The position numbers and the translations under genes were made by a program. The notes beneath the pieces are model-generated. The model was not told where the DNA came from. It saw nothing but the letters and a program-made list of their open reading frames with translations, and made no database searches. From the NCBI RefSeq assembly GCF_031081985.1, contig NZ_JARWSK010000001.1, forward strand, positions 620,001 to 684,000: a stretch of DNA of 64,000 nt. Direction: 5' to 3'. Positions 1 to 64,000 of the stretch are shown in pieces. This DNA is from Komagataeibacter xylinus (GTDB lineage Bacteria > Pseudomonadota > Alphaproteobacteria > Acetobacterales > Acetobacteraceae). Numbering within the stretch: position 1 is the first letter of the stretch; every line of letters begins with the position of its first letter.

Positions 1-79
1 TGGCGGAATGGTAGACGCGCAAGCTTGAGGTGCTTGTGGGGGCAACCCCGTGGAAGTTCGAGTCTTCTTGGCCGCACCA
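1..79 (+). tRNA. tRNA-Leu(GAG), 5' end cut by window edge
   Basis: The sequence begins at tRNA position 8, so the first seven acceptor-stem bases lie outside the window. The D arm, an anticodon loop reading CTTGAGG (anticodon GAG), a variable arm of the long class II type (GTGGGGGCAACCCCGT), a T arm with TTCGAGT, the 3' acceptor strand and a genome-encoded CCA at 77-79 are all visible. Anticodon GAG plus the long variable arm identify a leucine tRNA reading CTC/CTT codons. Confidence 0.93.
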
Positions 80-108
80 CTGATTTTCTCCTGAAAATTG
101 ATGCAAAA

Positions 109-145
109 CAGACACATCACCCCCACGGGGGCAGGTGTGTTTCTG
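109..145 (+). terminator. hairpin after tRNA-Leu
   Basis: An interrupted stem pairs CAGA/TCTG, ACAC/GTGT and CCCCC/GGGGG around a short loop, 30 bases past the tRNA CCA end. It lacks a clean downstream T run, so it may be a transcript 3'-end structure rather than a classical intrinsic terminator. Confidence 0.4.
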
Positions 146-353
146 CGTGCGCGGAATTTAAATTGCCTGCTCCCTGCAACGCCCTGGCGGGAAGGGCGTT
201 TGGGATCATGTCATGAAAAAGTCATAATTATTCCTCATTGAATGCGCCACTCTACAGCAGGATGACACACCCCGCAGAGCAGCAACCCGGACTGGCCAGC
301 ATGTTACAAATGATGTCGATTGCGCCATCATTGGCGACGAGGCATGGCAATAG

Positions 354-365
354 TGATTTAAATCA
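354..365. promoter_or_regulatory. CRP/FNR-type palindrome upstream of galU
   Basis: TGATTTAAATCA is a perfect 12-bp palindrome and matches the FNR-type half-sites TGAT-N4-ATCA (family knowledge). It is 126 bp upstream of the galU start, a usual distance for a promoter-region operator. A regulator of the CRP/FNR family has been linked to cellulose synthesis in Komagataeibacter; a link to this site is inference. Confidence 0.4.
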
Positions 366-491
366 TGTTTGGTCCTGATGAAGCACGCTATATCCTTACA
401 CATCTGGCAACACCCTGATCCCTGTCATCATTATAAATGGGTGGTCAGCCGGGATTGCCTGCTTCTGCTATGCATCTTGAGGTAAATATTA

Positions 492-1361
492 GTGATTAAG
501 CCCCTTAAAAAAGCCGTATTGCCGGTTGCCGGCCTTGGCACCCGTTTCCTGCCCGCAACCAAGTGCGTGCCCAAGGAAATGCTCACCGTCGTCGATCGCC
601 CGCTGATCCAGTACGCCATCGACGAAGCGCGTGAAGCCGGGATCGAGGAATTCTGCCTCGTGTCCAGCCGGGGCAAAGATTCCCTGATCGACTATTTCGA
701 TATTTCCTATGAGCTTGAAGACACGCTGAAGGCCCGCAAAAAGGCCTCCGCACTGAAGGCGCTCGAAGCCACGCGCGTAACCCCGGGGTCCATGGTGTCC
801 GTGCGCCAGCAGGAGCCGCTTGGCCTTGGCCATGCCATCTGGTGTGCGCGTGAGTTCATTGGCAACGACCCGTTCGCCATCCTGCTGCCCGATGACGTGG
901 TGCAGAGCGAGAAGTCCTGCATCGGCCAGCTGGTTGAAGTCTACAACAAGACCGGCGGCAACGTGCTGGCCGTGACCGAAGTGCCCCGCGAGCAGACCGG
1001 CAACTATGGCATCCTCGACATTGGCGCGGATGATGGCAAGACGGTTGAAGTCAAGGGCCTGGTTGAAAAGCCCGACCCCAAGGACGCGCCCTCGACCCTG
1101 TCGGTCATTGGTCGCTACGTGCTGACGGCAGACGTGCTCAAGCACCTTGCCAAGCTCGAAAAGGGTGCAGGCGGCGAAGTGCAGCTGACCGACGCCATGG
1201 CCAAGACCATTGGCCACGTGCCGTTCCACGGTTACCGCTACGAAGGCAAGCGCTTCGATTGCGGCAGCAAGCCGGGCTTCCTTGAGGCGCAGATCGCCTT
1301 CGCCCTCGCACGCGAGGACCTGGCGGGCGACGTGCGGGAATTCCTCAAAAAGTATAAATGA
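492..1361 (+). CDS. galU: UTP-glucose-1-phosphate uridylyltransferase
   Basis: Makes UDP-glucose from UTP and glucose 1-phosphate in the cytoplasm, the direct precursor for cellulose and other exopolysaccharides. The 289-aa protein has the family length. The nucleotide-binding segment PVAGLGTRFLPATK is at residues 11-24, the metal/sugar-binding LPDDVV near 132-138, and the C-terminal DCGSKPGF near 255-262. The start is GTG at 492, preceded by GAGG (479-482) with nine bases of spacing. The stop overlaps the next start as ATGA, so the two genes are probably translationally coupled. Identification is secure; the GTG start is supported by the ribosome-binding site. Confidence 0.97.
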   Translation: MIKPLKKAVLPVAGLGTRFLPATKCVPKEMLTVVDRPLIQYAIDEAREAGIEEFCLVSSRGKDSLIDYFDISYELEDTLKARKKASALKALEATRVTPGSMVSVRQQEPLGLGHAIWCAREFIGNDPFAILLPDDVVQSEKSCIGQLVEVYNKTGGNVLAVTEVPREQTGNYGILDIGADDGKTVEVKGLVEKPDPKDAPSTLSVIGRYVLTADVLKHLAKLEKGAGGEVQLTDAMAKTIGHVPFHGYRYEGKRFDCGSKPGFLEAQIAFALAREDLAGDVREFLKKYK

Positions 1362-2767
1362 GCTTCAGGCACCATTTCGATCCCACAAGCCTGCGGGAAT
1401 ACGACATCCGTGGGGTTGTGGGCGAAAGCCTGACGCAGGACGACGCCTATGCCATCGGCCGCACCTTCGGCTCCATGGTGGCACGGGCTGGCGGCTCGAC
1501 CGTCGTTGTCGGTTATGACGGACGCCTGTCATCCCCCGCCCTTGAGCATGCGCTCGGGGCAGGGGCCATGGCGTCTGGCATGACCGTGCTGCGCATCGGG
1601 CGTGGCCCCACGCCGATGCTCTATTTTGCCGCGACCACGCTGGGGGCCGACGGCGCGATTATGGTAACAGGCAGCCATAACCCGCCCGACCATAACGGCT
1701 TCAAGATGGTGCTCGGCAACAGACCATTTTTTGGTGAACAGATCCGCGAACTGGGCCGACTGGCCGCAGGCGGCGATGTCGTGGCCGAGACCACCGGCAC
1801 CACGCGCGATGTAAACGTGATTCCCGCCTATGTAGAGCGCCTGCTGCGCGACTGGGACGGCACGGACCGCCCCCTCAATGTGGTGTGGGACAGCGGCAAT
1901 GGTGCCGCGGGCGAAATCCTGTCGCTACTGGTGAAAAGACTGCCGGGCCGGCACCGCATTCTCAATACTGAAATTGACGGCACGTTTCCCGCCCATCACC
2001 CTGACCCGACCGTTCTGGCCAACCTTGAGCAGCTTATTGCGACCGTGAGGGAAGAGGGGGCTGATCTGGGCCTGGCCTTTGATGGCGATGCCGACCGTCT
2101 TGGCGTGGTGGACAATACCGGCACCGTGCTGTGGGCAGACCAGCTTCTGGTTATTCTGGCGCGTGACATCCTGCGCGACCATGCGGGGGCCACGGTCATT
2201 GCCGATGTCAAGGCAAGCCAGGTGCTGTTTGACGAGATTGACCGCGCTGGCGGCACGCCGCTGATGTGGAAGAGCGGGCATTCCCCCATCAAGATGAAAA
2301 TGGCCGAGACCGGCGCACCGCTGGCAGGCGAAATGTCAGGTCATTTCTTTTTTGCCGATCGCTGGTACGGATTTGATGACGGGCTCTACGCAGCACTCCG
2401 CCTGCTGGGCATTGTCTCGCGTCTCAGGCGCCCGCTTTCGGATGTGCGGCGGGACCTGCCCACTGCCATTTCCACCCCTGAACTGCGTTTTGCCTGCGCC
2501 GATACCCGCAAATTCACGGTAATTGCCGAAGTCGCCGCCCGGCTGGAACGCAGCGGGGCATGCGTCTCCACCATTGATGGCGTACGCGTCACCACGCCGG
2601 ATGGCTGGTGGCTGCTCCGCGCCTCCAACACGCAGGCGGTTCTTGTCGCCCGGGCGGAAGGCACGAGTGCTGCCGGACTGGAACGGCTGAAGACCGCGAT
2701 CACAGCACAACTGGAAGCATCCGGCCTTCGCGCGCCCGATTTTTCAGGCACGCCCGCCCTGCATTAA
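1358..2767 (+). CDS. phosphoglucomutase/phosphomannomutase (alpha-D-phosphohexomutase)
   Basis: Interconverts hexose 6- and 1-phosphates; next to galU the likely job is glucose 6-phosphate to glucose 1-phosphate for UDP-glucose. The 469-aa protein shows the four family loops: catalytic serine loop TGSHNP (Ser106), metal loop DGDADR (242-247), sugar loop GEMSGH (324-329) and a C-terminal phosphate loop around RASNTQ. Size and loops fit the AlgC/ManB-type branch rather than the longer (about 550 aa) Pgm branch, so mannose 6-phosphate may also be a substrate. It starts at ATG 1358, overlapping galU by 4 bp. Confidence 0.93.
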   Translation: MSFRHHFDPTSLREYDIRGVVGESLTQDDAYAIGRTFGSMVARAGGSTVVVGYDGRLSSPALEHALGAGAMASGMTVLRIGRGPTPMLYFAATTLGADGAIMVTGSHNPPDHNGFKMVLGNRPFFGEQIRELGRLAAGGDVVAETTGTTRDVNVIPAYVERLLRDWDGTDRPLNVVWDSGNGAAGEILSLLVKRLPGRHRILNTEIDGTFPAHHPDPTVLANLEQLIATVREEGADLGLAFDGDADRLGVVDNTGTVLWADQLLVILARDILRDHAGATVIADVKASQVLFDEIDRAGGTPLMWKSGHSPIKMKMAETGAPLAGEMSGHFFFADRWYGFDDGLYAALRLLGIVSRLRRPLSDVRRDLPTAISTPELRFACADTRKFTVIAEVAARLERSGACVSTIDGVRVTTPDGWWLLRASNTQAVLVARAEGTSAAGLERLKTAITAQLEASGLRAPDFSGTPALH

Positions 2768-2820
2768 TCAATGCTGCCGGGCGAACGGCTAAAGACTGTT
2801 TGAAACAGCCTGAAATAATA

Positions 2821-2898
2821 AAAGTTTTTGGTGAAGCTTTTTTCAAGAAGCTTTGAAAGACGTCGCCTTTTTGAAAAAAGACGACGCCCAAAAACTTT
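2821..2898. repeat. AT-rich palindromic intergenic repeat, copy 1
   Basis: The 78-bp element is bounded by a perfect 11-bp inverted repeat (AAAGTTTTTGG at 2821-2831 and its complement at 2888-2898). Inside are an AAGCTT-based hairpin (core 2834-2861) and a second T5/A6 hairpin. The core recurs at 18579-18606 and, inverted, at 29482-29509. It lies between convergent genes (the mutase and the DUF934 gene), so it may end transcription from both sides. Confidence 0.7.
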
Positions 2899-2933
2899 TC
2901 TTTCTTATCAAAGATTTATTTTTAAACAGTTCC

Positions 2934-3425
2934 TTATTTGCCCAGAAAACGACGCAGACCCAGCCCCTGCGCGCGCTCATGCAGCACGGAAGGCTGGTAG
3001 GCGATGGAAATGATTTCATGCGCCTGCTGCCACACCGCCACGTCTTCCGCCCGGTCGGTCTGCACGGTGGTCACGCCACAGCGGAGCAGGAACTCATACT
3101 GGTCGGGCAGCGGCGTGCCGGTGGCCCGGATCTCGCCGGTAAAGGACAGATGCTCGCGCAGGGCGCGCGCCTGCGTAAATGCCCGCCCATCGCGAAACGT
3201 GGGGAAGCTCACCGCGACCAGCGCCAGACGGGGCAGGGCAGGGCGCAGCACAGCCACGTCCACATCCGGCCCGATGGTAACCCCAAGCGGCGCATCCTTC
3301 GGGCGGGCCAGCCCTTCCTCCAGCCGGTCAAGCGGCACGATCACGGCACCTGCGGGCAGGGCTTCGCCTGCAATGGCCTGCGCCCAGCGGTCTTCGGTCA
3401 CATGACCATTTTCAAGCAGGGGCAT
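2934..3425 (-). CDS. DUF934 family protein of the sulfite-reduction cluster
   Basis: A 163-aa cytoplasmic protein of the DUF934 family, which is regularly found beside proteobacterial CysI and is thought to help sulfite reduction; the biochemical role is unknown. Recognisable features are the central GVTIGPDVDV segment and the conserved C-terminal part around GVTTVQTD. The start chosen is ATG at 3425, 8 nt after AAGGA, giving a 14-bp overlap with the end of cysI. A longer frame reaches 3503 but would lie inside cysI and lacks a better ribosome-binding site. Last gene of the DUF2849-cysI-DUF934 run. Confidence 0.85.
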   Translation of the reverse strand: MPLLENGHVTEDRWAQAIAGEALPAGAVIVPLDRLEEGLARPKDAPLGVTIGPDVDVAVLRPALPRLALVAVSFPTFRDGRAFTQARALREHLSFTGEIRATGTPLPDQYEFLLRCGVTTVQTDRAEDVAVWQQAHEIISIAYQPSVLHERAQGLGLRRFLGK

Positions 3426-5100
3426 AGACGGCATCCTTGAAGCTGGCGGCGCCAAGGCGCCGGTAGGTATCGATAAATGCCTCGCCTTCGTTGCGAAGCA
3501 CAAGGTAGGTGTCGATCAACCGGGCGATGGCATCAACCGTTTCATCCTCCGGCAGGGCCGGGCCGATGATCTGGCCAATGGCCACGTCATTTTGCGCCGA
3601 GCCGCCGAGGGTAAGCTGGAAAAACTCCTCGCCGCGCTTGTCCACGCCCAGAATGCCGATATGGCCCGCATGGTGATGCCCACAGGCATTGATGCAGCCC
3701 GAGATGTTGATGCGCAGGGTGCCGATGTTTTCCTGCAGTTCGGGGTTGGCGAAGCGCGCGCTCAGCTTCTGGGCAATGGGGATGGAGCGCGCATTGGCCA
3801 GCGCACAGTAATCTAGGCCGGGGCAGGCGATGATATCACCAACCAGCCCGATATTGGGCGTGCCCAGCCCGGCACCGTCAAGCCTGAGCCAAAGGTCGCG
3901 CAGCCGGTCCTTGCGCACATGGCCAAGCACCACGTTCTGCATGTGGGTGACACGGATCTCGCCAAACGAAAACTCATCGGCCAGCGCCGCGATCAGGTCC
4001 ATCTGGTCGGCGGTGACATCGCCGGGAATGCCACCATCGGGCTTGATGGAAACGACCGCGCTGATGAAGCCTTCATGCCGGTGGGCATGGGTGTTGGTGC
4101 GCACCCAGCGGTCAAAGCGGGCATCGGCCTTGCGGTCGGCCTCGAGCGTCTGTGCCGCGTCAGCTGGCGCATCCAGGGCAGGGATGCCGAAGCGGGCGCG
4201 AATGCCTTCCACAATGGCGGGGTCCAGCCGGTAATCCGCGCGGTTCATCTGGGCGAATTCGGCATCGACCTTCTCGCGGAACTGCTCCACGCCCAGCGCC
4301 TGCACAAGGATCTTGATCCGTGCCTTGTACATGTTGTCGCGCCGCCCATAGGCGTTATACACGCGCACCACGGCCTCAAGGTAGGCCAGCAGGTCTTCCT
4401 CGGGAAGGTTGTCACGCAGTTTAACGCCAATGATGGGCGTGCGGCCAAGCCCGCCGCCTACGAACACATCGAACACTGGCCGCCCGTCCGGGCCGGGATG
4501 GGCGACGAGGCCGATATCATGGAACCGGGCAGCCACGCGGTCATACGGGCTGCCACTGATGGCGATCTTGAACTTGCGCGGCAGGAACGAGAATTCCGGG
4601 TGCAGCGTGGACCACTGGCGCAAGATCTCGGCGTGGATGCGCGGATCGAGCAGTTCATCAGCGGCGGCACCGGCAAATTCGTCACAGGTGACGTTGCGGA
4701 TGCAGTTGCCGCTGGTCTGGATGGCATGCATGTTCACGCCCGCCAGCCGCTCGAGGATGTCGGGCGTATCTTCCAGCCGGATCCAATTGAACTGGATGTT
4801 CTGGCGCGTGGTGAAGTGACCGTAATCGCGGTCATAGGTGCGGGCGATATGCGCGAGTTCGCGCATCTGGTCCGACCCCATCATGCCATAGGGCACGGCC
4901 ACGCGCAGCATGTAGGCATGCAGTTGCAGGTACAGGCCGTTCATCAGGCGCAGGGGCTTGAATTCGTCCTCGGTCAGGTCGCCCGCCACGCGGCGGCCCA
5001 CCTGCTCGCGGAACTGGGCCACGCGCTGCGACAGGAAGGTGCGGTCCACCTCATCATAGGCGTACCGGCCAACCGGCAGGGTTGCGGTGTCAGTGGACAT
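3412..5100 (-). CDS. cysI: assimilatory sulfite reductase hemoprotein (nitrite/sulfite reductase family)
   Basis: Six-electron reduction of sulfite to sulfide at a siroheme-[4Fe-4S] centre in the cytoplasm. The 562-aa length suits the family. The four cluster ligands are visible as CPGLDYC (Cys426, Cys432) and CINAC (Cys469, Cys473), followed by GHHHAGH. The neighbours DUF2849 and DUF934 and the upstream cysHDNC genes favour sulfite over nitrite as substrate. No CysJ-type flavoprotein lies in the window, so the electron donor is open (ferredoxin or another reductase). ATG start at 5100 overlaps DUF2849 by 11 bp. Confidence 0.93.
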   Translation of the reverse strand: MSTDTATLPVGRYAYDEVDRTFLSQRVAQFREQVGRRVAGDLTEDEFKPLRLMNGLYLQLHAYMLRVAVPYGMMGSDQMRELAHIARTYDRDYGHFTTRQNIQFNWIRLEDTPDILERLAGVNMHAIQTSGNCIRNVTCDEFAGAAADELLDPRIHAEILRQWSTLHPEFSFLPRKFKIAISGSPYDRVAARFHDIGLVAHPGPDGRPVFDVFVGGGLGRTPIIGVKLRDNLPEEDLLAYLEAVVRVYNAYGRRDNMYKARIKILVQALGVEQFREKVDAEFAQMNRADYRLDPAIVEGIRARFGIPALDAPADAAQTLEADRKADARFDRWVRTNTHAHRHEGFISAVVSIKPDGGIPGDVTADQMDLIAALADEFSFGEIRVTHMQNVVLGHVRKDRLRDLWLRLDGAGLGTPNIGLVGDIIACPGLDYCALANARSIPIAQKLSARFANPELQENIGTLRINISGCINACGHHHAGHIGILGVDKRGEEFFQLTLGGSAQNDVAIGQIIGPALPEDETVDAIARLIDTYLVLRNEGEAFIDTYRRLGAASFKDAVYAPA

Positions 5101-5389
5101 GGGGCGTCTCCACGGGGGCGAAATCAGGGTGCACGGTCGGCCCGAAGGCGCGGATGCGCTCGCGCACGGTCAGCGGGGTGATCTGCGTGGCATCAGGGTC
5201 AAGCTGCACGCCATAAATGCCCACCACGGTGTTCGTATCCGCCGCCCTGGCCTGCTTTATGGCGTCTTCCACCGCTGCATTGTCAAACACGCGGGCCTGG
5301 CCGATCGCCTCCGACCAGCCCTGCGGCGCAAGCCACACGATACGGCCATCAAGCAGCCGGTTGGCGGTAATGACGCTGGCGCCGGTCAT
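5090..5389 (-). CDS. DUF2849 family protein
   Basis: A 99-aa protein with the DUF2849 opening ITANRLLDGRIVWL and a C-terminal GIYGVQLD motif. The family occurs almost only directly before cysI in alphaproteobacteria, so a role in sulfite reduction is inferred from linkage. I prefer ATG at 5389; an in-frame GTG at 5416 would add nine residues. It overlaps the cysI start by 11 bp, suggesting coupled translation. Function unknown. Confidence 0.85.
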   Translation of the reverse strand: MTGASVITANRLLDGRIVWLAPQGWSEAIGQARVFDNAAVEDAIKQARAADTNTVVGIYGVQLDPDATQITPLTVRERIRAFGPTVHPDFAPVETPHVH

Positions 5390-5526
5390 GTCCCGGCGGT
5401 TGTTCCTGACATCCACTTCTGAACCGATCCCTTTCAGGCAACGGGCATGTAACTGCCTTAAACTGCTGTAAATGGGTGCACGACCAAGGCCCGCACACCC
5501 ATTTTTTCAAATCCGGTAATGCAATA

Positions 5527-5554
5527 CCGGCATGCCTGCAACAGGGCATGCCGG
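5527..5554 (-). terminator. hairpin between cysNC and the DUF2849-cysI genes
   Basis: A perfect 10-bp stem (CCGGCATGCC / GGCATGCCGG) with an 8-base loop sits 9 bp past the cysNC stop. There is no immediate T run on the minus strand, so it could be a partial terminator or an mRNA-stabilising structure that sets different levels for the upstream and downstream cys genes. Confidence 0.45.
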
Positions 5555-5563
5555 TTGCAGCAT

Positions 5564-7450
5564 TCAGGATGTCTGGCGCCGTGATGCAGCATCGAGACGG
5601 ATGGCATCCGTGATGTAAGTCGCAAGCCGGGCGGCTGTCTCGTCACGCGTTGCATCGGTGGTCCCGACCCGCAGATCGGGCTTCGCCGGGGCTTCGTAAG
5701 GCGCATCCACGCCCGTAAAGCCCTCGATCTTGCCCGCACGGGCGGCGGCATACAGCCCCTTGGGGTCGCGCTGCTCGCAGGTGGCCTGTGGCGTGTCGAT
5801 GAAGATTTCATGGAAACCCTCACCCACGATCTGCCGCGCCAGTTCACGGTCTGCCACGGTGGGCGAGATCAGCGCCACGATCACGACCTGCCCACTCTCG
5901 GCCAGGATGCGGGCGACAGCTGCGGCACGGCGCACGTTTTCACGCCGGTCGGCCTCCGAGAAGCCGAGGTCCGAGCACAGGCCAGCGCGCAGCGTATCGC
6001 CATCGAGCACCGACACGTCGATGCCACGGGCAAACAGGCGGTTCTCCGCCTCACGCGCCAGCGTGCTCTTGCCCGCACCCGGCAGGCCGGTCATCCAGAA
6101 CACGCCGCCACGGTGGCCCTTGGCCTGCGCACGGTCCCACAGCGAGACGGCGCTGCCGGTGGGGTGGATGGCGTTGCGGCCTGCAACGCTCTCGGCCACC
6201 CCGATCAGCGGCGCGCCACCCACGATCTGCTGGTTGCGGTCCACCAGCACGCCACGCCCGTCAGCCGTGCCGGGCACGAACGGGTCGAACAGCATGGTTT
6301 CCGACACGGCCAGCGTAATCTCGGCAAAGCCCTCGGGCGGCACTTCCTCGGCAGGGTGTTCGGTCAGGTCTTCAAGCCGCACGACCGAATCAATGGCCGC
6401 TACGGTGACCTGATGCTCGGCCGTGGCAAGGCGCAGCCTGAAGCTCTCGCCCACGCGCAGCGGCTCCTGGCGCAGCCAGAACAGGCGCGTACGGATGCGC
6501 GCAGCCCGCAGCGGCGCGTGGTTGGCAGGGAACAGGAAGTCACCCCGGTCGGGGATCACGTCCGGCTCAAGCGTTACGGCCACGGACTGGCCCGCGATGG
6601 CTGCCACCTGCGGGGCGGTGTGCCAGCTTTCAATACTGGCGATGCGCGCTTTTGCGCCATGCACGCCAATGACCACCTCATCACCCACGCGGATGCGCCC
6701 GCGCTCGATGCGGCCCACCACGATGCGCTTGGTGTCAAAGCGGTAGACATCCTGCACCGGCAGGCGCAGCGGCAGGTCGGCGCGTGACGAGGGGGCAGGG
6801 ACGGCGGCAAGCGCCTCGGTCAGGGTCGGGCCCTTGTACCACGGCATCTTGTCCGAGCGCGAGGCCATGTTGTCGCCCTCGCGCGCGGATGCGGGCACGA
6901 ACACGGTCGGCTCGATTTCAAGCTGGTGCAGCAGCTTGGTGATGTCGCGCTCGGCGGCCTCGACCTTCTTCTGGTCGTAGTTGAAGATATCGACCTTGTT
7001 CATGAACACGATCACATGCCGGATGCCGATCAGGCGCAGCAGCATGGCATGGCGGCGGGTCTGCTCCTGCGCGCCCTCATTGGCGTCAACCACCAGCACG
7101 GCGGCCTCGGCATCGGCGGCGCCCGTAATCATGTTGCGCAGGAACTGGCGGTGGCCCGGCGCATCCACGATCACGAACTGGCGGTTGCCCAGCTTGAAGG
7201 GAATGCGCGTGGAATCAACCGTCACACCCTGGTCGCGCTCGATCTGCAGGCTGTCGAGCAGGAAGCTCCATTCAACCGTCAGCCCGCGCTTCTTGCTGGA
7301 CTCGATGATCTGCGCCACGCGCCCTTCGGGCAGGCTGTCGGTATCATACAGCAGGCGACCGATCAGGGTGGACTTGCCATGATCGACATGGCCCACGATC
7401 ACGATGGGGGTTGCGGCATCCTGCGGGGCAGGGGTCGGGATTGTATTCAT
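5564..7450 (-). CDS. cysNC: bifunctional sulfate adenylyltransferase GTPase subunit / adenylylsulfate kinase
   Basis: Activates sulfate: the N-terminal GTPase (CysN) works with CysD to make APS, and the C-terminal kinase (CysC) phosphorylates APS to PAPS. In the 628-aa protein, GHVDHGKS is at 20-27, DAPGH at 96-100 and NKVD at 151-154; an EF-Tu-like beta-barrel follows, and a second P-loop GLPGAGKST at 455-463 opens the kinase domain, which also carries [16 protein letters not shown]. The fusion is a known architecture. It lies 24 bp after cysD in the same operon. Confidence 0.96.
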
Positions 7451-7474
7451 TGTCTGTAACTCCGTCCTGTCCGC

Positions 7475-8269
7475 TCAGAGGTAGCCGGCCACGCGCAGGC
7501 GCTCGAAGGCATCCTCGGATTCATGATCCATGGCGCGGCCTGCGCGCTCGGATGTGCGCGAGGTTTCAAGCTCGGCAATCACCTCGGCCACGGTCGAGGC
7601 ATCGCTCTCGATCGGGCTGGTAATGTCCTGATCGCCCAGCGAGCGGTAGCGCTTGCCCTCCTTGGAGAAATAGAGGTCAACCAGCGGAATGCCCTCACGC
7701 TCGATATAACGCCAGATGTCGATCTCGCGCCATGACAGCAGGGGATGCACACGCACATGCACGCCCGCCTCGTGCGGGGTGGCGTACTGGTCCCAGAATT
7801 CAGGGGGCTGGTTGCGCACATCCCATTTGTGGCCCGAGCCTCGCGGGCTGAACACGCGCTCCTTCGCACGGGTGGCCTGTTCATCGCGCCGGATGCCCGC
7901 GATCACGCCTGCCAGCTTGTATTTGTCGATCATCGCGGCAAGGCCTGCGGTCTTGCGCGCGGCGGAACGGGCGGCAGGCGGCAGGGTGGGGTCGATTTCC
8001 TCAACTGGCGGGCAGTCGCCGAGCAGCAGCTCGAGGTTCCACTTCTTGGTATATTCATCGCGGAATTTGTACATTTCCGGGAATTTCTTGCCGGTATCGA
8101 CATGCATGACCGGAAACGGCACGCGCCCGAGGAAGGCCTTGCGCGCCAGCCAGAGCATGACGTTTGAGTCCTTGCCCAGCGACCACAGCATCGCCAGCGG
8201 CTTCAGCTTGCGATAGGCTTCACGCAGAATGAAGATGCTCTGGGCCTCGAGTTGGTCGAGATCGTCCAT
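7475..8269 (-). CDS. cysD: sulfate adenylyltransferase small subunit
   Basis: Catalytic ATP sulfurylase subunit of the PAPS-reductase-like PP-loop ATPase family; pairs with CysN. The PP-loop reads SLGKDS at residues 30-35, and the family segments HVDTGKKFPEMYKFRD and GIRRDEQATRAKERVFSPR follow. At 264 aa it is shorter than the roughly 300-aa E. coli protein, a difference mostly at the termini. ATG start at 8269; second gene of the cysH-cysD-cysNC operon. Confidence 0.95.
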   Translation of the reverse strand: MDDLDQLEAQSIFILREAYRKLKPLAMLWSLGKDSNVMLWLARKAFLGRVPFPVMHVDTGKKFPEMYKFRDEYTKKWNLELLLGDCPPVEEIDPTLPPAARSAARKTAGLAAMIDKYKLAGVIAGIRRDEQATRAKERVFSPRGSGHKWDVRNQPPEFWDQYATPHEAGVHVRVHPLLSWREIDIWRYIEREGIPLVDLYFSKEGKRYRSLGDQDITSPIESDASTVAEVIAELETSRTSERAGRAMDHESEDAFERLRVAGYL

Positions 8270-8347
8270 GGAATTACAGACCTTCCGTAACAGGAAAGAA
8301 AACGGGAGAAACCGCGCACCCCGGCGCGGGGGCGGCGGAAAAGGAAA

Positions 8348-9052
8348 TCATGCGCCCTGACTGGCTGGCTTGCGCATGTGTATGCCGCATTCGGTCTTGG
8401 CCTTGCCTGCCCAGCGGCCCGCACGCGGGTCGGCTCCTTCGCCCACGGGGCGCGTGCATGGCGCACACCCGATGGAAGGATAACCGCGCAGCGTAAGCGG
8501 GTGGCGCGGCAGGTTGCGGCGCGTCATCTCGGCATCAAGTTCGCGCGGCGTCCAGGCAATGAGGGGGTTGAGCTTGATCTTGCCGCCCGGTGCATCCTCG
8601 ATCACGGGCAGGCCCTGCCGTGTAGCCGCCTGCGTGCGCTTGCGCCCCGTAATCCACGCATCGAACGGGATCATGGCCTCATCCAGCGGCTCGACCTTGC
8701 GCAGAGCGCAGCAGGCATCGGGGTCAAAGGCCCAGAGTTCCGCCGTGGGGTCGCGCTTTTCAAGCTGTTCAGGGTTGGGGTGCAGGTCGCGCACATCGCT
8801 CAGGCCCAGCACGCGGGCGAGTTCGTGGCGGTAGGCCAGTGTCTCGGGGAAGTGCTGCCCCGTTTCAAGGAACAGGACCGGCACGGCAGGATCGATTTCA
8901 GCCGCAAGGGCCAGCATCACAGCAGACTCCGCCCCGAAGGAGGACACCAGCGCGATCCGGCCGCGCAGCCGCGTCAGGGCGACACGCAGCACGTCGGATG
9001 CGTTTTCGCCAGCCTGCTTCAGTTCAGCCACAATATCCGCATCGATACGCAT
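8348..9052 (-). CDS. cysH: adenylylsulfate (APS)/PAPS reductase
   Basis: Reduces activated sulfate to sulfite with thioredoxin. The 234-aa protein has the PP-loop-like SSFGAESAV near residue 37, the catalytic cysteine in ECGIH (Cys222), and two extra cysteine pairs, Cys114-Cys115 (CCALRKVEPL) and Cys196/Cys199 (GCAPC). Those four cysteines are the [4Fe-4S] ligands typical of APS-type reductases rather than E. coli-type PAPS reductases. This is notable because an APS kinase domain is also encoded in cysNC. First gene of the operon. Confidence 0.93.
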   Translation of the reverse strand: MRIDADIVAELKQAGENASDVLRVALTRLRGRIALVSSFGAESAVMLALAAEIDPAVPVLFLETGQHFPETLAYRHELARVLGLSDVRDLHPNPEQLEKRDPTAELWAFDPDACCALRKVEPLDEAMIPFDAWITGRKRTQAATRQGLPVIEDAPGGKIKLNPLIAWTPRELDAEMTRRNLPRHPLTLRGYPSIGCAPCTRPVGEGADPRAGRWAGKAKTECGIHMRKPASQGA

Positions 9053-9148
9053 AATGTTCCCCGCACCCGATTTACACTAGGCCATAGCGTTCTTTTCACG
9101 CCACACCTACTCCTGGCGGAGTGTAAAATCAAGGGAAAGGCATAATTT

Positions 9149-9168
9149 ATACGTATTCTGATGCGTAT
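9149..9168. promoter_or_regulatory. imperfect palindrome between cysH and the stress protein gene
   Basis: The 20-bp sequence ATACGTATTCTGATGCGTAT has 8-base arms matching at 7 of 8 positions around TCTG. It lies in an AT-rich patch about 100 bp upstream of cysH, in the only sizeable gap before the sulfate-reduction operon, so an operator for that operon is plausible. The regulator is not identifiable from sequence. Confidence 0.3.
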
Positions 9169-9217
9169 TTCATATATGTCCCCCCGGCATGGCAGCTCCG
9201 GGGGCGCGAAACCACGG

Positions 9218-10099
9218 CTAACGGCTCATGAGCACCACGATATCGCTGTTTTCAAGCATATGGCGCGTCACCCCACCCAGGATCATCTGGCGCAGGCGGG
9301 AGTGGGAATAGGCCCCCATTACCAGCATGTCGGCATTGAAATCATGGGCTGCGGCGAGCATTTCCTCGCCCACGGGGCGTGTATCACTCCCGAATTCGTG
9401 AATATTGGCCTCGATGCCATGCAGCGAGAGGAAAGAGCGCACATGCCGCGCCTCCGGCCCGGGGCGCTGGTAGGCGGGGCTGTAGAGAATGCATACCGCC
9501 TCCGCCCGGCGCAGCAGGGGCAGGGCATGATGGATAGCCGATGCAGCCTCCGACGTACCATTCCAGCCAATGCAGATGCGCTTACCGATGGTTGGCGGTG
9601 CTACAGGCGGGGCAATGATGACCCCGCGCCCGCTTTCAAACAGGATGGCGTGCAGGGTCTCGGATGATGAGACATCGCCTTCCGGGTTGGGCTGGCGCAG
9701 CACCACGATATCGGACAGCCGCGCCTGAAACGACACCACGCTGCGCGTATGCCCGCTATGGGCAATGAAACTGGCCGAAAGCGCATGCATGTTACCCGGC
9801 GAAAGGGGGGAGTCCACCGCCACGACGGGAATGTTCTCACGCCGCGTAAAGGCATCGAACAGGCCGCGCACCTCATGCAGGCGCTCGGAACTTTCCTTCA
9901 GCGCGGTGGAGATCATGTCCTGCACCATTACGCCGGACATGCCTTCGCCCACCAGCGGGCCGACTTCCTGCATGTCGGTGCCGACATGCAGCACGGCAAG
10001 ATGCGCATCGAACATACGCGCAATCACGCCACCCACATGCAGCGCACTCTGCGCGTGGCTTGCGCCACCGAGCGGCAGCAATATCCTACGCACACACAT
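9218..10099 (-). CDS. tandem universal stress protein
   Basis: A 293-aa cytoplasmic protein with two UspA-type domains (about 1-150 and 151-293). Domain 1 opens RRILLPLGGA; domain 2 opens KRICIGWNGT and ends with LVMGAYSHSRLRQMILGGVT, a variant of the nucleotide-binding G-x2-G-x9-G(S/T) motif. Likely stress-survival role; ligand unknown. The start at 10099 has an excellent AGGAGG (10108-10113) with 8-nt spacing, but half of it is inside a 12-bp hairpin stem. It lies downstream of pdxH on the same strand. Confidence 0.9.
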   Translation of the reverse strand: MCVRRILLPLGGASHAQSALHVGGVIARMFDAHLAVLHVGTDMQEVGPLVGEGMSGVMVQDMISTALKESSERLHEVRGLFDAFTRRENIPVVAVDSPLSPGNMHALSASFIAHSGHTRSVVSFQARLSDIVVLRQPNPEGDVSSSETLHAILFESGRGVIIAPPVAPPTIGKRICIGWNGTSEAASAIHHALPLLRRAEAVCILYSPAYQRPGPEARHVRSFLSLHGIEANIHEFGSDTRPVGEEMLAAAHDFNADMLVMGAYSHSRLRQMILGGVTRHMLENSDIVVLMSR

Positions 10100-10110
10100 C
10101 TGATGAGCCT

Positions 10111-10165
10111 CCTGATCCGTTTGGGTGGCGTTGCAGACACCCGTTACCGAACAAAACGGATCAGG
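10111..10165 (-). promoter_or_regulatory. stem-loop covering part of the stress-protein ribosome-binding site
   Basis: A perfect 12-bp inverted repeat (CCTGATCCGTTT at 10111-10122, complement at 10154-10165) encloses a smaller GGGTG/CACCC hairpin (10123-10127/10138-10142). In the minus-strand mRNA, the 3' arm supplies the first AGG of AGGAGG for the start at 10099. The structure could therefore hide the ribosome-binding site, or simply be the 3' end of the pdxH transcript, though no T run follows. Confidence 0.5.
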
Positions 10166-10183
10166 CGGCCTTAAGTTCTGCCC

Positions 10184-10789
10184 TCAGGGATAAAGGCGCT
10201 CGGTCTGCCACCCGTCGGGCGTGCGGTCCCACACGGCGCGGTCATGCAGGCGGTAGGGGCGATCCTGCCAGAACTCGAAGTGCCGGGGCACAAGGCGGAA
10301 GCCACTCCAGTTGGCGGGGCGGGGAATGACGGCGTCGGGGTCGGGGTAGCGGGCCTCGAGGTCCGCCACCGCCTTTTCAAACACGGCGCGGTCAGCGAGC
10401 GGGTGCGACTGGTTTGAGGCAATCGCGCCAAGCCGTGAAATCCTGCTGCGGCTGGCAAAATAGGCATCGGCCTCAGCCGGGGTGACGGGTTCGACCGGCC
10501 CTTCGATACGGATCTGGCGGCGGATGCTCTTCCAGTGAAACAGCAGGGCGGCGTGCGGGTTGGCCTTCAGCTCGGCTGCCTTGCGGCTGTTGAGATTGGT
10601 GTAGAACACGAAGTCCCGCCGGTCGGCGCCCTTGAGCAGGATCATCCGCACCGAGGGGCGCCCTTCGGCGGTGGCGGTGGCCAGCGCCATGGCGTTGGGG
10701 TCGTTGGGTTCATGGGCCGTGGCATCCGCCATCCAGGCCGTGAACAGGTCGAACGGGTCGGCGGCGAGGTCGATCAGGGGTGAGGTCAT
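10184..10789 (-). CDS. pdxH: pyridoxamine/pyridoxine 5'-phosphate oxidase
   Basis: FMN-dependent last step of vitamin B6 synthesis, oxidising PNP/PMP to PLP in the cytoplasm. The 201-aa protein has family landmarks: [25 protein letters not shown], the FMN-contact [14 protein letters not shown], and the C-terminal [13 protein letters not shown]. The ATG at 10789 starts the conserved region; a longer frame to 10882 adds a non-conserved tail. Several PLP enzymes (glyA, bioA, bioF) lie in the window, but nothing suggests direct co-regulation. Confidence 0.94.
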
Positions 10790-10868
10790 GGGCTCCGTCC
10801 GCTGGGCGTTTCGCGCCTGCCACCTGGCCGGGCGACGGGATGCGAAACATATGGAAACATAAGGTAAG

Positions 10869-10896
10869 TTACCGTGTGACAAATATTAGCTACAAT
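10869..10896 (+). promoter_or_regulatory. candidate fabI promoter
   Basis: TTACCG (10869-10874), a 16-base spacer and TACAAT (10891-10896) form a reasonable sigma-70-type promoter in an AT-rich patch about 90 bp upstream of the fabI start. Chosen by eye. Confidence 0.4.
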
Positions 10897-10987
10897 TAGA
10901 GCATTCGGCATCTTGTCCGAAACGGCAGCTTGTGCAACCACGAGGCCGAAAATTTCATCCGTCATTTACCAGTTTAAGGATAGCAGC

Positions 10988-11827
10988 ATGTCAGACGGCG
11001 CGCCCAAAATCGCCATCAAGGGTTCAATGATGAAAGGCAAGCGGGGCCTTGTCATGGGTGTTGCGAATGACCGCTCCATTGCCTGGGGCATCGCGCGCGC
11101 CGTGGCCGAGCAGGGGGGCGAGCTGGCCTTCACCTATCAGGGCGAGGCGCTGGGCAAGCGCGTGCGCCCGCTGGCCGAGACCGTGGGCTCGACGCTGGTG
11201 CTGCCCTGCGACGTGACCGATGATGCCGCGATGGACGAAACCTTCGCCGCCATCGAGAAGGCATGGGGCAAGATCGATTTTCTCGTTCACGCCATTGGCT
11301 GGGCGGACAAGCAGTTCCTGCGCGGGCGTTATGTCGATACCCCGCGTGACGCCTTCCTCAAGGCGATGGACATTTCGTGCTATTCCTTCACCGCCGTTGC
11401 CCGCAGGGCTGCCGCCATCATGAACCCGAACGGCTCGCTGCTCACGCTCACCTATCTGGGTGCAGAGCGCGTGATGCCGCATTACAACGTGATGGGCGTT
11501 GCCAAGGCGGCACTCGAGGCTTCGGTGCGCTACATGGCGGTTGACCTTGGCGGGGATGGCATCCGCGTCAACGGTATCTCGGCAGGCCCCGTCATGACGC
11601 TGGCGGCCAACGGCATCGGCGATTTCCGCTACATCCTGAAGTGGAACCAGTACAACTCCCCGCTCGAGCGCAATGTGTCGCTTGAGGAAGTGGGTGGTGC
11701 GGGGCTGTACATGCTCTCCGACCTGTCGGGCGGTGTGACGGGCGAGATCCATCACGTTGATTCCGGCTACCACATTGTCGGCATGAAGAACCCCACCGCA
11801 CCGGACATTACGGTCGCGGGTAACTGA
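10988..11827 (+). CDS. fabI: enoyl-[acyl-carrier-protein] reductase (NADH)
   Basis: Last reduction in each fatty-acid elongation cycle, in the cytoplasm; target class of triclosan and isoniazid-like inhibitors. The 279-aa SDR-fold protein has the nucleotide-binding [13 protein letters not shown] (24-36) and the FabI active site Tyr156, Tyr166 and Lys173 in YLGAER...YNVMGVAK. The start ATG 10988 follows AAGGA with good spacing; an upstream in-frame ATG at 10913 precedes the conserved region by 25 residues. The aroC gene follows after 19 bp, so the two are likely co-transcribed. Confidence 0.96.
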
Positions 11828-11846
11828 TCGCGGGAAGTCTGCCCTC

Positions 11847-12920
11847 ATGTCGTACAACACCTTCGGCCACATGTTTCGCGTCACCACCTGGGGGGAAAGC
11901 CATGGCCCTGCCATTGGCTGCGTGATTGATGGCTGCCCGCCGCGCATCCCGCTGGATGTAGGCGATATCCAGCCCTGGCTGGACCGGCGCAGGCCGGGGC
12001 AGTCAAAATTCACCACCCAGCGCCAGGAGGCCGATCAGGTCGAGATCCTGTCCGGCGTGTTCGAGGGGCAGACAACCGGCACGCCCATCTCGCTGCTGAT
12101 CCGCAATACCGACCAGCGCTCGCGTGATTATGGCGACATCGCCACCCGCTACCGACCCGGCCATGCCGATGTGGCGTATGACACCAAATACGGCATCCGT
12201 GACTATCGTGGCGGGGGCCGTTCTTCGGCCCGCGAAACGGCCATGCGCGTTGCCGCAGGCGCCGTGGCGCGCAAGGTGCTTGGCGCGGGCGTGCGCATTC
12301 GGGGCGCCATGGTGCAGGTCGGCCCGCACGGCATCGACCGCGCGCGGCTGGACTGGGATCTGGTCAATGCCAATCCACTTTTCTGCCCCGATGCGCAGGC
12401 GCTGCCCGTTTGGGAAGATTACCTGGCCGATATCCGCAAGAAGGGGTCTTCCATCGGTGCCGTGATCGAGGTAGTGGCCGAGGGCGTGCCGGCGGGGCTG
12501 GGCGCGCCGATCTATGGCAAGCTTGATTCGGATTTGGCCATGGCACTGATGAGCATCAATGCCGTCAAGGGCGTTGAAATTGGCGAAGGCTTTGCCGCAG
12601 CCAGCCTGACGGGCGAGGAAAATGCCGACCCCATGCGCATGGAAGAGGGCAGGCTCCGTTTTGCATCCAACCATGCGGGCGGGGTGCTGGGCGGCATTTC
12701 AACCGGGCAGCCGCTGGTGGCCCGGTTTGCGGTCAAGCCCACCAGTTCGATTCTGACACCCGTTCCCTCGGTTACGCGGGAAGGGGAGAATGTGGACGTG
12801 ATGACAAAGGGGCGGCATGACCCCTGTGTTGGCATCCGCGCCGTGCCGGTGGGCGAGGCGATGATGGCCTGCGTGCTGGCCGATCACCTGCTGCGCCACC
12901 GGGGGCAGGTGGGAAGCTAG
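11847..12920 (+). CDS. aroC: chorismate synthase
   Basis: Converts EPSP to chorismate, the branch point for aromatic amino acids, folate and quinones; needs reduced FMN. The 357-aa protein carries all three family signatures: [16 protein letters not shown] near the N-terminus, [18 protein letters not shown] in the middle and [17 protein letters not shown] near the C-terminus. It follows fabI by 19 bp, and its 3' end converges with the OsmC gene (19 bp apart). Confidence 0.97.
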
Positions 12921-12939
12921 GCTCCCCACCACAGGCTGT

Positions 12940-13371
12940 TCAGCCTTTAAGCTTCGCGTCCAGCGTAATGGTCGCGTTGAACAGCTTCGACACCGGGCAG
13001 CCCGCCTTCGCCTTCTCGGCCAGTTCCTTGAACTGGGCTTCGTCAGCGCCCGGAATCTCGGCTTCCAGCGTCAGTATGGCATGGGTGATGGCAAAGCCTT
13101 CGCCCTGCTTGTCGAGCACAATCTCGGATTTTGCATCGAGCGACTTCGCCGTAAGGCCCGCACCGCCAAGAATGCCGGACAGCGCCATGGCAAAGCACGC
13201 CGCGTGGGCCGCGCCAAGCAGTTCCTCGGGATTGGTGCCGGGCTTGTCCTCGAAGCGGGTGTTGAAGCCGTAGGGCTGGCTTTTCAGCACACCGCTCTGG
13301 GTCGAGATTTCGCCCTTGCCGTCCTTCAGGCCGCCTGACCAGTGGGCCGTCGCAAATTTCGTAATCGCCAT
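12940..13371 (-). CDS. OsmC family peroxiredoxin-like protein
   Basis: A 143-aa OsmC/Ohr-family protein that reduces organic hydroperoxides using two cysteines. Both are present: Cys59 in AACFAMAL and Cys125 in GCPVSKLF, with the conserved NPEELLGAAHA before the first. The pattern is closer to OsmC than to Ohr. A single gene with its promoter in the gap shared with rpsB. Confidence 0.92.
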   Translation of the reverse strand: MAITKFATAHWSGGLKDGKGEISTQSGVLKSQPYGFNTRFEDKPGTNPEELLGAAHAACFAMALSGILGGAGLTAKSLDAKSEIVLDKQGEGFAITHAILTLEAEIPGADEAQFKELAEKAKAGCPVSKLFNATITLDAKLKG

Positions 13372-13449
13372 TGTGCTTCAAGTCCTTCATGCAGTTGCAT
13401 CATGGGCGCATCCGGCACCCGGGGGTGACGGTTATCCCTAGCACTGGGC

Positions 13450-13498
13450 AACCGGCCCGTGGCCCCAAAGTTGCATCACGATGCATTTGCCACCGGTT
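13450..13498 (+). promoter_or_regulatory. candidate structured leader/operator region of rpsB
   Basis: In the 274-bp gap before rpsB, AACCGG (13450-13455) can pair with CCGGTT (13493-13498) around a smaller near-palindrome TGCATC-AC-GATGCA (13472-13485). Ribosomal protein S2 genes are commonly autoregulated through their leaders, so a regulatory structure is plausible, but I cannot assign it to a known leader family. Confidence 0.25.
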
Positions 13499-13645
13499 GG
13501 GTCTTGCAATATGCGCCCAAAACGGCCATATCCCGCCACGGTCCCGCGTTGGGGCCAATTCGCACGTGAAGCCGAGACCTCTGGTGTCCTTGCAATACAG
13601 GGCGTGCTTCACGGAGGATAAACCAGACACAAGGATTTAGCCGAC

Positions 13646-14431
13646 ATGGCGATGCCTGAATTCACAATGCGCCAGCTGCTTGAAGCCGGCGTGCACTTCG
13701 GTCACCACACCCGCCGCTGGAACCCGCGCATGGCGCCGTACCTGTTTGGCGTGCGCAACCAGGTCCACATCATCGACCTGCAGCAGACCGTTCCCATGCT
13801 GGACCGTGCGCTCAAGGCGATCCGTGACACCGTGGCCGGTGGTGGCCGCGTGCTGTTCGTGGGCACCAAGCGCGCCGCTGCCGAGCAGGTGGCCGAAGCC
13901 GCCAAGCGTTGCGGCCAGTATTACGTCAACCACCGCTGGCTCGGCGGCATGCTGACGAACTGGAAGACCATCACCGGTTCGATCAAGCGCCTGCGCGGCA
14001 TTGACGAGATGCTGGAAAATGGCACCCAGGGCCTGACCAAGAAAGAAGTCCTGGACATCACCCGCGACCGCGAGAAGCTTGAGCGTTCGCTCGGCGGCAT
14101 CAAGGAAATGGGCGGCCTGCCCGACATCCTGTTCGTGATCGACACGAACAAGGAAAAGCTGGCGGTCGAGGAAGCCAACAAGCTGGGTATCCCGGTTGTG
14201 GCCGTGCTGGACAGCAACTCCGACCCGCGTGGCGTGACCTTCCCGATTCCGGGCAATGACGACGCCATCCGCGCCATCGCGCTGTATTGCGAGCTGGTTT
14301 CGTCCGCCGTGCTCGATGGCATCTCCGCCGAGCTGGGCGCATCGGGCGAGGACTTCGGTGCATCCGAGGAACTGCCGGTCGACCCCGCCGTGGAAACGGC
14401 CGTGACGGAAGCCGCCGCAAGCGCGGAATGA
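13646..14431 (+). CDS. rpsB: 30S ribosomal protein S2
   Basis: Small-subunit ribosomal protein. The 261-aa sequence starts with the family hallmark [25 protein letters not shown] and has the family segments [14 protein letters not shown] and [12 protein letters not shown]. It has a C-terminal acidic/alanine extension (from about 235) seen in some alphaproteobacteria. First gene of the classical rpsB-tsf pair. Confidence 0.98.
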
Positions 14432-14483
14432 AAACGGGCGCCGGCGTGGCCCCGGCCCGCTGGCGCAACTGACACAGCAAGGA

Positions 14484-14509
14484 CACGCCCCGCCCGCTTG
14501 CGGGGCGTG
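14484..14509 (+). terminator. GC-rich hairpin between rpsB and tsf
   Basis: A 9-bp perfect stem (CACGCCCCG / CGGGGCGTG) with an 8-base loop lies in the 105-bp gap. There is no T run, so it probably acts as a partial attenuator or an mRNA processing/stability element, allowing more S2 than EF-Ts or separate turnover. Confidence 0.5.
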
Positions 14510-14536
14510 CGCCTGTCGTGATGGAGTATCAGCATA

Positions 14537-15442
14537 ATGGCGCAAATTACCGCAGCGCTCGTCAAGGAACTTCGTGAGAAGACCGGCGCGGGCATGATGG
14601 ACTGCAAGAAGGCCCTCAACGAAGCCGAAGGCGACATCGAGGGTGCGATCGACTGGCTGCGCAAGAAAGGCCTGTCGGCTGCTGCCAAGAAGTCCGGCCG
14701 TGTTACGGCCGAGGGCCTGGTTGGCGTGGCGCAGACCGATCTGAAGGCCGCCATGGTCGAGATCAACGCCGAGACCGACTTCGTTGCCCGCAACGAGCAT
14801 TTCCAGAACTTCGTGTCCGAAGTGGCGCATGCCGCACTCAGCGTGGGCGATGATCTGGAAAAGCTCAAGGGTGCCGTGCTGAAAAGCGGCCGCACCGTGG
14901 CCGATGAACTGACGCACCTGATCGCCACCATTGGCGAGAACATGTCCATCCGCCGCGCACGCGTGCTGAGCGTGCCCTCGGGCGTGGTCGCCACCTACGT
15001 GCATGGCGCGGTCAGCCCCGGCCTGGGCAAGATTGGCGTTCTGGCCGCTGTTGAAGCGCCTTCCGCCAGCGAAGCGCTTGAAGACCTCGGCCGTCGCATC
15101 GGCATGCATGTCGCAGCCACCCGTCCGGCGGCACTCGATGTTGACAGCGTTGACCCGCAGTCGCTCGAGCGCGAGCGCGCGGTGCTGGTGGAGCAGGCCA
15201 AGGCTTCGGGCAAGCCCGATGCCATCATCGAGAAGATGGTCGATGGCCGCATCCGCAAGTTCTACGAAGAAGTGGTACTGCTGGAGCAGGTCTGGGTGCA
15301 TGATGGCGAAAGCCGCGTGCGCAAGATCGTTGAGAAGGCTGGCGCCAAGCTGACGGGCTTCGAGCGCTTCCAGCTCGGCGAAGGCATCGAGAAGGAAGAC
15401 AACGACTTTGCCGCTGAAGTGGCGAAGGCTGCCGGCAACTGA
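14537..15442 (+). CDS. tsf: translation elongation factor Ts
   Basis: Guanine-nucleotide exchange factor for EF-Tu. The 301-aa protein contains both family signatures: [16 protein letters not shown] near residue 14 and [14 protein letters not shown] near 77. Normal length for alphaproteobacteria. The recO gene follows after 48 bp. Confidence 0.98.
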
Positions 15443-15490
15443 TAAGTTGCCGGTTTCCGGTTTTCTTTTAACAAGGGCGGGGGCTTCCTG

Positions 15491-16282
15491 ATGGAATGGG
15501 AGGCACCCGCCCTTGTGCTTTCTGCCGCACCTTACGGCGAGGGCAGCGCCATCGTGCATGTGCTGACCGGTGAGCACGGCCTCTATCACGGTCTTGCCCG
15601 TGGCGGCTCGTCAAGCCGGGGGCGTGCGGTCTGGCAGACCGGCAACCTGGTGCGCGCGCGCTGGGTGGCGCGGCTGTCCGAGCAGTTGGGCAACATCTCG
15701 GCCGAAGTGGTGCATGCCTCGGCCGCGCGCATCCTCGATGATCCGCTGCCACTGGCCATGCTGGCCTCGCTCTGCGCGCTGGCCGATGGCTGCCTGCCCG
15801 AGCGCGAGCCACACCCCGCCATTTTTCAGGGGCTGGCGAGCCTGCTGGCGCGGATCAGCCTCGACCCGCAATGGGCTGCAGCCGAAGCCATGCCCGAAAT
15901 CGTGCGCTGGGAACTGATGCTGCTCTCCGATCTTGGCTTTGGCCTCGATCTTGGCTGCTGCGCCCTTGGTGGCCCTGCTGATGACCTGCGCTGGGTTTCG
16001 CCCCGCACGGGGCGCGCGGTATCAGACGAACGGGCAGGAGAATGGCGCCAGCGCCTGCTGCCGCTGCCCGGCTTCGTACTGCACCCCGATGAGATTGGCA
16101 CCTCGCAGGACTGGTATGACGGCCTGCGCCTGACCGGGCATTTCCTGCAACGCGATGCGTTTGGCCAGCGTCACCGCCCGGTGCCCGAAGCACGCTTCAG
16201 GCTGCTCGACCTGATCGCGCGCGAGGCTGATATCACGCCGCCCGAGGCCCCGGCAGAGACAACGCCCACGCCGCCGGGCTGA
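15491..16282 (+). CDS. recO: DNA repair protein RecO
   Basis: Recombination mediator of the RecFOR pathway that loads RecA on SSB-coated single-stranded DNA. The 263-aa protein has the N-terminal OB-fold pattern ([34 protein letters not shown]) followed by a helical domain with GCCALGG in the position of the family's cysteine-containing region. The C-terminus is proline-rich. It is placed 48 bp after tsf, probably read from the same transcript. Confidence 0.92.
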
Positions 16283-16289
16283 TACACCA

Positions 16290-16318
16290 TTGGACAAACC
16301 GTAAAGTTTCGCTATCTG
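16290..16318 (+). promoter_or_regulatory. candidate parC promoter
   Basis: TTGGAC (16290-16295), a 17-base spacer and TATCTG (16313-16318) lie in the 59-bp recO-parC gap. This is a good sigma-70-type match, and GGAGG at about 16330 then serves parC translation. Confidence 0.45.
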
Positions 16319-16341
16319 TTCACCTGCGGGAGGAAGATTGC

Positions 16342-18558
16342 ATGCCTGTGGACCCAACAGTCGGCCATATTGAAGATACCAAGCTGGCCGATGCGCTGAG
16401 CCAGCGCTACCTGGCCTATGCCATGTCGACCATCATGTCGCGCTCGCTGCCCGATGTGCGCGACGGGCTCAAGCCCGTGCACCGGCGCATGATCTATGCC
16501 ATGCAGCAGCTCAAGCTTGACCCCACGGCGGGCTTCAAGAAATGCGCCCGCGTGGTGGGTGACGTGATCGGTAAATACCACCCGCATGGCGATGCCTCGG
16601 TCTATGAGGCGCTGGTAAGGCTGGCGCAGGATTTTGCCGTGCGCTACCCGCTGGTGGAAGGGCAGGGCAATTTCGGCTCGATCGACGGCGATAACGCCGC
16701 CGCCATGCGCTACACCGAATCCCGCCTCACCGCCGTGGCCAAGGCCCTGCTTGAAGGCATTGACGAGGATAGCGTCGATTTCCGCCCCACCTATGATGGC
16801 GAGGAGCAGGAGCCGGTCGTGCTGCCTGCCGCTTTCCCCAACCTGCTGGCCAACGGGGCGGCGGGCATTGCCGTGGGCATGGCAACTTCCATCCCGCCAC
16901 ATAACGTGGGTGAGATCTGTTCAGCCGCCCTTGCGCTGATCCGCAAGCCCGCCACCACCACGCTTGAACTGCTCGAACACATGCCGGGACCGGATTTTCC
17001 CACCGGCGGCTCCATTGTGGAGGATCGCGACGCCATTGCCCGCGCGTATGAGACCGGGCGCGGCTCCTTCCGCATCCGCTCGAAGTGGGACGTGGAGCAG
17101 GGCCGTTTCGGCACATGGCAGATCGTGGTGACCGAGATCCCGTATCAGGTGCAGAAATCACGCCTGATCGAGCAGGTGGCCGATCTGATGGAGCAGAAAA
17201 AGCTCCCGCTTCTGGCCGATATCCGCGATGAAAGCACAACCGACATCCGCCTGGTGCTCGAGCCCAAGTCGCGCGGCATCGAGCCTACCGTGCTGATGGA
17301 AACACTGTTCCGCGCCACCCAGCTTGAAAGCCGCTTTGGCCTGAACATGAACGTGCTCGGCGCCGATCAGGTACCCGGAGTGCGCAGCCTCAAAGAGGTG
17401 CTGCAGGCATGGCTCGACCACCGCCATGACGTGCTGCTGCGCCGCAGTACCAACCGGCTGCAGGCGGTCAACCGACGGCTGGAAATTCTTGATGGCTTCC
17501 TTGCCGTCTACCTCAACCTTGATGAGGTCATCCGCATCGTGCGCGAGGAGGATGACGCCAAGGCAGCGCTGATGGCCACGTTCAGCCTGACCGAACTGCA
17601 GGCGGACTCCGTGCTCAACATGCGCCTGCGCAGCCTGCGCCGGCTGGAGGAAATGGAAATTCGCGCCGAGCATGCCAAGCTGAGCGCGGAAAAACAGTCC
17701 CTGCAGGACCTGCTGGGCCAGGAAGGGCTGCGGTGGAAGCGCATCGCGGCTGAAATCAAGGACATCCAGAAGAACTTTGGCAGTGGCCTGCTCGGCGCCC
17801 GGCGCAGCATGCTGGCCGAACCGCCGCCAGAGATCGATGTGGAAGCGGCCCTGCCGGTCGAGCGCGATCCGCTGACGGTCATCCTGTCGCAAAAGGGCTG
17901 GATCCGCACCGTGCGCGGCCATGGTCAGGACCCGCAGGCCCTCAAGTTCAAGGAAGGCGACGGGCCGGGCATGGCGGTGGAATGCCATAGCAACGACCGG
18001 CTATGCGTTTTCGCCACCGATGGCCGCGCCTTTACGCTGCGCGTGGCCGACCTGCCGCGTGGCCGGGGCGATGGCCAGCCGCTGCGCCTGCTGATCGACC
18101 TGTCGAATGATGAAGACATCATCACGATGTTCCCGGTTGATGACAGCGCCAAGCGCCTGCTGGCCTCAAGTGCCGGGCGTGGCCTTGTCGTGGCGGAATC
18201 GGCCATGACGGCGGAAAAACGCACCGGCAAGCAGATCCTGAACCTCAAGGAAAACGAAAGCGCACTGGTCTGCGCACCGGCAGACGGCGATCATGCGCTG
18301 GTGCTGGGGCAGAACAGGCGCATGCTGGTCTTCCCGCTCGCGCAGTTGCCGGAAATGACCCGCGGCCTTGGCGTGATCTTGCAGAAATACAAGGAAGGCG
18401 GCCTGCGTGATGCCGTGGTGTTCACGGCGGCAACCGGCCTGGCCTGGCCCGATCCCAACCGCACCCGCCCCTTTGCCGATGTGAAGGAGTATGTGGGCAA
18501 GCGCGCCGATACCGGCAAACCGGCCCCCACCTGGGCCACCCGCAAGCCCAAGGGCTGA
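16342..18558 (+). CDS. parC: DNA topoisomerase IV subunit A
   Basis: Cleaves and rejoins DNA to decatenate daughter chromosomes; works with ParE. The 738-aa length fits ParC rather than the longer GyrA. The catalytic tyrosine is Tyr124 in AAMRYTESR. In the quinolone-resistance region [14 protein letters not shown], the position equal to E. coli Ser80 is alanine (Ala85), while the acidic residue equal to Glu84 is kept (Glu89). It ends just before a repeat element with a strong terminator. Confidence 0.95.
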
Positions 18559-18564
18559 AAAGAG

Positions 18565-18606
18565 AAAAGTTTCTGGTGAAGCTTTTTTCAAAAAGCTTTA
18601 AGGAAC
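18565..18606. repeat. AT-rich palindromic intergenic repeat, copy 2
   Basis: Begins AAAAGTTTCTGGTGAAGC and carries the same core as the element at 2821-2898, here nearly perfectly palindromic (core 18579-18606). In this copy the second half is replaced by, or merges with, a GC-rich terminator. It separates the convergent genes parC and bpt. Confidence 0.7.
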
Positions 18607-18633
18607 GCCGCCTGTGTCAAGACAGGCGGCGTT
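18604..18633. terminator. strong bidirectional terminator parC / bpt
   Basis: A perfect 12-bp stem (AACGCCGCCTGT / ACAGGCGGCGTT) with a 6-base loop is followed by a T-rich stretch on the plus strand and preceded by an A/T-rich stretch useful for the minus strand. It lies exactly between two convergent stop codons. Confidence 0.85.
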
Positions 18634-19443
18634 TTACTTTTCATCCATGCCCGGTTGCGGCGGATGGAACAGTCCGTCGGGCAGGAAGGCGCTGTCCTGC
18701 GGCTGCGCAGCATCGGGCTGGCTCAGATCAAGGTCATGCCACACGCCGCGCGTCATGATCTGGGCGGGGCGGAAGCGGGCCTTGTAGGCCATCTTGTGGC
18801 TCTCGCTGATCCAGTAGCCCAGATACAGATAGGGCAGGCCGAGCGTGCGGGCATATTCGATCAGGTGCAGCACCGCGAACGTGCCCAATGAAAGCGAGGG
18901 TGTGTGGGGGTCAAAAAAATCATAAACGGCGGACAGCCCGTCATCAAGCTGGTCCACCAGCGCCACGCAGACCAGGCGGCCCACCGTGTCGCGGAACTCG
19001 ATCATGAAGGTCTCGACCGTCGTATCCTCGATCATGGCGCGGTAATCGGGGAAGGTCATGGAGGCCATGTCGCCCCCGTCATGCCGGGTGGCCTGATAGG
19101 CGCTGAACAGGTTGAACTGCTCGGGCGTGGCATGGGGCGGCACGCGCACGCCCGATAGCGCGTCATTGCGCGCAAGCACGCGGCGCTGCGTGCGGCTGGG
19201 CGCAAAGCGGTCCACCGGCACGCGTATGGGCGTGCAGGCGGTGCAGTTGGCGCAGACAGGAGCATAGGCAATGGTGTGGCTGCGCCTGAACCCCGCGCGT
19301 GACAGGCGGTTATGGAACGGCACGGCCTCGGGGCCGCCAATTTCGGTCACGACCTTGCGCTCCATGCGGCCCGGCAGGTAGGGGCAGGGCATGGGGGCGG
19401 TGGTATAGAACAGCTGTGGATGCCGTGGCGATGTGTAGGTCAT
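18634..19443 (-). CDS. bpt: arginyl/leucyl-tRNA--protein transferase of the N-end rule (Bpt/Ate family)
   Basis: Adds an amino acid from tRNA to N-terminal Asp/Glu of proteins, marking them for ClpAP. The 269-aa protein is an ATE1-like transferase: N-terminal CPYLPGRMERKV, the cysteine motif CANCTACTPIRVPV, and the C-terminal LYLGYWI..SHKMAYKARFRP. In bacteria this branch is mostly the leucyl-specific Bpt; the specificity is inferred from phylogeny, not visible in sequence. Confidence 0.9.
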   Translation of the reverse strand: MTYTSPRHPQLFYTTAPMPCPYLPGRMERKVVTEIGGPEAVPFHNRLSRAGFRRSHTIAYAPVCANCTACTPIRVPVDRFAPSRTQRRVLARNDALSGVRVPPHATPEQFNLFSAYQATRHDGGDMASMTFPDYRAMIEDTTVETFMIEFRDTVGRLVCVALVDQLDDGLSAVYDFFDPHTPSLSLGTFAVLHLIEYARTLGLPYLYLGYWISESHKMAYKARFRPAQIMTRGVWHDLDLSQPDAAQPQDSAFLPDGLFHPPQPGMDEK

Positions 19444-19588
19444 GCGCTCTTCACCAGCCGGAAAACGGAAAAGGACAGCCCCGCAAACCGGAAAGACAGA
19501 CTGCCCGTATGCTTATACGGTTATCATATCCTCCCGGTTGCAGGCATCAACTATCCGGCGGCAGGCAAAAGAGCGCTTTCCGGCCGGA

Positions 19589-20644
<1,056 letters not shown>

Positions 20645-20661
20645 TTATGATGCGGTAACAC

Positions 20662-22131
20662 TCACTCGCCATCGTGCATGGCAGGCATGTTCTGGCCCAG
20701 CCTGCTGTGCCGCATGCCATACAGGCCGTACACCACCAGCCCGATGGCCAGCCACACCACCAGCCGCAGCCAGGTCAGTCCATCAAGCGAGACCATGACC
20801 GCAAGGCAGCATACAATGCCCGCAACGGGCACCACCATGCCGCCGGGCACGCGGAACACGCGCGGGCGGCCGGCCTCGCGCACGCGCAGCACCATAACCC
20901 CCACGCATACGATAACAAAAGCCAGCAGCGTGCCGATCGAGGTCATGTTGGCCAGTTGCATAATGGGTAGGAAGGCGGCCATGATTCCGGTCACCACCAT
21001 GAAGAACAGATGGCAGGCCACAGGCGTGCCCCAGCGCGCATGCGTGCGGCCAAACATGGGCGGCAGCAGCCCGTCGCGCGACATGGCGAAGAACACCCGG
21101 CTCTGCCCCAGCAGCATGAGCAGCATGACCGACAGAAACCCGCATATCACCCCAACCTTGACCGCAGCCTTGAGCCAGACAAAGGGGGTCTGGTCGATGG
21201 CAGTGGCCACGGGGGCGGCATCGCCTGCAAGGTCGCGGTAATTGACCAGCCCCGTCAGCACGAACGAGAAGCTGATATAGACCAGCGTGCAGATGGCCAG
21301 CGTGCCCATCAGCCCGATGGGCATGGCGCGGCCGGGGTTGCGGGTTTCCTGCGCTACGGTGGAGATGGCGTCAAACCCCAGATAGGCGAAGAACACCAGC
21401 CCCGCCGCCCGCATGATGCCTGACAGCCCGTAATGCCCGAACTCACCCGTATTGGGGGGGATGAAGGGCGTGTAATTGGCGACCTTGATGTAGGGCAGGC
21501 CAAAGCCGATGACGGCGGCAATGATGACCAGCTTGACCACCACAATCACACCGTTGAGCCGCGCGGATTCGGAAATGCCGCGCATGAGCAGGACAGACAG
21601 CGCGAAAATGATGAACACGGCAGGCAGGTTGGCCAGGCCATGCACGGGCTGGCCATCCGCCATGCCCACCACCTCGAACGGCGAGGCCATGAAGCGGGGA
21701 TCAATATGGATGCCCCAGCCCTCAAGCAGCGAGCGCATGTATCGCGCCCAACTGACCGACACGGCAGAAGCACCGACCGTATATTCGAGCACCAGATCCC
21801 AGCCGATGATCCAGCCCGCCAGCTCGCCCAGCGCCGCATAGGCATAGACATAGGCACTGCCTGCCGAGGGAATCATCCCCGCAAGTTCGCCATAGCACAG
21901 CCCGGCAAAGGCGCAGGCAATGGCGGCCACCGCGAAGGACACGATCACCGCAGGCCCGGCATTATTGCCTGCGGCGATGCCGGTCAGCGAGAACAGGCCC
22001 GCGCCAATGGTGCCCCCCACGCCCAGGGTCAGAAGGCTGCCAATCCCCAATACGCGTTTCAGCCCCGCGTCAGGGGCCGGGGCGCCAACGGGCAGCCTGC
22101 GCAGCAATGCGCGCCTGATGTCCGTGCTCAT
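20662..22131 (-). CDS. APC-superfamily amino-acid permease (CAT-like)
   Basis: A 489-aa inner-membrane protein with about 12 hydrophobic segments. The first helix carries GVGGTIGAGLFSLTG, the unwound substrate-binding motif of the amino acid-polyamine-organocation superfamily, and helix 3 begins YGELAGMIPSAGSAYVYAYA. Overall pattern resembles the cationic amino-acid transporter subfamily; the substrate cannot be read from sequence. Divergent from glyA with a 188-bp shared promoter region. Confidence 0.88.
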   Translation of the reverse strand: MSTDIRRALLRRLPVGAPAPDAGLKRVLGIGSLLTLGVGGTIGAGLFSLTGIAAGNNAGPAVIVSFAVAAIACAFAGLCYGELAGMIPSAGSAYVYAYAALGELAGWIIGWDLVLEYTVGASAVSVSWARYMRSLLEGWGIHIDPRFMASPFEVVGMADGQPVHGLANLPAVFIIFALSVLLMRGISESARLNGVIVVVKLVIIAAVIGFGLPYIKVANYTPFIPPNTGEFGHYGLSGIMRAAGLVFFAYLGFDAISTVAQETRNPGRAMPIGLMGTLAICTLVYISFSFVLTGLVNYRDLAGDAAPVATAIDQTPFVWLKAAVKVGVICGFLSVMLLMLLGQSRVFFAMSRDGLLPPMFGRTHARWGTPVACHLFFMVVTGIMAAFLPIMQLANMTSIGTLLAFVIVCVGVMVLRVREAGRPRVFRVPGGMVVPVAGIVCCLAVMVSLDGLTWLRLVVWLAIGLVVYGLYGMRHSRLGQNMPAMHDGE

Positions 22132-22319
22132 GGGGTCACACCTGTCATGCCATGGGTGGGTGCATGGGGGGGAACAACGGTCAAATCAGCCTCTCTCAGT
22201 CATTTTGGCGTTGTCTAAACGCCACGATATGGCGCACATAGCAGGCCTGTCCCCATAGGTGTCATGTCCGTTTGCCCAGCCGGAAATGACAGACGATAAT
22301 TTGATGGAGAACCATACCG

Positions 22320-23621
22320 GTGTCGGACCCTATCAGCCAGAGTGACCTCAAGCAGTTTTTCCGCGCCCCCCTGACCGAAGCCGACCCCGATGTCGCCGCC
22401 ATGATTGATGCGGAACTCGTGCGCCAGCGCGACGGGATCGAACTGATCGCCAGCGAGAACATGGTCTCGGCCGCCGTCATGGCCGCCCAGGGCAGCGTCC
22501 TGACCAACAAGTATGCCGAAGGCTATCCCGGCCGCCGCTATTATGGCGGCTGCGTGGAAGTGGACAAGGTCGAGACCCTGGCCATCGAGCGCGTGAAGAA
22601 GATGTTCGGCGCCGAATTCGCCAACGTGCAGCCCCATTCCGGCGCCAATGCCAACCAGGCGGCGTTCATGGCGATGGTCAAGCCGGGCGATACCGTGATG
22701 GGCATGAGCCTTGCCGCCGGTGGCCACCTGACGCATGGCGCGGCCCCCAACTACTCGGGCAAGTGGTTCAATGCCGTGCAGTACGGCGTGCGCAAGCAGG
22801 ACGGCCTGCTCGACTACGAGGAAATGGAGCGCCTGGCCCGCGCCGAGAAGCCGAAGCTGATCGTGGCCGGTGGCTCCGCCTATCCGCGCATCATCGACTT
22901 CGCCCGCTTCCGCGCCATTGCCGACGAGGTGGGTGCCTACCTGATGGTGGACATGGCGCATTTCGCGGGCCTTGTCGCAGCCGGGCTGTATCCTTCGCCA
23001 GTGCCGCATGCGCATGTCGTGACCTCGACCACGCACAAGACCCTGCGCGGCCCGCGTGGCGGCCTGATCCTGACCAACGACGCCGACCTGGCCAAAAAGA
23101 TCAACTCCGCCGTGTTCCCCGGCCTGCAGGGCGGCCCGCTCATGCATGTCATCGCGGGCAAGGCCGTGGCGTTTGGCGAGGCGCTGCGCCCCGACTTCAA
23201 GACCTACCAGCAGGCCGTGGCCAGCAATGCCCGCATTCTGGCCGAGACGCTGGTCAAGGCGGGTTTTGACATCGTGACCGGCGGCACCGACTGCCATCTG
23301 ATCCTTGTTGACCTGCGCCCCAAGGGCGTCACGGGCCGTGCCGCCGAGCGTGCGCTTGAACGCGCGGGCATTACCGCCAACAAGAACGCCATTCCCTTCG
23401 ACCCCGAGAAGCCTGCCATCACCTCGGGCATCCGCCTGGGCAGCCCGGCGGCCACCGCGCGTGGCTTTGGCGCAGCCGAGTTCCATGAAATCGGCCTGAT
23501 GATCGACGAAGTGCTGACCGCCCTTGCCAAAACCCCCGGTGAGGAAGGCTGCGAGAAGACGGAGCAGGCCGTGCATGAGCGCGTCAAGGCGCTGTGTGCC
23601 CGCTTCCCCATCTACGCCTGA
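22320..23621 (+). CDS. glyA: serine hydroxymethyltransferase
   Basis: PLP enzyme that makes glycine and 5,10-methylene-tetrahydrofolate from serine. The 433-aa protein has the PLP lysine Lys240 in [14 protein letters not shown], plus ELIASEN and [14 protein letters not shown] near the N-terminus. The start is GTG at 22320, with GGAGA about 9 nt upstream. Adjacent to the permease by divergence only. The window's upstream region shows no tandem glycine-riboswitch structure that I could recognise. Confidence 0.97.
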
Positions 23622-23632
23622 ACATGAGGCAC

Positions 23633-23660
23633 GCCCGCCCCGGTTAAAAACGGGGCGGGC
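23633..23660. terminator. bidirectional terminator glyA / deacylase gene
   Basis: A perfect 10-bp stem (GCCCGCCCCG / CGGGGCGGGC) with loop GTTAAAAA lies in the 41-bp gap between two convergent stop codons, followed by CTTTAC. Confidence 0.7.
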
Positions 23661-23662
23661 CT

Positions 23663-24688
23663 TTACGCCGGGCTGCTGACGGCCCGGGCAAAGCGCACCG
23701 CCGTATGCCCGCGCGCGGGGCGCAGGTTGGGCATGACCAGCATGCACCGGTCATAGGGCGTGCGGATCTCGTCACGTCCATCATGCGCGACAAGCGTGCC
23801 CCGTGCGGGCAGAACCTGCCCGCCACGGAACGGGGCTACGAAACGGAATGCGCCGGTGCGCGCCGTCACCACATCCGTCACCACCATATCGCGTTGTGGC
23901 ACGGACGCGGCGGGAGCGGGCACGGGCAGGCCGCAGCATGGCCCGATCAGGGACATGACCGCCTGCATGGCGCGGCTTACCGTGCTTTCATGCCAGTGCT
24001 GGCCTGCCTCAAGCAGGCAGGCGGCGGCGGGACCTTCATCGCTGAAGCGGGGATGATCGATCAGCCTGCATCCGCTCCGGTGCCCCTGATCGGCCACGGC
24101 TGTCGTAATCCCGCCAATACGCTGCGCCATCTGCCGCCCTGCCGTGGCAAGTCCTGACAGGACCAGCGGATCGCCCGGCCACAGCATGGAATGCAGGTCA
24201 AGCAGCCTGTCCGCCGTCAGGATAACGGGCAGCAGCACCCGCGCGCGATCGAGTTCATGCGCGCTGCGGGCGCTATCCAGCGTGGCTGTCGACCAGACGC
24301 GGTTCATGTCTTCATCCACGCAGCGTGCCCTTACGGGGTCGCGCGGATCAAAGAGGTCCATGGCCTCGGGGTTGGCGAATATGAAGGACAGGCGGCCCGA
24401 GCGCGGGCGGATGCGCGCACGCAGCAGGCGGTCGAGCACGATGGCGCCCGAGAATTCATTGCCGTGTATCAGGCTGACACACACGATATGCGGCCCCGGC
24501 CTGCGCGCCTCGTAATGCATGACGCCGGGTATGCCGCAATTCCCCGCCCGCCATGGCGTGATATCGGGCGGGGAGAGGTCAATACGCCATCGGGGCAGGG
24601 GCTGGGCTGGCGGCGGCAGGCGGTCAAGAAACGGCGTGGGTCGCGTCACGCGCACCGGCAGCGGCGTTTCATCCGGCCCGCATGTCAT
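23663..24688 (-). CDS. succinylglutamate desuccinylase/aspartoacylase family zinc hydrolase
   Basis: A 341-aa M14-type metallo-hydrolase. Zinc ligands are recognisable as His75 and Glu78 (IHGNE) and His166 (DLHSM), with the family arginine region CVDEDMNRVW between them. The family removes acyl groups from amino acids such as N-acetylaspartate or N-succinylglutamate; the substrate here is unknown and no arginine-succinyltransferase genes are nearby. The real start may be either of two in-frame ATGs near 24683-24688. Confidence 0.82.
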   Translation of the reverse strand: MTCGPDETPLPVRVTRPTPFLDRLPPPAQPLPRWRIDLSPPDITPWRAGNCGIPGVMHYEARRPGPHIVCVSLIHGNEFSGAIVLDRLLRARIRPRSGRLSFIFANPEAMDLFDPRDPVRARCVDEDMNRVWSTATLDSARSAHELDRARVLLPVILTADRLLDLHSMLWPGDPLVLSGLATAGRQMAQRIGGITTAVADQGHRSGCRLIDHPRFSDEGPAAACLLEAGQHWHESTVSRAMQAVMSLIGPCCGLPVPAPAASVPQRDMVVTDVVTARTGAFRFVAPFRGGQVLPARGTLVAHDGRDEIRTPYDRCMLVMPNLRPARGHTAVRFARAVSSPA

Positions 24689-24850
24689 GCCGCGGGCTGC
24701 CCGCCGGGGCGCAGGCCTGGCCCATCACGGTGCAGGCCGGGTGCGTGCATGACATCGTGGTTCATCATGCCAGCAGTTTATCCGGCCCGCATGCCACGGC
24801 AAGGCCACCACGGCACCGGGAGCATGACAAATGCATGACGGCGTGCAGGC

Positions 24851-25996
24851 TTATTCCGGCAGTGTTGCGATACGGATACGCTGGCCGGTCAGGCGTTCGA
24901 TATCCTTCAGCGCCTGCCGCTCCTCGGGCGCGCACAGGGCCACGGCCATGCCGCGCCGGCCCGCGCGCGCCGTGCGGCCGATGCGGTGCACATAAGCCTC
25001 GGCGGGGGAGGGAATATCGTGGTTGATGACAAGGGCGATGTCGTCAATATCGATTCCACGCGCCATCACGTCGGTCGCCACCAGCACGCCCACGCGGCCC
25101 TGGCGGAAATCACGCAGCATGCGCTCGCGCCGGGCCTGCGAATGATCGCCATGGATGGCAACAGCGGGCGTAAGCTTCGAGACCGCGCGGGCAATGGCAT
25201 CCGCCTCCTGTCGCGTGCGCACGAATATCATCACGCGCTGCATGCCATACTGCCGCAGGCAGGCCAGCGTTGCCTCCGCCTTGTGGCGCATCGGCACGAA
25301 AATGGCATATTGCGCGATGCGGGGCGCAGGAGCCTGCTCGGCCTCCATGCTCACGCGCACGGGCTTGTGCAGCAGGCGGGCGGCGAGTTCGGCCATGGCG
25401 GGCGGCATGGTGGCCGAGAAGAGCAGGGTCTGGTGGCGTGGCGGCAGGGCGTCGGCCAGGGCCAGCATGTCCTCGGCAAAATTGGGATCGAGCATGCGGT
25501 CCGCCTCATCAAGCACGAATTGCGTAATGGCGGACAGGTCGAGTTCGCCGCCCCGCGCAAGGTCGATCACGCGCCCCGGCGTGCCGACCACGATGGCGAT
25601 TCCCTCGGCCAGCGTTTTCACCTGTGCTGCGCGCGCAGTGCCGCCGGTGGCCTGCAACGCACGCAGGCCACTGCCACGGGCGAGGCCACGCAGCACGCCC
25701 GCCGTCTGGCCCGCAAGCTCGCGCGTGGGCGAGAGCACAAGGCAGCGCACGCGGCTGTTATCGGCGCTGTCATCCGTGCCTTCACCCTGCATCAGCGCGG
25801 ACAGCAGCGGGGCCGCGAAGGCGATGGTCTTGCCGCTGCCGGTGCTGGCAAGGGCCTCCACGTCCCGGCCCGCCATGATGGGGGGAATGACCGCGTTCTG
25901 GATCGCGGAAGGTTGGTGCAGGCCCATGCGGGCCAGTGCTGCCACCACGCGGCCATCAAGCCCCATGCCGGAAAATGTCGGTTCTGTCTCGCTCAT
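24851..25996 (-). CDS. DEAD-box ATP-dependent RNA helicase
   Basis: RNA-remodelling helicase of the RhlE-like group. The 381-aa protein shows the Q motif (GLHQPSAIQ), Walker A ASTGSGKT (50-57), DEAD box (163-166), SAT (LLFSATMPP) and motif VI HRIGRTARAG. It has almost no C-terminal extension, so it is a minimal helicase core. The start ATG 25996 opens the conserved region; a longer frame to 26083 would overlap the divergent neighbour. It may act in ribosome assembly or mRNA decay, which is inference. Confidence 0.92.
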   Translation of the reverse strand: MSETEPTFSGMGLDGRVVAALARMGLHQPSAIQNAVIPPIMAGRDVEALASTGSGKTIAFAAPLLSALMQGEGTDDSADNSRVRCLVLSPTRELAGQTAGVLRGLARGSGLRALQATGGTARAAQVKTLAEGIAIVVGTPGRVIDLARGGELDLSAITQFVLDEADRMLDPNFAEDMLALADALPPRHQTLLFSATMPPAMAELAARLLHKPVRVSMEAEQAPAPRIAQYAIFVPMRHKAEATLACLRQYGMQRVMIFVRTRQEADAIARAVSKLTPAVAIHGDHSQARRERMLRDFRQGRVGVLVATDVMARGIDIDDIALVINHDIPSPAEAYVHRIGRTARAGRRGMAVALCAPEERQALKDIERLTGQRIRIATLPE

Positions 25997-26077
25997 TGCT
26001 GCCCCATAGCGCGGGTAAGCCCGCGACAAAAGGGGCAGGGCATTGACGGGCCGCCCCATGTCCCGCCAGATGGAGGC

Positions 26078-27037
26078 ATGCAAGCCCCCTTACGCCCCGC
26101 AACCGTTATCGCGCCAGACCTTGCGGGCATGCGTTCGCAAACCTTTGGCCTGGCACAACGCGCGGGTCTTGAGCCCGAACTGCATGCCCTGGCGCCCCGC
26201 GGCCTGTGGCGGCACATGCCCGCCGCGTGGTGGCCCGCACCTCTGCGCGCGATAAAGCCGCTAAACCTGCCTGATACGTATCGCGACAACCCGGTCATCA
26301 CCATAGGCGGCAGCGGCGGCGCGGTGGGGGCGGCGCTGAGGCGCGAAGGGGCCTGCGTGATACAGGTGCAGAACCCACGCCTTTCACCCACGCATTTCGA
26401 TCTGGTCATTGCCAACCACCATGACCGGCTGCGCGGCCCCAATGTCGTGCTCACGCGCACCGCGCTCCATGGCATGACCCCCGCGCTGCTGGCGCAGGCG
26501 CGCCACGACTGGATGCCCCGGCTGGCACATCTGCCACGCCCGCTGGTTGCGGTGCTGGTGGGCGGCGGCAACGGGCGCTTTCGTCTTGGCCCGGCAGAAG
26601 GTGCTGCTCTGGCAGGCGAACTGTTGGCCATGATGCGACGCGACCATGTGGGTATTGCGCTCACGCCCTCGCGCCGCACCGACCCCGCCGTGTGCCGTGA
26701 ACTGCAACGCGCCCTGGCTGGCCCCGATGCATGGGTGTGGGACCAGACCGGCCCCAACCCCTATCTTGGCCTGCTGGCCTGCGCCGATGCGATCGTGGTG
26801 ACGATGGACAGCGTTTCCATGGTATCGGAAGCGGTGGCGACATCCGTGCCCGTGATGGTGGCAACACTGCCGGGCCGCTCACGCCGCATCGGGCATTTTT
26901 TGCGTGAACTCGAACAGGCGGGCCGCATCCGCCCCTTTGCCGGGCGGCTTGAAACATGGGGGGTCATGCCCCTTGATGATACCGAAGTGGCGGCGCAGGC
27001 CGTGCGGCATTACAGTGGCCTGCCACCCCTGGCCTGA
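26078..27037 (+). CDS. ELM1-like family protein (DUF1022)
   Basis: A 319-aa protein of the mitochondrial-fission ELM1-like family, whose fold resembles GT-B glycosyltransferases. Landmarks are GMRSQTFGLA near the N-terminus, VAVLVGGGNGRFRL in the middle, and the C-terminal ADAIVVTMDSVSMVSEAVATSVPVMV, typical of the nucleotide-sugar-binding side of this fold. The bacterial function is unknown. The ATG at 26078 has GGAGG only one base away, which is too close, so the true start could differ slightly. Confidence 0.8.
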   Translation: MQAPLRPATVIAPDLAGMRSQTFGLAQRAGLEPELHALAPRGLWRHMPAAWWPAPLRAIKPLNLPDTYRDNPVITIGGSGGAVGAALRREGACVIQVQNPRLSPTHFDLVIANHHDRLRGPNVVLTRTALHGMTPALLAQARHDWMPRLAHLPRPLVAVLVGGGNGRFRLGPAEGAALAGELLAMMRRDHVGIALTPSRRTDPAVCRELQRALAGPDAWVWDQTGPNPYLGLLACADAIVVTMDSVSMVSEAVATSVPVMVATLPGRSRRIGHFLRELEQAGRIRPFAGRLETWGVMPLDDTEVAAQAVRHYSGLPPLA

Positions 27038-27078
27038 ATATTCTCCCGCCCGCACCGAAGTGGAACAAGACGGCACCC

Positions 27079-28965
27079 ATGCTTGGCATTCGCACCTTTG
27101 ACCCGCGCACCGGCGGCAACATGGCCTACCGGGCCCTGACCCATCCGCTGACCGCTGAAAAACTGGCCCTGCTGAACCGCACACTGGCCGAGGCCGGTCC
27201 TGTCGCGATCTATGACCCGCACGGCATGGCTGAGACCATTCTGCCATTACTGCCCGTGCCGCTACAGGTCGCGGGGCTGTACACCCATGATTCGCTCAGG
27301 GTAGGGCAGCCCTGCGCTGAGCAGGTCTTGCGCGCCCTGGCTGACCTGCCTGCAGGCACGGCCATGACCGTGTGGGCGCTGGATTTTGCATCCGCTGTCA
27401 TGGAAAACCGCCTGGCGGGCCTCATGCCTGCGGGCGGCACGCTGCACACGCTGGCCCCGCTCCGCCTGCCGCAGGATATGCTCTCGGTGGGGCATCACTA
27501 TCTTGACCGGCTCAATTTCGGCACCAATTTCGCTTTCTTTCGTGAAACGGACGAATTCTCCACCCGCCTGGTCACGGCCAATTACTGGGCCCGCTATGGC
27601 GCGCGCAACGTCAGGCTGTGGCTGCGGCTGTTTGATGAGGCGGGCTGCGTGCTGCACACGTGGGAGCAGCCTGTGCCGAAGGGGGAGCAGGCTATCGTGC
27701 TCGATAGCGCCGAGATCCGCCAGCGCTTCGGCCTGCCCACGTTTACCGGCCAGCTTTTCATCCACACCATCGGCATCGCGGGCCATGATGTGGTGAAATA
27801 CGCGCTCGAGACGCGGGGCAAGGGGGCCAATGCCAGCCTGTCGGTCACGCATGATGCCAATGCCTGGCCTGCCAACCGCTACGCCAACCTGCCAGCCCCC
27901 GCACCGGGCGAGGACGTGGTGCTGTGGGTACAGAACAGCCACGACCTGACCATTCCCGCAGGTAGCATGACGCTGAACCGCATGGGATGTGACGAACAGG
28001 TGCCCATCAGCCAGACGCTGGCGCCATACCAGACGCTGGCGGTGCATCTGCGCGACATGCTGCCCGACCTCGCGTGGCCCGCGCAGGTTGAATTCCGTGC
28101 GGGCGGCTATGTCGTGCGCCCGCGCTATGAGGTGACGCGGGGGGCGCGCACCCGCATCGCGCACCTCAACGTACAGCGCGCCGATTTGCAGCCCGATCCC
28201 GGCATTGCGGAACTGGACCCGCGTTTTTTCGGGCGGGGCTATCTGCTGCCATTCCCCGTGCCCGACCCCGCGCGTTACCGCACGCTGGTCGTGCCGGCCC
28301 CCATGGCCGAGAGCCTGACAAGCCTGCCCGTGCGCGTGGACAGCTTCGAGCGCTCCGGGCAGGCCGGGCCCAGGCAGTTCATGGGCAATCTGGGGCGCGA
28401 CCATGCCAGCGTGCTTGATGCGGGCGCGCTTGCTGCCAGCGCAGGGCATGCCGAACTTGTCTATGACTTCCGCGAAGGCGGGCAGGCCGATGGCTGGCTG
28501 CATGCTCTTATCCGCTATGAGGACCGTGTCAGCGGCCATGTGGCCGAGACCAGTTTTGGCGCGCATATCTTCAACACCGCCATGACCTATCGCGGTGAGC
28601 CGCAATCCTATGCTGGGCCGCCGCCGGGGCTTTCCACCAGGCTGTTCCTGACGGCAGCGCCGCATGAACCCTACAGTTTCTGCATGCTGATCTATCCGGC
28701 ATCGGGGCCATGGCATGCGGTGTCCGATACGCGGCTGTCGCTCCATACAGCCGAGGGCACGGTCATGGCGGAGGAACACCTCGCCATTCCCCAATCCGGC
28801 TCCTGCGAAATCTGGCCGCATGAAGTATTCGGGCAGGCTGCGCTGGAAATTGCGGGTGAGGGGGCCTATGTCATCATCCGTGACACGACCTGCCGCCTGT
28901 TTGGCTATCATGGCCGCAGGAGCGGAGACGGACGGTTTTCAATCGACCATATGTTCGGCTTCTGA
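27079..28965 (+). CDS. unrecognised 628-aa protein
   Basis: I do not recognise a domain. The frame is open for 628 codons and its codon use matches neighbouring genes, so it is a real gene. There is no signal peptide or membrane segment. The sequence is rich in short beta-strand-like stretches, Tyr/Phe/Trp and Gly/Pro turns, with a histidine-rich segment LSVGHHYLDRLNFGTNFAFF near residue 136 and the ending SIDHMFGF. The first 130 residues look alpha/beta, the rest mostly beta. It lies 41 bp after the ELM1-like gene and 127 bp before a small unknown gene, so the three may form a unit. An alternative start is ATG 27121. Confidence 0.75.
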   Translation: MLGIRTFDPRTGGNMAYRALTHPLTAEKLALLNRTLAEAGPVAIYDPHGMAETILPLLPVPLQVAGLYTHDSLRVGQPCAEQVLRALADLPAGTAMTVWALDFASAVMENRLAGLMPAGGTLHTLAPLRLPQDMLSVGHHYLDRLNFGTNFAFFRETDEFSTRLVTANYWARYGARNVRLWLRLFDEAGCVLHTWEQPVPKGEQAIVLDSAEIRQRFGLPTFTGQLFIHTIGIAGHDVVKYALETRGKGANASLSVTHDANAWPANRYANLPAPAPGEDVVLWVQNSHDLTIPAGSMTLNRMGCDEQVPISQTLAPYQTLAVHLRDMLPDLAWPAQVEFRAGGYVVRPRYEVTRGARTRIAHLNVQRADLQPDPGIAELDPRFFGRGYLLPFPVPDPARYRTLVVPAPMAESLTSLPVRVDSFERSGQAGPRQFMGNLGRDHASVLDAGALAASAGHAELVYDFREGGQADGWLHALIRYEDRVSGHVAETSFGAHIFNTAMTYRGEPQSYAGPPPGLSTRLFLTAAPHEPYSFCMLIYPASGPWHAVSDTRLSLHTAEGTVMAEEHLAIPQSGSCEIWPHEVFGQAALEIAGEGAYVIIRDTTCRLFGYHGRRSGDGRFSIDHMFGF

Positions 28966-29092
28966 ACGCACCGTCATGGCGGGGGAAAACGGATGGACAG
29001 GCGTGCGGCTGACGCGCATGAGGCACCCCGCCTGACCGCTTCGCAAGCAATGAACCGGCCCATGACCGGCATGGAGGTAGATCGACCACACC

Positions 29093-29473
29093 ATGATCGT
29101 ACAGGACACCAATTTCTTCTGTGACATGCCCGAAGACATGAAATACCTGCGCGACCGCAACCCGCCGCAGAATTTTCTTGAGCAGAACATGATCTTTGTC
29201 CTGCCCGAGCGGCTGCGCAAATTCCGCCGCAACCTATTTCATGTCCGGCGCACCCAAGCCGACGCCACCGTCTATGCGCCGCTGTTTCGGGTGCGCTGCA
29301 TAACCGAGCGCGAGCCTGTGCCCGAAGGGTATGACGGCCCGTTTGATGTTTTTCCGTTCTACACAAACCCCACCCGCAAGCGCCGACGCACGCTTGATTA
29401 CTACGTGCTGTTCCTGTTTCAGGACAAACTGTCCTACGTCAAATGCCGGGATGCGTTGGGGCAGGTGTCGTAG
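29093..29473 (+). CDS. unrecognised 126-aa basic protein
   Basis: A small cytoplasmic protein of unknown function, rich in Arg, Lys, Tyr and Phe (for example RLRKFRRNLFHVRR and NPTRKRRRTLDYY). No signal peptide, membrane segment or known motif is seen. Alternating hydrophobic residues near the C-terminus suggest beta strands. It follows the 628-aa gene by 127 bp, and its stop codon lies inside the loop of a terminator hairpin, which supports it as the last gene of a transcript. GGAGGT lies 17 nt before the ATG, further than ideal, so the start is uncertain. Confidence 0.65.
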   Translation: MIVQDTNFFCDMPEDMKYLRDRNPPQNFLEQNMIFVLPERLRKFRRNLFHVRRTQADATVYAPLFRVRCITEREPVPEGYDGPFDVFPFYTNPTRKRRRTLDYYVLFLFQDKLSYVKCRDALGQVS

Positions 29474-29487
29474 AGACACCTGTTTTT
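29462..29487 (+). terminator. intrinsic terminator overlapping the stop codon
   Basis: A perfect 8-bp stem CAGGTGTC / GACACCTG (29462-29469/29475-29482), with the TAG stop of the preceding gene in its loop, is followed directly by TTTTTC. A textbook intrinsic terminator that starts within the coding sequence. Confidence 0.8.
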
Positions 29488-29509
29488 CAAAGCTTTTTGA
29501 AAAAATCTT
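29482..29509. repeat. AT-rich palindromic intergenic repeat, partial inverted copy 3
   Basis: The reverse complement matches the core of the elements at 2834-2861 and 18579-18606 closely (about 22 of 24 positions in the best part), without the outer arms. It also supplies the T run for the preceding terminator. Confidence 0.55.
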
Positions 29510-29627
29510 TGCAGGCGGCCAGATAGGGCCAGCCTGTCTGCACGACAATGCGCTGCGTGTGCCATACCTCGTCAGGTGAGGCGTGCAATGCAGTCTTTAT
29601 ACTTATATTTTAAGGATTAAGGCCGGA

Positions 29628-29702
29628 TGGTGGGTGCGACAGGGATTGAACCTGTGACCCCCGCCGTGTGAAGGCGATGCTCTACCGCTGAGCTACGCAC
29701 CC
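29628..29702 (-). tRNA. tRNA-Val(CAC)
   Basis: On the minus strand the acceptor arms GGGTGCG and CGCACCC, D arm, anticodon stem GCC/GGC with loop TTCACAC (anticodon CAC), T arm GGTTCAATCC and a genome-encoded CCA (complement of 29628-29630) form a complete cloverleaf of 75 nt. Decodes GTG. Confidence 0.95.
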
Positions 29703-29770
29703 ATCCGCTTCGGTGGGGCTTACTTAGTCCAGCCAGGCGGGGGACGCAAGAGGGAAAAATCGCTTTCGGG

Positions 29771-31282
29771 TCATTTTCCACCTGCGCGGCGAAAACGGTA
29801 GGCCAGGGCCTCGGCAATATGGCCACGCTCCACATCGGGCTGCGCGCCCAGATCGGCGATGGTGCGGCCCACACGGAGCAGGCGGGTGAATCCACGGGCG
29901 GAAAGGCGCATTTTTTCAGCGGCCTGCACGGCAAAGTCACGCGCGGATGCGGTGATGCGGAACTCATCGGTCGAGGCCTCGGCATTGCGGGCCGCACCCT
30001 GACGGGCCTGCTGGCGGGCCACGGCCTCACGCACGCGGGCCGCCACGATGGCGCTGGCCTCACCGCCCCTGAGTTCGGCAATGCGGCTCAGGGGCATCGG
30101 TTCGACATGCACGGTCATGTCCAGCCGGTCGAGCAGCGGGCCGGACAGGCGGGCCTGATAATCCTCGCCACAGCGCGGCGCCTTGCGGCATTCCTGCGCC
30201 GCATCGCCCAGATAGCCGCATTTGCACGGGTTCATGGCCGCAATGAGCTGGAAGCGGGCAGGGTAAGTGACATGGGCCGCGGCCCGGGCGATGGAAATGC
30301 TGCCGGTTTCCATCGGCTGGCGCAGCACTTCGAGCGCGGAGCGGCCAAATTCGGGCATTTCATCCAAAAACAGCACGCCACGATGCGCCAGGCTAACCTC
30401 GCCGGGCCGGGCCCGCGCGCCGCCACCGCTCAGCGCCGCAGGGCTTGAGGAATGATGCGGATCGCGGAACGGCGGCCGGCGCACGGGCTGGCCATCCTTG
30501 AGCAGGCCGCCAATGCTGTGAATGCGGCTTATCTCCAGCATTTCAACCGGTGTCAGGTCAGGCATGATGCCGGGCAGGCGGGCGGCCAGCATGGATTTGC
30601 CAGCACCCGGCGGCCCGACCATGAGCAGCGAATGACGGCCCGCGGCGGCAATTTCCAGCGCGCGGCGCGCGGTTTCCATGCCACGGATGTCAGCAAGGTC
30701 GGGCAGGGCGCTCGGGTCTTCTGGCGCAATGGGGGGCAGTTCGACCGGCTCGATCACCTGCTGCCCGCGCAGATGGTTGAGCAGTTCGGGCAGGGAGCGG
30801 ATGGCAAGGATATCCATCTCCTCACTGGCCCAGCGGGCCTCCACGCCCTGGGCTGCAGGGCAGATCAGCCCGAGCGACAGGCTGGCCGCGGTCATGGCCG
30901 CAGGCAGCACGCCACAGACCGGGTTGACGCCGCCATCAAGCGACAGTTCGCCCAGAGCCGCGTAACGCTGCGCCATATCGCCCGAAAGCAGGCCCATGAC
31001 CACAAGCAGGGCAAGGGCGATGGGCAGGTCGAAATGCGATCCTTCCTTCATCAGGCTGGCAGGCACCATGTTGACCACGATGCGTTTGGCCGGCAGCGCA
31101 AGCCCCATGGCCGACAGGGCCGCGCGCACGCGCTCACGCGATTCATTGATGGCTTTGTCCGGAAGGCCCACGATCAGGAAGGATGGCAGGCCAACGGAAA
31201 GCTGGACCTCGACTTTGACAGGAACGGCCTCAATGCCGGAAAATGCAAAACCGCAGATCGATGCGAGCGCCGTATCAGTCAT
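29771..31282 (-). CDS. comM: ComM/YifB family Mg-chelatase-like AAA+ ATPase
   Basis: AAA+ helicase that promotes branch migration during natural transformation in other bacteria. The 503-aa protein has the N-terminal GLPSFLIVGLPDKAINESRERVRAAL domain, Walker A GPPGAGKS, Walker B GVLFLDEMPEF, a zinc-like cysteine segment NPCKCGYLGDAAQECRKAPRC and the C-terminal sensor region RGFTRLLRVGRTIADL. Start ATG 31282 opens the conserved region; the upstream ATG at 31318 adds 12 residues. A single gene on the minus strand. Confidence 0.93.
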   Translation of the reverse strand: MTDTALASICGFAFSGIEAVPVKVEVQLSVGLPSFLIVGLPDKAINESRERVRAALSAMGLALPAKRIVVNMVPASLMKEGSHFDLPIALALLVVMGLLSGDMAQRYAALGELSLDGGVNPVCGVLPAAMTAASLSLGLICPAAQGVEARWASEEMDILAIRSLPELLNHLRGQQVIEPVELPPIAPEDPSALPDLADIRGMETARRALEIAAAGRHSLLMVGPPGAGKSMLAARLPGIMPDLTPVEMLEISRIHSIGGLLKDGQPVRRPPFRDPHHSSSPAALSGGGARARPGEVSLAHRGVLFLDEMPEFGRSALEVLRQPMETGSISIARAAAHVTYPARFQLIAAMNPCKCGYLGDAAQECRKAPRCGEDYQARLSGPLLDRLDMTVHVEPMPLSRIAELRGGEASAIVAARVREAVARQQARQGAARNAEASTDEFRITASARDFAVQAAEKMRLSARGFTRLLRVGRTIADLGAQPDVERGHIAEALAYRFRRAGGK

Positions 31283-31580
31283 GCGTGGATGATGCCGGAT
31301 TGCGGACGGCTTGGCCATTATGGAACATGGCGAAACTGGCTAGATCATACGCTCGGCCTTCTTTCATACCCAATTTGTTGGCATAATATTTCTTATAAAA
31401 CTTTTGGGTGCGCGGGAAAGAGGTTACCTGTGGCCGACCTGTCTGCCTTTGCCATCCCATTCCGGCTGTGCGGTTTTGTGCACGCGGCTGTCCCAACCAG
31501 CCAGCCATCTCCCGCTGCTTGTGGCTGATATGCCACGGTGATGCGCCGCCCGGATACGGCGCATCACTTTCACCCTTCCC
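31283..31580. other. 298-bp gap between dnaB and comM
   Basis: No convincing gene. It is AT-rich in the middle (around 31370-31410). It should contain the 3' end of the dnaB transcript and the comM promoter, but I find no clear terminator stem and no confident promoter pair. Short open frames here have no ribosome-binding site and no recognisable similarity. Confidence 0.5.
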
Positions 31581-33098
31581 TTAAGCGTCGTGGTACATGT
31601 CGAGGTCGCCAAAGCGCGTGAACTCGCCTTCGAAGAACAGGTTCACCGTCCCTGTCGGGCCATGACGCTGCTTTTCCAGAATCAGCTCGGCACGGTTATG
31701 GGCCAGGTCCATCTTGCGCTGCCACTCCTCCATCGCGGTCTGGTACTTGTCCACGGAATCGTAGGAGGTTTCCTTGGGCTGGCGCTGCTGTAGGTAGTAC
31801 TGGTCACGATAGACGAACATCACCGCATCCGCGTCCTGCTCGATCGAGCCGGATTCACGCAGGTCCGACAGCATGGGCCGCTTGTCTTCCCTGCTCTCCA
31901 CCTGGCGTGAGAGCTGCGATAGCGCAATGACCGGCACCGAGAGTTCCTTGGCCAGCGCCTTGAGCCCCTGCGTGATCATGGAAATCTCGAGCACGCGGTT
32001 ATCGGCCTTGGTGCCGACCGAGGGCCGCATGAGCTGCAGGTAATCGACCACCACGAGGCTCAGCCCCTTGGTGCGCGCCAGCCTGCGGCAGCGCGTGCGC
32101 ATGGCCGAGAGCGTGATGGCGGGCGTATCGTCAATATGCAGCGGCAGTTGGGCCAGTTCGCGGCTGACCTGCACAAAGCGGTCGAATTCCTTCTGCACCA
32201 GTTCGCCACGGCGGATTTTCTCGCCCGAGACGCTGGATTGCTCAGACAGGATACGGGTAGCGAGCTGTTCGGCCGACATTTCCAGCGAGAAGATGGCGAC
32301 CGAGCCCTTGGGCTTGGCATCATCCTCGGCATCGCGTGCAGCCTGCATGAGCGAGCGCGCGGCGGAGAACGCGATCTTGGTGGCCAGCGCCGTCTTGCCC
32401 ATGGCGGGGCGCCCGGCCAGGATCAGCAGGTCGGATGGATGCAGGCCGCCGGTTTTCTTGTCGAGGTCGCGCAGGCCCGTGGTCAGGCCCACCACGTCGC
32501 CGTTACGGTCAAAGGCGTGCTGGGCAATCTTGACCGCATCGGCCAGGGCCCGGTCAAAGGACAGGAAGCCGCCATCCTGCCCCTTCTCGGTGGCGAGGCG
32601 GAACAGCGCCTCCTCGCTGGCGGCGATCTGGTCGGGGCCATCAAGGTCAGGGCGCGCGCCAAAGGCGTTGTTCACCACGTCCTGCCCGATATCGATCAGC
32701 TGGCGACGGATCCAGGCATCATGGATCACGCGGCCATAATCGGCAGCGTTGATGATGCCGACCATCGATGTCAGCAGCTTGGCCAGATAGGATGTGCCGC
32801 CCACGGGGTCGAGCACGCCGGTATTCTGGAAATAGATGCGCAGCGTGACCGGGTCGGCCAGCTTGCCTTCCTCGATATGCTGCGAAATCGCATCATAGAT
32901 CTTCCCGTTGATCTCATCGGCGAAATGCGCGCCGGTCAGGAAGTCGGAAACACGATCATAGGCCTTGTTGTTGGTCAGCAACGCGCCGAGCAGCGCCTGC
33001 TCGGCCTGCAGGTTGGCAGGCGGCAGGCGCTGCGACACGCCAAGGAGCGAGTCCGGCTGGCGGGACTCAGCGGAGGGAGGATTCTGGATGGTATTCAC
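31581..33098 (-). CDS. dnaB: replicative DNA helicase
   Basis: Hexameric fork helicase. The 505-aa protein has the N-terminal primase-interacting domain (PPANLQAEQALLGALL) and a RecA-like C-terminal domain with Walker A GRPAMGKT (229-236), VVVDYLQLM, SQLSRQVE and the end VNLFFEGEFTRFGDL. No intein is present. The start is GTG at 33098 with AGGGAAGG just upstream. The gap to the divergent polyol dehydrogenase gene is 241 bp. Confidence 0.97.
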   Translation of the reverse strand: MNTIQNPPSAESRQPDSLLGVSQRLPPANLQAEQALLGALLTNNKAYDRVSDFLTGAHFADEINGKIYDAISQHIEEGKLADPVTLRIYFQNTGVLDPVGGTSYLAKLLTSMVGIINAADYGRVIHDAWIRRQLIDIGQDVVNNAFGARPDLDGPDQIAASEEALFRLATEKGQDGGFLSFDRALADAVKIAQHAFDRNGDVVGLTTGLRDLDKKTGGLHPSDLLILAGRPAMGKTALATKIAFSAARSLMQAARDAEDDAKPKGSVAIFSLEMSAEQLATRILSEQSSVSGEKIRRGELVQKEFDRFVQVSRELAQLPLHIDDTPAITLSAMRTRCRRLARTKGLSLVVVDYLQLMRPSVGTKADNRVLEISMITQGLKALAKELSVPVIALSQLSRQVESREDKRPMLSDLRESGSIEQDADAVMFVYRDQYYLQQRQPKETSYDSVDKYQTAMEEWQRKMDLAHNRAELILEKQRHGPTGTVNLFFEGEFTRFGDLDMYHDA

Positions 33099-33339
33099 GC
33101 CTTCCCTTCTATCCGATCAGACGGCCGTGCCGGAAGAGGTGATTACGCATGACCGCGCCAGCGGGCTGTCCTGCGTGGCATAATAAAAAACATGTTTTCT
33201 GCCCGGCTCCGGGCCAACGCGCGGGGTAGCGCGCTTTTTGCCCATGCCTGACAAGCCTGCAGGTGCCAAAGGCGCAGGCGGGCGGGTTGCCGCATGGGTC
33301 TTTTCTGATTAGGCGTCGAAAAATCCTTTCCGTGGAAAT

Positions 33340-34827
33340 ATGGTCATGACCCCACTCAACAAGACATCCCTGCCCCACCTGCCGCCCGAGATCGTGGTGC
33401 CTGCCTATGACCGCAGCAAGGTAACGCCCGGCATCGCGCATATCAGCGTTGGCAATTTTCATCGCGCGCATCAGGCCGTCTATATCGACCGCGTGCTGGC
33501 GCGCGCGGGCCAGGAAGGCTGGGGCCTGCTGGGCGTTGGCCTGATGGAAAACCCGCACGAGGCGCTCAAGGCGCAGGACATGGCAGCACAGGACTGCCTG
33601 TATTCCCTGACCGAATGCGCACCCGATGCGCCGAACGTGGTGCGCGTGATCGGCTCCATTACGGAGTATATGTACGCCCCCGCCGACCGGACCGCCACCA
33701 TCGCCCGCCTGGCCGACCCCGCTATTCGCATTGTCAGCCTGACCGTGACCGAGGGTGGCTATTACGTTGATGAAAATGGCGTCTTCCCCCTCGATCACCC
33801 CGTCATTGCCGAAGACCTCAAGCGTGAGGTTCCGCACACGGTGTTCGGCCTGCTGACCGAGGCACTCCGCCAGCGGCGCGAGAGCGGTGCGGGTCCGTTC
33901 ACCATCCTGTCATGCGACAACCTGCCCCAGAACGGCCATGTGGCCCGTGCCGCCTTCCTCGGATGGGCGCGGGCGCGTGACGCGGGGCTGGCGCAATGGA
34001 TGGAGGAGAACGTCACCTTCCCCTGCACCATGGTGGACCGCATCACCCCCGCCGTGCACCCTGAGGATGTCAAACGCCTCGATGCCGAAAGCGGACTGGA
34101 TGACCGTATTCCCGTTTTCTGCGAGGATTTCATCCAGTGGGTCGTCGAGGACAAATTCTGCGCGGGCCGCCCCGAACTCGATGCCGTGGGCGTGCAGTTT
34201 ACCGATAATGTCGAGCCTTATGAGGCGGTGAAGCTGCACATGCTCAATGCCTCCCACTCGCTGCTCGGACTTTCGGGCGTGCTGTCGGGCTACCGGTTTG
34301 TCAGCGAGATCATGCTGGACCTCAACGAGGTGGCCCTCGTCGAGCAGTATCTGGCCTTTGATGCCGAACCCCTGCTGCATGCGCCACCAGGCATGGCGCT
34401 GCGGGACTATGGCAGGCGGCTGCTGCACCGTTTCCGCAACAAGGCGATCAGCGACCAGTTGCTGCGCATTGCCTTTGACAGCACCTCCAAGCTGTCCATG
34501 TTCATCAGGAGCACCGCCATGGGCGTGATCGCCCATAACCGCCCGGTAGAGCGGATTGCCTTCGTGGTGGCCTGCTATGCGGAATATCTGCGCGGGCGTG
34601 ATGATAAAGGCACAGTCTATGATGTGGTCGAGCCACACCTGACCGATGAAGACCGCCTCAAAGCGGCCTCATCCAACCTTGAAGATGCCTTGGACATGAC
34701 CGCCTTTGCAGGCTGGGACCTGCGGGAAAGCACGGTTTTCGTGCAGCGCTACCTTGCCTTGCGCCAGTCCCTGCGCGACCGGGGAACCCGCGCCACGCTG
34801 GCGGAGGTTATATCCGCCGGGGAATAG
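33340..34827 (+). CDS. mannitol dehydrogenase family polyol dehydrogenase
   Basis: NAD(P)-dependent long-chain polyol dehydrogenase interconverting sugar alcohols and ketoses (mannitol/fructose, arabitol/xylulose or similar). The 495-aa protein has the N-terminal HISVGNFHRAHQAVYIDRVL nucleotide-binding segment and the catalytic KLHMLNASH motif with Lys298, Asn303 and His306. The exact substrate cannot be assigned. ATGs at 33340 and 33346 are both possible starts. Its position before gcd groups it with sugar oxidation, but a 136-bp gap suggests separate transcripts. Confidence 0.9.
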   Translation: MVMTPLNKTSLPHLPPEIVVPAYDRSKVTPGIAHISVGNFHRAHQAVYIDRVLARAGQEGWGLLGVGLMENPHEALKAQDMAAQDCLYSLTECAPDAPNVVRVIGSITEYMYAPADRTATIARLADPAIRIVSLTVTEGGYYVDENGVFPLDHPVIAEDLKREVPHTVFGLLTEALRQRRESGAGPFTILSCDNLPQNGHVARAAFLGWARARDAGLAQWMEENVTFPCTMVDRITPAVHPEDVKRLDAESGLDDRIPVFCEDFIQWVVEDKFCAGRPELDAVGVQFTDNVEPYEAVKLHMLNASHSLLGLSGVLSGYRFVSEIMLDLNEVALVEQYLAFDAEPLLHAPPGMALRDYGRRLLHRFRNKAISDQLLRIAFDSTSKLSMFIRSTAMGVIAHNRPVERIAFVVACYAEYLRGRDDKGTVYDVVEPHLTDEDRLKAASSNLEDALDMTAFAGWDLRESTVFVQRYLALRQSLRDRGTRATLAEVISAGE

Positions 34828-34963
34828 ACGTTCAGGGGGAGATTTAACCTCCTGAAATATTACGACACACGTTTTATTCATAATGTTGGGCTTGACCTGA
34901 TGGCGTCTCCTACGTTTTCTCATTGAAAATGTTCGGACTGTATCACGGTAATCAGGAAAACTT

Positions 34964-37354
34964 ATGAATAGCCTCATGCGCTCGGCTCCCCTTCTCGCCG
35001 CGGCCATTGCCGTCTGCGCCCTGACAGGTCTCTACCTGCTGGGAGGCGGGCTATGGCTGTGTCTCATCGGCGGCTCCTTTTATTATGTCATCGCTGGCAT
35101 ATTGCTGCTGGTCACGGCCGTGCTGCTGGCGCGGCGGCAGGCCATGGCGCTTACGGTCTATGCCGTGCTCCTGCTTGGCACGATGGTATGGGCCGTGCAG
35201 GAAGCCGGGTTTGATTTCTGGGCACTCGCACCGCGTGGCGATATTCTGGTGCCCATTGGCATCGTGCTCGCCCTGCCGTGGGTCACGCGCCACCTGCAGC
35301 CTGCCAGCCCTGCCACCCGCCTGCCCCTGTTCGGCGCGATCGGTGCCGCCGTGGTCGTCGTTGGCGCGGCCCTGACACAGGACCCGCAGGATATCGCGGG
35401 CAGCCTGCCGCCCGTGGCGGAAAATGCCCCCGAGCCGGGCGATGCCCACCAGATGCCCGATGAGGACTGGCAGGCCTATGGCCGCACCCAGTTTGGTGAC
35501 CGGTTCTCCCCGCTCAAGCAGGTCAATGCCAGCAATGTCAGCAAGCTGAAGGTTGCCTGGACCTTCCGCACCGGCGACCTGCGCGGACCCAATGACCCCG
35601 GTGAAATCACCGACGAAGTCACGCCCATCAAGATCCGTGATACGCTCTACCTGTGCACCCCCCACCAGATCCTGTTCGCGCTCGATGCGAAGACCGGCCA
35701 GCAGCGGTGAAAGTTTGACCCCAAGCTGGCCTACAACCCCACCTTCCAGCACCTGACCTGCCGTGGCGTGTCCTATCATGAGGACAAGGCGGATGATGCG
35801 CAGGCAGCAGAGGGTGCCGCAGCGCCGACCGAATGCGCGCGCCGCATTTTCCTGCCCACCAATGATGGCCAGCTTTTCGCGCTCGATGCCGCAACCGGCG
35901 CGCGCTGCGCAAGCTTTGGCAATAATGGCGTGGTGAACCTGCAGGACGGCATGCCGGTCAAGACGCTGGGCTTTTACGAACCCACCTCTCCCCCGGTCGT
36001 GACCGATACCACCGTGATCGTGTCCGGCGCCGTAACCGACAACTATTCCACGCATGAGCCTTCGGGGGTGACGCGCGGCTTCGACGTGCATACCGGCGCG
36101 CTGAAATGGGCGTTCGACCCCGGCAACCCCGATCCGAACGAGATGCCGTCCGAGCACCACAGCTTCGTGCCGAACTCACCCAATTCGTGGATCACGTCAT
36201 CCTATGACGCCAAACTCGACCTGATCTACATCCCCATGGGCGTGCAGACGCCCGATATCTGGGGAGGCAACCGCGGTGCCGATGCCGAGCGCTATGCAAG
36301 CTCCATCGTGGCGCTCAACGCCTCCACCGGCAAGCTGGTCTGGTCCTACCAGACCGTGCACCACGACCTGTGGGACATGGACATCCCCGCCCAGCCCAGC
36401 CTGGTCGATATCCGCAACGAACAGGGCGAGGTCATCCCCACCCTGTACGCCCCGGCCAAGACCGGCAACATCTTCGTGCTTGACCGGCGCAACGGCCGGC
36501 TCGTGGTCCCTGCCCCCGAACAGCCGGTGCCGCAGGGCGCAGCGCCGGGCGATCACGTTTCGCCCACGCAGCCCTTCTCGCAGCTGAGCTTCCGCCCCAA
36601 GAAGCTGCTGACCGATGCCGACATGTGGGGCGGCACGATGTATGACCAGCTGATCTGCCGCATCATGTTCCATCGCCTGCGCTATGACGGCACATTCACG
36701 CCGCCTTCGCTGCAGGGCACGCTGGTCTTCCCCGGCAACCTTGGCATGTTCGAATGGGGCGGGCTTGCGGTTGACCCCGTGCGCCAGATCGCGATTGCCA
36801 ACCCCATCGCCATTCCGTTCGTTTCCAGACTGATCCCGCGCGGGCCGAACAACCCGGCAACGCCTGACAAGTCCCTGCCCTCGGGCTCGGAGAGTGGCGT
36901 GCAGCCGCAGTTTGGCGTGCCTTACGGCGTGGACCTGCATCCGTTCCTCTCGCCGTTTGGCCTGCCGTGCAAGCAGCCTGCCTGGGGCTACATGTCGGGC
37001 ATCGACCTGCGCACCAACAAGATCGTGTGGAAGCACCGCAACGGCACGATCCGTGACAGCGCGCCGCTGCCCCTGCCCATCAAGATGGGCGTGCCCAGCC
37101 TTGGCGGCCCGCTCACCACGGCGGGTGGCGTGGCCTTCCTCACCTCTACGCTCGATTACTACATCCGCGCCTATGACGTGACGAATGGCCAGGTGCTGTG
37201 GCAGGACCGCCTGCCCGCCGGTGGCCAATCCACGCCCATGACCTATGCGGTCGATGGCAAGCAGTACATCGTCACGGCTGATGGCGGCCACGGGTCGTTC
37301 GGCACCAAGCTTGGTGACTACATCGTCGCCTACAGCCTGCCTGACGGGAACTGA
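34964..37354 (+). pseudogene. gcd: membrane PQQ-dependent glucose dehydrogenase, interrupted by in-frame TGA
   Basis: Without the stop the frame would encode 796 residues, the usual length of Gcd, which oxidises glucose to gluconolactone in the periplasm and feeds ubiquinone. Residues 1-140 hold the five-helix membrane anchor; the rest is the PQQ beta-propeller (DWQAYGRTQFGDRFSPL, FQHLTCRGVSYHE, QTVHHDLWDMD, GGHGSFGTKLGDYIVAY). Codon 249 is TGA (35708-35710) in GQQR*KFDPKLAY, where the family has Trp, so one TGG to TGA change explains it. All other positions look intact. The 528-codon frame downstream could only begin at GTG 35768 and would lack the anchor. AGGAAA precedes the ATG at 34964. 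Confidence 0.9.
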
Positions 37355-37363
37355 GGCCCCGCA

Positions 37364-37390
37364 CCGGGGAAGGATTTTTTCCTTCCCCGG
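37364..37390 (+). terminator. hairpin after gcd
   Basis: A perfect 11-bp stem (CCGGGGAAGGA / TCCTTCCCCGG) with a T5 loop starts 9 bp past the gcd stop. A U run is missing downstream, but the stem is strong. Confidence 0.65.
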
Positions 37391-37391
37391 C

Positions 37392-37432
37392 TTGACATTG
37401 CCCGTCACATCTATATTCACCTGTATATAGAT
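37392..37432 (+). promoter_or_regulatory. promoter with overlapping palindromic operator
   Basis: TTGACA (37392-37397) is a perfect -35 element; TATTCA (37414-37419) is a -10 candidate at 16-base spacing. A perfect 8-bp inverted repeat ATCTATAT-N8-ATATAGAT (37409-37432) covers the -10 and start region, the usual place for a repressor site. The downstream operon starts about 300 bp later. Confidence 0.45.
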
Positions 37433-37589
37433 GCTGCTCATACAGGCCACCTTGCAAACCATTATCCACGGTTTTGCAGGGATTTTGTGCATTCAGCAGA
37501 AAATCAAATAAGTCTTATCATCGCTTTGATCTTACGCGCGCCCGAATGGCTTGATTAGGAAACGGTAATACTAAAGTTTCCGCCGTGGC

Positions 37590-37654
37590 GCCGATGTTCC
37601 CGCACATCCGGCAGTTCCGGTGCTTCGGAGGGGGTGCAATGTTGCGCCGCCTCC
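37590..37654 (+). promoter_or_regulatory. two-hairpin structured leader
   Basis: Hairpin 1 pairs GCCGATGT (37590-37597) with ACAT-C-CGGC (37604-37612, one bulge). Hairpin 2 pairs GGAGG and GGTGCAA (37627-37639) with TTGCGCC and CCTCC (37642-37654) around a G-G mismatch. Both lie in the expected 5' leader of the aldehyde-dehydrogenase-type operon. I cannot match them to a known riboswitch class. Confidence 0.4.
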
Positions 37655-37705
37655 TGTGTTTCGCGCCATGACGGCACTGGAACCGGGCGGATGATACGGG
37701 GTGAT

Positions 37706-37738
37706 ATGATGACTTTCACAACCGCGAGAACATCGTGA
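37706..37738 (+). CDS. possible 10-codon leader peptide
   Basis: ATG ATG opens a frame for MMTFTTARTS, whose TGA stop overlaps the GTG start of the cytochrome gene as GTGA. A GGGG stretch lies 5 bases upstream of the first ATG. Translation of this short frame could bring ribosomes to the weakly preceded GTG. No biased amino-acid run typical of attenuation is seen except three threonines. Confidence 0.35.
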   Translation: MMTFTTARTS

Positions 37739-39063
37739 TTAAACGTATTGCAGCAGCGATTGTGGGGATCGGTGTCGCCGGTGGCGTCGGGTTCCTGGCC
37801 TATGCATGGTATCCGGCCATTGCGCCGGTTGCACCGCCTCCTCCCTCCACCTTCACCGCCGCCCAGATCGAGCGCGGGCGCGTGCTGGCCGCTGGCGGCT
37901 ACTGCGCGGAGTGCCATACCCGCACCGATGGCGTGCGTGGCGTCGAGCTTGCAGGTGACTACAAGATGGACACGCCCTTTGGCGCCATCTTCTCCTCCAA
38001 CATCACGCCCGACCCCGAGACGGGCATCGGCCACTGGTCGGAGGCTGCCTTCAAGCGCGCCATGCGCAAGGGCATCTCGCGTGACGGCACGCAGCTCTTC
38101 CCCGCCTTCCCGTTCGATCACTTCACCCACATGACGGATGAGGACATCGACGCGGTCTACGCCTTCCTCATGACGCGCCAGCCCGTGCATTCGGTCAAGC
38201 GCGACAATACGGTGGGCTTCCCCTTCAACATCCGCCTCGAGCAGGCGGGCTGGAAACTCCTGTTCCTGCATGAAGGGCCGCTCAAGAACAACCCGAAGCA
38301 GGATGCCGAGTGGAACCGTGGCGCCTACCTGGCCGAAGGCCTGAGCCACTGCTCGGCGTGCCACACGCCGCGTAACCTGATGGGGGCCGAAAAGGCTGGC
38401 GCGCCCTATGATGGCGCCCCGGTCGATAACTGGATCGCCCCCCCGCTCAATGATCATAACCCGACCCCGGTCGTATGGACCGAGGACGAGTATTTCAAAT
38501 ACCTGCGCTTTGGTTCCGCGCCGCTGCACGGCAGTGCCGCTGGCCCGATGTCGCCGGTGGTGCATGGCGGCCTGAGCGAAATGCCGGAATCGGACGTGCA
38601 TGCCATCGCGCATTACCTGGCCGAGATCGATCATGCCTCGACCCGCGTCAGCCAGGACCCCAAGGCCCTTGCATGGGCCATGAAGGCATCGATGAAGGAT
38701 CTGGTCGGCCCGCAGGTCAACCCGAACGCCAAGCTCTATGCCGGCGCCTGTGCCGCGTGCCACGCCAATGCAGGCCCGCAGCCGGTTGAAGGCCGCCCCG
38801 ATCTCGCGCTGAACAATGCGCTGTGGCTGGATGAGCCGACCAACCTGTTCCAGGTCATCCTGCGCGGGATTGGCACGACGGAAGGCATTTCCACGGTGTC
38901 CATGCCCAGTTTCTACCATTCCTTCTCGGATGCGGATCTGGCCCGGCTGGCAACCTACCTGCGCGCAACCCGCACGACCCTGCCGCCGTGGAACGATCTC
39001 GAAAAGAAGGCCGCCGACGTGCGCAAGACCCTGCCTACGCCGCCTGTCGCGTCGTCCCATTGA
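37735..39063 (+). CDS. three-heme cytochrome c subunit of membrane-bound molybdo-dehydrogenase
   Basis: Carries electrons from the molybdenum subunit to ubiquinone at the periplasmic membrane face. The 442-aa protein has an N-terminal hydrophobic export/anchor segment (about 3-30) and three CxxCH heme sites: CAECH (57-61), CSACH (206-210), CAACH (339-343). This is the architecture of AldF/AdhB-like subunits. The start is GTG at 37735; upstream stops exclude a longer frame. The order cytochrome, 2Fe-2S, Mo subunit matches aldehyde dehydrogenase-type (or isoquinoline oxidoreductase-like) complexes of acetic acid bacteria. Confidence 0.88.
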   Translation: MIKRIAAAIVGIGVAGGVGFLAYAWYPAIAPVAPPPPSTFTAAQIERGRVLAAGGYCAECHTRTDGVRGVELAGDYKMDTPFGAIFSSNITPDPETGIGHWSEAAFKRAMRKGISRDGTQLFPAFPFDHFTHMTDEDIDAVYAFLMTRQPVHSVKRDNTVGFPFNIRLEQAGWKLLFLHEGPLKNNPKQDAEWNRGAYLAEGLSHCSACHTPRNLMGAEKAGAPYDGAPVDNWIAPPLNDHNPTPVVWTEDEYFKYLRFGSAPLHGSAAGPMSPVVHGGLSEMPESDVHAIAHYLAEIDHASTRVSQDPKALAWAMKASMKDLVGPQVNPNAKLYAGACAACHANAGPQPVEGRPDLALNNALWLDEPTNLFQVILRGIGTTEGISTVSMPSFYHSFSDADLARLATYLRATRTTLPPWNDLEKKAADVRKTLPTPPVASSH

Positions 39064-39084
39064 GCTGAAAGACGGAGCTAGAAC

Positions 39085-39558
39085 ATGACGACCTTTCGCC
39101 TCAATGGACGAGACGTAACCGTTGACGTGCCGGATGATACCCCCCTGCTGTGGGTCATCCGCGACGAAGTTGGCCTGACCGGAACAAAATTCGGTTGTGG
39201 CATCGGCATGTGTGGTGCGTGCACCATCCATATCGGTGGCCGGGCCACCCGCTCGTGCGTGACGCCAGTCAGCGCGGCAGAAGGTGCCGACATCACCACG
39301 ATCGAAGGCATCGACCCCGAGGGTAACCACCCCGTGCAGCAGGCCTGGCGCGAGATCCAGGTGCCGCAATGCGGCTACTGCCAGTCCGGGCAGATCATGC
39401 AGGCCGTGAGCCTGCTGAAGGATTACCCTTCTCCCACGGATGAGGAAATCGATGCCGTCATGGCGGGCAGCCTGTGCCGGTGCATGACCTACATTCGCAT
39501 TCGTGAGGCCATCAAGAAGGCCGCGGCCAACGCACGCGGAGATGCATCAAATGGGTAG
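39085..39558 (+). CDS. [2Fe-2S] subunit of molybdo-dehydrogenase
   Basis: A 157-aa xanthine-dehydrogenase-family iron-sulfur protein. Plant-type cluster ligands are Cys38, Cys43, Cys46 and Cys58 (CGIGMCGAC); the second cluster uses Cys96, Cys99, Cys131 and Cys133 (CGYC, CRC). No signal peptide, so it is expected to cross the membrane bound to the Tat-exported Mo subunit. It starts 21 bp after the cytochrome gene and overlaps the next gene by 8 bp. Confidence 0.92.
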   Translation: MTTFRLNGRDVTVDVPDDTPLLWVIRDEVGLTGTKFGCGIGMCGACTIHIGGRATRSCVTPVSAAEGADITTIEGIDPEGNHPVQQAWREIQVPQCGYCQSGQIMQAVSLLKDYPSPTDEEIDAVMAGSLCRCMTYIRIREAIKKAAANARGDASNG

Positions 39559-41872
39559 ATTAAACCGCTTCCGCCTGGGCAAGGACGGACGCCGCGAACA
39601 GACCAACCTGTCGCGTCGCGGCTTTCTTGTCACATCGTTGGGGGCCGGGGTCATGTTCGGCTTCGCGCGCCCGGCCTCGGCCAACCAGATTTTCCCGCTC
39701 GACAAGGCGCTGCCCGGCGATGGCGCGTTCGAGCCGACCATCTGGTGCTCGATCGCGCCCGATGGCGAGATCACGGTCAACATCATCCGCGCGGAAATGG
39801 GCCAGCATATCGGCACGGCGCTTGCCCGCATCATCGCGGACGAGATGGAAGCCGACTGGAGCAAGGTCCGCATCAACTACGTCGATACCGACCCCAAATG
39901 GGGCCTGATGGTGACCGGCGGCAGTTGGTCGGTATGGATGACGTGGGATGTGTTCCGCCAGGCCGGTGCCGCGACCCGCACCGCGCTGGTCGAGGAAGCC
40001 GCCCGCCTGCTTGGCACGACACCCGACAAGTGCACGGTCGCCAATGGCATCGTGACGGCTGGCACCAGGCAGATCAGCTTTGGTGATATCGTGGCCAAGG
40101 GCCATCCGTCGCATTCCTTCACGCCTGAGGAAATGGCCAAGCTGCCGCTCAAGCCCGCGAGCGAACGCCGCCTGATCGGCAATGCCGAGATCAAGGCTCT
40201 GGACATTCCCGCCAAGACCAACGGCACCGCCATCTACGGCATCGACGTCAAGGTTGAGGGCATGGTCTATGCCCGCCCCAAGATGCCGCCGACCCGCTAT
40301 GGCTCGAAGGTGCGCTCCGTTGATGATACGGACGCCAGGAAGATCAAGGGCTACGAGCGCTACCTGATTATCGAAGATCCGTCCGAGGTGGTGCAGGGCT
40401 GGGTTGTGGTGCTGGCCAAGACCTACAGCGCCGCCATCCGCGCAGCCGATGCGCTGAAGGTGGACTGGACGCCGGGCGAGACCATCCACACATCCGAGGC
40501 GGACATTCAGGACCGTGGCCGCGAGCTGATCAAGAACAGGGATGGTGGCGTCTACATCTTCAATGATGATGGCGTGGACCAGGCCTTCACCAGCGCGCAT
40601 ACGGTCATGGAGCAGGAATATACCTGCGCATCCGTGCTGCACTACCAGCTTGAGCCGACCAATGCCGTCGCCTTCGAGAAGGATGGCGTGTACGAGATCC
40701 ATGCTGGCAACCAGTGGCAGAGCCTGATCCTGCCCACGCTGGCCAAGGCGCTGCAGGTGCCCGAGAGCAAGGTGATCCTGCGCAGCTACCTGCTTGGTGG
40801 CGGGTTTGGCCGCAGGCTGAATGGTGACTACATGATCCCCGCCGCCCTTGCGTCGAAGGCGCTTGGTGGCAAGCCGGTCAAGCTGATCCTGACCCGCTCG
40901 GATGACATGCAGTTCGATTCCTTCCGCTCGCCTTCCGTCCAGCGCGTGCGCATGGCGTTTGATGGCAGCGACAGGATCACGGGCATGGACTACCAGGCCG
41001 CCGCGGGCTGGCCCACGGGTGTCATGGCCGAAGTCTTCATGGAAAAGGGCGTGGACGGCAAGCCTTATGACCAGTTCGCCATCGCCGGTGGCGATCACTG
41101 GTACGAGGTGGGGGCCTTCCGGGTGCGCGCGCTGCGCAACGACCTGGCGGAGAAGACCTTCCGCCCTGGCTGGCTGCGTTCGGTCAGCCCTGGCTGGACC
41201 AGTTGGGGGGTCGAGTGCTTCCTCGATGAGGTCGCGCATCGCCAGAAAAAAGACCCTGCCCAGTTCCGCCTTGACCTGCTGACCGCACAGGGCCGCAACA
41301 AGGGTGAAGCGCCGGACTCCGTCGGTGGCGCGCTGCGTCAGGCTGCCGTTGTGCGCCGCCTGATGGAAAAGGTGAACTGGGGCAAGACCACCCTGCCCAA
41401 GGATACCGCACTCGGCCTTGCCACAACGGCAGGGCAGGAACGCGGCATGCCGACCTGGATCGGCTGCGTGGCACAGGTGCATGTTGACCGCAGCACCGGC
41501 GTGGTCACCTGCCAGAAGCTGACCATCGTGGTTGATGCGGGCACCGTGGTTGACCCCGATGGCGCCAAGGCCCAGACCGAGGGTGCCGCGCTGTGGGGCC
41601 TGAGCATGGTCCTGTTCGAGAACACGGAAATCGTGAACGGCCTGCCCGTGGACCGGAACCTCAACACCTATACTCCGCTGCGTATTGCCGATACGCCGGA
41701 GATGGACATTGAGTTCCTGCCCAGCACCGAAAAGCCGATGGGCCTTGGTGAGCCGGGCACGACGGTGGTGGGGCCAGCCATTGGCAACGCCATCTTCAAT
41801 GCCGTGGGCGTGCGCCTGCGCCACATGCCGGTGCGCCCGGCCGATGTGCTGCGCGGATTGCAGGGAAGCTGA
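39551..41872 (+). CDS. molybdopterin-binding subunit, aldehyde dehydrogenase / isoquinoline 1-oxidoreductase type
   Basis: Catalytic subunit of the xanthine oxidase family, 773 aa. It has a Tat signal (LSRRGFLVTSLGAG, Arg22-Arg23), the GGGFGRR motif of the molybdenum domain, and the catalytic glutamate Glu734 in GLGEPGT. Gene order and Tat export fit the acetic acid bacterial aldehyde dehydrogenase that makes acetate from acetaldehyde; an isoquinoline-type hydroxylase is the alternative. The start ATG 39551 follows GGAGA by 8 nt and overlaps the 2Fe-2S gene; an ATG at 39503 lies too far inside it. A strong terminator follows. Confidence 0.88.
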   Translation: MGRLNRFRLGKDGRREQTNLSRRGFLVTSLGAGVMFGFARPASANQIFPLDKALPGDGAFEPTIWCSIAPDGEITVNIIRAEMGQHIGTALARIIADEMEADWSKVRINYVDTDPKWGLMVTGGSWSVWMTWDVFRQAGAATRTALVEEAARLLGTTPDKCTVANGIVTAGTRQISFGDIVAKGHPSHSFTPEEMAKLPLKPASERRLIGNAEIKALDIPAKTNGTAIYGIDVKVEGMVYARPKMPPTRYGSKVRSVDDTDARKIKGYERYLIIEDPSEVVQGWVVVLAKTYSAAIRAADALKVDWTPGETIHTSEADIQDRGRELIKNRDGGVYIFNDDGVDQAFTSAHTVMEQEYTCASVLHYQLEPTNAVAFEKDGVYEIHAGNQWQSLILPTLAKALQVPESKVILRSYLLGGGFGRRLNGDYMIPAALASKALGGKPVKLILTRSDDMQFDSFRSPSVQRVRMAFDGSDRITGMDYQAAAGWPTGVMAEVFMEKGVDGKPYDQFAIAGGDHWYEVGAFRVRALRNDLAEKTFRPGWLRSVSPGWTSWGVECFLDEVAHRQKKDPAQFRLDLLTAQGRNKGEAPDSVGGALRQAAVVRRLMEKVNWGKTTLPKDTALGLATTAGQERGMPTWIGCVAQVHVDRSTGVVTCQKLTIVVDAGTVVDPDGAKAQTEGAALWGLSMVLFENTEIVNGLPVDRNLNTYTPLRIADTPEMDIEFLPSTEKPMGLGEPGTTVVGPAIGNAIFNAVGVRLRHMPVRPADVLRGLQGS

Positions 41873-41895
41873 TCCCTTCTGTCCTGATGCGATAG

Positions 41896-41932
41896 AAAAG
41901 CCCGGCATGCGCCTTGCATGCCGGGCTTTTTT
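41896..41932 (+). terminator. terminator of the molybdo-dehydrogenase operon
   Basis: A perfect 15-bp stem (AAAAGCCCGGCATGC and complement, 41896-41910/41916-41930) with a 5-base loop is followed by further Ts. The A/T symmetry means it can also stop minus-strand transcription of the DUF3429 gene. Confidence 0.9.
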
Positions 41933-41951
41933 CATGGCCTGCGCATTGCCT

Positions 41952-42437
41952 TCAGCTACCGGGGCGCATGCCCATGCAGGCGGCCAGAATCGCCACGAAG
42001 CACAGCTCCGCCAGGCAGATGACAAACCACTGCACCGTCATGTAGCCCCGTGGCATCGCCCCCTGCCGCCAGGCCATGCGCTCCACCACGACTGTTGCAG
42101 CAAACCCTGCAATCAGTGTCATGAGCCCGGCGAGTTCCTGCACGGTGGCGGCGCATAGCCCGATCCAGCCAATGAAGGCAGGCAGTCCGCCCAGTGCGAG
42201 GCGCAGGTTGGTCAGCCGCTGCGTGCCGCCTGCGGGTATGATGTCAGGCTGCTCCAGCGCCAGGCCCCAATGCACCGCCCCGAGGAACGACAGCATGACC
42301 GCCCCATAGCCCACGGCGGCGGTCAGCAGGCGTGGGGTGTGGTCGGGTGAAAGGAACAGAATCGCGCAGGTGCAGCCAACCAGTGGCAGCAGGCTGGCCA
42401 GGGCGGTGACGATGGCAAGCAGCGGCAGGCGTTTCAC
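41952..42437 (-). CDS. DUF3429 family membrane protein
   Basis: A 161-aa inner-membrane protein with four to five hydrophobic segments. The family hallmark GAVHWGLALEQPD lies in the middle, followed by WIGLCAATV and an ending WFVICLAELCFVAIL. Function unknown. I favour GTG 42437 because AGGAGA lies 9 nt upstream and the protein then begins with the first helix; ATG 42473 would add 12 residues with a poorer ribosome-binding site. Confidence 0.8.
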   Translation of the reverse strand: MKRLPLLAIVTALASLLPLVGCTCAILFLSPDHTPRLLTAAVGYGAVMLSFLGAVHWGLALEQPDIIPAGGTQRLTNLRLALGGLPAFIGWIGLCAATVQELAGLMTLIAGFAATVVVERMAWRQGAMPRGYMTVQWFVICLAELCFVAILAACMGMRPGS

Positions 42438-42475
42438 GGCAGGGGGTCTCCTAATATCTTGTGCTGAGTGCATAG

Positions 42476-43858
<1,383 letters not shown>

Positions 43859-43919
43859 CACGCTGGCCCGGACGGGTTAAGCCCGTCCGGCTTACAGGAA
43901 TACGGCAAGGGGAGATGGA

Positions 43920-44249
43920 ATGCAGATAGTCAGGATCGCGAAGCGTGTGATGCGGGCAACCATTCCCCCTGCCCTGTTCATCGCGCTGACAGGCTATTTT
44001 GGCTGGAACGTCATGCGTGGCGAGCATGGGCTGCACAGCTACGCCACGCAACTGCACCTGCTTGATGAAGCGCGTTCGGCCCAGCAGGACGCCACCGCCG
44101 AGCAGGAAGTGTGGCTGCGCCGCGTGCGTGGCCTCAAGGAAGGCGCGCTCGACACCGACCTGCTCGATGAACGCGCCCGCTCCATGCAGAACCTCGCGCG
44201 CCAGGACGAGATTGTGGTGCCTTATGCCGAGCATGACCATCTGTACTGA
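43920..44249 (+). CDS. FtsB/DivIC family septum formation initiator
   Basis: A 109-aa bitopic membrane protein of the divisome. One transmembrane helix (about 14-33, ATIPPALFIALTGYFGWNVM) is followed by a helical, coiled-coil-prone periplasmic part rich in Ala, Gln, Glu and Leu. The position directly after eno is the common FtsB/DivIC context in proteobacteria, which supports the call more than the weak sequence signature. Confidence 0.85.
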   Translation: MQIVRIAKRVMRATIPPALFIALTGYFGWNVMRGEHGLHSYATQLHLLDEARSAQQDATAEQEVWLRRVRGLKEGALDTDLLDERARSMQNLARQDEIVVPYAEHDHLY

Positions 44250-44280
44250 AGGGTCCGGCGCTACGGCAGGCAGCAGATAT

Positions 44281-44317
44281 AAAAAAACCCCGGCGGAAAA
44301 CCTGCCGGGGTTTTTTT
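44281..44317. terminator. bidirectional terminator divIC / rpmG
   Basis: A perfect 14-bp stem (A7-CCCCGGC and complement, 44281-44294/44304-44317) with a 9-base loop is flanked by A7 and T7 tracts, so it works in both directions between convergent genes. Confidence 0.9.
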
Positions 44318-44337
44318 CATCTCCACAGATCGGGAGA

Positions 44338-44505
44338 TTATTTGATCTTCGCTTCGCGGAAGGCCACGTGCTTGCGCGCGACGGGGTCGTATTTCCGCAG
44401 TTCCATCTTGCCATTCTGGGCGCGGGCATTCTTCTTGGTCACATAGAAGTAGCCCGTGTCCGCCGTGGAGACGAGTTTGATCTGAATGGTGTTGCTCTTG
44501 GCCAT
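44338..44505 (-). CDS. rpmG: 50S ribosomal protein L33
   Basis: The 55-aa protein [21 protein letters not shown]... has the L33 motif [10 protein letters not shown] and [18 protein letters not shown]. It lacks the two CxxC pairs of zinc-binding L33, so it is the zinc-free form. The start ATG 44505 opens the conserved N-terminus; a longer frame to 44541 is not supported. Confidence 0.95.
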
Positions 44506-44665
44506 GATATCCTCAGCACTGCTCCGCCGCTGCTGGAACACTCAGGTGCAGCAGTGGTTCAAGTTGGCGGAAAATGCGCATACACAAGGCTCAGGTCAAG
44601 CGCCTTGACCAATATTTCTGCTGGAATCGACCCAGAATGGCAAAAAAAATGGAGTGCCGTGCCCG

Positions 44666-45874
44666 ATGTTGAGTGTAGCGCAAGCCCGTGAGCGGATTCT
44701 GGAGGGGGTTTTCCCCCTGCCTGCCGAGGTCGTGGCCCTGACCGATGCCTGCGGGCGCGTTAGCGCGGCCCCCATCATGGCGGAGCTGTTCAACCCGCCA
44801 GAAGATGTCTCGTCCATGGATGGCTACGCCGTGCGCGCGGCTGATCTTTCGGCTGGCGGGGTAACGCTTGCCTGCATTGCCGAGGCCCCTGCGGGCCATC
44901 CCTTTACCGGCACGGTTGGCCCGGGGCAATGCGTGCGGATCTTTACCGGTAGCGTGATGCCCGCAGGCGCCGACGCCGTGCTGATACAGGAAAATGCGCA
45001 GCGCGAGGGTGCGAGCGCGCACACCACGCACACGCTCGCACCCGGCACCTATGTGCGTCGCAAGGGGCAGGATTTTGCAGCGGGGCAGATGCTTGTGCCT
45101 GCAGGCCACAGGCTGTCAGCACGGGATGTGGGGCTGGCGGCAGCGGCCAACAATGCATGGGTGCAGGTAACGCGCCGCCCGCGCGTGGCCATTGCCGCCA
45201 CGGGCGATGAACTGCTGCTGCCCGGCAGCCCCATTGGCGCGGGCCAGATCGCCAACGCCAATACGCCCATGCTGGCTGCCCTGCTGCGCGCCGTGGGCGC
45301 CGAGCCCGTCATGCTGCCGGTGCTGCGTGATGACATGGCCGACATGGCAACGCTCGAGCGCATGGTCGATGGCGTGGACATGCTGCTGACCGCAGGCGGC
45401 GCCAGCGTGGGCAGCCATGACCTGGTGCGACGCGGGCTGGAACAGGTAGGGTTGAAAACCGATTTCTGGAAGATTGCCATGCGTCCGGGCCGCCCGCTGA
45501 TGTCAGGCCATCTGGGCCGCCTGCCCTTTATCGGCCTGCCAGGCAACCCGGTTGCGGCCTTCGTGTGTTCCATCGTGTTCGTGCTGCCTGCCCTGCGGCG
45601 CATGGCCGGGCTGGCGCAGGCCATCGAGCCGCCGACACGCGCCATTCTGGGCTGCGACGTGCCTCAAAACGACCAGCGCATGGACCACCTGCGCGCAACC
45701 CTTGCCCATGACGGACAGGGCCGCCTGGTGGCAACGCCCTTCCCCGTGCAGGATTCGGCCATGCTGCACGTGCTGGCGCAAAGCCAGGCGCTGGTGCTCC
45801 GCGCGCCCCATGCGCCTGCGGCGCAGGCAGGCGATGAATGCGCGGTCATCCGTATCGATCATGTCTTTGCATAG
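44666..45874 (+). CDS. moeA: molybdopterin molybdenumtransferase
   Basis: Inserts molybdate into adenylylated molybdopterin, the last common step of Moco synthesis. The 402-aa protein has SSMDGYAVR near residue 50, GDELLLPG and TAGGASVGSHDLV of the MoaB-like domain, and LPGNPVAAFV near the C-terminus. GGAG (44651-44654) lies 11 nt before ATG 44666; GTG 44654 is the alternative. Supplies the cofactor for the molybdo-dehydrogenase encoded about 3 kb upstream. Confidence 0.94.
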   Translation: MLSVAQARERILEGVFPLPAEVVALTDACGRVSAAPIMAELFNPPEDVSSMDGYAVRAADLSAGGVTLACIAEAPAGHPFTGTVGPGQCVRIFTGSVMPAGADAVLIQENAQREGASAHTTHTLAPGTYVRRKGQDFAAGQMLVPAGHRLSARDVGLAAAANNAWVQVTRRPRVAIAATGDELLLPGSPIGAGQIANANTPMLAALLRAVGAEPVMLPVLRDDMADMATLERMVDGVDMLLTAGGASVGSHDLVRRGLEQVGLKTDFWKIAMRPGRPLMSGHLGRLPFIGLPGNPVAAFVCSIVFVLPALRRMAGLAQAIEPPTRAILGCDVPQNDQRMDHLRATLAHDGQGRLVATPFPVQDSAMLHVLAQSQALVLRAPHAPAAQAGDECAVIRIDHVFA

Positions 45875-45887
45875 GCTGCAATGCCGG

Positions 45888-45951
45888 TTGACGCGCAAGG
45901 GGGAACCAATATAGAACATGGAACAGGTTTTTGATTTGTTCCATGGCGTTC
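45888..45951 (+). promoter_or_regulatory. lexA promoter with palindromic LexA-type operator
   Basis: TTGACG (45888-45893), 16 bases and TATAGA (45910-45915) form a good promoter right after the moeA stop. A perfect 9-bp inverted repeat CATGGAACA-N11-TGTTCCATG (45917-45945) overlaps its start. Four GAAC/GTTC units are present (45914, 45921, 45938, 45948), the building blocks of alphaproteobacterial SOS boxes, but none is in the canonical GTTC-N7-GTTC spacing. Confidence 0.6.
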
Positions 45952-45991
45952 GCGCATTGGCGGCGCTGCTCACGGCAAAAGGACATGTGGC

Positions 45992-46663
45992 ATGCTCACC
46001 AGGAAACAACATGAGCTTTTGCTGTTTATCGATAGTCATCTGCGCCGGACGGGCTTTTCCCCCTCCTTCGATGAAATGAAGGACGCGCTTGGCCTGCGCT
46101 CCAAATCCGGCATTCATCGCCTCATTTCAGCGCTGGAGGAGCGTGGATTCCTGCATCGCAGGCATCATCGGGCCCGTGCGCTCGAGATCCTGCGCCTGCC
46201 CGACATCGATCCGCCGCCGCCCCGCCCCGCCGATTCGCCCCAGCCCGTGCCTGATATGCCTGCCCCTGAACAGATCGCCGCGGTGATGGATGTGCCCTTC
46301 GTGGGGCGTATTGCCGCAGGCAATCCCATCGAGGCCATCACCCCCGAGACCACCCGCATCACCGTGCCCGCCGACATGCTGGGCAAGGCCAGCCATTACG
46401 CGTTGGAAGTGACGGGCAACTCGATGGAGGAAGCGGGTATTCTTGATGGTGACATGGTCATCATCCGTGAACAGAACCACGCAAACGACGGCGAGATCGT
46501 GGTAGCGCTGATTGATGGCGATGAAGTCACCCTCAAGCGCATCCGCCACCAAGGCAGCGAAATTGCGCTGATCCCGGCCAATAGTGCGTATGATACCCGG
46601 CTTTTCCCGGCGGAGCGTGTGTACATACAGGGCACGCTGGCGGGCCTGATCCGGCGCTATTAA
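45992..46663 (+). CDS. lexA: LexA SOS repressor
   Basis: Represses DNA-damage genes and cleaves itself when RecA is activated. The 223-aa protein has the N-terminal winged helix ([42 protein letters not shown] in the usual place), a proline-rich linker, the cleavage bond Ala109-Gly110 (GRIAAGNP), the nucleophile Ser144 (GNSMEEAGI) and Lys182 (TLKRI). An operator on its own promoter suggests autorepression. Confidence 0.96.
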
Positions 46664-46689
46664 GCGGGCAGCCTCAACGTTTTAAGGTG

Positions 46690-46713
46690 CCACCTTTCTT
46701 TCAAAAAAGGTGG
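46690..46713. terminator. bidirectional terminator lexA / bioCD
   Basis: An 8-bp stem CCACCTTT / AAAGGTGG with loop CTTTCAAA lies between the convergent lexA and bioC-bioD genes. The T/A-rich arms resemble the second hairpin of the repeat at 2821-2898, so this may be a degenerate copy. Confidence 0.65.
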
Positions 46714-46721
46714 TGTTCTTA

Positions 46722-48116
46722 TCACGGCACGATATCACGCCATGGCGGCAGCAGGGTGGCCAGTTGCGCCACCGCTTCCGGCCCCATGGGCGTCATGGGT
46801 GGGAACTGCGCCAGAATACGGACCTGCCCGTGGCGCATGATGGCATCGCGCCCCACGGGTTCGAGCGGGCCATTCAGGATCACGCCTGCCACACGCAACC
46901 CGCGTGCGCGCAGGGCGGCAAGGCTGAGCAGCGTGTGGTTGATCGTGCCCAGCGTGCTGCGTGCAACCAGCACCACCGGCAGCGCCAGCCGCGCCATCAG
47001 GTCGATCATCAGGTAATCGGGGGCGATCGGCACAAACACGCCCCCTGCCCCTTCCACCACCAACGGGCCTGCGGATGGGTCATGATGTGGCAGGGCAATG
47101 CCGGCCGGGTCGATGCGGGCATGGGCCTGTCGCGCCGCATCCTCGGGCGAGAGGGATGCCCCGAAACTTGCCGCAGGCGGATAGAGCCGCATGGCATCAA
47201 TCCCCGCCAGGTGGCGCAGGCTCGTGCTGTCGGATGGCGCATCATCCGTGCCGCTTTGCAGCGGCTTCCAGTAAGCAGCATTCCAGGCCCGCACGAGAGC
47301 GGCGGAGGCGACGGTCTTGCCCACATCCGTATCCGTGCCGGTCACGAACACACCGGGCCATGGTGCACGATGGAACTGCCCGTACGCCACATGATACGAT
47401 ATGGCAAAAGGCGCATCCCCCGCACCTGCCGCGGCCAGTACCCGCCGCAGGCCAGCCGTATGGGGGCTGTCCGTATGGGTTGCACCGATCGCCCGGAGTT
47501 CGCGCACGAAGGCCAGTGGCGAAGCGGGCGTATCAATGAGTTCAGCATCCTCCCACAGCCCTGCGCCACAATCGGGCCATTCGGCCTGCAACGTGGCGCA
47601 GGACGGGTAATCGGCCATCGGGCACGTCCTGTCCACGGCCCTGTAGGCGGCCCGCCACTGGCGAAAGCTGCCCGCGCACAGGGTTGCCAGCGCCATATGC
47701 CCCCCCGGCGCCAGCAGGCGGGCCAGCGCGGCGAGGGCTGTCTTGCGATCGGCAAACCACTGCATGGCCAGGCTGGAGCAGATCAGGTCGAACGGGCCGG
47801 TCAGGTCTGGCGCTTCGCCATCCATGCGGCGCAGCACGAGTTGCCCGTCATCGGGCATGCGCTGGGCCAGGCGTTGCAGCATGCCCGGCGCGATATCGGT
47901 GGCGGTGATGTGGGCATGAGGGAACAGACGGCGCAGTTCACGGGTCAGGAAGCCGGTGCCACAGCCAATTTCCAGAATGCGGCGCGGGGCATGAGGGTGC
48001 ATGCCAGCGGCAATGCGCCGGGCCAGTTCGGCGGCGGCAATGCGCTGGATGCGGGCCGCCTGCTCATAATTCCGCGCTGAGTCGAAACCGGCGGCAATGC
48101 TGTCCTTGCGCGTCAT
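46722..48116 (-). CDS. BioC-BioD fusion: malonyl-ACP O-methyltransferase / dethiobiotin synthetase
   Basis: One uninterrupted 464-aa frame joins two biotin enzymes. Residues 1 to about 250 are BioC (SAM methyltransferase: ILEIGCGTGFLTREL near 47-61, TATDIAPGML, CSSLAMQWF), which caps malonyl-ACP to start pimelate synthesis. From about 255 it is BioD (VFVTGTDTDVGKT near 256-268, YWKPLQSGTDD, LVVEGAGGVFVPI), which closes the ureido ring of dethiobiotin. The start ATG 48116 overlaps the bioH-like gene by 4 bp; a longer frame to 48320 is within that gene. Last gene of the operon bioF-bioH-bioCD. Confidence 0.9.
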   Translation of the reverse strand: MTRKDSIAAGFDSARNYEQAARIQRIAAAELARRIAAGMHPHAPRRILEIGCGTGFLTRELRRLFPHAHITATDIAPGMLQRLAQRMPDDGQLVLRRMDGEAPDLTGPFDLICSSLAMQWFADRKTALAALARLLAPGGHMALATLCAGSFRQWRAAYRAVDRTCPMADYPSCATLQAEWPDCGAGLWEDAELIDTPASPLAFVRELRAIGATHTDSPHTAGLRRVLAAAGAGDAPFAISYHVAYGQFHRAPWPGVFVTGTDTDVGKTVASAALVRAWNAAYWKPLQSGTDDAPSDSTSLRHLAGIDAMRLYPPAASFGASLSPEDAARQAHARIDPAGIALPHHDPSAGPLVVEGAGGVFVPIAPDYLMIDLMARLALPVVLVARSTLGTINHTLLSLAALRARGLRVAGVILNGPLEPVGRDAIMRHGQVRILAQFPPMTPMGPEAVAQLATLLPPWRDIVP

Positions 48117-48763
48117 GATGGCGTTATCCGTCTGGCCATGGTGGTGATGGCATCCGCGCAGGCCGTGGCATGCGTGAGCGGAAGCAGGTGGCCGCCTTCC
48201 AGCCATTGAAGGGAGGAGGCAGGAAAACAGGCCCTGGTCAGCGCCGGGGGCGCAATGGCATCCTGCGTGCCCGCCATGACATGAACGGGGCATGTCGTGC
48301 GCTGCAGGTCGGCCCGGCAATCCATGTCCATCAGGGCCTCGAGCCCGGTTTCGAGCCGGTCGCGCACAATCGGCTCAGGCACCGGCGAATTAATGCCCGC
48401 GCGCAGGCGGAAGCTGTGCAGCAATCCCTGTGGCGCGCGCAGCAGTCCCTGCCGCATGCGTTCGATCACGCGCCGTGCAATGCCAGCCGTAAAATCCGGC
48501 CCGGCCCCGAACCGGCTGAAGCCGTTGATCAGGATCAGGCCCCGGCACAGCGGGCCATGGTGGCGCAGAAGCCATAACGTGCCCAGTGAATGCCCGACTC
48601 CGATATAGGGCTCCTGCGGCAGTTCCATATGGGCGCGCGGGGCAAAGAAGCCGAAGTCGAGGCAACGCGTGCGCGTCTTGCCAAGGGCCGCGCGGGTCGC
48701 GGCCCAGAAGGTGGGGTCGAAGGCCCAGCCATGCACGAAGGCCAGCGGCAGGGTGGCGCTCAT
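48113..48763 (-). CDS. BioH-type pimeloyl-ACP methyl ester esterase
   Basis: A 216-aa alpha/beta hydrolase, expected to remove the methyl group that BioC adds once pimeloyl-ACP is complete. The catalytic triad is readable as Ser59 (GHSLG), Asp168 (GTQDAI) and His192 (EGGHLLP). It is shorter than E. coli BioH (256 aa), mainly in the lid region. The role is inferred mainly from its position: 4-bp overlaps with bioF before and bioC-bioD after. Confidence 0.85.
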   Translation of the reverse strand: MSATLPLAFVHGWAFDPTFWAATRAALGKTRTRCLDFGFFAPRAHMELPQEPYIGVGHSLGTLWLLRHHGPLCRGLILINGFSRFGAGPDFTAGIARRVIERMRQGLLRAPQGLLHSFRLRAGINSPVPEPIVRDRLETGLEALMDMDCRADLQRTTCPVHVMAGTQDAIAPPALTRACFPASSLQWLEGGHLLPLTHATACADAITTMARRITPS

Positions 48764-49944
48764 GCTGCGCTCTGTTGCAGGGCCAGCGGAATGGCTGTGG
48801 CGAGTTGGTCGATCATGGCATCGGTATGGGCCGCACTCAGTGCCAGGCGGATGCGGCTGCCATTGGGCGGCACCGTGGGCGGGCGTATGGCGGCGGCAAG
48901 CAGGCCCTGTGCCTCAAGGCTTGCGGCAAAGCGCAGGGCGCGCGCGGCGTCGCCGAGCATGATCGGCACGATCTGCGTGGTCGAGGGTTCGGGCGACAGG
49001 CCGCAACCGCGCACCACGTCGCGGATATGGGCTGCGTTGCGGGCCAGCCGGGCGCGTTCTCCATCCAGATGGGGCACGCATTCAAGGGCCGCATCCATCG
49101 CGCCGAGCATGGCCGGCGGCGGGGCGGTGGTGAACACAAAGCCCGAGCAGGCATTGACCAGCCAGTCACACAACGCACGCGAGCCGGTTACGAATGCGCC
49201 AAACCCACCCAGCGCCTTACTGAACGTGCCCATGACCAGATCGATCTCATGCCCCGCGCACAGGCCGCGCCCCTGTGGGCCAAGCACGCCGGTGGCATGG
49301 GCTTCATCCACGTAGGTAAAAGCGCCGTGTTGCCGCGCCAGCGCGCTGAGGCGGCCGATGTCGGTGCGGTCGCCGTCCATGCTGAACACACTTTCCGTCA
49401 CGATGATCCGCAGGCCCGGCTCATCGGCATGGCGTCGCAGCAGGCTTTCCAGATGATCAAGGTCGTTGTGCCGGAAGCGGATCTGCCGCACGCCGGCCGC
49501 CATGCAGCCATGGTGCAGGCTGGCATGGTTCAGCCGGTCGGCAAAGACCAGCGGGGGCGTGCCCTGATCGGCCGCCAGCCGCAATATGGCCGCCAGTACC
49601 GACGCATTGGCCTGCCACCCGCTGGCCAGCAGCAGTGCCGCTTCCGCCCCCTTGAAGGCCGCGAGGCGCGCTTCCACCGCCATATGCTTCGCACTCGTAC
49701 CGGTCACGAGCCGCGAGGCGCCAGCACCTGTTCCATCCTCCTGCAGCCACTGCGCCGCGCGGGCGGCAAGGGCGGGGTGATGTGACAGGCCGAGATAATC
49801 ATTGGATGAGAAATTGACCAGCGCGCGCCCGTCACGGATAACGGTGACCGGCCCGGTCTGGCGCACGGGGCGCAGCACGCGGCGGATATGACGCTGCGCC
49901 ATGTGGTCAAGCGCGGTCTGGAAAAGGGTGTCAAAACTGGCCAT
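48760..49944 (-). CDS. bioF: 8-amino-7-oxononanoate synthase
   Basis: PLP enzyme joining pimeloyl-ACP and alanine. The 394-aa protein has NFSSNDYLGLSHHP near the N-terminus, DEAHATGVLGPQGRG, and the PLP lysine Lys243 in GTFSKALGGFGAFV. Start ATG 49944 has AGGAGA nine bases upstream; ATG 49953 is too near it. First gene of the minus-strand bio operon, only 70 bp from the divergent bioA start. Confidence 0.95.
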   Translation of the reverse strand: MASFDTLFQTALDHMAQRHIRRVLRPVRQTGPVTVIRDGRALVNFSSNDYLGLSHHPALAARAAQWLQEDGTGAGASRLVTGTSAKHMAVEARLAAFKGAEAALLLASGWQANASVLAAILRLAADQGTPPLVFADRLNHASLHHGCMAAGVRQIRFRHNDLDHLESLLRRHADEPGLRIIVTESVFSMDGDRTDIGRLSALARQHGAFTYVDEAHATGVLGPQGRGLCAGHEIDLVMGTFSKALGGFGAFVTGSRALCDWLVNACSGFVFTTAPPPAMLGAMDAALECVPHLDGERARLARNAAHIRDVVRGCGLSPEPSTTQIVPIMLGDAARALRFAASLEAQGLLAAAIRPPTVPPNGSRIRLALSAAHTDAMIDQLATAIPLALQQSAA

Positions 49945-50014
49945 GAAGCGCATTCTCCTGCCGGAGCCTGCCGCCCCGGTCAATCCCGCCAATGCAATAT
50001 CACGGAGACAGCGC

Positions 50015-51292
50015 ATGAGTGGACCTGAATGGCTGGAGCGGGGCATGCAGCATGTCTGGCTGCCCTACGCGCAGATGCAGACCACCCTGCCCCCATTGCC
50101 CGCCACCCGCACGCAGGGCTGCACCATCACGCTGGCCGATGGCACGGAACTGCTTGATGGCATCGCCTCGTGGTGGACCGCCTGTCATGGCTACAACCAC
50201 CCCCATATCCGCGCCGCGATGATGACCCAGCTCGAGCGCATGCCGCATGTCATGTTTGGCGGCCTGGTCAATGAACCGGCGCTGACGCTGGCGGCCCGCC
50301 TTGCCAGCCTGCTGCCCGGTGACCTGGAGCGGGTGTTCTTTACGGATTCCGGCTCGGTCGCGGTCGAGGTGGCCATGAAGATGGCCATCCAGTACTGGCT
50401 CAACCAGGGCCAGACCGGGCGGACAAAGCTGCTGGCCTTCCGCGGCGGCTATCATGGCGATACGATCGCCACCATGGCCGTGTGCGACCCGGAGGAAGGC
50501 ATGCACAGCCTCTATAACGGCGCGCTGCCCACGCATTTCATTGCCGACCTGCCGGTCGATGCCGCCAGCACCGCAGCCCTTGATGCCCTGCTGGCACAAA
50601 ACGCAGGCAGCATTGCCGCCATCATCACCGAACCGCTGGTGCAGGGCGCGGGCGGCATGCTGTTTCATGCGCCCGAAGTGCTGCGCACCTTGCGCACGCT
50701 GGCCGACCGCCATGGCGTGCTGCTCATCCTTGATGAAATCTTTACCGGCTTTGGCCGCACCGGCAAGATGTTCGCCTGCGAGCGGGCCGGGATCGTGCCG
50801 GACATCATCACGCTTTCAAAGGCATTGACCGGGGGCACGATGGCGCTGGCCGCTACCGTTGCGCGCAGGCATGTATTCGAGGCTTTTTTGTCTGATGATC
50901 CGCTGCATGCGCTCATGCATGGGCCGACCTTCATGGCCAATGCCCTGGCCTGCGCCTGCGCCAATGCCTCGCTCAACCTGTTTGCAACCGAACCGCGCCT
51001 GCAACAGGTGGCCCGTATTGAAGCGCGGATGCGCGCCGAACTCGAACCCTGCCGCGCTCTGCCCCATGTGGTTGACGTGCGTGTCATGGGGGGCATTGGC
51101 GTGGTGGAACTGGACCACATACGTGACATGAATGCGCTCAAGACCGCCCTGATCGCGCAGGGCGTATGGGTGCGGCCCTTCCGTAACATCGTTTACCTGA
51201 CGCCTGCCTTCACCATCACGCCAGCCGAACTCAGCCGCCTTTGCGCTGCAATCCACACGGTTCTGGAGGGCCTGCGGCCGGATCAGCGCTAG
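50015..51292 (+). CDS. bioA: adenosylmethionine-8-amino-7-oxononanoate aminotransferase
   Basis: PLP enzyme that makes 7,8-diaminopelargonate using S-adenosylmethionine as amino donor. The 425-aa protein shows WWTACHGYNHP near residue 50, FTDSGSVAVEVAMKMA, LLILDEIFTGFGRTG and PLP lysine Lys269 (TLSKALTGG). Start ATG 50015 follows GGAGA. Divergent from bioF; bioB is not in the window. Confidence 0.95.
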   Translation: MSGPEWLERGMQHVWLPYAQMQTTLPPLPATRTQGCTITLADGTELLDGIASWWTACHGYNHPHIRAAMMTQLERMPHVMFGGLVNEPALTLAARLASLLPGDLERVFFTDSGSVAVEVAMKMAIQYWLNQGQTGRTKLLAFRGGYHGDTIATMAVCDPEEGMHSLYNGALPTHFIADLPVDAASTAALDALLAQNAGSIAAIITEPLVQGAGGMLFHAPEVLRTLRTLADRHGVLLILDEIFTGFGRTGKMFACERAGIVPDIITLSKALTGGTMALAATVARRHVFEAFLSDDPLHALMHGPTFMANALACACANASLNLFATEPRLQQVARIEARMRAELEPCRALPHVVDVRVMGGIGVVELDHIRDMNALKTALIAQGVWVRPFRNIVYLTPAFTITPAELSRLCAAIHTVLEGLRPDQR

Positions 51293-51353
51293 GCCATCAC
51301 GGACTGATCTGGTATGGAAGCATATGACTTTTTTTCAGCATAGATCCTGGCGC

Positions 51354-51581
51354 ATGACAAATCATGACAGCAAGCGGCAGATCGTACTGAAGATCCTGTC
51401 GGATGGTCAGGCGCGTTCCGTCAAGGAAATTGGCGACCTGTTTCCCGAACTCGGCACCTACCATGCCCGCCTGGCCCTGCAGGCCCTGCGCAATCAGGGG
51501 CTGGTTACGGTGGAAGATGCTCCGGGCGCAAGCGAGGGCCGCAAGCGCAAGGTCTGGCGACTGGTCAAGCCAGCCACCTGA
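51354..51581 (+). CDS. small winged-helix DNA-binding protein
   Basis: A 75-aa protein that looks like a single winged helix-turn-helix: KRQIVLKILSDGQARSVKEIGDLF, then a recognition helix HARLALQALRNQGLV and a wing region ending in RKVWRLV. Target and function unknown. No good ribosome-binding site decides between ATG 51354 and ATG 51324. It sits between bioA and a terminator; a link to biotin control is not supported by anything but position. Confidence 0.7.
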   Translation: MTNHDSKRQIVLKILSDGQARSVKEIGDLFPELGTYHARLALQALRNQGLVTVEDAPGASEGRKRKVWRLVKPAT

Positions 51582-51589
51582 ATGAAATA

Positions 51590-51614
51590 CCCCCCGCAGC
51601 CGCGCTGCGGGGGG
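51590..51614. terminator. bidirectional GC terminator
   Basis: A perfect 10-bp stem CCCCCCGCAG / CTGCGGGGGG with a 5-base loop lies between the convergent winged-helix and DUF4167 genes. No T run follows, so efficiency is uncertain. Confidence 0.6.
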
Positions 51615-51623
51615 CCCCGTTGA

Positions 51624-52184
51624 TCAGGACGGGGTGGATTCCAGTTCTTCCTTCTTGCCCGCGGCGGGCTTGGCGCGGCTGCTGCGGCGCGGGGCGCGGG
51701 GTGCACGCGGCGCGGGAGCCGGTGCGGCTTCCGGGGCCGCGTCAATTGTGGGCTGGGGCGCGGTTTCCGCAGGTTCGATCACGGCAGGCTGCTCGGCTGC
51801 CGGCTCGGCGGGCTCATCCGCAGCATGATCGCTGGGCTGGCGGTTCTCGACAGGGCGCGGCTGCCGGTTGGACATGCGCTCCTGACGTTCCTGCTGGCTC
51901 TGCTGGGCCGCCTGCGTCATGGCGTTGAGAATACGGAAATAATGTTCGGCATGCTGGAAATAGGCTTCCGCCATGACGCGGTCGCCACTGCCGCTGGCGT
52001 CGCGGCCAAGCTGCAGGTATTTTTCAAACAGTTGCTGTGCCGTGCCCCGCACGCGCAGGTCCGGGCCATTGCTGTCGAATACATGGTTGCGGTTCAACGG
52101 GATCTGGCCATTGTTATGGCGTACGGTTCCACCACTGCTGCCGCCCGAACGATGGTGACGGCTCCGCATGCGTTTCATGTTCAT
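51624..52184 (-). CDS. DUF4167 family protein
   Basis: A 186-aa alphaproteobacterial protein with a basic N-terminus (MKRMRSRHHRSG), a conserved folded segment NRNHVFDSNGPDLRVRGTAQQLFEKYLQLGRDA (DUF4167, about 30-65) with YFQHAEHYFRILNA after it, and a disordered Gln/Glu/Pro/Ala-rich tail ending in basic residues. The family is typically located after prmC and is suspected to bind RNA or ribosomes; function unproven. Start may be ATG 52184 or GTG 52199. Confidence 0.85.
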   Translation of the reverse strand: MNMKRMRSRHHRSGGSSGGTVRHNNGQIPLNRNHVFDSNGPDLRVRGTAQQLFEKYLQLGRDASGSGDRVMAEAYFQHAEHYFRILNAMTQAAQQSQQERQERMSNRQPRPVENRQPSDHAADEPAEPAAEQPAVIEPAETAPQPTIDAAPEAAPAPAPRAPRAPRRSSRAKPAAGKKEELESTPS

Positions 52185-52452
52185 AAGCTGTCGCAGCACT
52201 TTCCTGTTGCCGGTCGCTGGCGCTGCCCTGGACCGTGGGGCGGTCTCTGCCCGTCCCGTCTGTTGCCATGTTGATTGTCCGGCACGACACCGAACGCTGA
52301 TCCCTGCGCATGGCGGAACCTGTCAAGGGTTCGGGTCGCCTGTATTTCTGTTTTGCAATCGGGATCGCCCGCGGGGAGTGGAACAGCAATCAATCCGCTT
52401 TTCGTTTTCCCTGCGTTCTGACAGTATAACCTGTGCTTTTCTTTCTGCCAAA

Positions 52453-53316
52453 TTATTTTTTCACCACCAGCGCCCGCCCTATTCCGCCAAGATCGGGGCG
52501 TATTTCCAAAACGTCCAGTCCCGCCGCGCGCATGAGTGCGGGCACGCTCTGGTCCTGCCCGATGCCCAGTTCCAGCACGCCCAGGCCGCCGGGGGCCAGC
52601 AGGTCCGGCAGGATCTGGGCCAGGGCGCGATAGGCGACGAGCCCGTCCGGTCCGCCATCAAGCGCGCGCGCGGGTTCATGGGCCACCACATCGGGCATGA
52701 GGGTGGCCAGATCTCCGTGCGGAATATAGGGCGGATTGCTCAGCACGAGGTCAAACGGCCCCTCCACCCCATCGGCCCAGTTACAGCACAGCATGTTGCT
52801 GCGCGTGGCCAGTCCGTTACGCGTGGCATTAAAGCTGGCCAGGGCGGCCGCCTGCGGGTTGAGATCCGTGCCAATGCCATGGGCATGCGGGTATTCCGCC
52901 AGGATGGCCAGAAGCAGGCAGCCCGTGCCGGTGCCGATATCAAGCACGCGCAGCGGCGCATTACGGTCAGGCAGATGGTCGAGCACGGCCTCAACAAGGG
53001 TTTCGGTGTCGGCACGGGGAATGAGGGTTGCAGGCGACACCGCAAGGTCAAGCGACCAGAACCCGGCCTGCCCGGTAATATAAGCCATAGGCTCGTAACG
53101 CAGGCGGCGGGCCAGCACATGGGCAAAGCGTGCCTGCGCCGCCTCGCTCAGCGTATCGATGCGCAGCAGCCCGGCAAGGTCGGTCCGGGCCGCGTGGGCG
53201 GCGAGCAGGCGGGCCTCGCGCAAGGGGGCCTCGATGTTGGCTGCACGCAGTTGTTGCGTTGCCTCATGCAACATCTGGCGCAAATTTGTGGGTGCCGGTG
53301 TCATGGCATCTTTCAT
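52453..53316 (-). CDS. prmC: peptide chain release factor N5-glutamine methyltransferase
   Basis: Methylates the glutamine of the GGQ motif in RF1 and RF2. The 287-aa protein has an N-terminal helical domain, the SAM-binding VLDIGTGTGCLLLAI and the catalytic NPPY (194-197). Normally it sits directly after prfA; here a gene on the opposite strand lies between them. Start ATG 53316 has GGAAAG upstream; ATG 53304 is possible. Confidence 0.95.
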   Translation of the reverse strand: MKDAMTPAPTNLRQMLHEATQQLRAANIEAPLREARLLAAHAARTDLAGLLRIDTLSEAAQARFAHVLARRLRYEPMAYITGQAGFWSLDLAVSPATLIPRADTETLVEAVLDHLPDRNAPLRVLDIGTGTGCLLLAILAEYPHAHGIGTDLNPQAAALASFNATRNGLATRSNMLCCNWADGVEGPFDLVLSNPPYIPHGDLATLMPDVVAHEPARALDGGPDGLVAYRALAQILPDLLAPGGLGVLELGIGQDQSVPALMRAAGLDVLEIRPDLGGIGRALVVKK

Positions 53317-53346
53317 CGCCGCTGCTTTCCGTCATACTGAGGCATT

Positions 53347-53808
53347 ATGTACCTGCCTGCCCCTTTATCGCGCCTTGTGCGCGTGTTCCTGACCGCCATG
53401 CTGTGCGCTGCCGCGTCCCCTGCCCTTGCCGGATCGTTCGATGTGAGAGACGACTATGGCAGTGGGGAGATTTCGGAATCCGAGCGCTTTTATGTCGATG
53501 AGCAGCTTGTTGCCACCTTTCACCTCGACGCGGACCATACCAGCCAGACGGTCCATGTTGATACGGCAATGGGGCGCCTCAACCACAGCTACGCCCTGTG
53601 TGGGGAAATCTACATTCGCCGCCCCAGTGGCAAGGTCGAGATCCATCAGGTCAGCGGCGAAGGCGTGCTGTATCATCCCGATGGTCACCATTTCGAGGCC
53701 ATCGCCTCGCGCAATTTCACCGAGTTCTACCTTGTCGATGACAATGAGCCCGAAAGCGTCGAACGCCACCCCGGCCATAGCAGCCTGTGTGCCGCTCCCA
53801 CGTCCTGA
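53347..53808 (+). CDS. predicted secreted protein, unrecognised
   Basis: A 153-aa protein with a clear Sec signal peptide (LVRVFLTAMLCAAASPALA, cleavage likely after residue 28 or 29). The mature part is small, acidic and probably beta-rich, with two cysteines (in YALCGE and SSLCAAP) that could form a disulfide. No known motif. GAGG lies 4 nt before the ATG. It is placed antisense between prfA and prmC, its stop 12 bp from the prfA stop and its start 30 bp from the prmC start. Confidence 0.7.
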   Translation: MYLPAPLSRLVRVFLTAMLCAAASPALAGSFDVRDDYGSGEISESERFYVDEQLVATFHLDADHTSQTVHVDTAMGRLNHSYALCGEIYIRRPSGKVEIHQVSGEGVLYHPDGHHFEAIASRNFTEFYLVDDNEPESVERHPGHSSLCAAPTS

Positions 53809-53820
53809 ACGGGTATTTCC

Positions 53821-54882
<1,062 letters not shown>

Positions 54883-54884
54883 GC

Positions 54885-56141
54885 TCAGCCCCCTGCGGCG
54901 CTTCCGGCCTGAAGGGCTGTGGCCACGCCATCGAAAGGCACCTCGGTCTGCTGTCCGCTATCAAGGTTCTTGAGCTGCACCACGCCGCGTGCAATCTCGT
55001 CGCTGCCAATCACCACGACATGCGACGCATTCATGCGGTTGGCGCGTTCCATGCGGCGTTTCATGTTGCCGCGATAGGATGTTTCCGCCCTAATGCCAGC
55101 CGCCCGCAGGCCCTGCAGCACGGTCAGGGAAGCAGCCTGCGCATCCGCACCCATCGGCACGACGGCAACCGGCCGCGGCTCGGCCGGAACATCCTCAAGC
55201 AGCATGGACAGGCGCTCGATCCCGCCCGCCCAGCCGATGGCCGGCGTGGCAGGGCCACCCATCTCGGCCACGAGGCCATCGTAGCGCCCACCAGCCAGCA
55301 CGGTACCCTGCGCGCCAAGGCGCTCGGTTACGAACTCAAAGGCGGTATGGCCGTAATAATCCAGTCCCCGCACAATGCGCGGGTTTTCCCGAAAGCGCAC
55401 GCCCATCGTGTCCAGCGTGCCGCGCAGCCCATCCCAGAATGCCTGGGCCTCGGGCGTGAGGAACTGGGCAATAGTAGGCGAATCCGCCACCAGCGCGCGA
55501 TCCTGCGGGGCCTTGCTGTCAAGAATGCGCAGCGGGTTACGCTCCAGCCGGGCCTGGCTGTCAGCGGAGAGTTCGGCGCCGCGTTCGCTGAAATAGGCGA
55601 TCAGCGCCGTGCGCCAGGCGTCGCGGCTGGCGCTGTCGCCCAATGTGTTGAGTTCCAGCACCACTTCATCGCCAATGCCGAGCGCGTGCAGCACATCGCG
55701 GCCCATGGCAATGACCTCGGCATCGGCCAGCGGCTCGGCAGCGCCCAGCAGTTCGGCGCCGATCTGGTGGAACTGACGGTAGCGCCCCTTCTGCGGGCGC
55801 TCGTAGCGGAACATGGGGCCGGCGTAGAACACCTTCTGCGGCAGGGACTGGGTCAGCCCGTTGGTGACCAGCGCGCGACAGATGGCTGCCGTGCCCTCGG
55901 GCCGCAGGGTCAGGGATTCACCGCCACGGTCCTCGAATGTGTACATCTCTTTCGAGACAACATCCGACGTATCGCCCAGCGAGCGCGAAAAGACCCGCGT
56001 ATCCTCGAACACGGGGGTCGACCACTCATCAAACCCGTACAGGCCGACAATGCGGCGCGCGGTTTCCACTACATGGTTGAACCGCCTGCGTTCCTCACCA
56101 ATCAGGTCATGGGTGCCACGAACGGGCTGTAAGCTGCTCAC
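54885..56141 (-). CDS. hisS: histidyl-tRNA synthetase
   Basis: Class II synthetase. The 418-aa protein begins [14 protein letters not shown], has motif 2 region [25 protein letters not shown], the histidine-specific [10 protein letters not shown] and GWAGGIERL (motif 3). Start is GTG at 56141. Two bases separate it from prfA, so they are co-transcribed. Confidence 0.96.
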
Positions 56142-56207
56142 TACGCGATATTCCTGTCTTCACGCCGATGGGCCGCGCGCCCCTTGGCCGGGCACGCGGC
56201 ATTTGTT

Positions 56208-57368
56208 TCAGTCCGTGGTGGACATGGTGGCCTCGCGGGCCATTTCCTCGGCGGGGGTGTTGTTGGCATCCGCCTTTTCCAGCACGGCCACCTTCTTTTC
56301 AACCAGCTCCACGATATGCTCGATCATGTCACCGGCGGGCATGGTGTGGTCCTGCTTGCCTGCGGAATAGACCATATGCCGGCCCGAACCGCCGCCGGTC
56401 ACACCGATATCGGTCATCAGCGCCTCACCGGGGCCATTGACCACGCAGCCGATGATCGACAGCGTCATGGGCGTCTTGATATGGGCCAGGCGATCTTCCA
56501 GCGTCTGCACGGTCTCGATCACGTTGAAGCCCTGCCGCGCGCAGGACGGGCAGGAAATGATCTTCACGCCACGGTGGCGCAGCCCGAGCGACTTGAGAAT
56601 ATCCCAACCAACCAGCACTTCCTCTTCCGGCTCGGCCGAGAGCGAGACGCGCATCGTGTCACCCACGCCCGCCCACAAAAGGTTGCCCAGCCCGATGGAG
56701 GACTTGACCGTGCCCGCGCGCTTGCTCCCCGCCTCGGTAATGCCGATATGCAGCGGATGGTCGCATACATCGGCAAGCTGCTGGTAGGCCGCGACCGCCA
56801 TGAACACGTCCGACGCCTTCACGCTGATCTTGAACTCATGGAAGTCATGATCTTCAAGGATCTTGGCGTGTTCGAGCGCGCTTTCCACCAAGGCTTCGGG
56901 GTTGGGCTCGCCGTATTTTTCCAGAAGGTGCTTCTCCAGCGAACCGGCATTGACGCCGATGCGGATGGAGCAGTTGTGGTCCTTTGCCGCCTTCACCACC
57001 TCGCGCACGCGCTCGGCGCTGCCGATGTTGCCGGGGTTGATGCGCAGGCATGCCGCCCCGGCCTGGGCGGCCTCGATGGCGCGCTTGTAGTGGAAGTGGA
57101 TATCGGCCACGATCGGCACGTTCACTTCGCGCACGATCTCGGCGAGCGCCTTGGTGCTTTCCTCATCGGGGCAGGATACGCGCACGATATCCACGCCCGC
57201 GAGCTCGGCGCGGCGGATCTGCGCGATCGTGGCCTCGGCATCGGTGGTCAGCGTGTTGGTCATGGTCTGCACCGAAACCGGGGCATCACCACCGACCGGC
57301 ACGCTGCCGACATGGATCTGCCGCGACTTGCGGCGTTCGATGTGCTGATAGGGACGATAGCTGCTCAT
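56208..57368 (-). CDS. ispG: 4-hydroxy-3-methylbut-2-enyl diphosphate synthase
   Basis: [4Fe-4S] enzyme of the methylerythritol phosphate isoprenoid pathway. The 386-aa protein has the TIM-barrel part ([19 protein letters not shown]) and cluster ligands Cys273, Cys276 (CPSC) and Cys308 (CVVNGPGE). Start ATG 57368 lies 8 nt after GGAGG; the GTG at 57383 overlaps that site and is unlikely. A product of the pathway, hopanoid precursors, is important in acetic acid bacteria. Confidence 0.96.
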
Positions 57369-57447
57369 TTCTGTGCCCTCCACATTAAGGCGGCGGTTGT
57401 GCTCCGGCCCGCCGTGGCGGGGCGTGGCACGGCCCGTTGGTCTGTTA

Positions 57448-57466
57448 CATGCCGGTTCCCGGCATG
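57448..57466. repeat. CATGCCGG hairpin between rodZ and ispG
   Basis: A perfect 8-bp stem CATGCCGG / CCGGCATG with a 3-base loop in the 134-bp gap. The same core appears in the hairpins at 5527-5554 and 41896-41932. Confidence 0.45.
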
Positions 57467-57502
57467 GTGACCACAGTGTGGACCATGCCGTAGGAGACCC
57501 TT

Positions 57503-58639
57503 TTACTCTGGATTGATGTGCTGCGGGAGGGGCGGAGAGAGATTATTGCCGCCCCCTGTGGCGGTTGTGCCGCCTGACTGCATGGATGAAGGCATTGGCG
57601 GGTGGATATTTTCCGCCGGTGCGGCGTGCAGCACCGAGCCATCAGCCACGCCCGCCGGGCTGAGCGGAATATTGTGCCGCACTTCACCAATACGGCCGAG
57701 TGGCTGGGTCGTGACCCCGCCTGCCGCAAGTGTCAGGCCACCTGCATTGCCCACGGTCAGTTCCAGGCCGGACTGGCCCGGTGGCGTCTGCCATGTATCG
57801 CCAGCATGGAGCACATGCTCATACAGCACCGGACCGCCATGCTGGCGCACCTCCACCCAGGTCGTGGCCGATGCGTTCAGGGTCACGCTGTCAGTCGCTG
57901 TGGTAGCGGGTGCGGGCACTGCAGGCGCAGCCTGCTGGGCCAGCACGTTACGGTCCTCGCCCATTTTCTCAAGCGGCTGCGGGGGGGCAGCCGGTGCTGG
58001 CATGGGCGGGAGCACTGCCGCTGGTGGCAGCGTGGCGGGCACCCCGGTCAGCGCATCACGCTCCTGCGGTGGCAGGGGCTGCGGCGCGGGCCGTTCATCT
58101 GCAGGCGGCAGCACGGAGGCCACCTGCGGCGACGCGGTCGTGCCCGATGACAGGCCCGGCAGGGTCAGCTTGGCCGGAAGGTCGTGAATGCCCTGCGAAC
58201 CGGTCAGCTTGTACCATCCGGCATAGGCACCCACCAGGATGACGAGGCCGCACAGCAGGAGCACGCCGGTTGGCAGCCCCCGGTCAGGCAGGGGCACGGG
58301 AAAGGACAGTTCGGCCCTGCGGGTGAAGGCCCCGCGGCTTTCTATCTTGAAGCGTTCGACAAGCTGTTCGCCTTCCAGCCCCAGCGCATTGGCGTAGCTG
58401 CGCAAAAAACCGATGGCATAGGCCGAGCCGGGAAGTTCGCCGGGGCGTCCATCCTCAAGGGCCTGCAGGTAAGGCAGGCGGATGCGCAGCCATGCCGCGA
58501 CATCAGGCAGGTTCCAGCCCAGTTCCTCGCGGCGCGCGCGCAGCATGTCGCCTACCGAGGCGATGGAAGTGACGCCGGGTGCCGACGCGGGCGTGTCCGG
58601 CGTTACCTTGCCGCGGAAAATGCGCTTGCCATCAGTCAT
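57503..58639 (-). CDS. RodZ-like helix-turn-helix membrane protein
   Basis: A 378-aa bitopic protein. Residues about 28-95 form a Cro/C1-type helix-turn-helix ([51 protein letters not shown]), one transmembrane helix spans about 124-143, and a proline/alanine-rich linker leads to a C-terminal DUF4115-like domain ([18 protein letters not shown]). RodZ links MreB to the elongation machinery. ATGA overlap with the upstream NMO gene. Confidence 0.88.
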
Positions 58640-59727
58640 CCGTAGCGGGCCCTCTCTTCCTGACGGATCAGGGCATCGATGGCCTGATCGACCAGCTGAT
58701 TGATAATTTCGCTGACCGGCTGCTCTGCGGTGATCATGCCCACGGACTGCCCGGCCATGACCGATCCGTTCTCCACATCGCCATCAATCACGGCGCGGCG
58801 CAGGGCGCCCGCCCAGAAATGCTCGATATCAAGCTGGGCGGCTTCCTTGGTCAGTTCACCACCCTGGAAGCGGCGCAGCGTTTCCGCCTGGTGCTGCATG
58901 AAGCGCCTTGTGCCGGCATTGTTCAGCCCCCGCACCGGAATGACCGGAAAACGCTCGTCAAGCTGCACCGATGTCACGGCATCACGCGCGTTGGCGCGGA
59001 TGAAGGCCTTCTTGAAGTTTTCATGCGCGATGCTCTCGCGTGAGGCGGCAAAGCGCGTGCCAAGCTGCGCGCCCGATGCGCCCTGTTCAAGGTAGGACAG
59101 GATCGCATCCCCCCGCCCCAACCCGCCTGCCACAAACACCGGCACGTCATGGATATGGGGCAGGATTTCCTGCGCCAGCACCGTCAGCGACACGGGACCG
59201 ACATGCCCGCCCGCTTCCGATCCCTCGATCACCAGCGCATCGACGCCCAGCCGCACCAGCCGCTTGGCCAGCACGAAGGCGGGCGCGAACGCAATGACCT
59301 TCGCACCCCCGTCCTTGATGGCGCGGATGACCGGCCCGGACGGAATGCCACCTGCCAGCACGACATGGGTAATGCCTGCCCTGATGCACACCTGCACCAG
59401 ATCATCAAGCCGGGGGTGCATGGTGATCAGGTTCACGCCAAAGGGCTTCTTGGTCAGGGCCTGTGTCGCGGCAATTTCCTCGGCCAGGCGATCAGGTTCC
59501 ATCGCGCCGCAGGCCAGCACGCCAAAGCCGCCCGCGTTGGAAATGGCCGAGACGAGGTTACGCTCGCTCACCCATGACATTGCCCCTGCCAGCAGCGCGT
59601 ATTCGCTACCCAGAAAGCGCGTGCCCCGCCCCCACAGGTGATCGAGCCGGGCGCGGGCCTCGGCGCGGCGCGCGGGGTCGGTCAGGACGGACGGGGCATC
59701 AGGGGTGGCGGCCATGGTCGTGCTCAC
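58636..59727 (-). CDS. nitronate monooxygenase family FMN protein
   Basis: A 363-aa TIM-barrel flavoprotein of the nitronate monooxygenase / 2-nitropropane dioxygenase family. Landmarks are GAMSWVSERNLVSAISNAGGFG at the N-terminus, VIEGSEAGGHVG (FMN contact) and VFVAGGLGRGDAILSYLEQGASGAQLGTRF. Physiological substrate unknown; some family members are enoyl reductase-like. The start is GTG 59727, overlapping lysC by 4 bp (GTGA). Confidence 0.88.
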   Translation of the reverse strand: MSTTMAATPDAPSVLTDPARRAEARARLDHLWGRGTRFLGSEYALLAGAMSWVSERNLVSAISNAGGFGVLACGAMEPDRLAEEIAATQALTKKPFGVNLITMHPRLDDLVQVCIRAGITHVVLAGGIPSGPVIRAIKDGGAKVIAFAPAFVLAKRLVRLGVDALVIEGSEAGGHVGPVSLTVLAQEILPHIHDVPVFVAGGLGRGDAILSYLEQGASGAQLGTRFAASRESIAHENFKKAFIRANARDAVTSVQLDERFPVIPVRGLNNAGTRRFMQHQAETLRRFQGGELTKEAAQLDIEHFWAGALRRAVIDGDVENGSVMAGQSVGMITAEQPVSEIINQLVDQAIDALIRQEERARYG

Positions 59728-60977
59728 GCCGCATCCAGCCCATAGGCGGTATGGAGCGCACGCACGGCCAGCTCGGTATATTCGGCGGCGATCAGCACCG
59801 AGACCTTGATCTCGCTTGTCGAGATGACCTGCACGTTGATGTTGCGCTCGGCCAGGGTGCGGAACATGGTGCTGGCCACACCGGCATGCGAGCGCATGCC
59901 AACGCCCACGACGCTGATCTTGACCACGCTGTCATCGGTCTGCAGTTCGGCGTAGCGGGTGGTGGCGCGCGTGTTTTCCAGCACCGAGATGGTGCGCGCG
60001 AGGTCGGTCTTGCCAATGGTGAAGGTCATGTTGGTCATGCCGTCATCGCCGGTGCTCTGCACGATCATGTCCACGTTCACATTGGCATCGGCCAGCGGGC
60101 CGAACACGGCGGCGGCAATGCCTGGCCGATCGGGAAGCTGGCGGACGGAAACCTTCGCCTCGTCCCGGGAGTAGGCAATTCCGGCGACCTGTTCCTGTTC
60201 CACGATTTCGTCCTCATCCACGACTAATGAACCGGGCAGATGCCCTTCCGATGGTGCTGGCCCGTCATTGAAACTGGAGAGCACCTGCACGCGCACGCGC
60301 TTCTTCATGGCCAGTTCCACGCTCCGGGTCTGGAGTACCTTGGCGCCGACCGACGCCAGCTCCAGCATCTCCTCATAGGTGATGCGGTCCAGCTTGCGTG
60401 CCTTGGTAACAATACGCGGATCGGTTGTATAGATTCCGTCCACATCCGTGTAGATGTCGCAGCGATCCGCCTTCAGTGCCGCAGCCAGCGCCACGGCCGA
60501 GGTATCGGAACCGCCACGGCCCAGCGTGGTGATGCGCCCGTCTTCCCCAATGCCCTGAAAACCGGCCACGACCGGCACCTGGCCCGCGCGCATGCTTTCG
60601 ATCAGCGCCGTGCCGTCGATTGATTCGATGCGGGCCTTGCCGTGGGCGTTATCGGTGCGCAGCGGGATCTGCCAGCCCAGCCAGGAGCGGGCGTTGATGC
60701 CCAGCTTCTGCAGCGCGATGGCCAGCAGCCCGCTGGTCACCTGCTCGCCGGTGGAAACGACGGCATCGTATTCGCGTTCATCATGCGTTGCGGAAAGATC
60801 GCGGCAGTAACCGACAAGGCGGTTGGTCACGCCAGACATGGCGGAGACCACAACGGCAACCTCGCATCCGGCCTCGACCTGTTTCCGGACTTTTTCCGCC
60901 ACGGCCCGAATCCGCTCAAGATCAGCAACGGAAGTGCCGCCGAATTTCATCACGATCCGTGGTACGGTAGGGGACAT
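59724..60977 (-). CDS. lysC: aspartate kinase
   Basis: First step of the lysine, threonine and methionine pathway. The 417-aa protein has KFGGTSV at residues 11-17, [17 protein letters not shown] (ATP/aspartate site), a [13 protein letters not shown]-like [13 protein letters not shown], and two C-terminal ACT domains (from about 265) for allosteric feedback. First gene of the lysC-NMO-rodZ-ispG-hisS-prfA run, divergent from ubiG with 156 bp between. Confidence 0.95.
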
Positions 60978-61133
60978 CGGAATAATGGCTCCATTATGGC
61001 TCGGGCTTCAGCATATCCGGAACGGGGGCCTGTTGGCCAATCCGGGGCATTGCGTTATGCGCAAGCCGCGTCACATACATCTCCCCAGCTTCCGCGTCCA
61101 GCGGGAGAAAGCCAATTGAAAGGCGGTGCACCC

Positions 61134-61883
61134 ATGCAGCATCACGATTCGACCGTCGTGTCGGCGGATTCCGTCGCCCCGGATGAAATCGCCCATTTCA
61201 GCGATCTCGCTGCCCGGTGGTGGGATCCCGCAGGCCCCATGCGCCCGCTCCACGCCATGAACGACCTGCGCACGGGCTGGGCCATGCGCCACCTGCCCGC
61301 CCCCGTGGCGGAGGATGGCACCCGGCGCACGCTGCTCGATATCGGCTGCGGCGCGGGGCTGGCCAGCGAAGCCTTTGCCCGCGCGGGCTTTGATGTGACC
61401 GGGCTTGATGCCTCGCAGGCGGCGATCACGGCGGGGCGGTTGCACCTGCGCCACCACCCCCTGCCCCAGTCCGCAGGCCCGCTGGCCTATCGTTGCGGCA
61501 GCGCGGAAGAACTGGTGGCCCATCATGCGCGCTTTGATGCGATTTCCGCCCTTGAGGTCATCGAGCACGTCACCGACCCGGCCGCTTTCCTGTGCATGCT
61601 GGGCAGCCTGCTCAAGCCGGGCGGGGCCATGGTGGTCTCGACCATGAACCGCACCTGGCGCTCGATGGCCATGGCCAAGATCGGGGCGGAATACGTGCTG
61701 CGCCTGCTGCCCGTGGGCACGCATGACTGGAAGAAGTTCATCACGCCCGCCGAGCTGGGCCAGTACGCCGCCCGCGCCGGCCTGCGCGTGACCGATGTGG
61801 CGGGCATGGTGCCCGGCCTGGGCGGCTGGCGCGAGAGCCGTGACATGGCGGTAAACTACATCGCAGCCCTCGTGCGCGACTGA
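61134..61883 (+). CDS. ubiG: ubiquinone biosynthesis O-methyltransferase
   Basis: SAM-dependent enzyme for both O-methylations in ubiquinone synthesis, the electron acceptor of the periplasmic dehydrogenases. The 249-aa protein begins with the family motif HFSDLAARWWDPAGPMRPLHAMN, has LLDIGCGAGLASEAFAR (about 67-83) and TMNRTWRSMAMAKIGAEYVLR..GTHDWKKF. Start ATG 61134 opens the conserved part; the longer frame is lysC antisense. Confidence 0.95.
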   Translation: MQHHDSTVVSADSVAPDEIAHFSDLAARWWDPAGPMRPLHAMNDLRTGWAMRHLPAPVAEDGTRRTLLDIGCGAGLASEAFARAGFDVTGLDASQAAITAGRLHLRHHPLPQSAGPLAYRCGSAEELVAHHARFDAISALEVIEHVTDPAAFLCMLGSLLKPGGAMVVSTMNRTWRSMAMAKIGAEYVLRLLPVGTHDWKKFITPAELGQYAARAGLRVTDVAGMVPGLGGWRESRDMAVNYIAALVRD

Positions 61884-61914
61884 GGAAGCCGCGCGCCCGT
61901 TGGGGTCAGGCCAC

Positions 61915-63147
61915 TCAGATCGTGTTCATGAACGCGAAGGTGGTCGGACTGCCCACCGGGGTGAAGTTCCATGTAAAATCGAGCACGCCGGTCTGGGCAT
62001 TGGCCTTGAAGGACGTGACCGAATCACTGCGCTGGTTGGCACAGAACAGGAAGGTGCCGCTGGGGTCGAACATCATGGCGCGGCCATAATCGGCATGCAT
62101 CCAGATTTCTTCCACCAGGTTGAGCGTGCCGTCATCGTTCACGTGGAAGCTGGCCAGCGAATCGCCCAGCCGGTTCGACACGTACAGATATTTGCCGTTG
62201 GGCGAGAGCAGGATGCCCGCCGCCAGCGTGCTGCCGCGGAAATGCGGGGTAACGGTGCTCACGGTCTGCTGCGGCACGATCTCGCCGGTCTGCGGGTTGA
62301 AGGTGGCGGCGACCACTTTCGAATCCTGCTCGCCCAGGATGTAGATCATCGTTCCTTTCTCGTTGAAGGAGAAATGGCGCGGGGCGGAACCCGGCGTCAT
62401 GGCGATGAAGGGTGTCTTGGCGGGCACGAGGCGGCCGGTATGCAGGTCGAGCGTCCAGACATAGACCCGGTCCAGCCCGGCATCACAGGCCAGCACGTAA
62501 CGGCCCGAGGGGTCGGAAGCCACCATGTGCACATGCGCCATGGAATGATCGCTGATGGCGAAGTTGCCCGGCGGGTTGTCCGCCGCGCGATCGGGCATGC
62601 GCGGGCCGGTGTTGTGCACGACATCGGTCGGGTCGCCAAGGCTGCCATCGGGGTGGATGGGCAGCACGCCAACCGTGCCGCCCATGTAATTGGCCACCAG
62701 CACGTATTTGCCCGAGGCATGGATGCTCAGATGCGCGGGCACGGCACCGCCTGAACGCATGACGTTGAGCTTGGTCAGTTCCCCGCTCGAGCGGTTGACC
62801 GAGAACGCGGTGACGCAGCCTTCCTTGTTGGCATTGAAATCATCGATTTCGCTCAGGGCGTAGAGATGCCTGAAATCGCTGGACATGGCCATGAAGGACG
62901 GGCTGGCGATATCCACATAGGTCATGAGCGGGGAAAGGCTGCTGGTATCGGGGTTCATCTCGAACACCGATATGCCCTGCCCGTTGCCCGCCCCGCCAGG
63001 GGGGCCGTGCTGGGTGTAGCCGCCAATGTAGCAGATGGTGCGGGGCTTGTTGCCCGGCGCGGTCTGCGCCACGGCGCGGCGGGAGAGTATGGGCACGCTG
63101 GCCGCCAGGGCGGTGGCGAAGGTGCGGCGTGAAAGGGTGGTGCTCAT
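61915..63147 (-). CDS. Tat-exported lactonase-family beta-propeller protein
   Basis: A 410-aa seven-bladed beta-propeller related to 6-phosphogluconolactonase (YbhE/Pgl-type). The N-terminus is a Tat signal (SRRTFATALAAS...AVA), so the protein is periplasmic. Blades show the repeating pattern HLSIHASGKYVLVANY, ILLSPNGKYLYVSNR and FLFCANQRSDSV. In the periplasm the likely substrate would be gluconolactone or another sugar lactone, which is inference. ATG start at 63147. Confidence 0.87.
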   Translation of the reverse strand: MSTTLSRRTFATALAASVPILSRRAVAQTAPGNKPRTICYIGGYTQHGPPGGAGNGQGISVFEMNPDTSSLSPLMTYVDIASPSFMAMSSDFRHLYALSEIDDFNANKEGCVTAFSVNRSSGELTKLNVMRSGGAVPAHLSIHASGKYVLVANYMGGTVGVLPIHPDGSLGDPTDVVHNTGPRMPDRAADNPPGNFAISDHSMAHVHMVASDPSGRYVLACDAGLDRVYVWTLDLHTGRLVPAKTPFIAMTPGSAPRHFSFNEKGTMIYILGEQDSKVVAATFNPQTGEIVPQQTVSTVTPHFRGSTLAAGILLSPNGKYLYVSNRLGDSLASFHVNDDGTLNLVEEIWMHADYGRAMMFDPSGTFLFCANQRSDSVTSFKANAQTGVLDFTWNFTPVGSPTTFAFMNTI

Positions 63148-63193
63148 GACAGAAAGGACGATCCTGGTCAGTTGGAACTGTTTTTATTGCTTG

Positions 63194-63700
63194 CTACGGC
63201 AGTCTGCACGCAGGGCCGATATCTCCGGTATAGCGGGTCCATGTTTCGGTTTCACCAAATAAAGGCACCGCCACGAAGCCACGCAGCTTCAGGTCGCCTG
63301 ATTGCGAGACCCACAGCTTGGCATGGTACACATGCCCGGTATCCGGATCGGTGACATGGCCATTCCAGTGCCCCTTCGTCTCGGGGTCAGGCGTAAACCC
63401 GTTGAGCATGGGCAGGTTGCATTCAGGCTCGCCCCGTTTGTCGCGCGGCATGTCGGTGGTGTAGCGCAGCCCTGCCAGCCTTCCGCACACTTCCTGCCCG
63501 CACTGGCTGATCTCGAACACGCCATCATGGTCCTTGGTCATCCACCGGCCAATAATGTCCGCCCCTTCGGCATGGGCAGCGACGGGGGACGCCAGCCCGA
63601 CCGCCATGGCACATAACGCGGTCATGGCCGGCAGGGCGAACGCCCGGAGGATGCGGCCACCCTTCTGGCGCAGGGTCATGTTCCGTTTTGTGTCGTGCAT
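63194..63700 (-). CDS. DUF2147 family secreted protein
   Basis: A 168-aa protein with a Sec signal peptide (FALPAMTALCAMAVGLASPVAAHA) and a DUF2147 domain: IIGRWMTKDHDGVFEISQCGQEVCGRLAGL and the C-terminal LKLRGFVAVPLFGETETWTR. The family is periplasmic and of unknown function, often next to envelope or stress genes. GGGGA about 10 nt before ATG 63700 favours that start; ATGs at 63721 and 63730 would add a few residues. Confidence 0.83.
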   Translation of the reverse strand: MHDTKRNMTLRQKGGRILRAFALPAMTALCAMAVGLASPVAAHAEGADIIGRWMTKDHDGVFEISQCGQEVCGRLAGLRYTTDMPRDKRGEPECNLPMLNGFTPDPETKGHWNGHVTDPDTGHVYHAKLWVSQSGDLKLRGFVAVPLFGETETWTRYTGDIGPACRLP

Positions 63701-63767
63701 CTTGAATCGTTCCCCCGACATGGCGCGCATTCCGGTCAGTGCCCCGGAGCGCGCTTGCGTCTACCCT

Positions 63768-63992
63768 CTAGCTGTCAGCACGCCGGACCCATGGGATGGC
63801 GTGGATTTCAACCCCCGCCTCATCAAGTTCGGCATGCTCCTCTTCCGTCATGCTACCATAAATGCCCCGGGCTTCACGCTCGCCACGATGCATGCCCAGA
63901 GCTTCCTCGGCAAAGCGGTCGCCCACGTCATCACAATGCGCCTCAACGGTGTCACGTATTTTCTGTAACAGGGCGAGCATGGTATCGGGCAT
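63768..63992 (-). CDS. small hypothetical protein, possibly complete
   Basis: A 74-aa acidic protein, mostly helical (MLALLQKIRDTVEAHCDDVGDRFAEEALGMH...), with a Glu-rich stretch TEEEHAELDEAG. No recognised domain. The ATG at 63992 is only 8 bases from the window edge, so an earlier start cannot be excluded. Confidence 0.55.
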   Translation of the reverse strand: MPDTMLALLQKIRDTVEAHCDDVGDRFAEEALGMHRGEREARGIYGSMTEEEHAELDEAGVEIHAIPWVRRADS

Positions 63993-64000
63993 GGCCTGTG

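Follow-up and report, generated by a model that had tools for sequence, protein, structure and literature searches.

A single in-frame TGA at a conserved tryptophan codon of gcd in a Komagataeibacter xylinus genome

The interrupted gcd locus

The window, by which we mean the whole 64,000-nt stretch of Komagataeibacter xylinus DNA analyzed here, holds gcd as two open reading frames (34964-35710, 248 aa, and 35768-37354, 528 aa). The gene is split by a TGA at 35708-35710, which is codon 249 and lies in frame with both the ATG at 34964 and the stop codon at 37352-37354. The features of the locus are as follows.

34964..37354, + strand: gcd, membrane PQQ glucose dehydrogenase frame with one interruption (from the ORFs, their translation and TIGR03074)
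34964..35707, + strand: N-terminal piece of 248 residues, with the hydrophobic anchor and the first 80 propeller-profile positions
35708..35710, + strand: TGA replacing the conserved Trp codon 249 (from orthologue alignments)
35711..37351, + strand: C-terminal piece of 547 codons, holding all eight checked active-site positions
35768..35770, + strand: GTG codon 269, the first in-frame ATG, GTG or TTG past the TGA
37364..37390, no strand assigned: terminator-like inverted repeat just 3′ of gcd, its 11-bp arms (read by eye) matching perfectly around a 5-base spacer

Translation through the TGA yields 796 residues with no second stop or frameshift. Against NCBIfam TIGR03074, the profile of membrane PQQ dehydrogenases of the glucose/quinate/shikimate family, this read-through frame reaches 1132.4 bits (cut-off 832.65). 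The N- and C-terminal pieces score 271.2 and 834.7 bits, respectively, on adjoining parts of this one profile, indicating a single gene with one interruption. A preliminary description had identified the gene as a PQQ glucose dehydrogenase gcd carrying one nonsense codon in an otherwise intact 796-codon frame, and the codon-249 TGA in an otherwise intact gcd is confirmed here. Because its frame is interrupted, the gene is a broken member of the membrane PQQ glucose dehydrogenases and not a working one.

The 248-residue product retains hydrophobic stretches at residues 3-79 and 117-140, which qualify as a membrane anchor, and it covers the initial 80 positions of the propeller profile. The eight positions that we take, by E. 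coli numbering, to form the E. coli Gcd active site are all identical in the window's gene (8/8), and all of them, at 263-776, lie downstream of the TGA. E. coli Gcd (L141), likewise a member of TIGR03074, shares these positions and is 65% identical over 781 aligned positions; unlike the E. coli gene, the window's frame is interrupted at codon 249. No hydrophobic stretch above threshold was found in the C-terminal piece, in agreement with the earlier claim that the downstream part has neither anchor nor export signal. The restart candidate GTG codon 269 lies past His263 with no ribosome-binding site seen before it, and CTG codons are present at 255 and 264. Since the C-terminal piece has no evident export signal and the first ATG, GTG or TTG falls beyond His263, a restart is very unlikely to produce an enzyme that is both functional and exported.

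No clear T run follows the inverted repeat at 37364-37390. The repeat suggests that gcd is the end of its transcript, so that polar effects of the stop would probably be small.

Codon 249 among relatives and the age of the lesion

The genome, a 16-contig draft, was compared with one genome per species. gcd is present in all 19 genus genomes (the window's own included), and in a whole-genome search the stop was seen only in the window's copy, the gcd frame being free of stops in the other 18/18. Codon 249 is TGG in 59 of the 61 loci first aligned; the two rows with TGA (L001 and L006) are both the window's own gcd, which had been fetched twice. Among the other orthologues with at least 55% identity, codon 249 is TGG in 44/44 (18 from the genus and 26 from the family), so that the comparison across Komagataeibacter proposed in the preliminary description returns TGG throughout the 18 other genomes of the genus. 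A later set, made up of the best 80 named loci, extends into enterobacteria and Burkholderia and includes 8 repeats of loci already inspected; it likewise has TGG (80/80). The conservation of Trp at this position, likewise asserted earlier, is borne out by these two sets, and no in-frame UGA kept in relatives was found in either. The family search returned some match, to gcd or its relatives, in 117 of 200 genomes, and the codon check covered the loci returned.

Trp also occupies the equivalent position in the paralogues of the same genome and is aligned there in the solved quinohaemoprotein alcohol dehydrogenase 1yiq. Position 249 closes an A-x-D-x-x-T-G-x-x-x-W stretch, which we take to be the tryptophan-docking motif.

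We considered and rejected a recurrent TGA in the family: G035 and G059 had been flagged as containing one TGA, yet the loci L045 and L050 read TGG at codon 249 and their alignment is stop-free. G159 and G119 were flagged as well; the codon inspection covered the loci of G035 and G059. Only one of the 80 named loci, from a metagenome-assembled enterobacterium (L112), contains a stop, at position 778.

In the gcd tree, the window's gene is sister to that of G016 (support 0.999). Compared with six close relatives, it has 17 synonymous and 5 missense private changes in addition to the nonsense, versus a summed 126 synonymous and 25 missense private changes in the six relatives (Fisher test, p=0.55 without the nonsense and 0.25 with it). 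Relaxed selection on gcd is not visible in these counts, which indicates that the loss is recent or not real. By a simple mixture estimate, the dead part of the gcd terminal branch is 4-5%, with an upper bound of 18-22% depending on the assumed transition bias. The gene thus has the appearance of a recent pseudogene, with one lesion, no accumulated damage and restriction to one lineage, and the earlier view that the event is recent fits the private changes as counted here.

Mutation, artefact or readthrough

The window is collinear with G016 (95.4% nt), G017 (93.6%) and G018 (92.6 and 92.9%, in two blocks). As a comparison of longest ORFs was swamped by antisense ORFs, we instead used gene calls based on codon usage, with which 48, 50 and 46 genes of G016, G017 and G018, respectively, have a counterpart in the window. 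Among the compared genes, gcd is the sole clear mid-gene break in the window. The remaining flagged stops lie within codons 3-55 of ORFs in the relatives; we took them as start-site differences, a reading checked by family for bioA and YifB only.

Two further sites in the window were noted. A TGA at 53338-53340 corresponds to codon 71 of a 226-codon ORF in G017 and to codon 29 of a 184-codon ORF in G018; it is followed by an ATG at 53347 and represents either a start-site difference or a truncation. Near 10187-10965, the N-terminal match to G016 is lost.

We think it probable that a recent single-base nonsense mutation has inactivated the one gcd of glucose type that we identified in this Komagataeibacter genome. 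One base change would have converted Trp codon 249 to UGA, and translation would end after 248 residues, so that the product has the anchor and the beginning of the propeller but lacks an active site. Periplasmic oxidation of glucose to gluconate would then be little or none, the medium would acidify less and more of the glucose would remain for uptake and cellulose, while slight amounts of wild-type protein may persist via misreading of UGA by tRNA-Trp. A single recent nonsense allele is an ordinary biological phenomenon, and gcd loss as an adaptation or as an outcome of laboratory selection is unproven here. Among the titles and abstracts returned by our searches of open-licence papers, none describes a nonsense gcd allele of natural origin in Komagataeibacter.

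The main rival to a recent loss-of-function allele is a single-base artefact, arising from a misassembled or miscalled base or from a variant confined to the stock culture or the DNA preparation, with the strain's own gcd intact. Such an error would be expected to look like a lone base change in an intact, constrained gene, as it does here, and the TGA is private to one genome. However, no other clear mid-gene break occurs among the compared window genes, and the genome's listed completeness is 100%, with contamination at 0.77%. The single break argues against a generally poor assembly and is compatible with one wrong base; weighing these points, we regard an artefact as unlikely. An engineered base edit was also considered and rejected. 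According to an excerpt of one report, base editing in Komagataeibacter can turn Trp codons into stops, the targets named there being mannitol-metabolism genes (PMC11837512), and nothing here points to editing.

A more improbable reading is that of a leaky allele, in which basal misreading of UGA by tRNA-Trp would produce low, possibly useful levels of full-length Gcd, so that activity is down and not off. Of the three stops, UGA is the one that tRNA-Trp misreads most readily, and here it sits exactly at a Trp codon, where near-cognate misreading would restore the native residue. The base following the TGA is A, a leaky context. Against this, the tRNA-Trp is a normal one, having by hand numbering a 5-bp anticodon stem together with A9 and G24; its gene shows no difference in 16 of 18 relatives and 99% identity in the remaining two, and the RF2 gene frame is open. 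The excerpted text of a study of UGA readthrough names a tRNA-Trp with a 4-bp anticodon stem, A9C or G24A as readthrough features (PMC13092985), and none of the features given in that text is present in this tRNA-Trp. Loss of function in this gcd allele may be strong without being complete.

Decoding of the UGA by design, through an altered code, selenocysteine or a suppressor tRNA, would suit a frame that stays open when the TGA is read through, but we dismiss it as highly improbable, given that no other inspected orthologue has TGA at codon 249, that 24 of 35 tallied genes (of 50 ORFs called) end in TGA, more than in any other stop, that the tRNA-Trp is normal and RF2 open, and that ARAGORN, which named 46 of the 47 Rfam tRNA matches, tRNA-Trp (CCA) being one, gave none of them a UCA anticodon. 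The 47th match is degenerate, and its predicted loop lacks UCA. No Rfam match at gathering score was found in 34500-37900. tRNA-Ile is absent from the 46 tRNAs named by ARAGORN, so the draft assembly may lack some tRNAs or other parts.

A tRNA-like sequence at G000:C9:312752-312822 (L200, L234; 39 bits) is whole only in the window's genome among the 19. It was rejected as a candidate suppressor, having a 4-bp anticodon stem and an 8-base loop without UCA. Its last 28 bases are 89% like tRNA-Met 3′ ends, and a Bro-N phage-type ORF lies approximately 2.5 kb away.

Related dehydrogenases and metabolic consequences

The preliminary description had also called for a search for a second gcd copy. 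The genome does encode one other full membrane TIGR03074 member, C12, with an intact 875-aa frame (952.7 bits) that is 45% identical to the window's gene. This paralogue has Asn at the equivalent of E. coli Gcd His262, and on this one residue, from which we infer its substrate, it is probably not a glucose back-up. An sldA-like protein in the same genome scores 767.7 bits, below the TIGR03074 cut-off; neither this protein nor the C12 paralogue clearly qualifies as a second glucose dehydrogenase. Soluble GDH-like candidates were rejected, as PF07995 gives partial matches in 19/19 genus genomes (best 53 bits) and is not specific to glucose dehydrogenase.

Breaks were also observed in other quinoprotein genes of the compared near relatives. 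The C12-type gcd paralogue is frameshifted near residue 760 in G016 (L211) and interrupted by a 1150-base insertion in G018 (L212), the insertion containing two IS630-type transposase pieces that are each below the curated cut-off, and the sldA-like gene of G017 (L213) carries a TAG at residue 430. The C12-type paralogue is intact in G006 and G014 and has an unbroken frame in G007. Each of G016, G017 and G018 thus has one different break in another PQQ dehydrogenase gene, which was less expected than the gcd lesion itself. Together with the gcd TGA, these make four separate lesions at three loci: the TGA, the paralogue frameshift, the IS630-type insertion in the same paralogue and the sldA-like TAG. 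Breaks affect 3 of 12 non-gcd quinoprotein genes versus 0 of 191 gene comparisons from the window region (p=0.00016), a statistic that is post hoc, uses one control region and draft assemblies and counts unresolved ORFs as intact. Under assumed break rates of 1-5%, the chance of the quinoprotein breaks is 0.0002-0.02. Because the comparison is post hoc, with one control region and draft assemblies, we treat the pattern as a lead only, and we consider it doubtful that recurrent, independent loss of periplasmic PQQ sugar/polyol dehydrogenases is a feature of Komagataeibacter in the K. xylinus neighbourhood. If true, such repeated loss would fit selection that spares sugars from periplasmic oxidation, through the loss of one enzyme or another depending on the lineage.

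In another genus of the same family, a gcd-like gene is likewise split in one genome (G185, L214). Unlike the window's gene with its single TGA, it is in two pieces that lie 902 bases from each other and are read in different frames, and the piece flagged with a TGA has no stop within its aligned part.

Elsewhere in the window's genome, the pqqB frame is open, as are the frames of the cellulose synthase cluster (755, 831 and 1321 aa), corresponding to BcsA, presumed BcsB (assigned by position and size) and BcsC. K. xylinus K2G30, which by coordinates we take to be G017, has an open gcd and, as described in an excerpt of one study, makes much gluconate from glucose (PMC9605694); on this basis, low gluconate is predicted for the window's strain.

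The preliminary description further held that loss of Gcd favours cellulose. In an excerpted review, this is true of two engineered GDH-deficient strains, in which cellulose rose approximately 2-fold (PMC7347698), and the claim stands for such engineered mutants only; its interpretation overall is partly supported. These strains, GD-1 (of BPR2001) and GDH-KO (of BCRC 12334), lost the same enzyme as is interrupted here. They were made by homologous recombination, whereas the window's is a point nonsense allele known from the genome record alone.

If the recent nonsense mutation is real, the strain is gcd-deficient by nature and has open cellulose synthase genes, a state that engineers build for higher cellulose yield and less gluconate, and its metabolic models should not take periplasmic glucose oxidation for granted.
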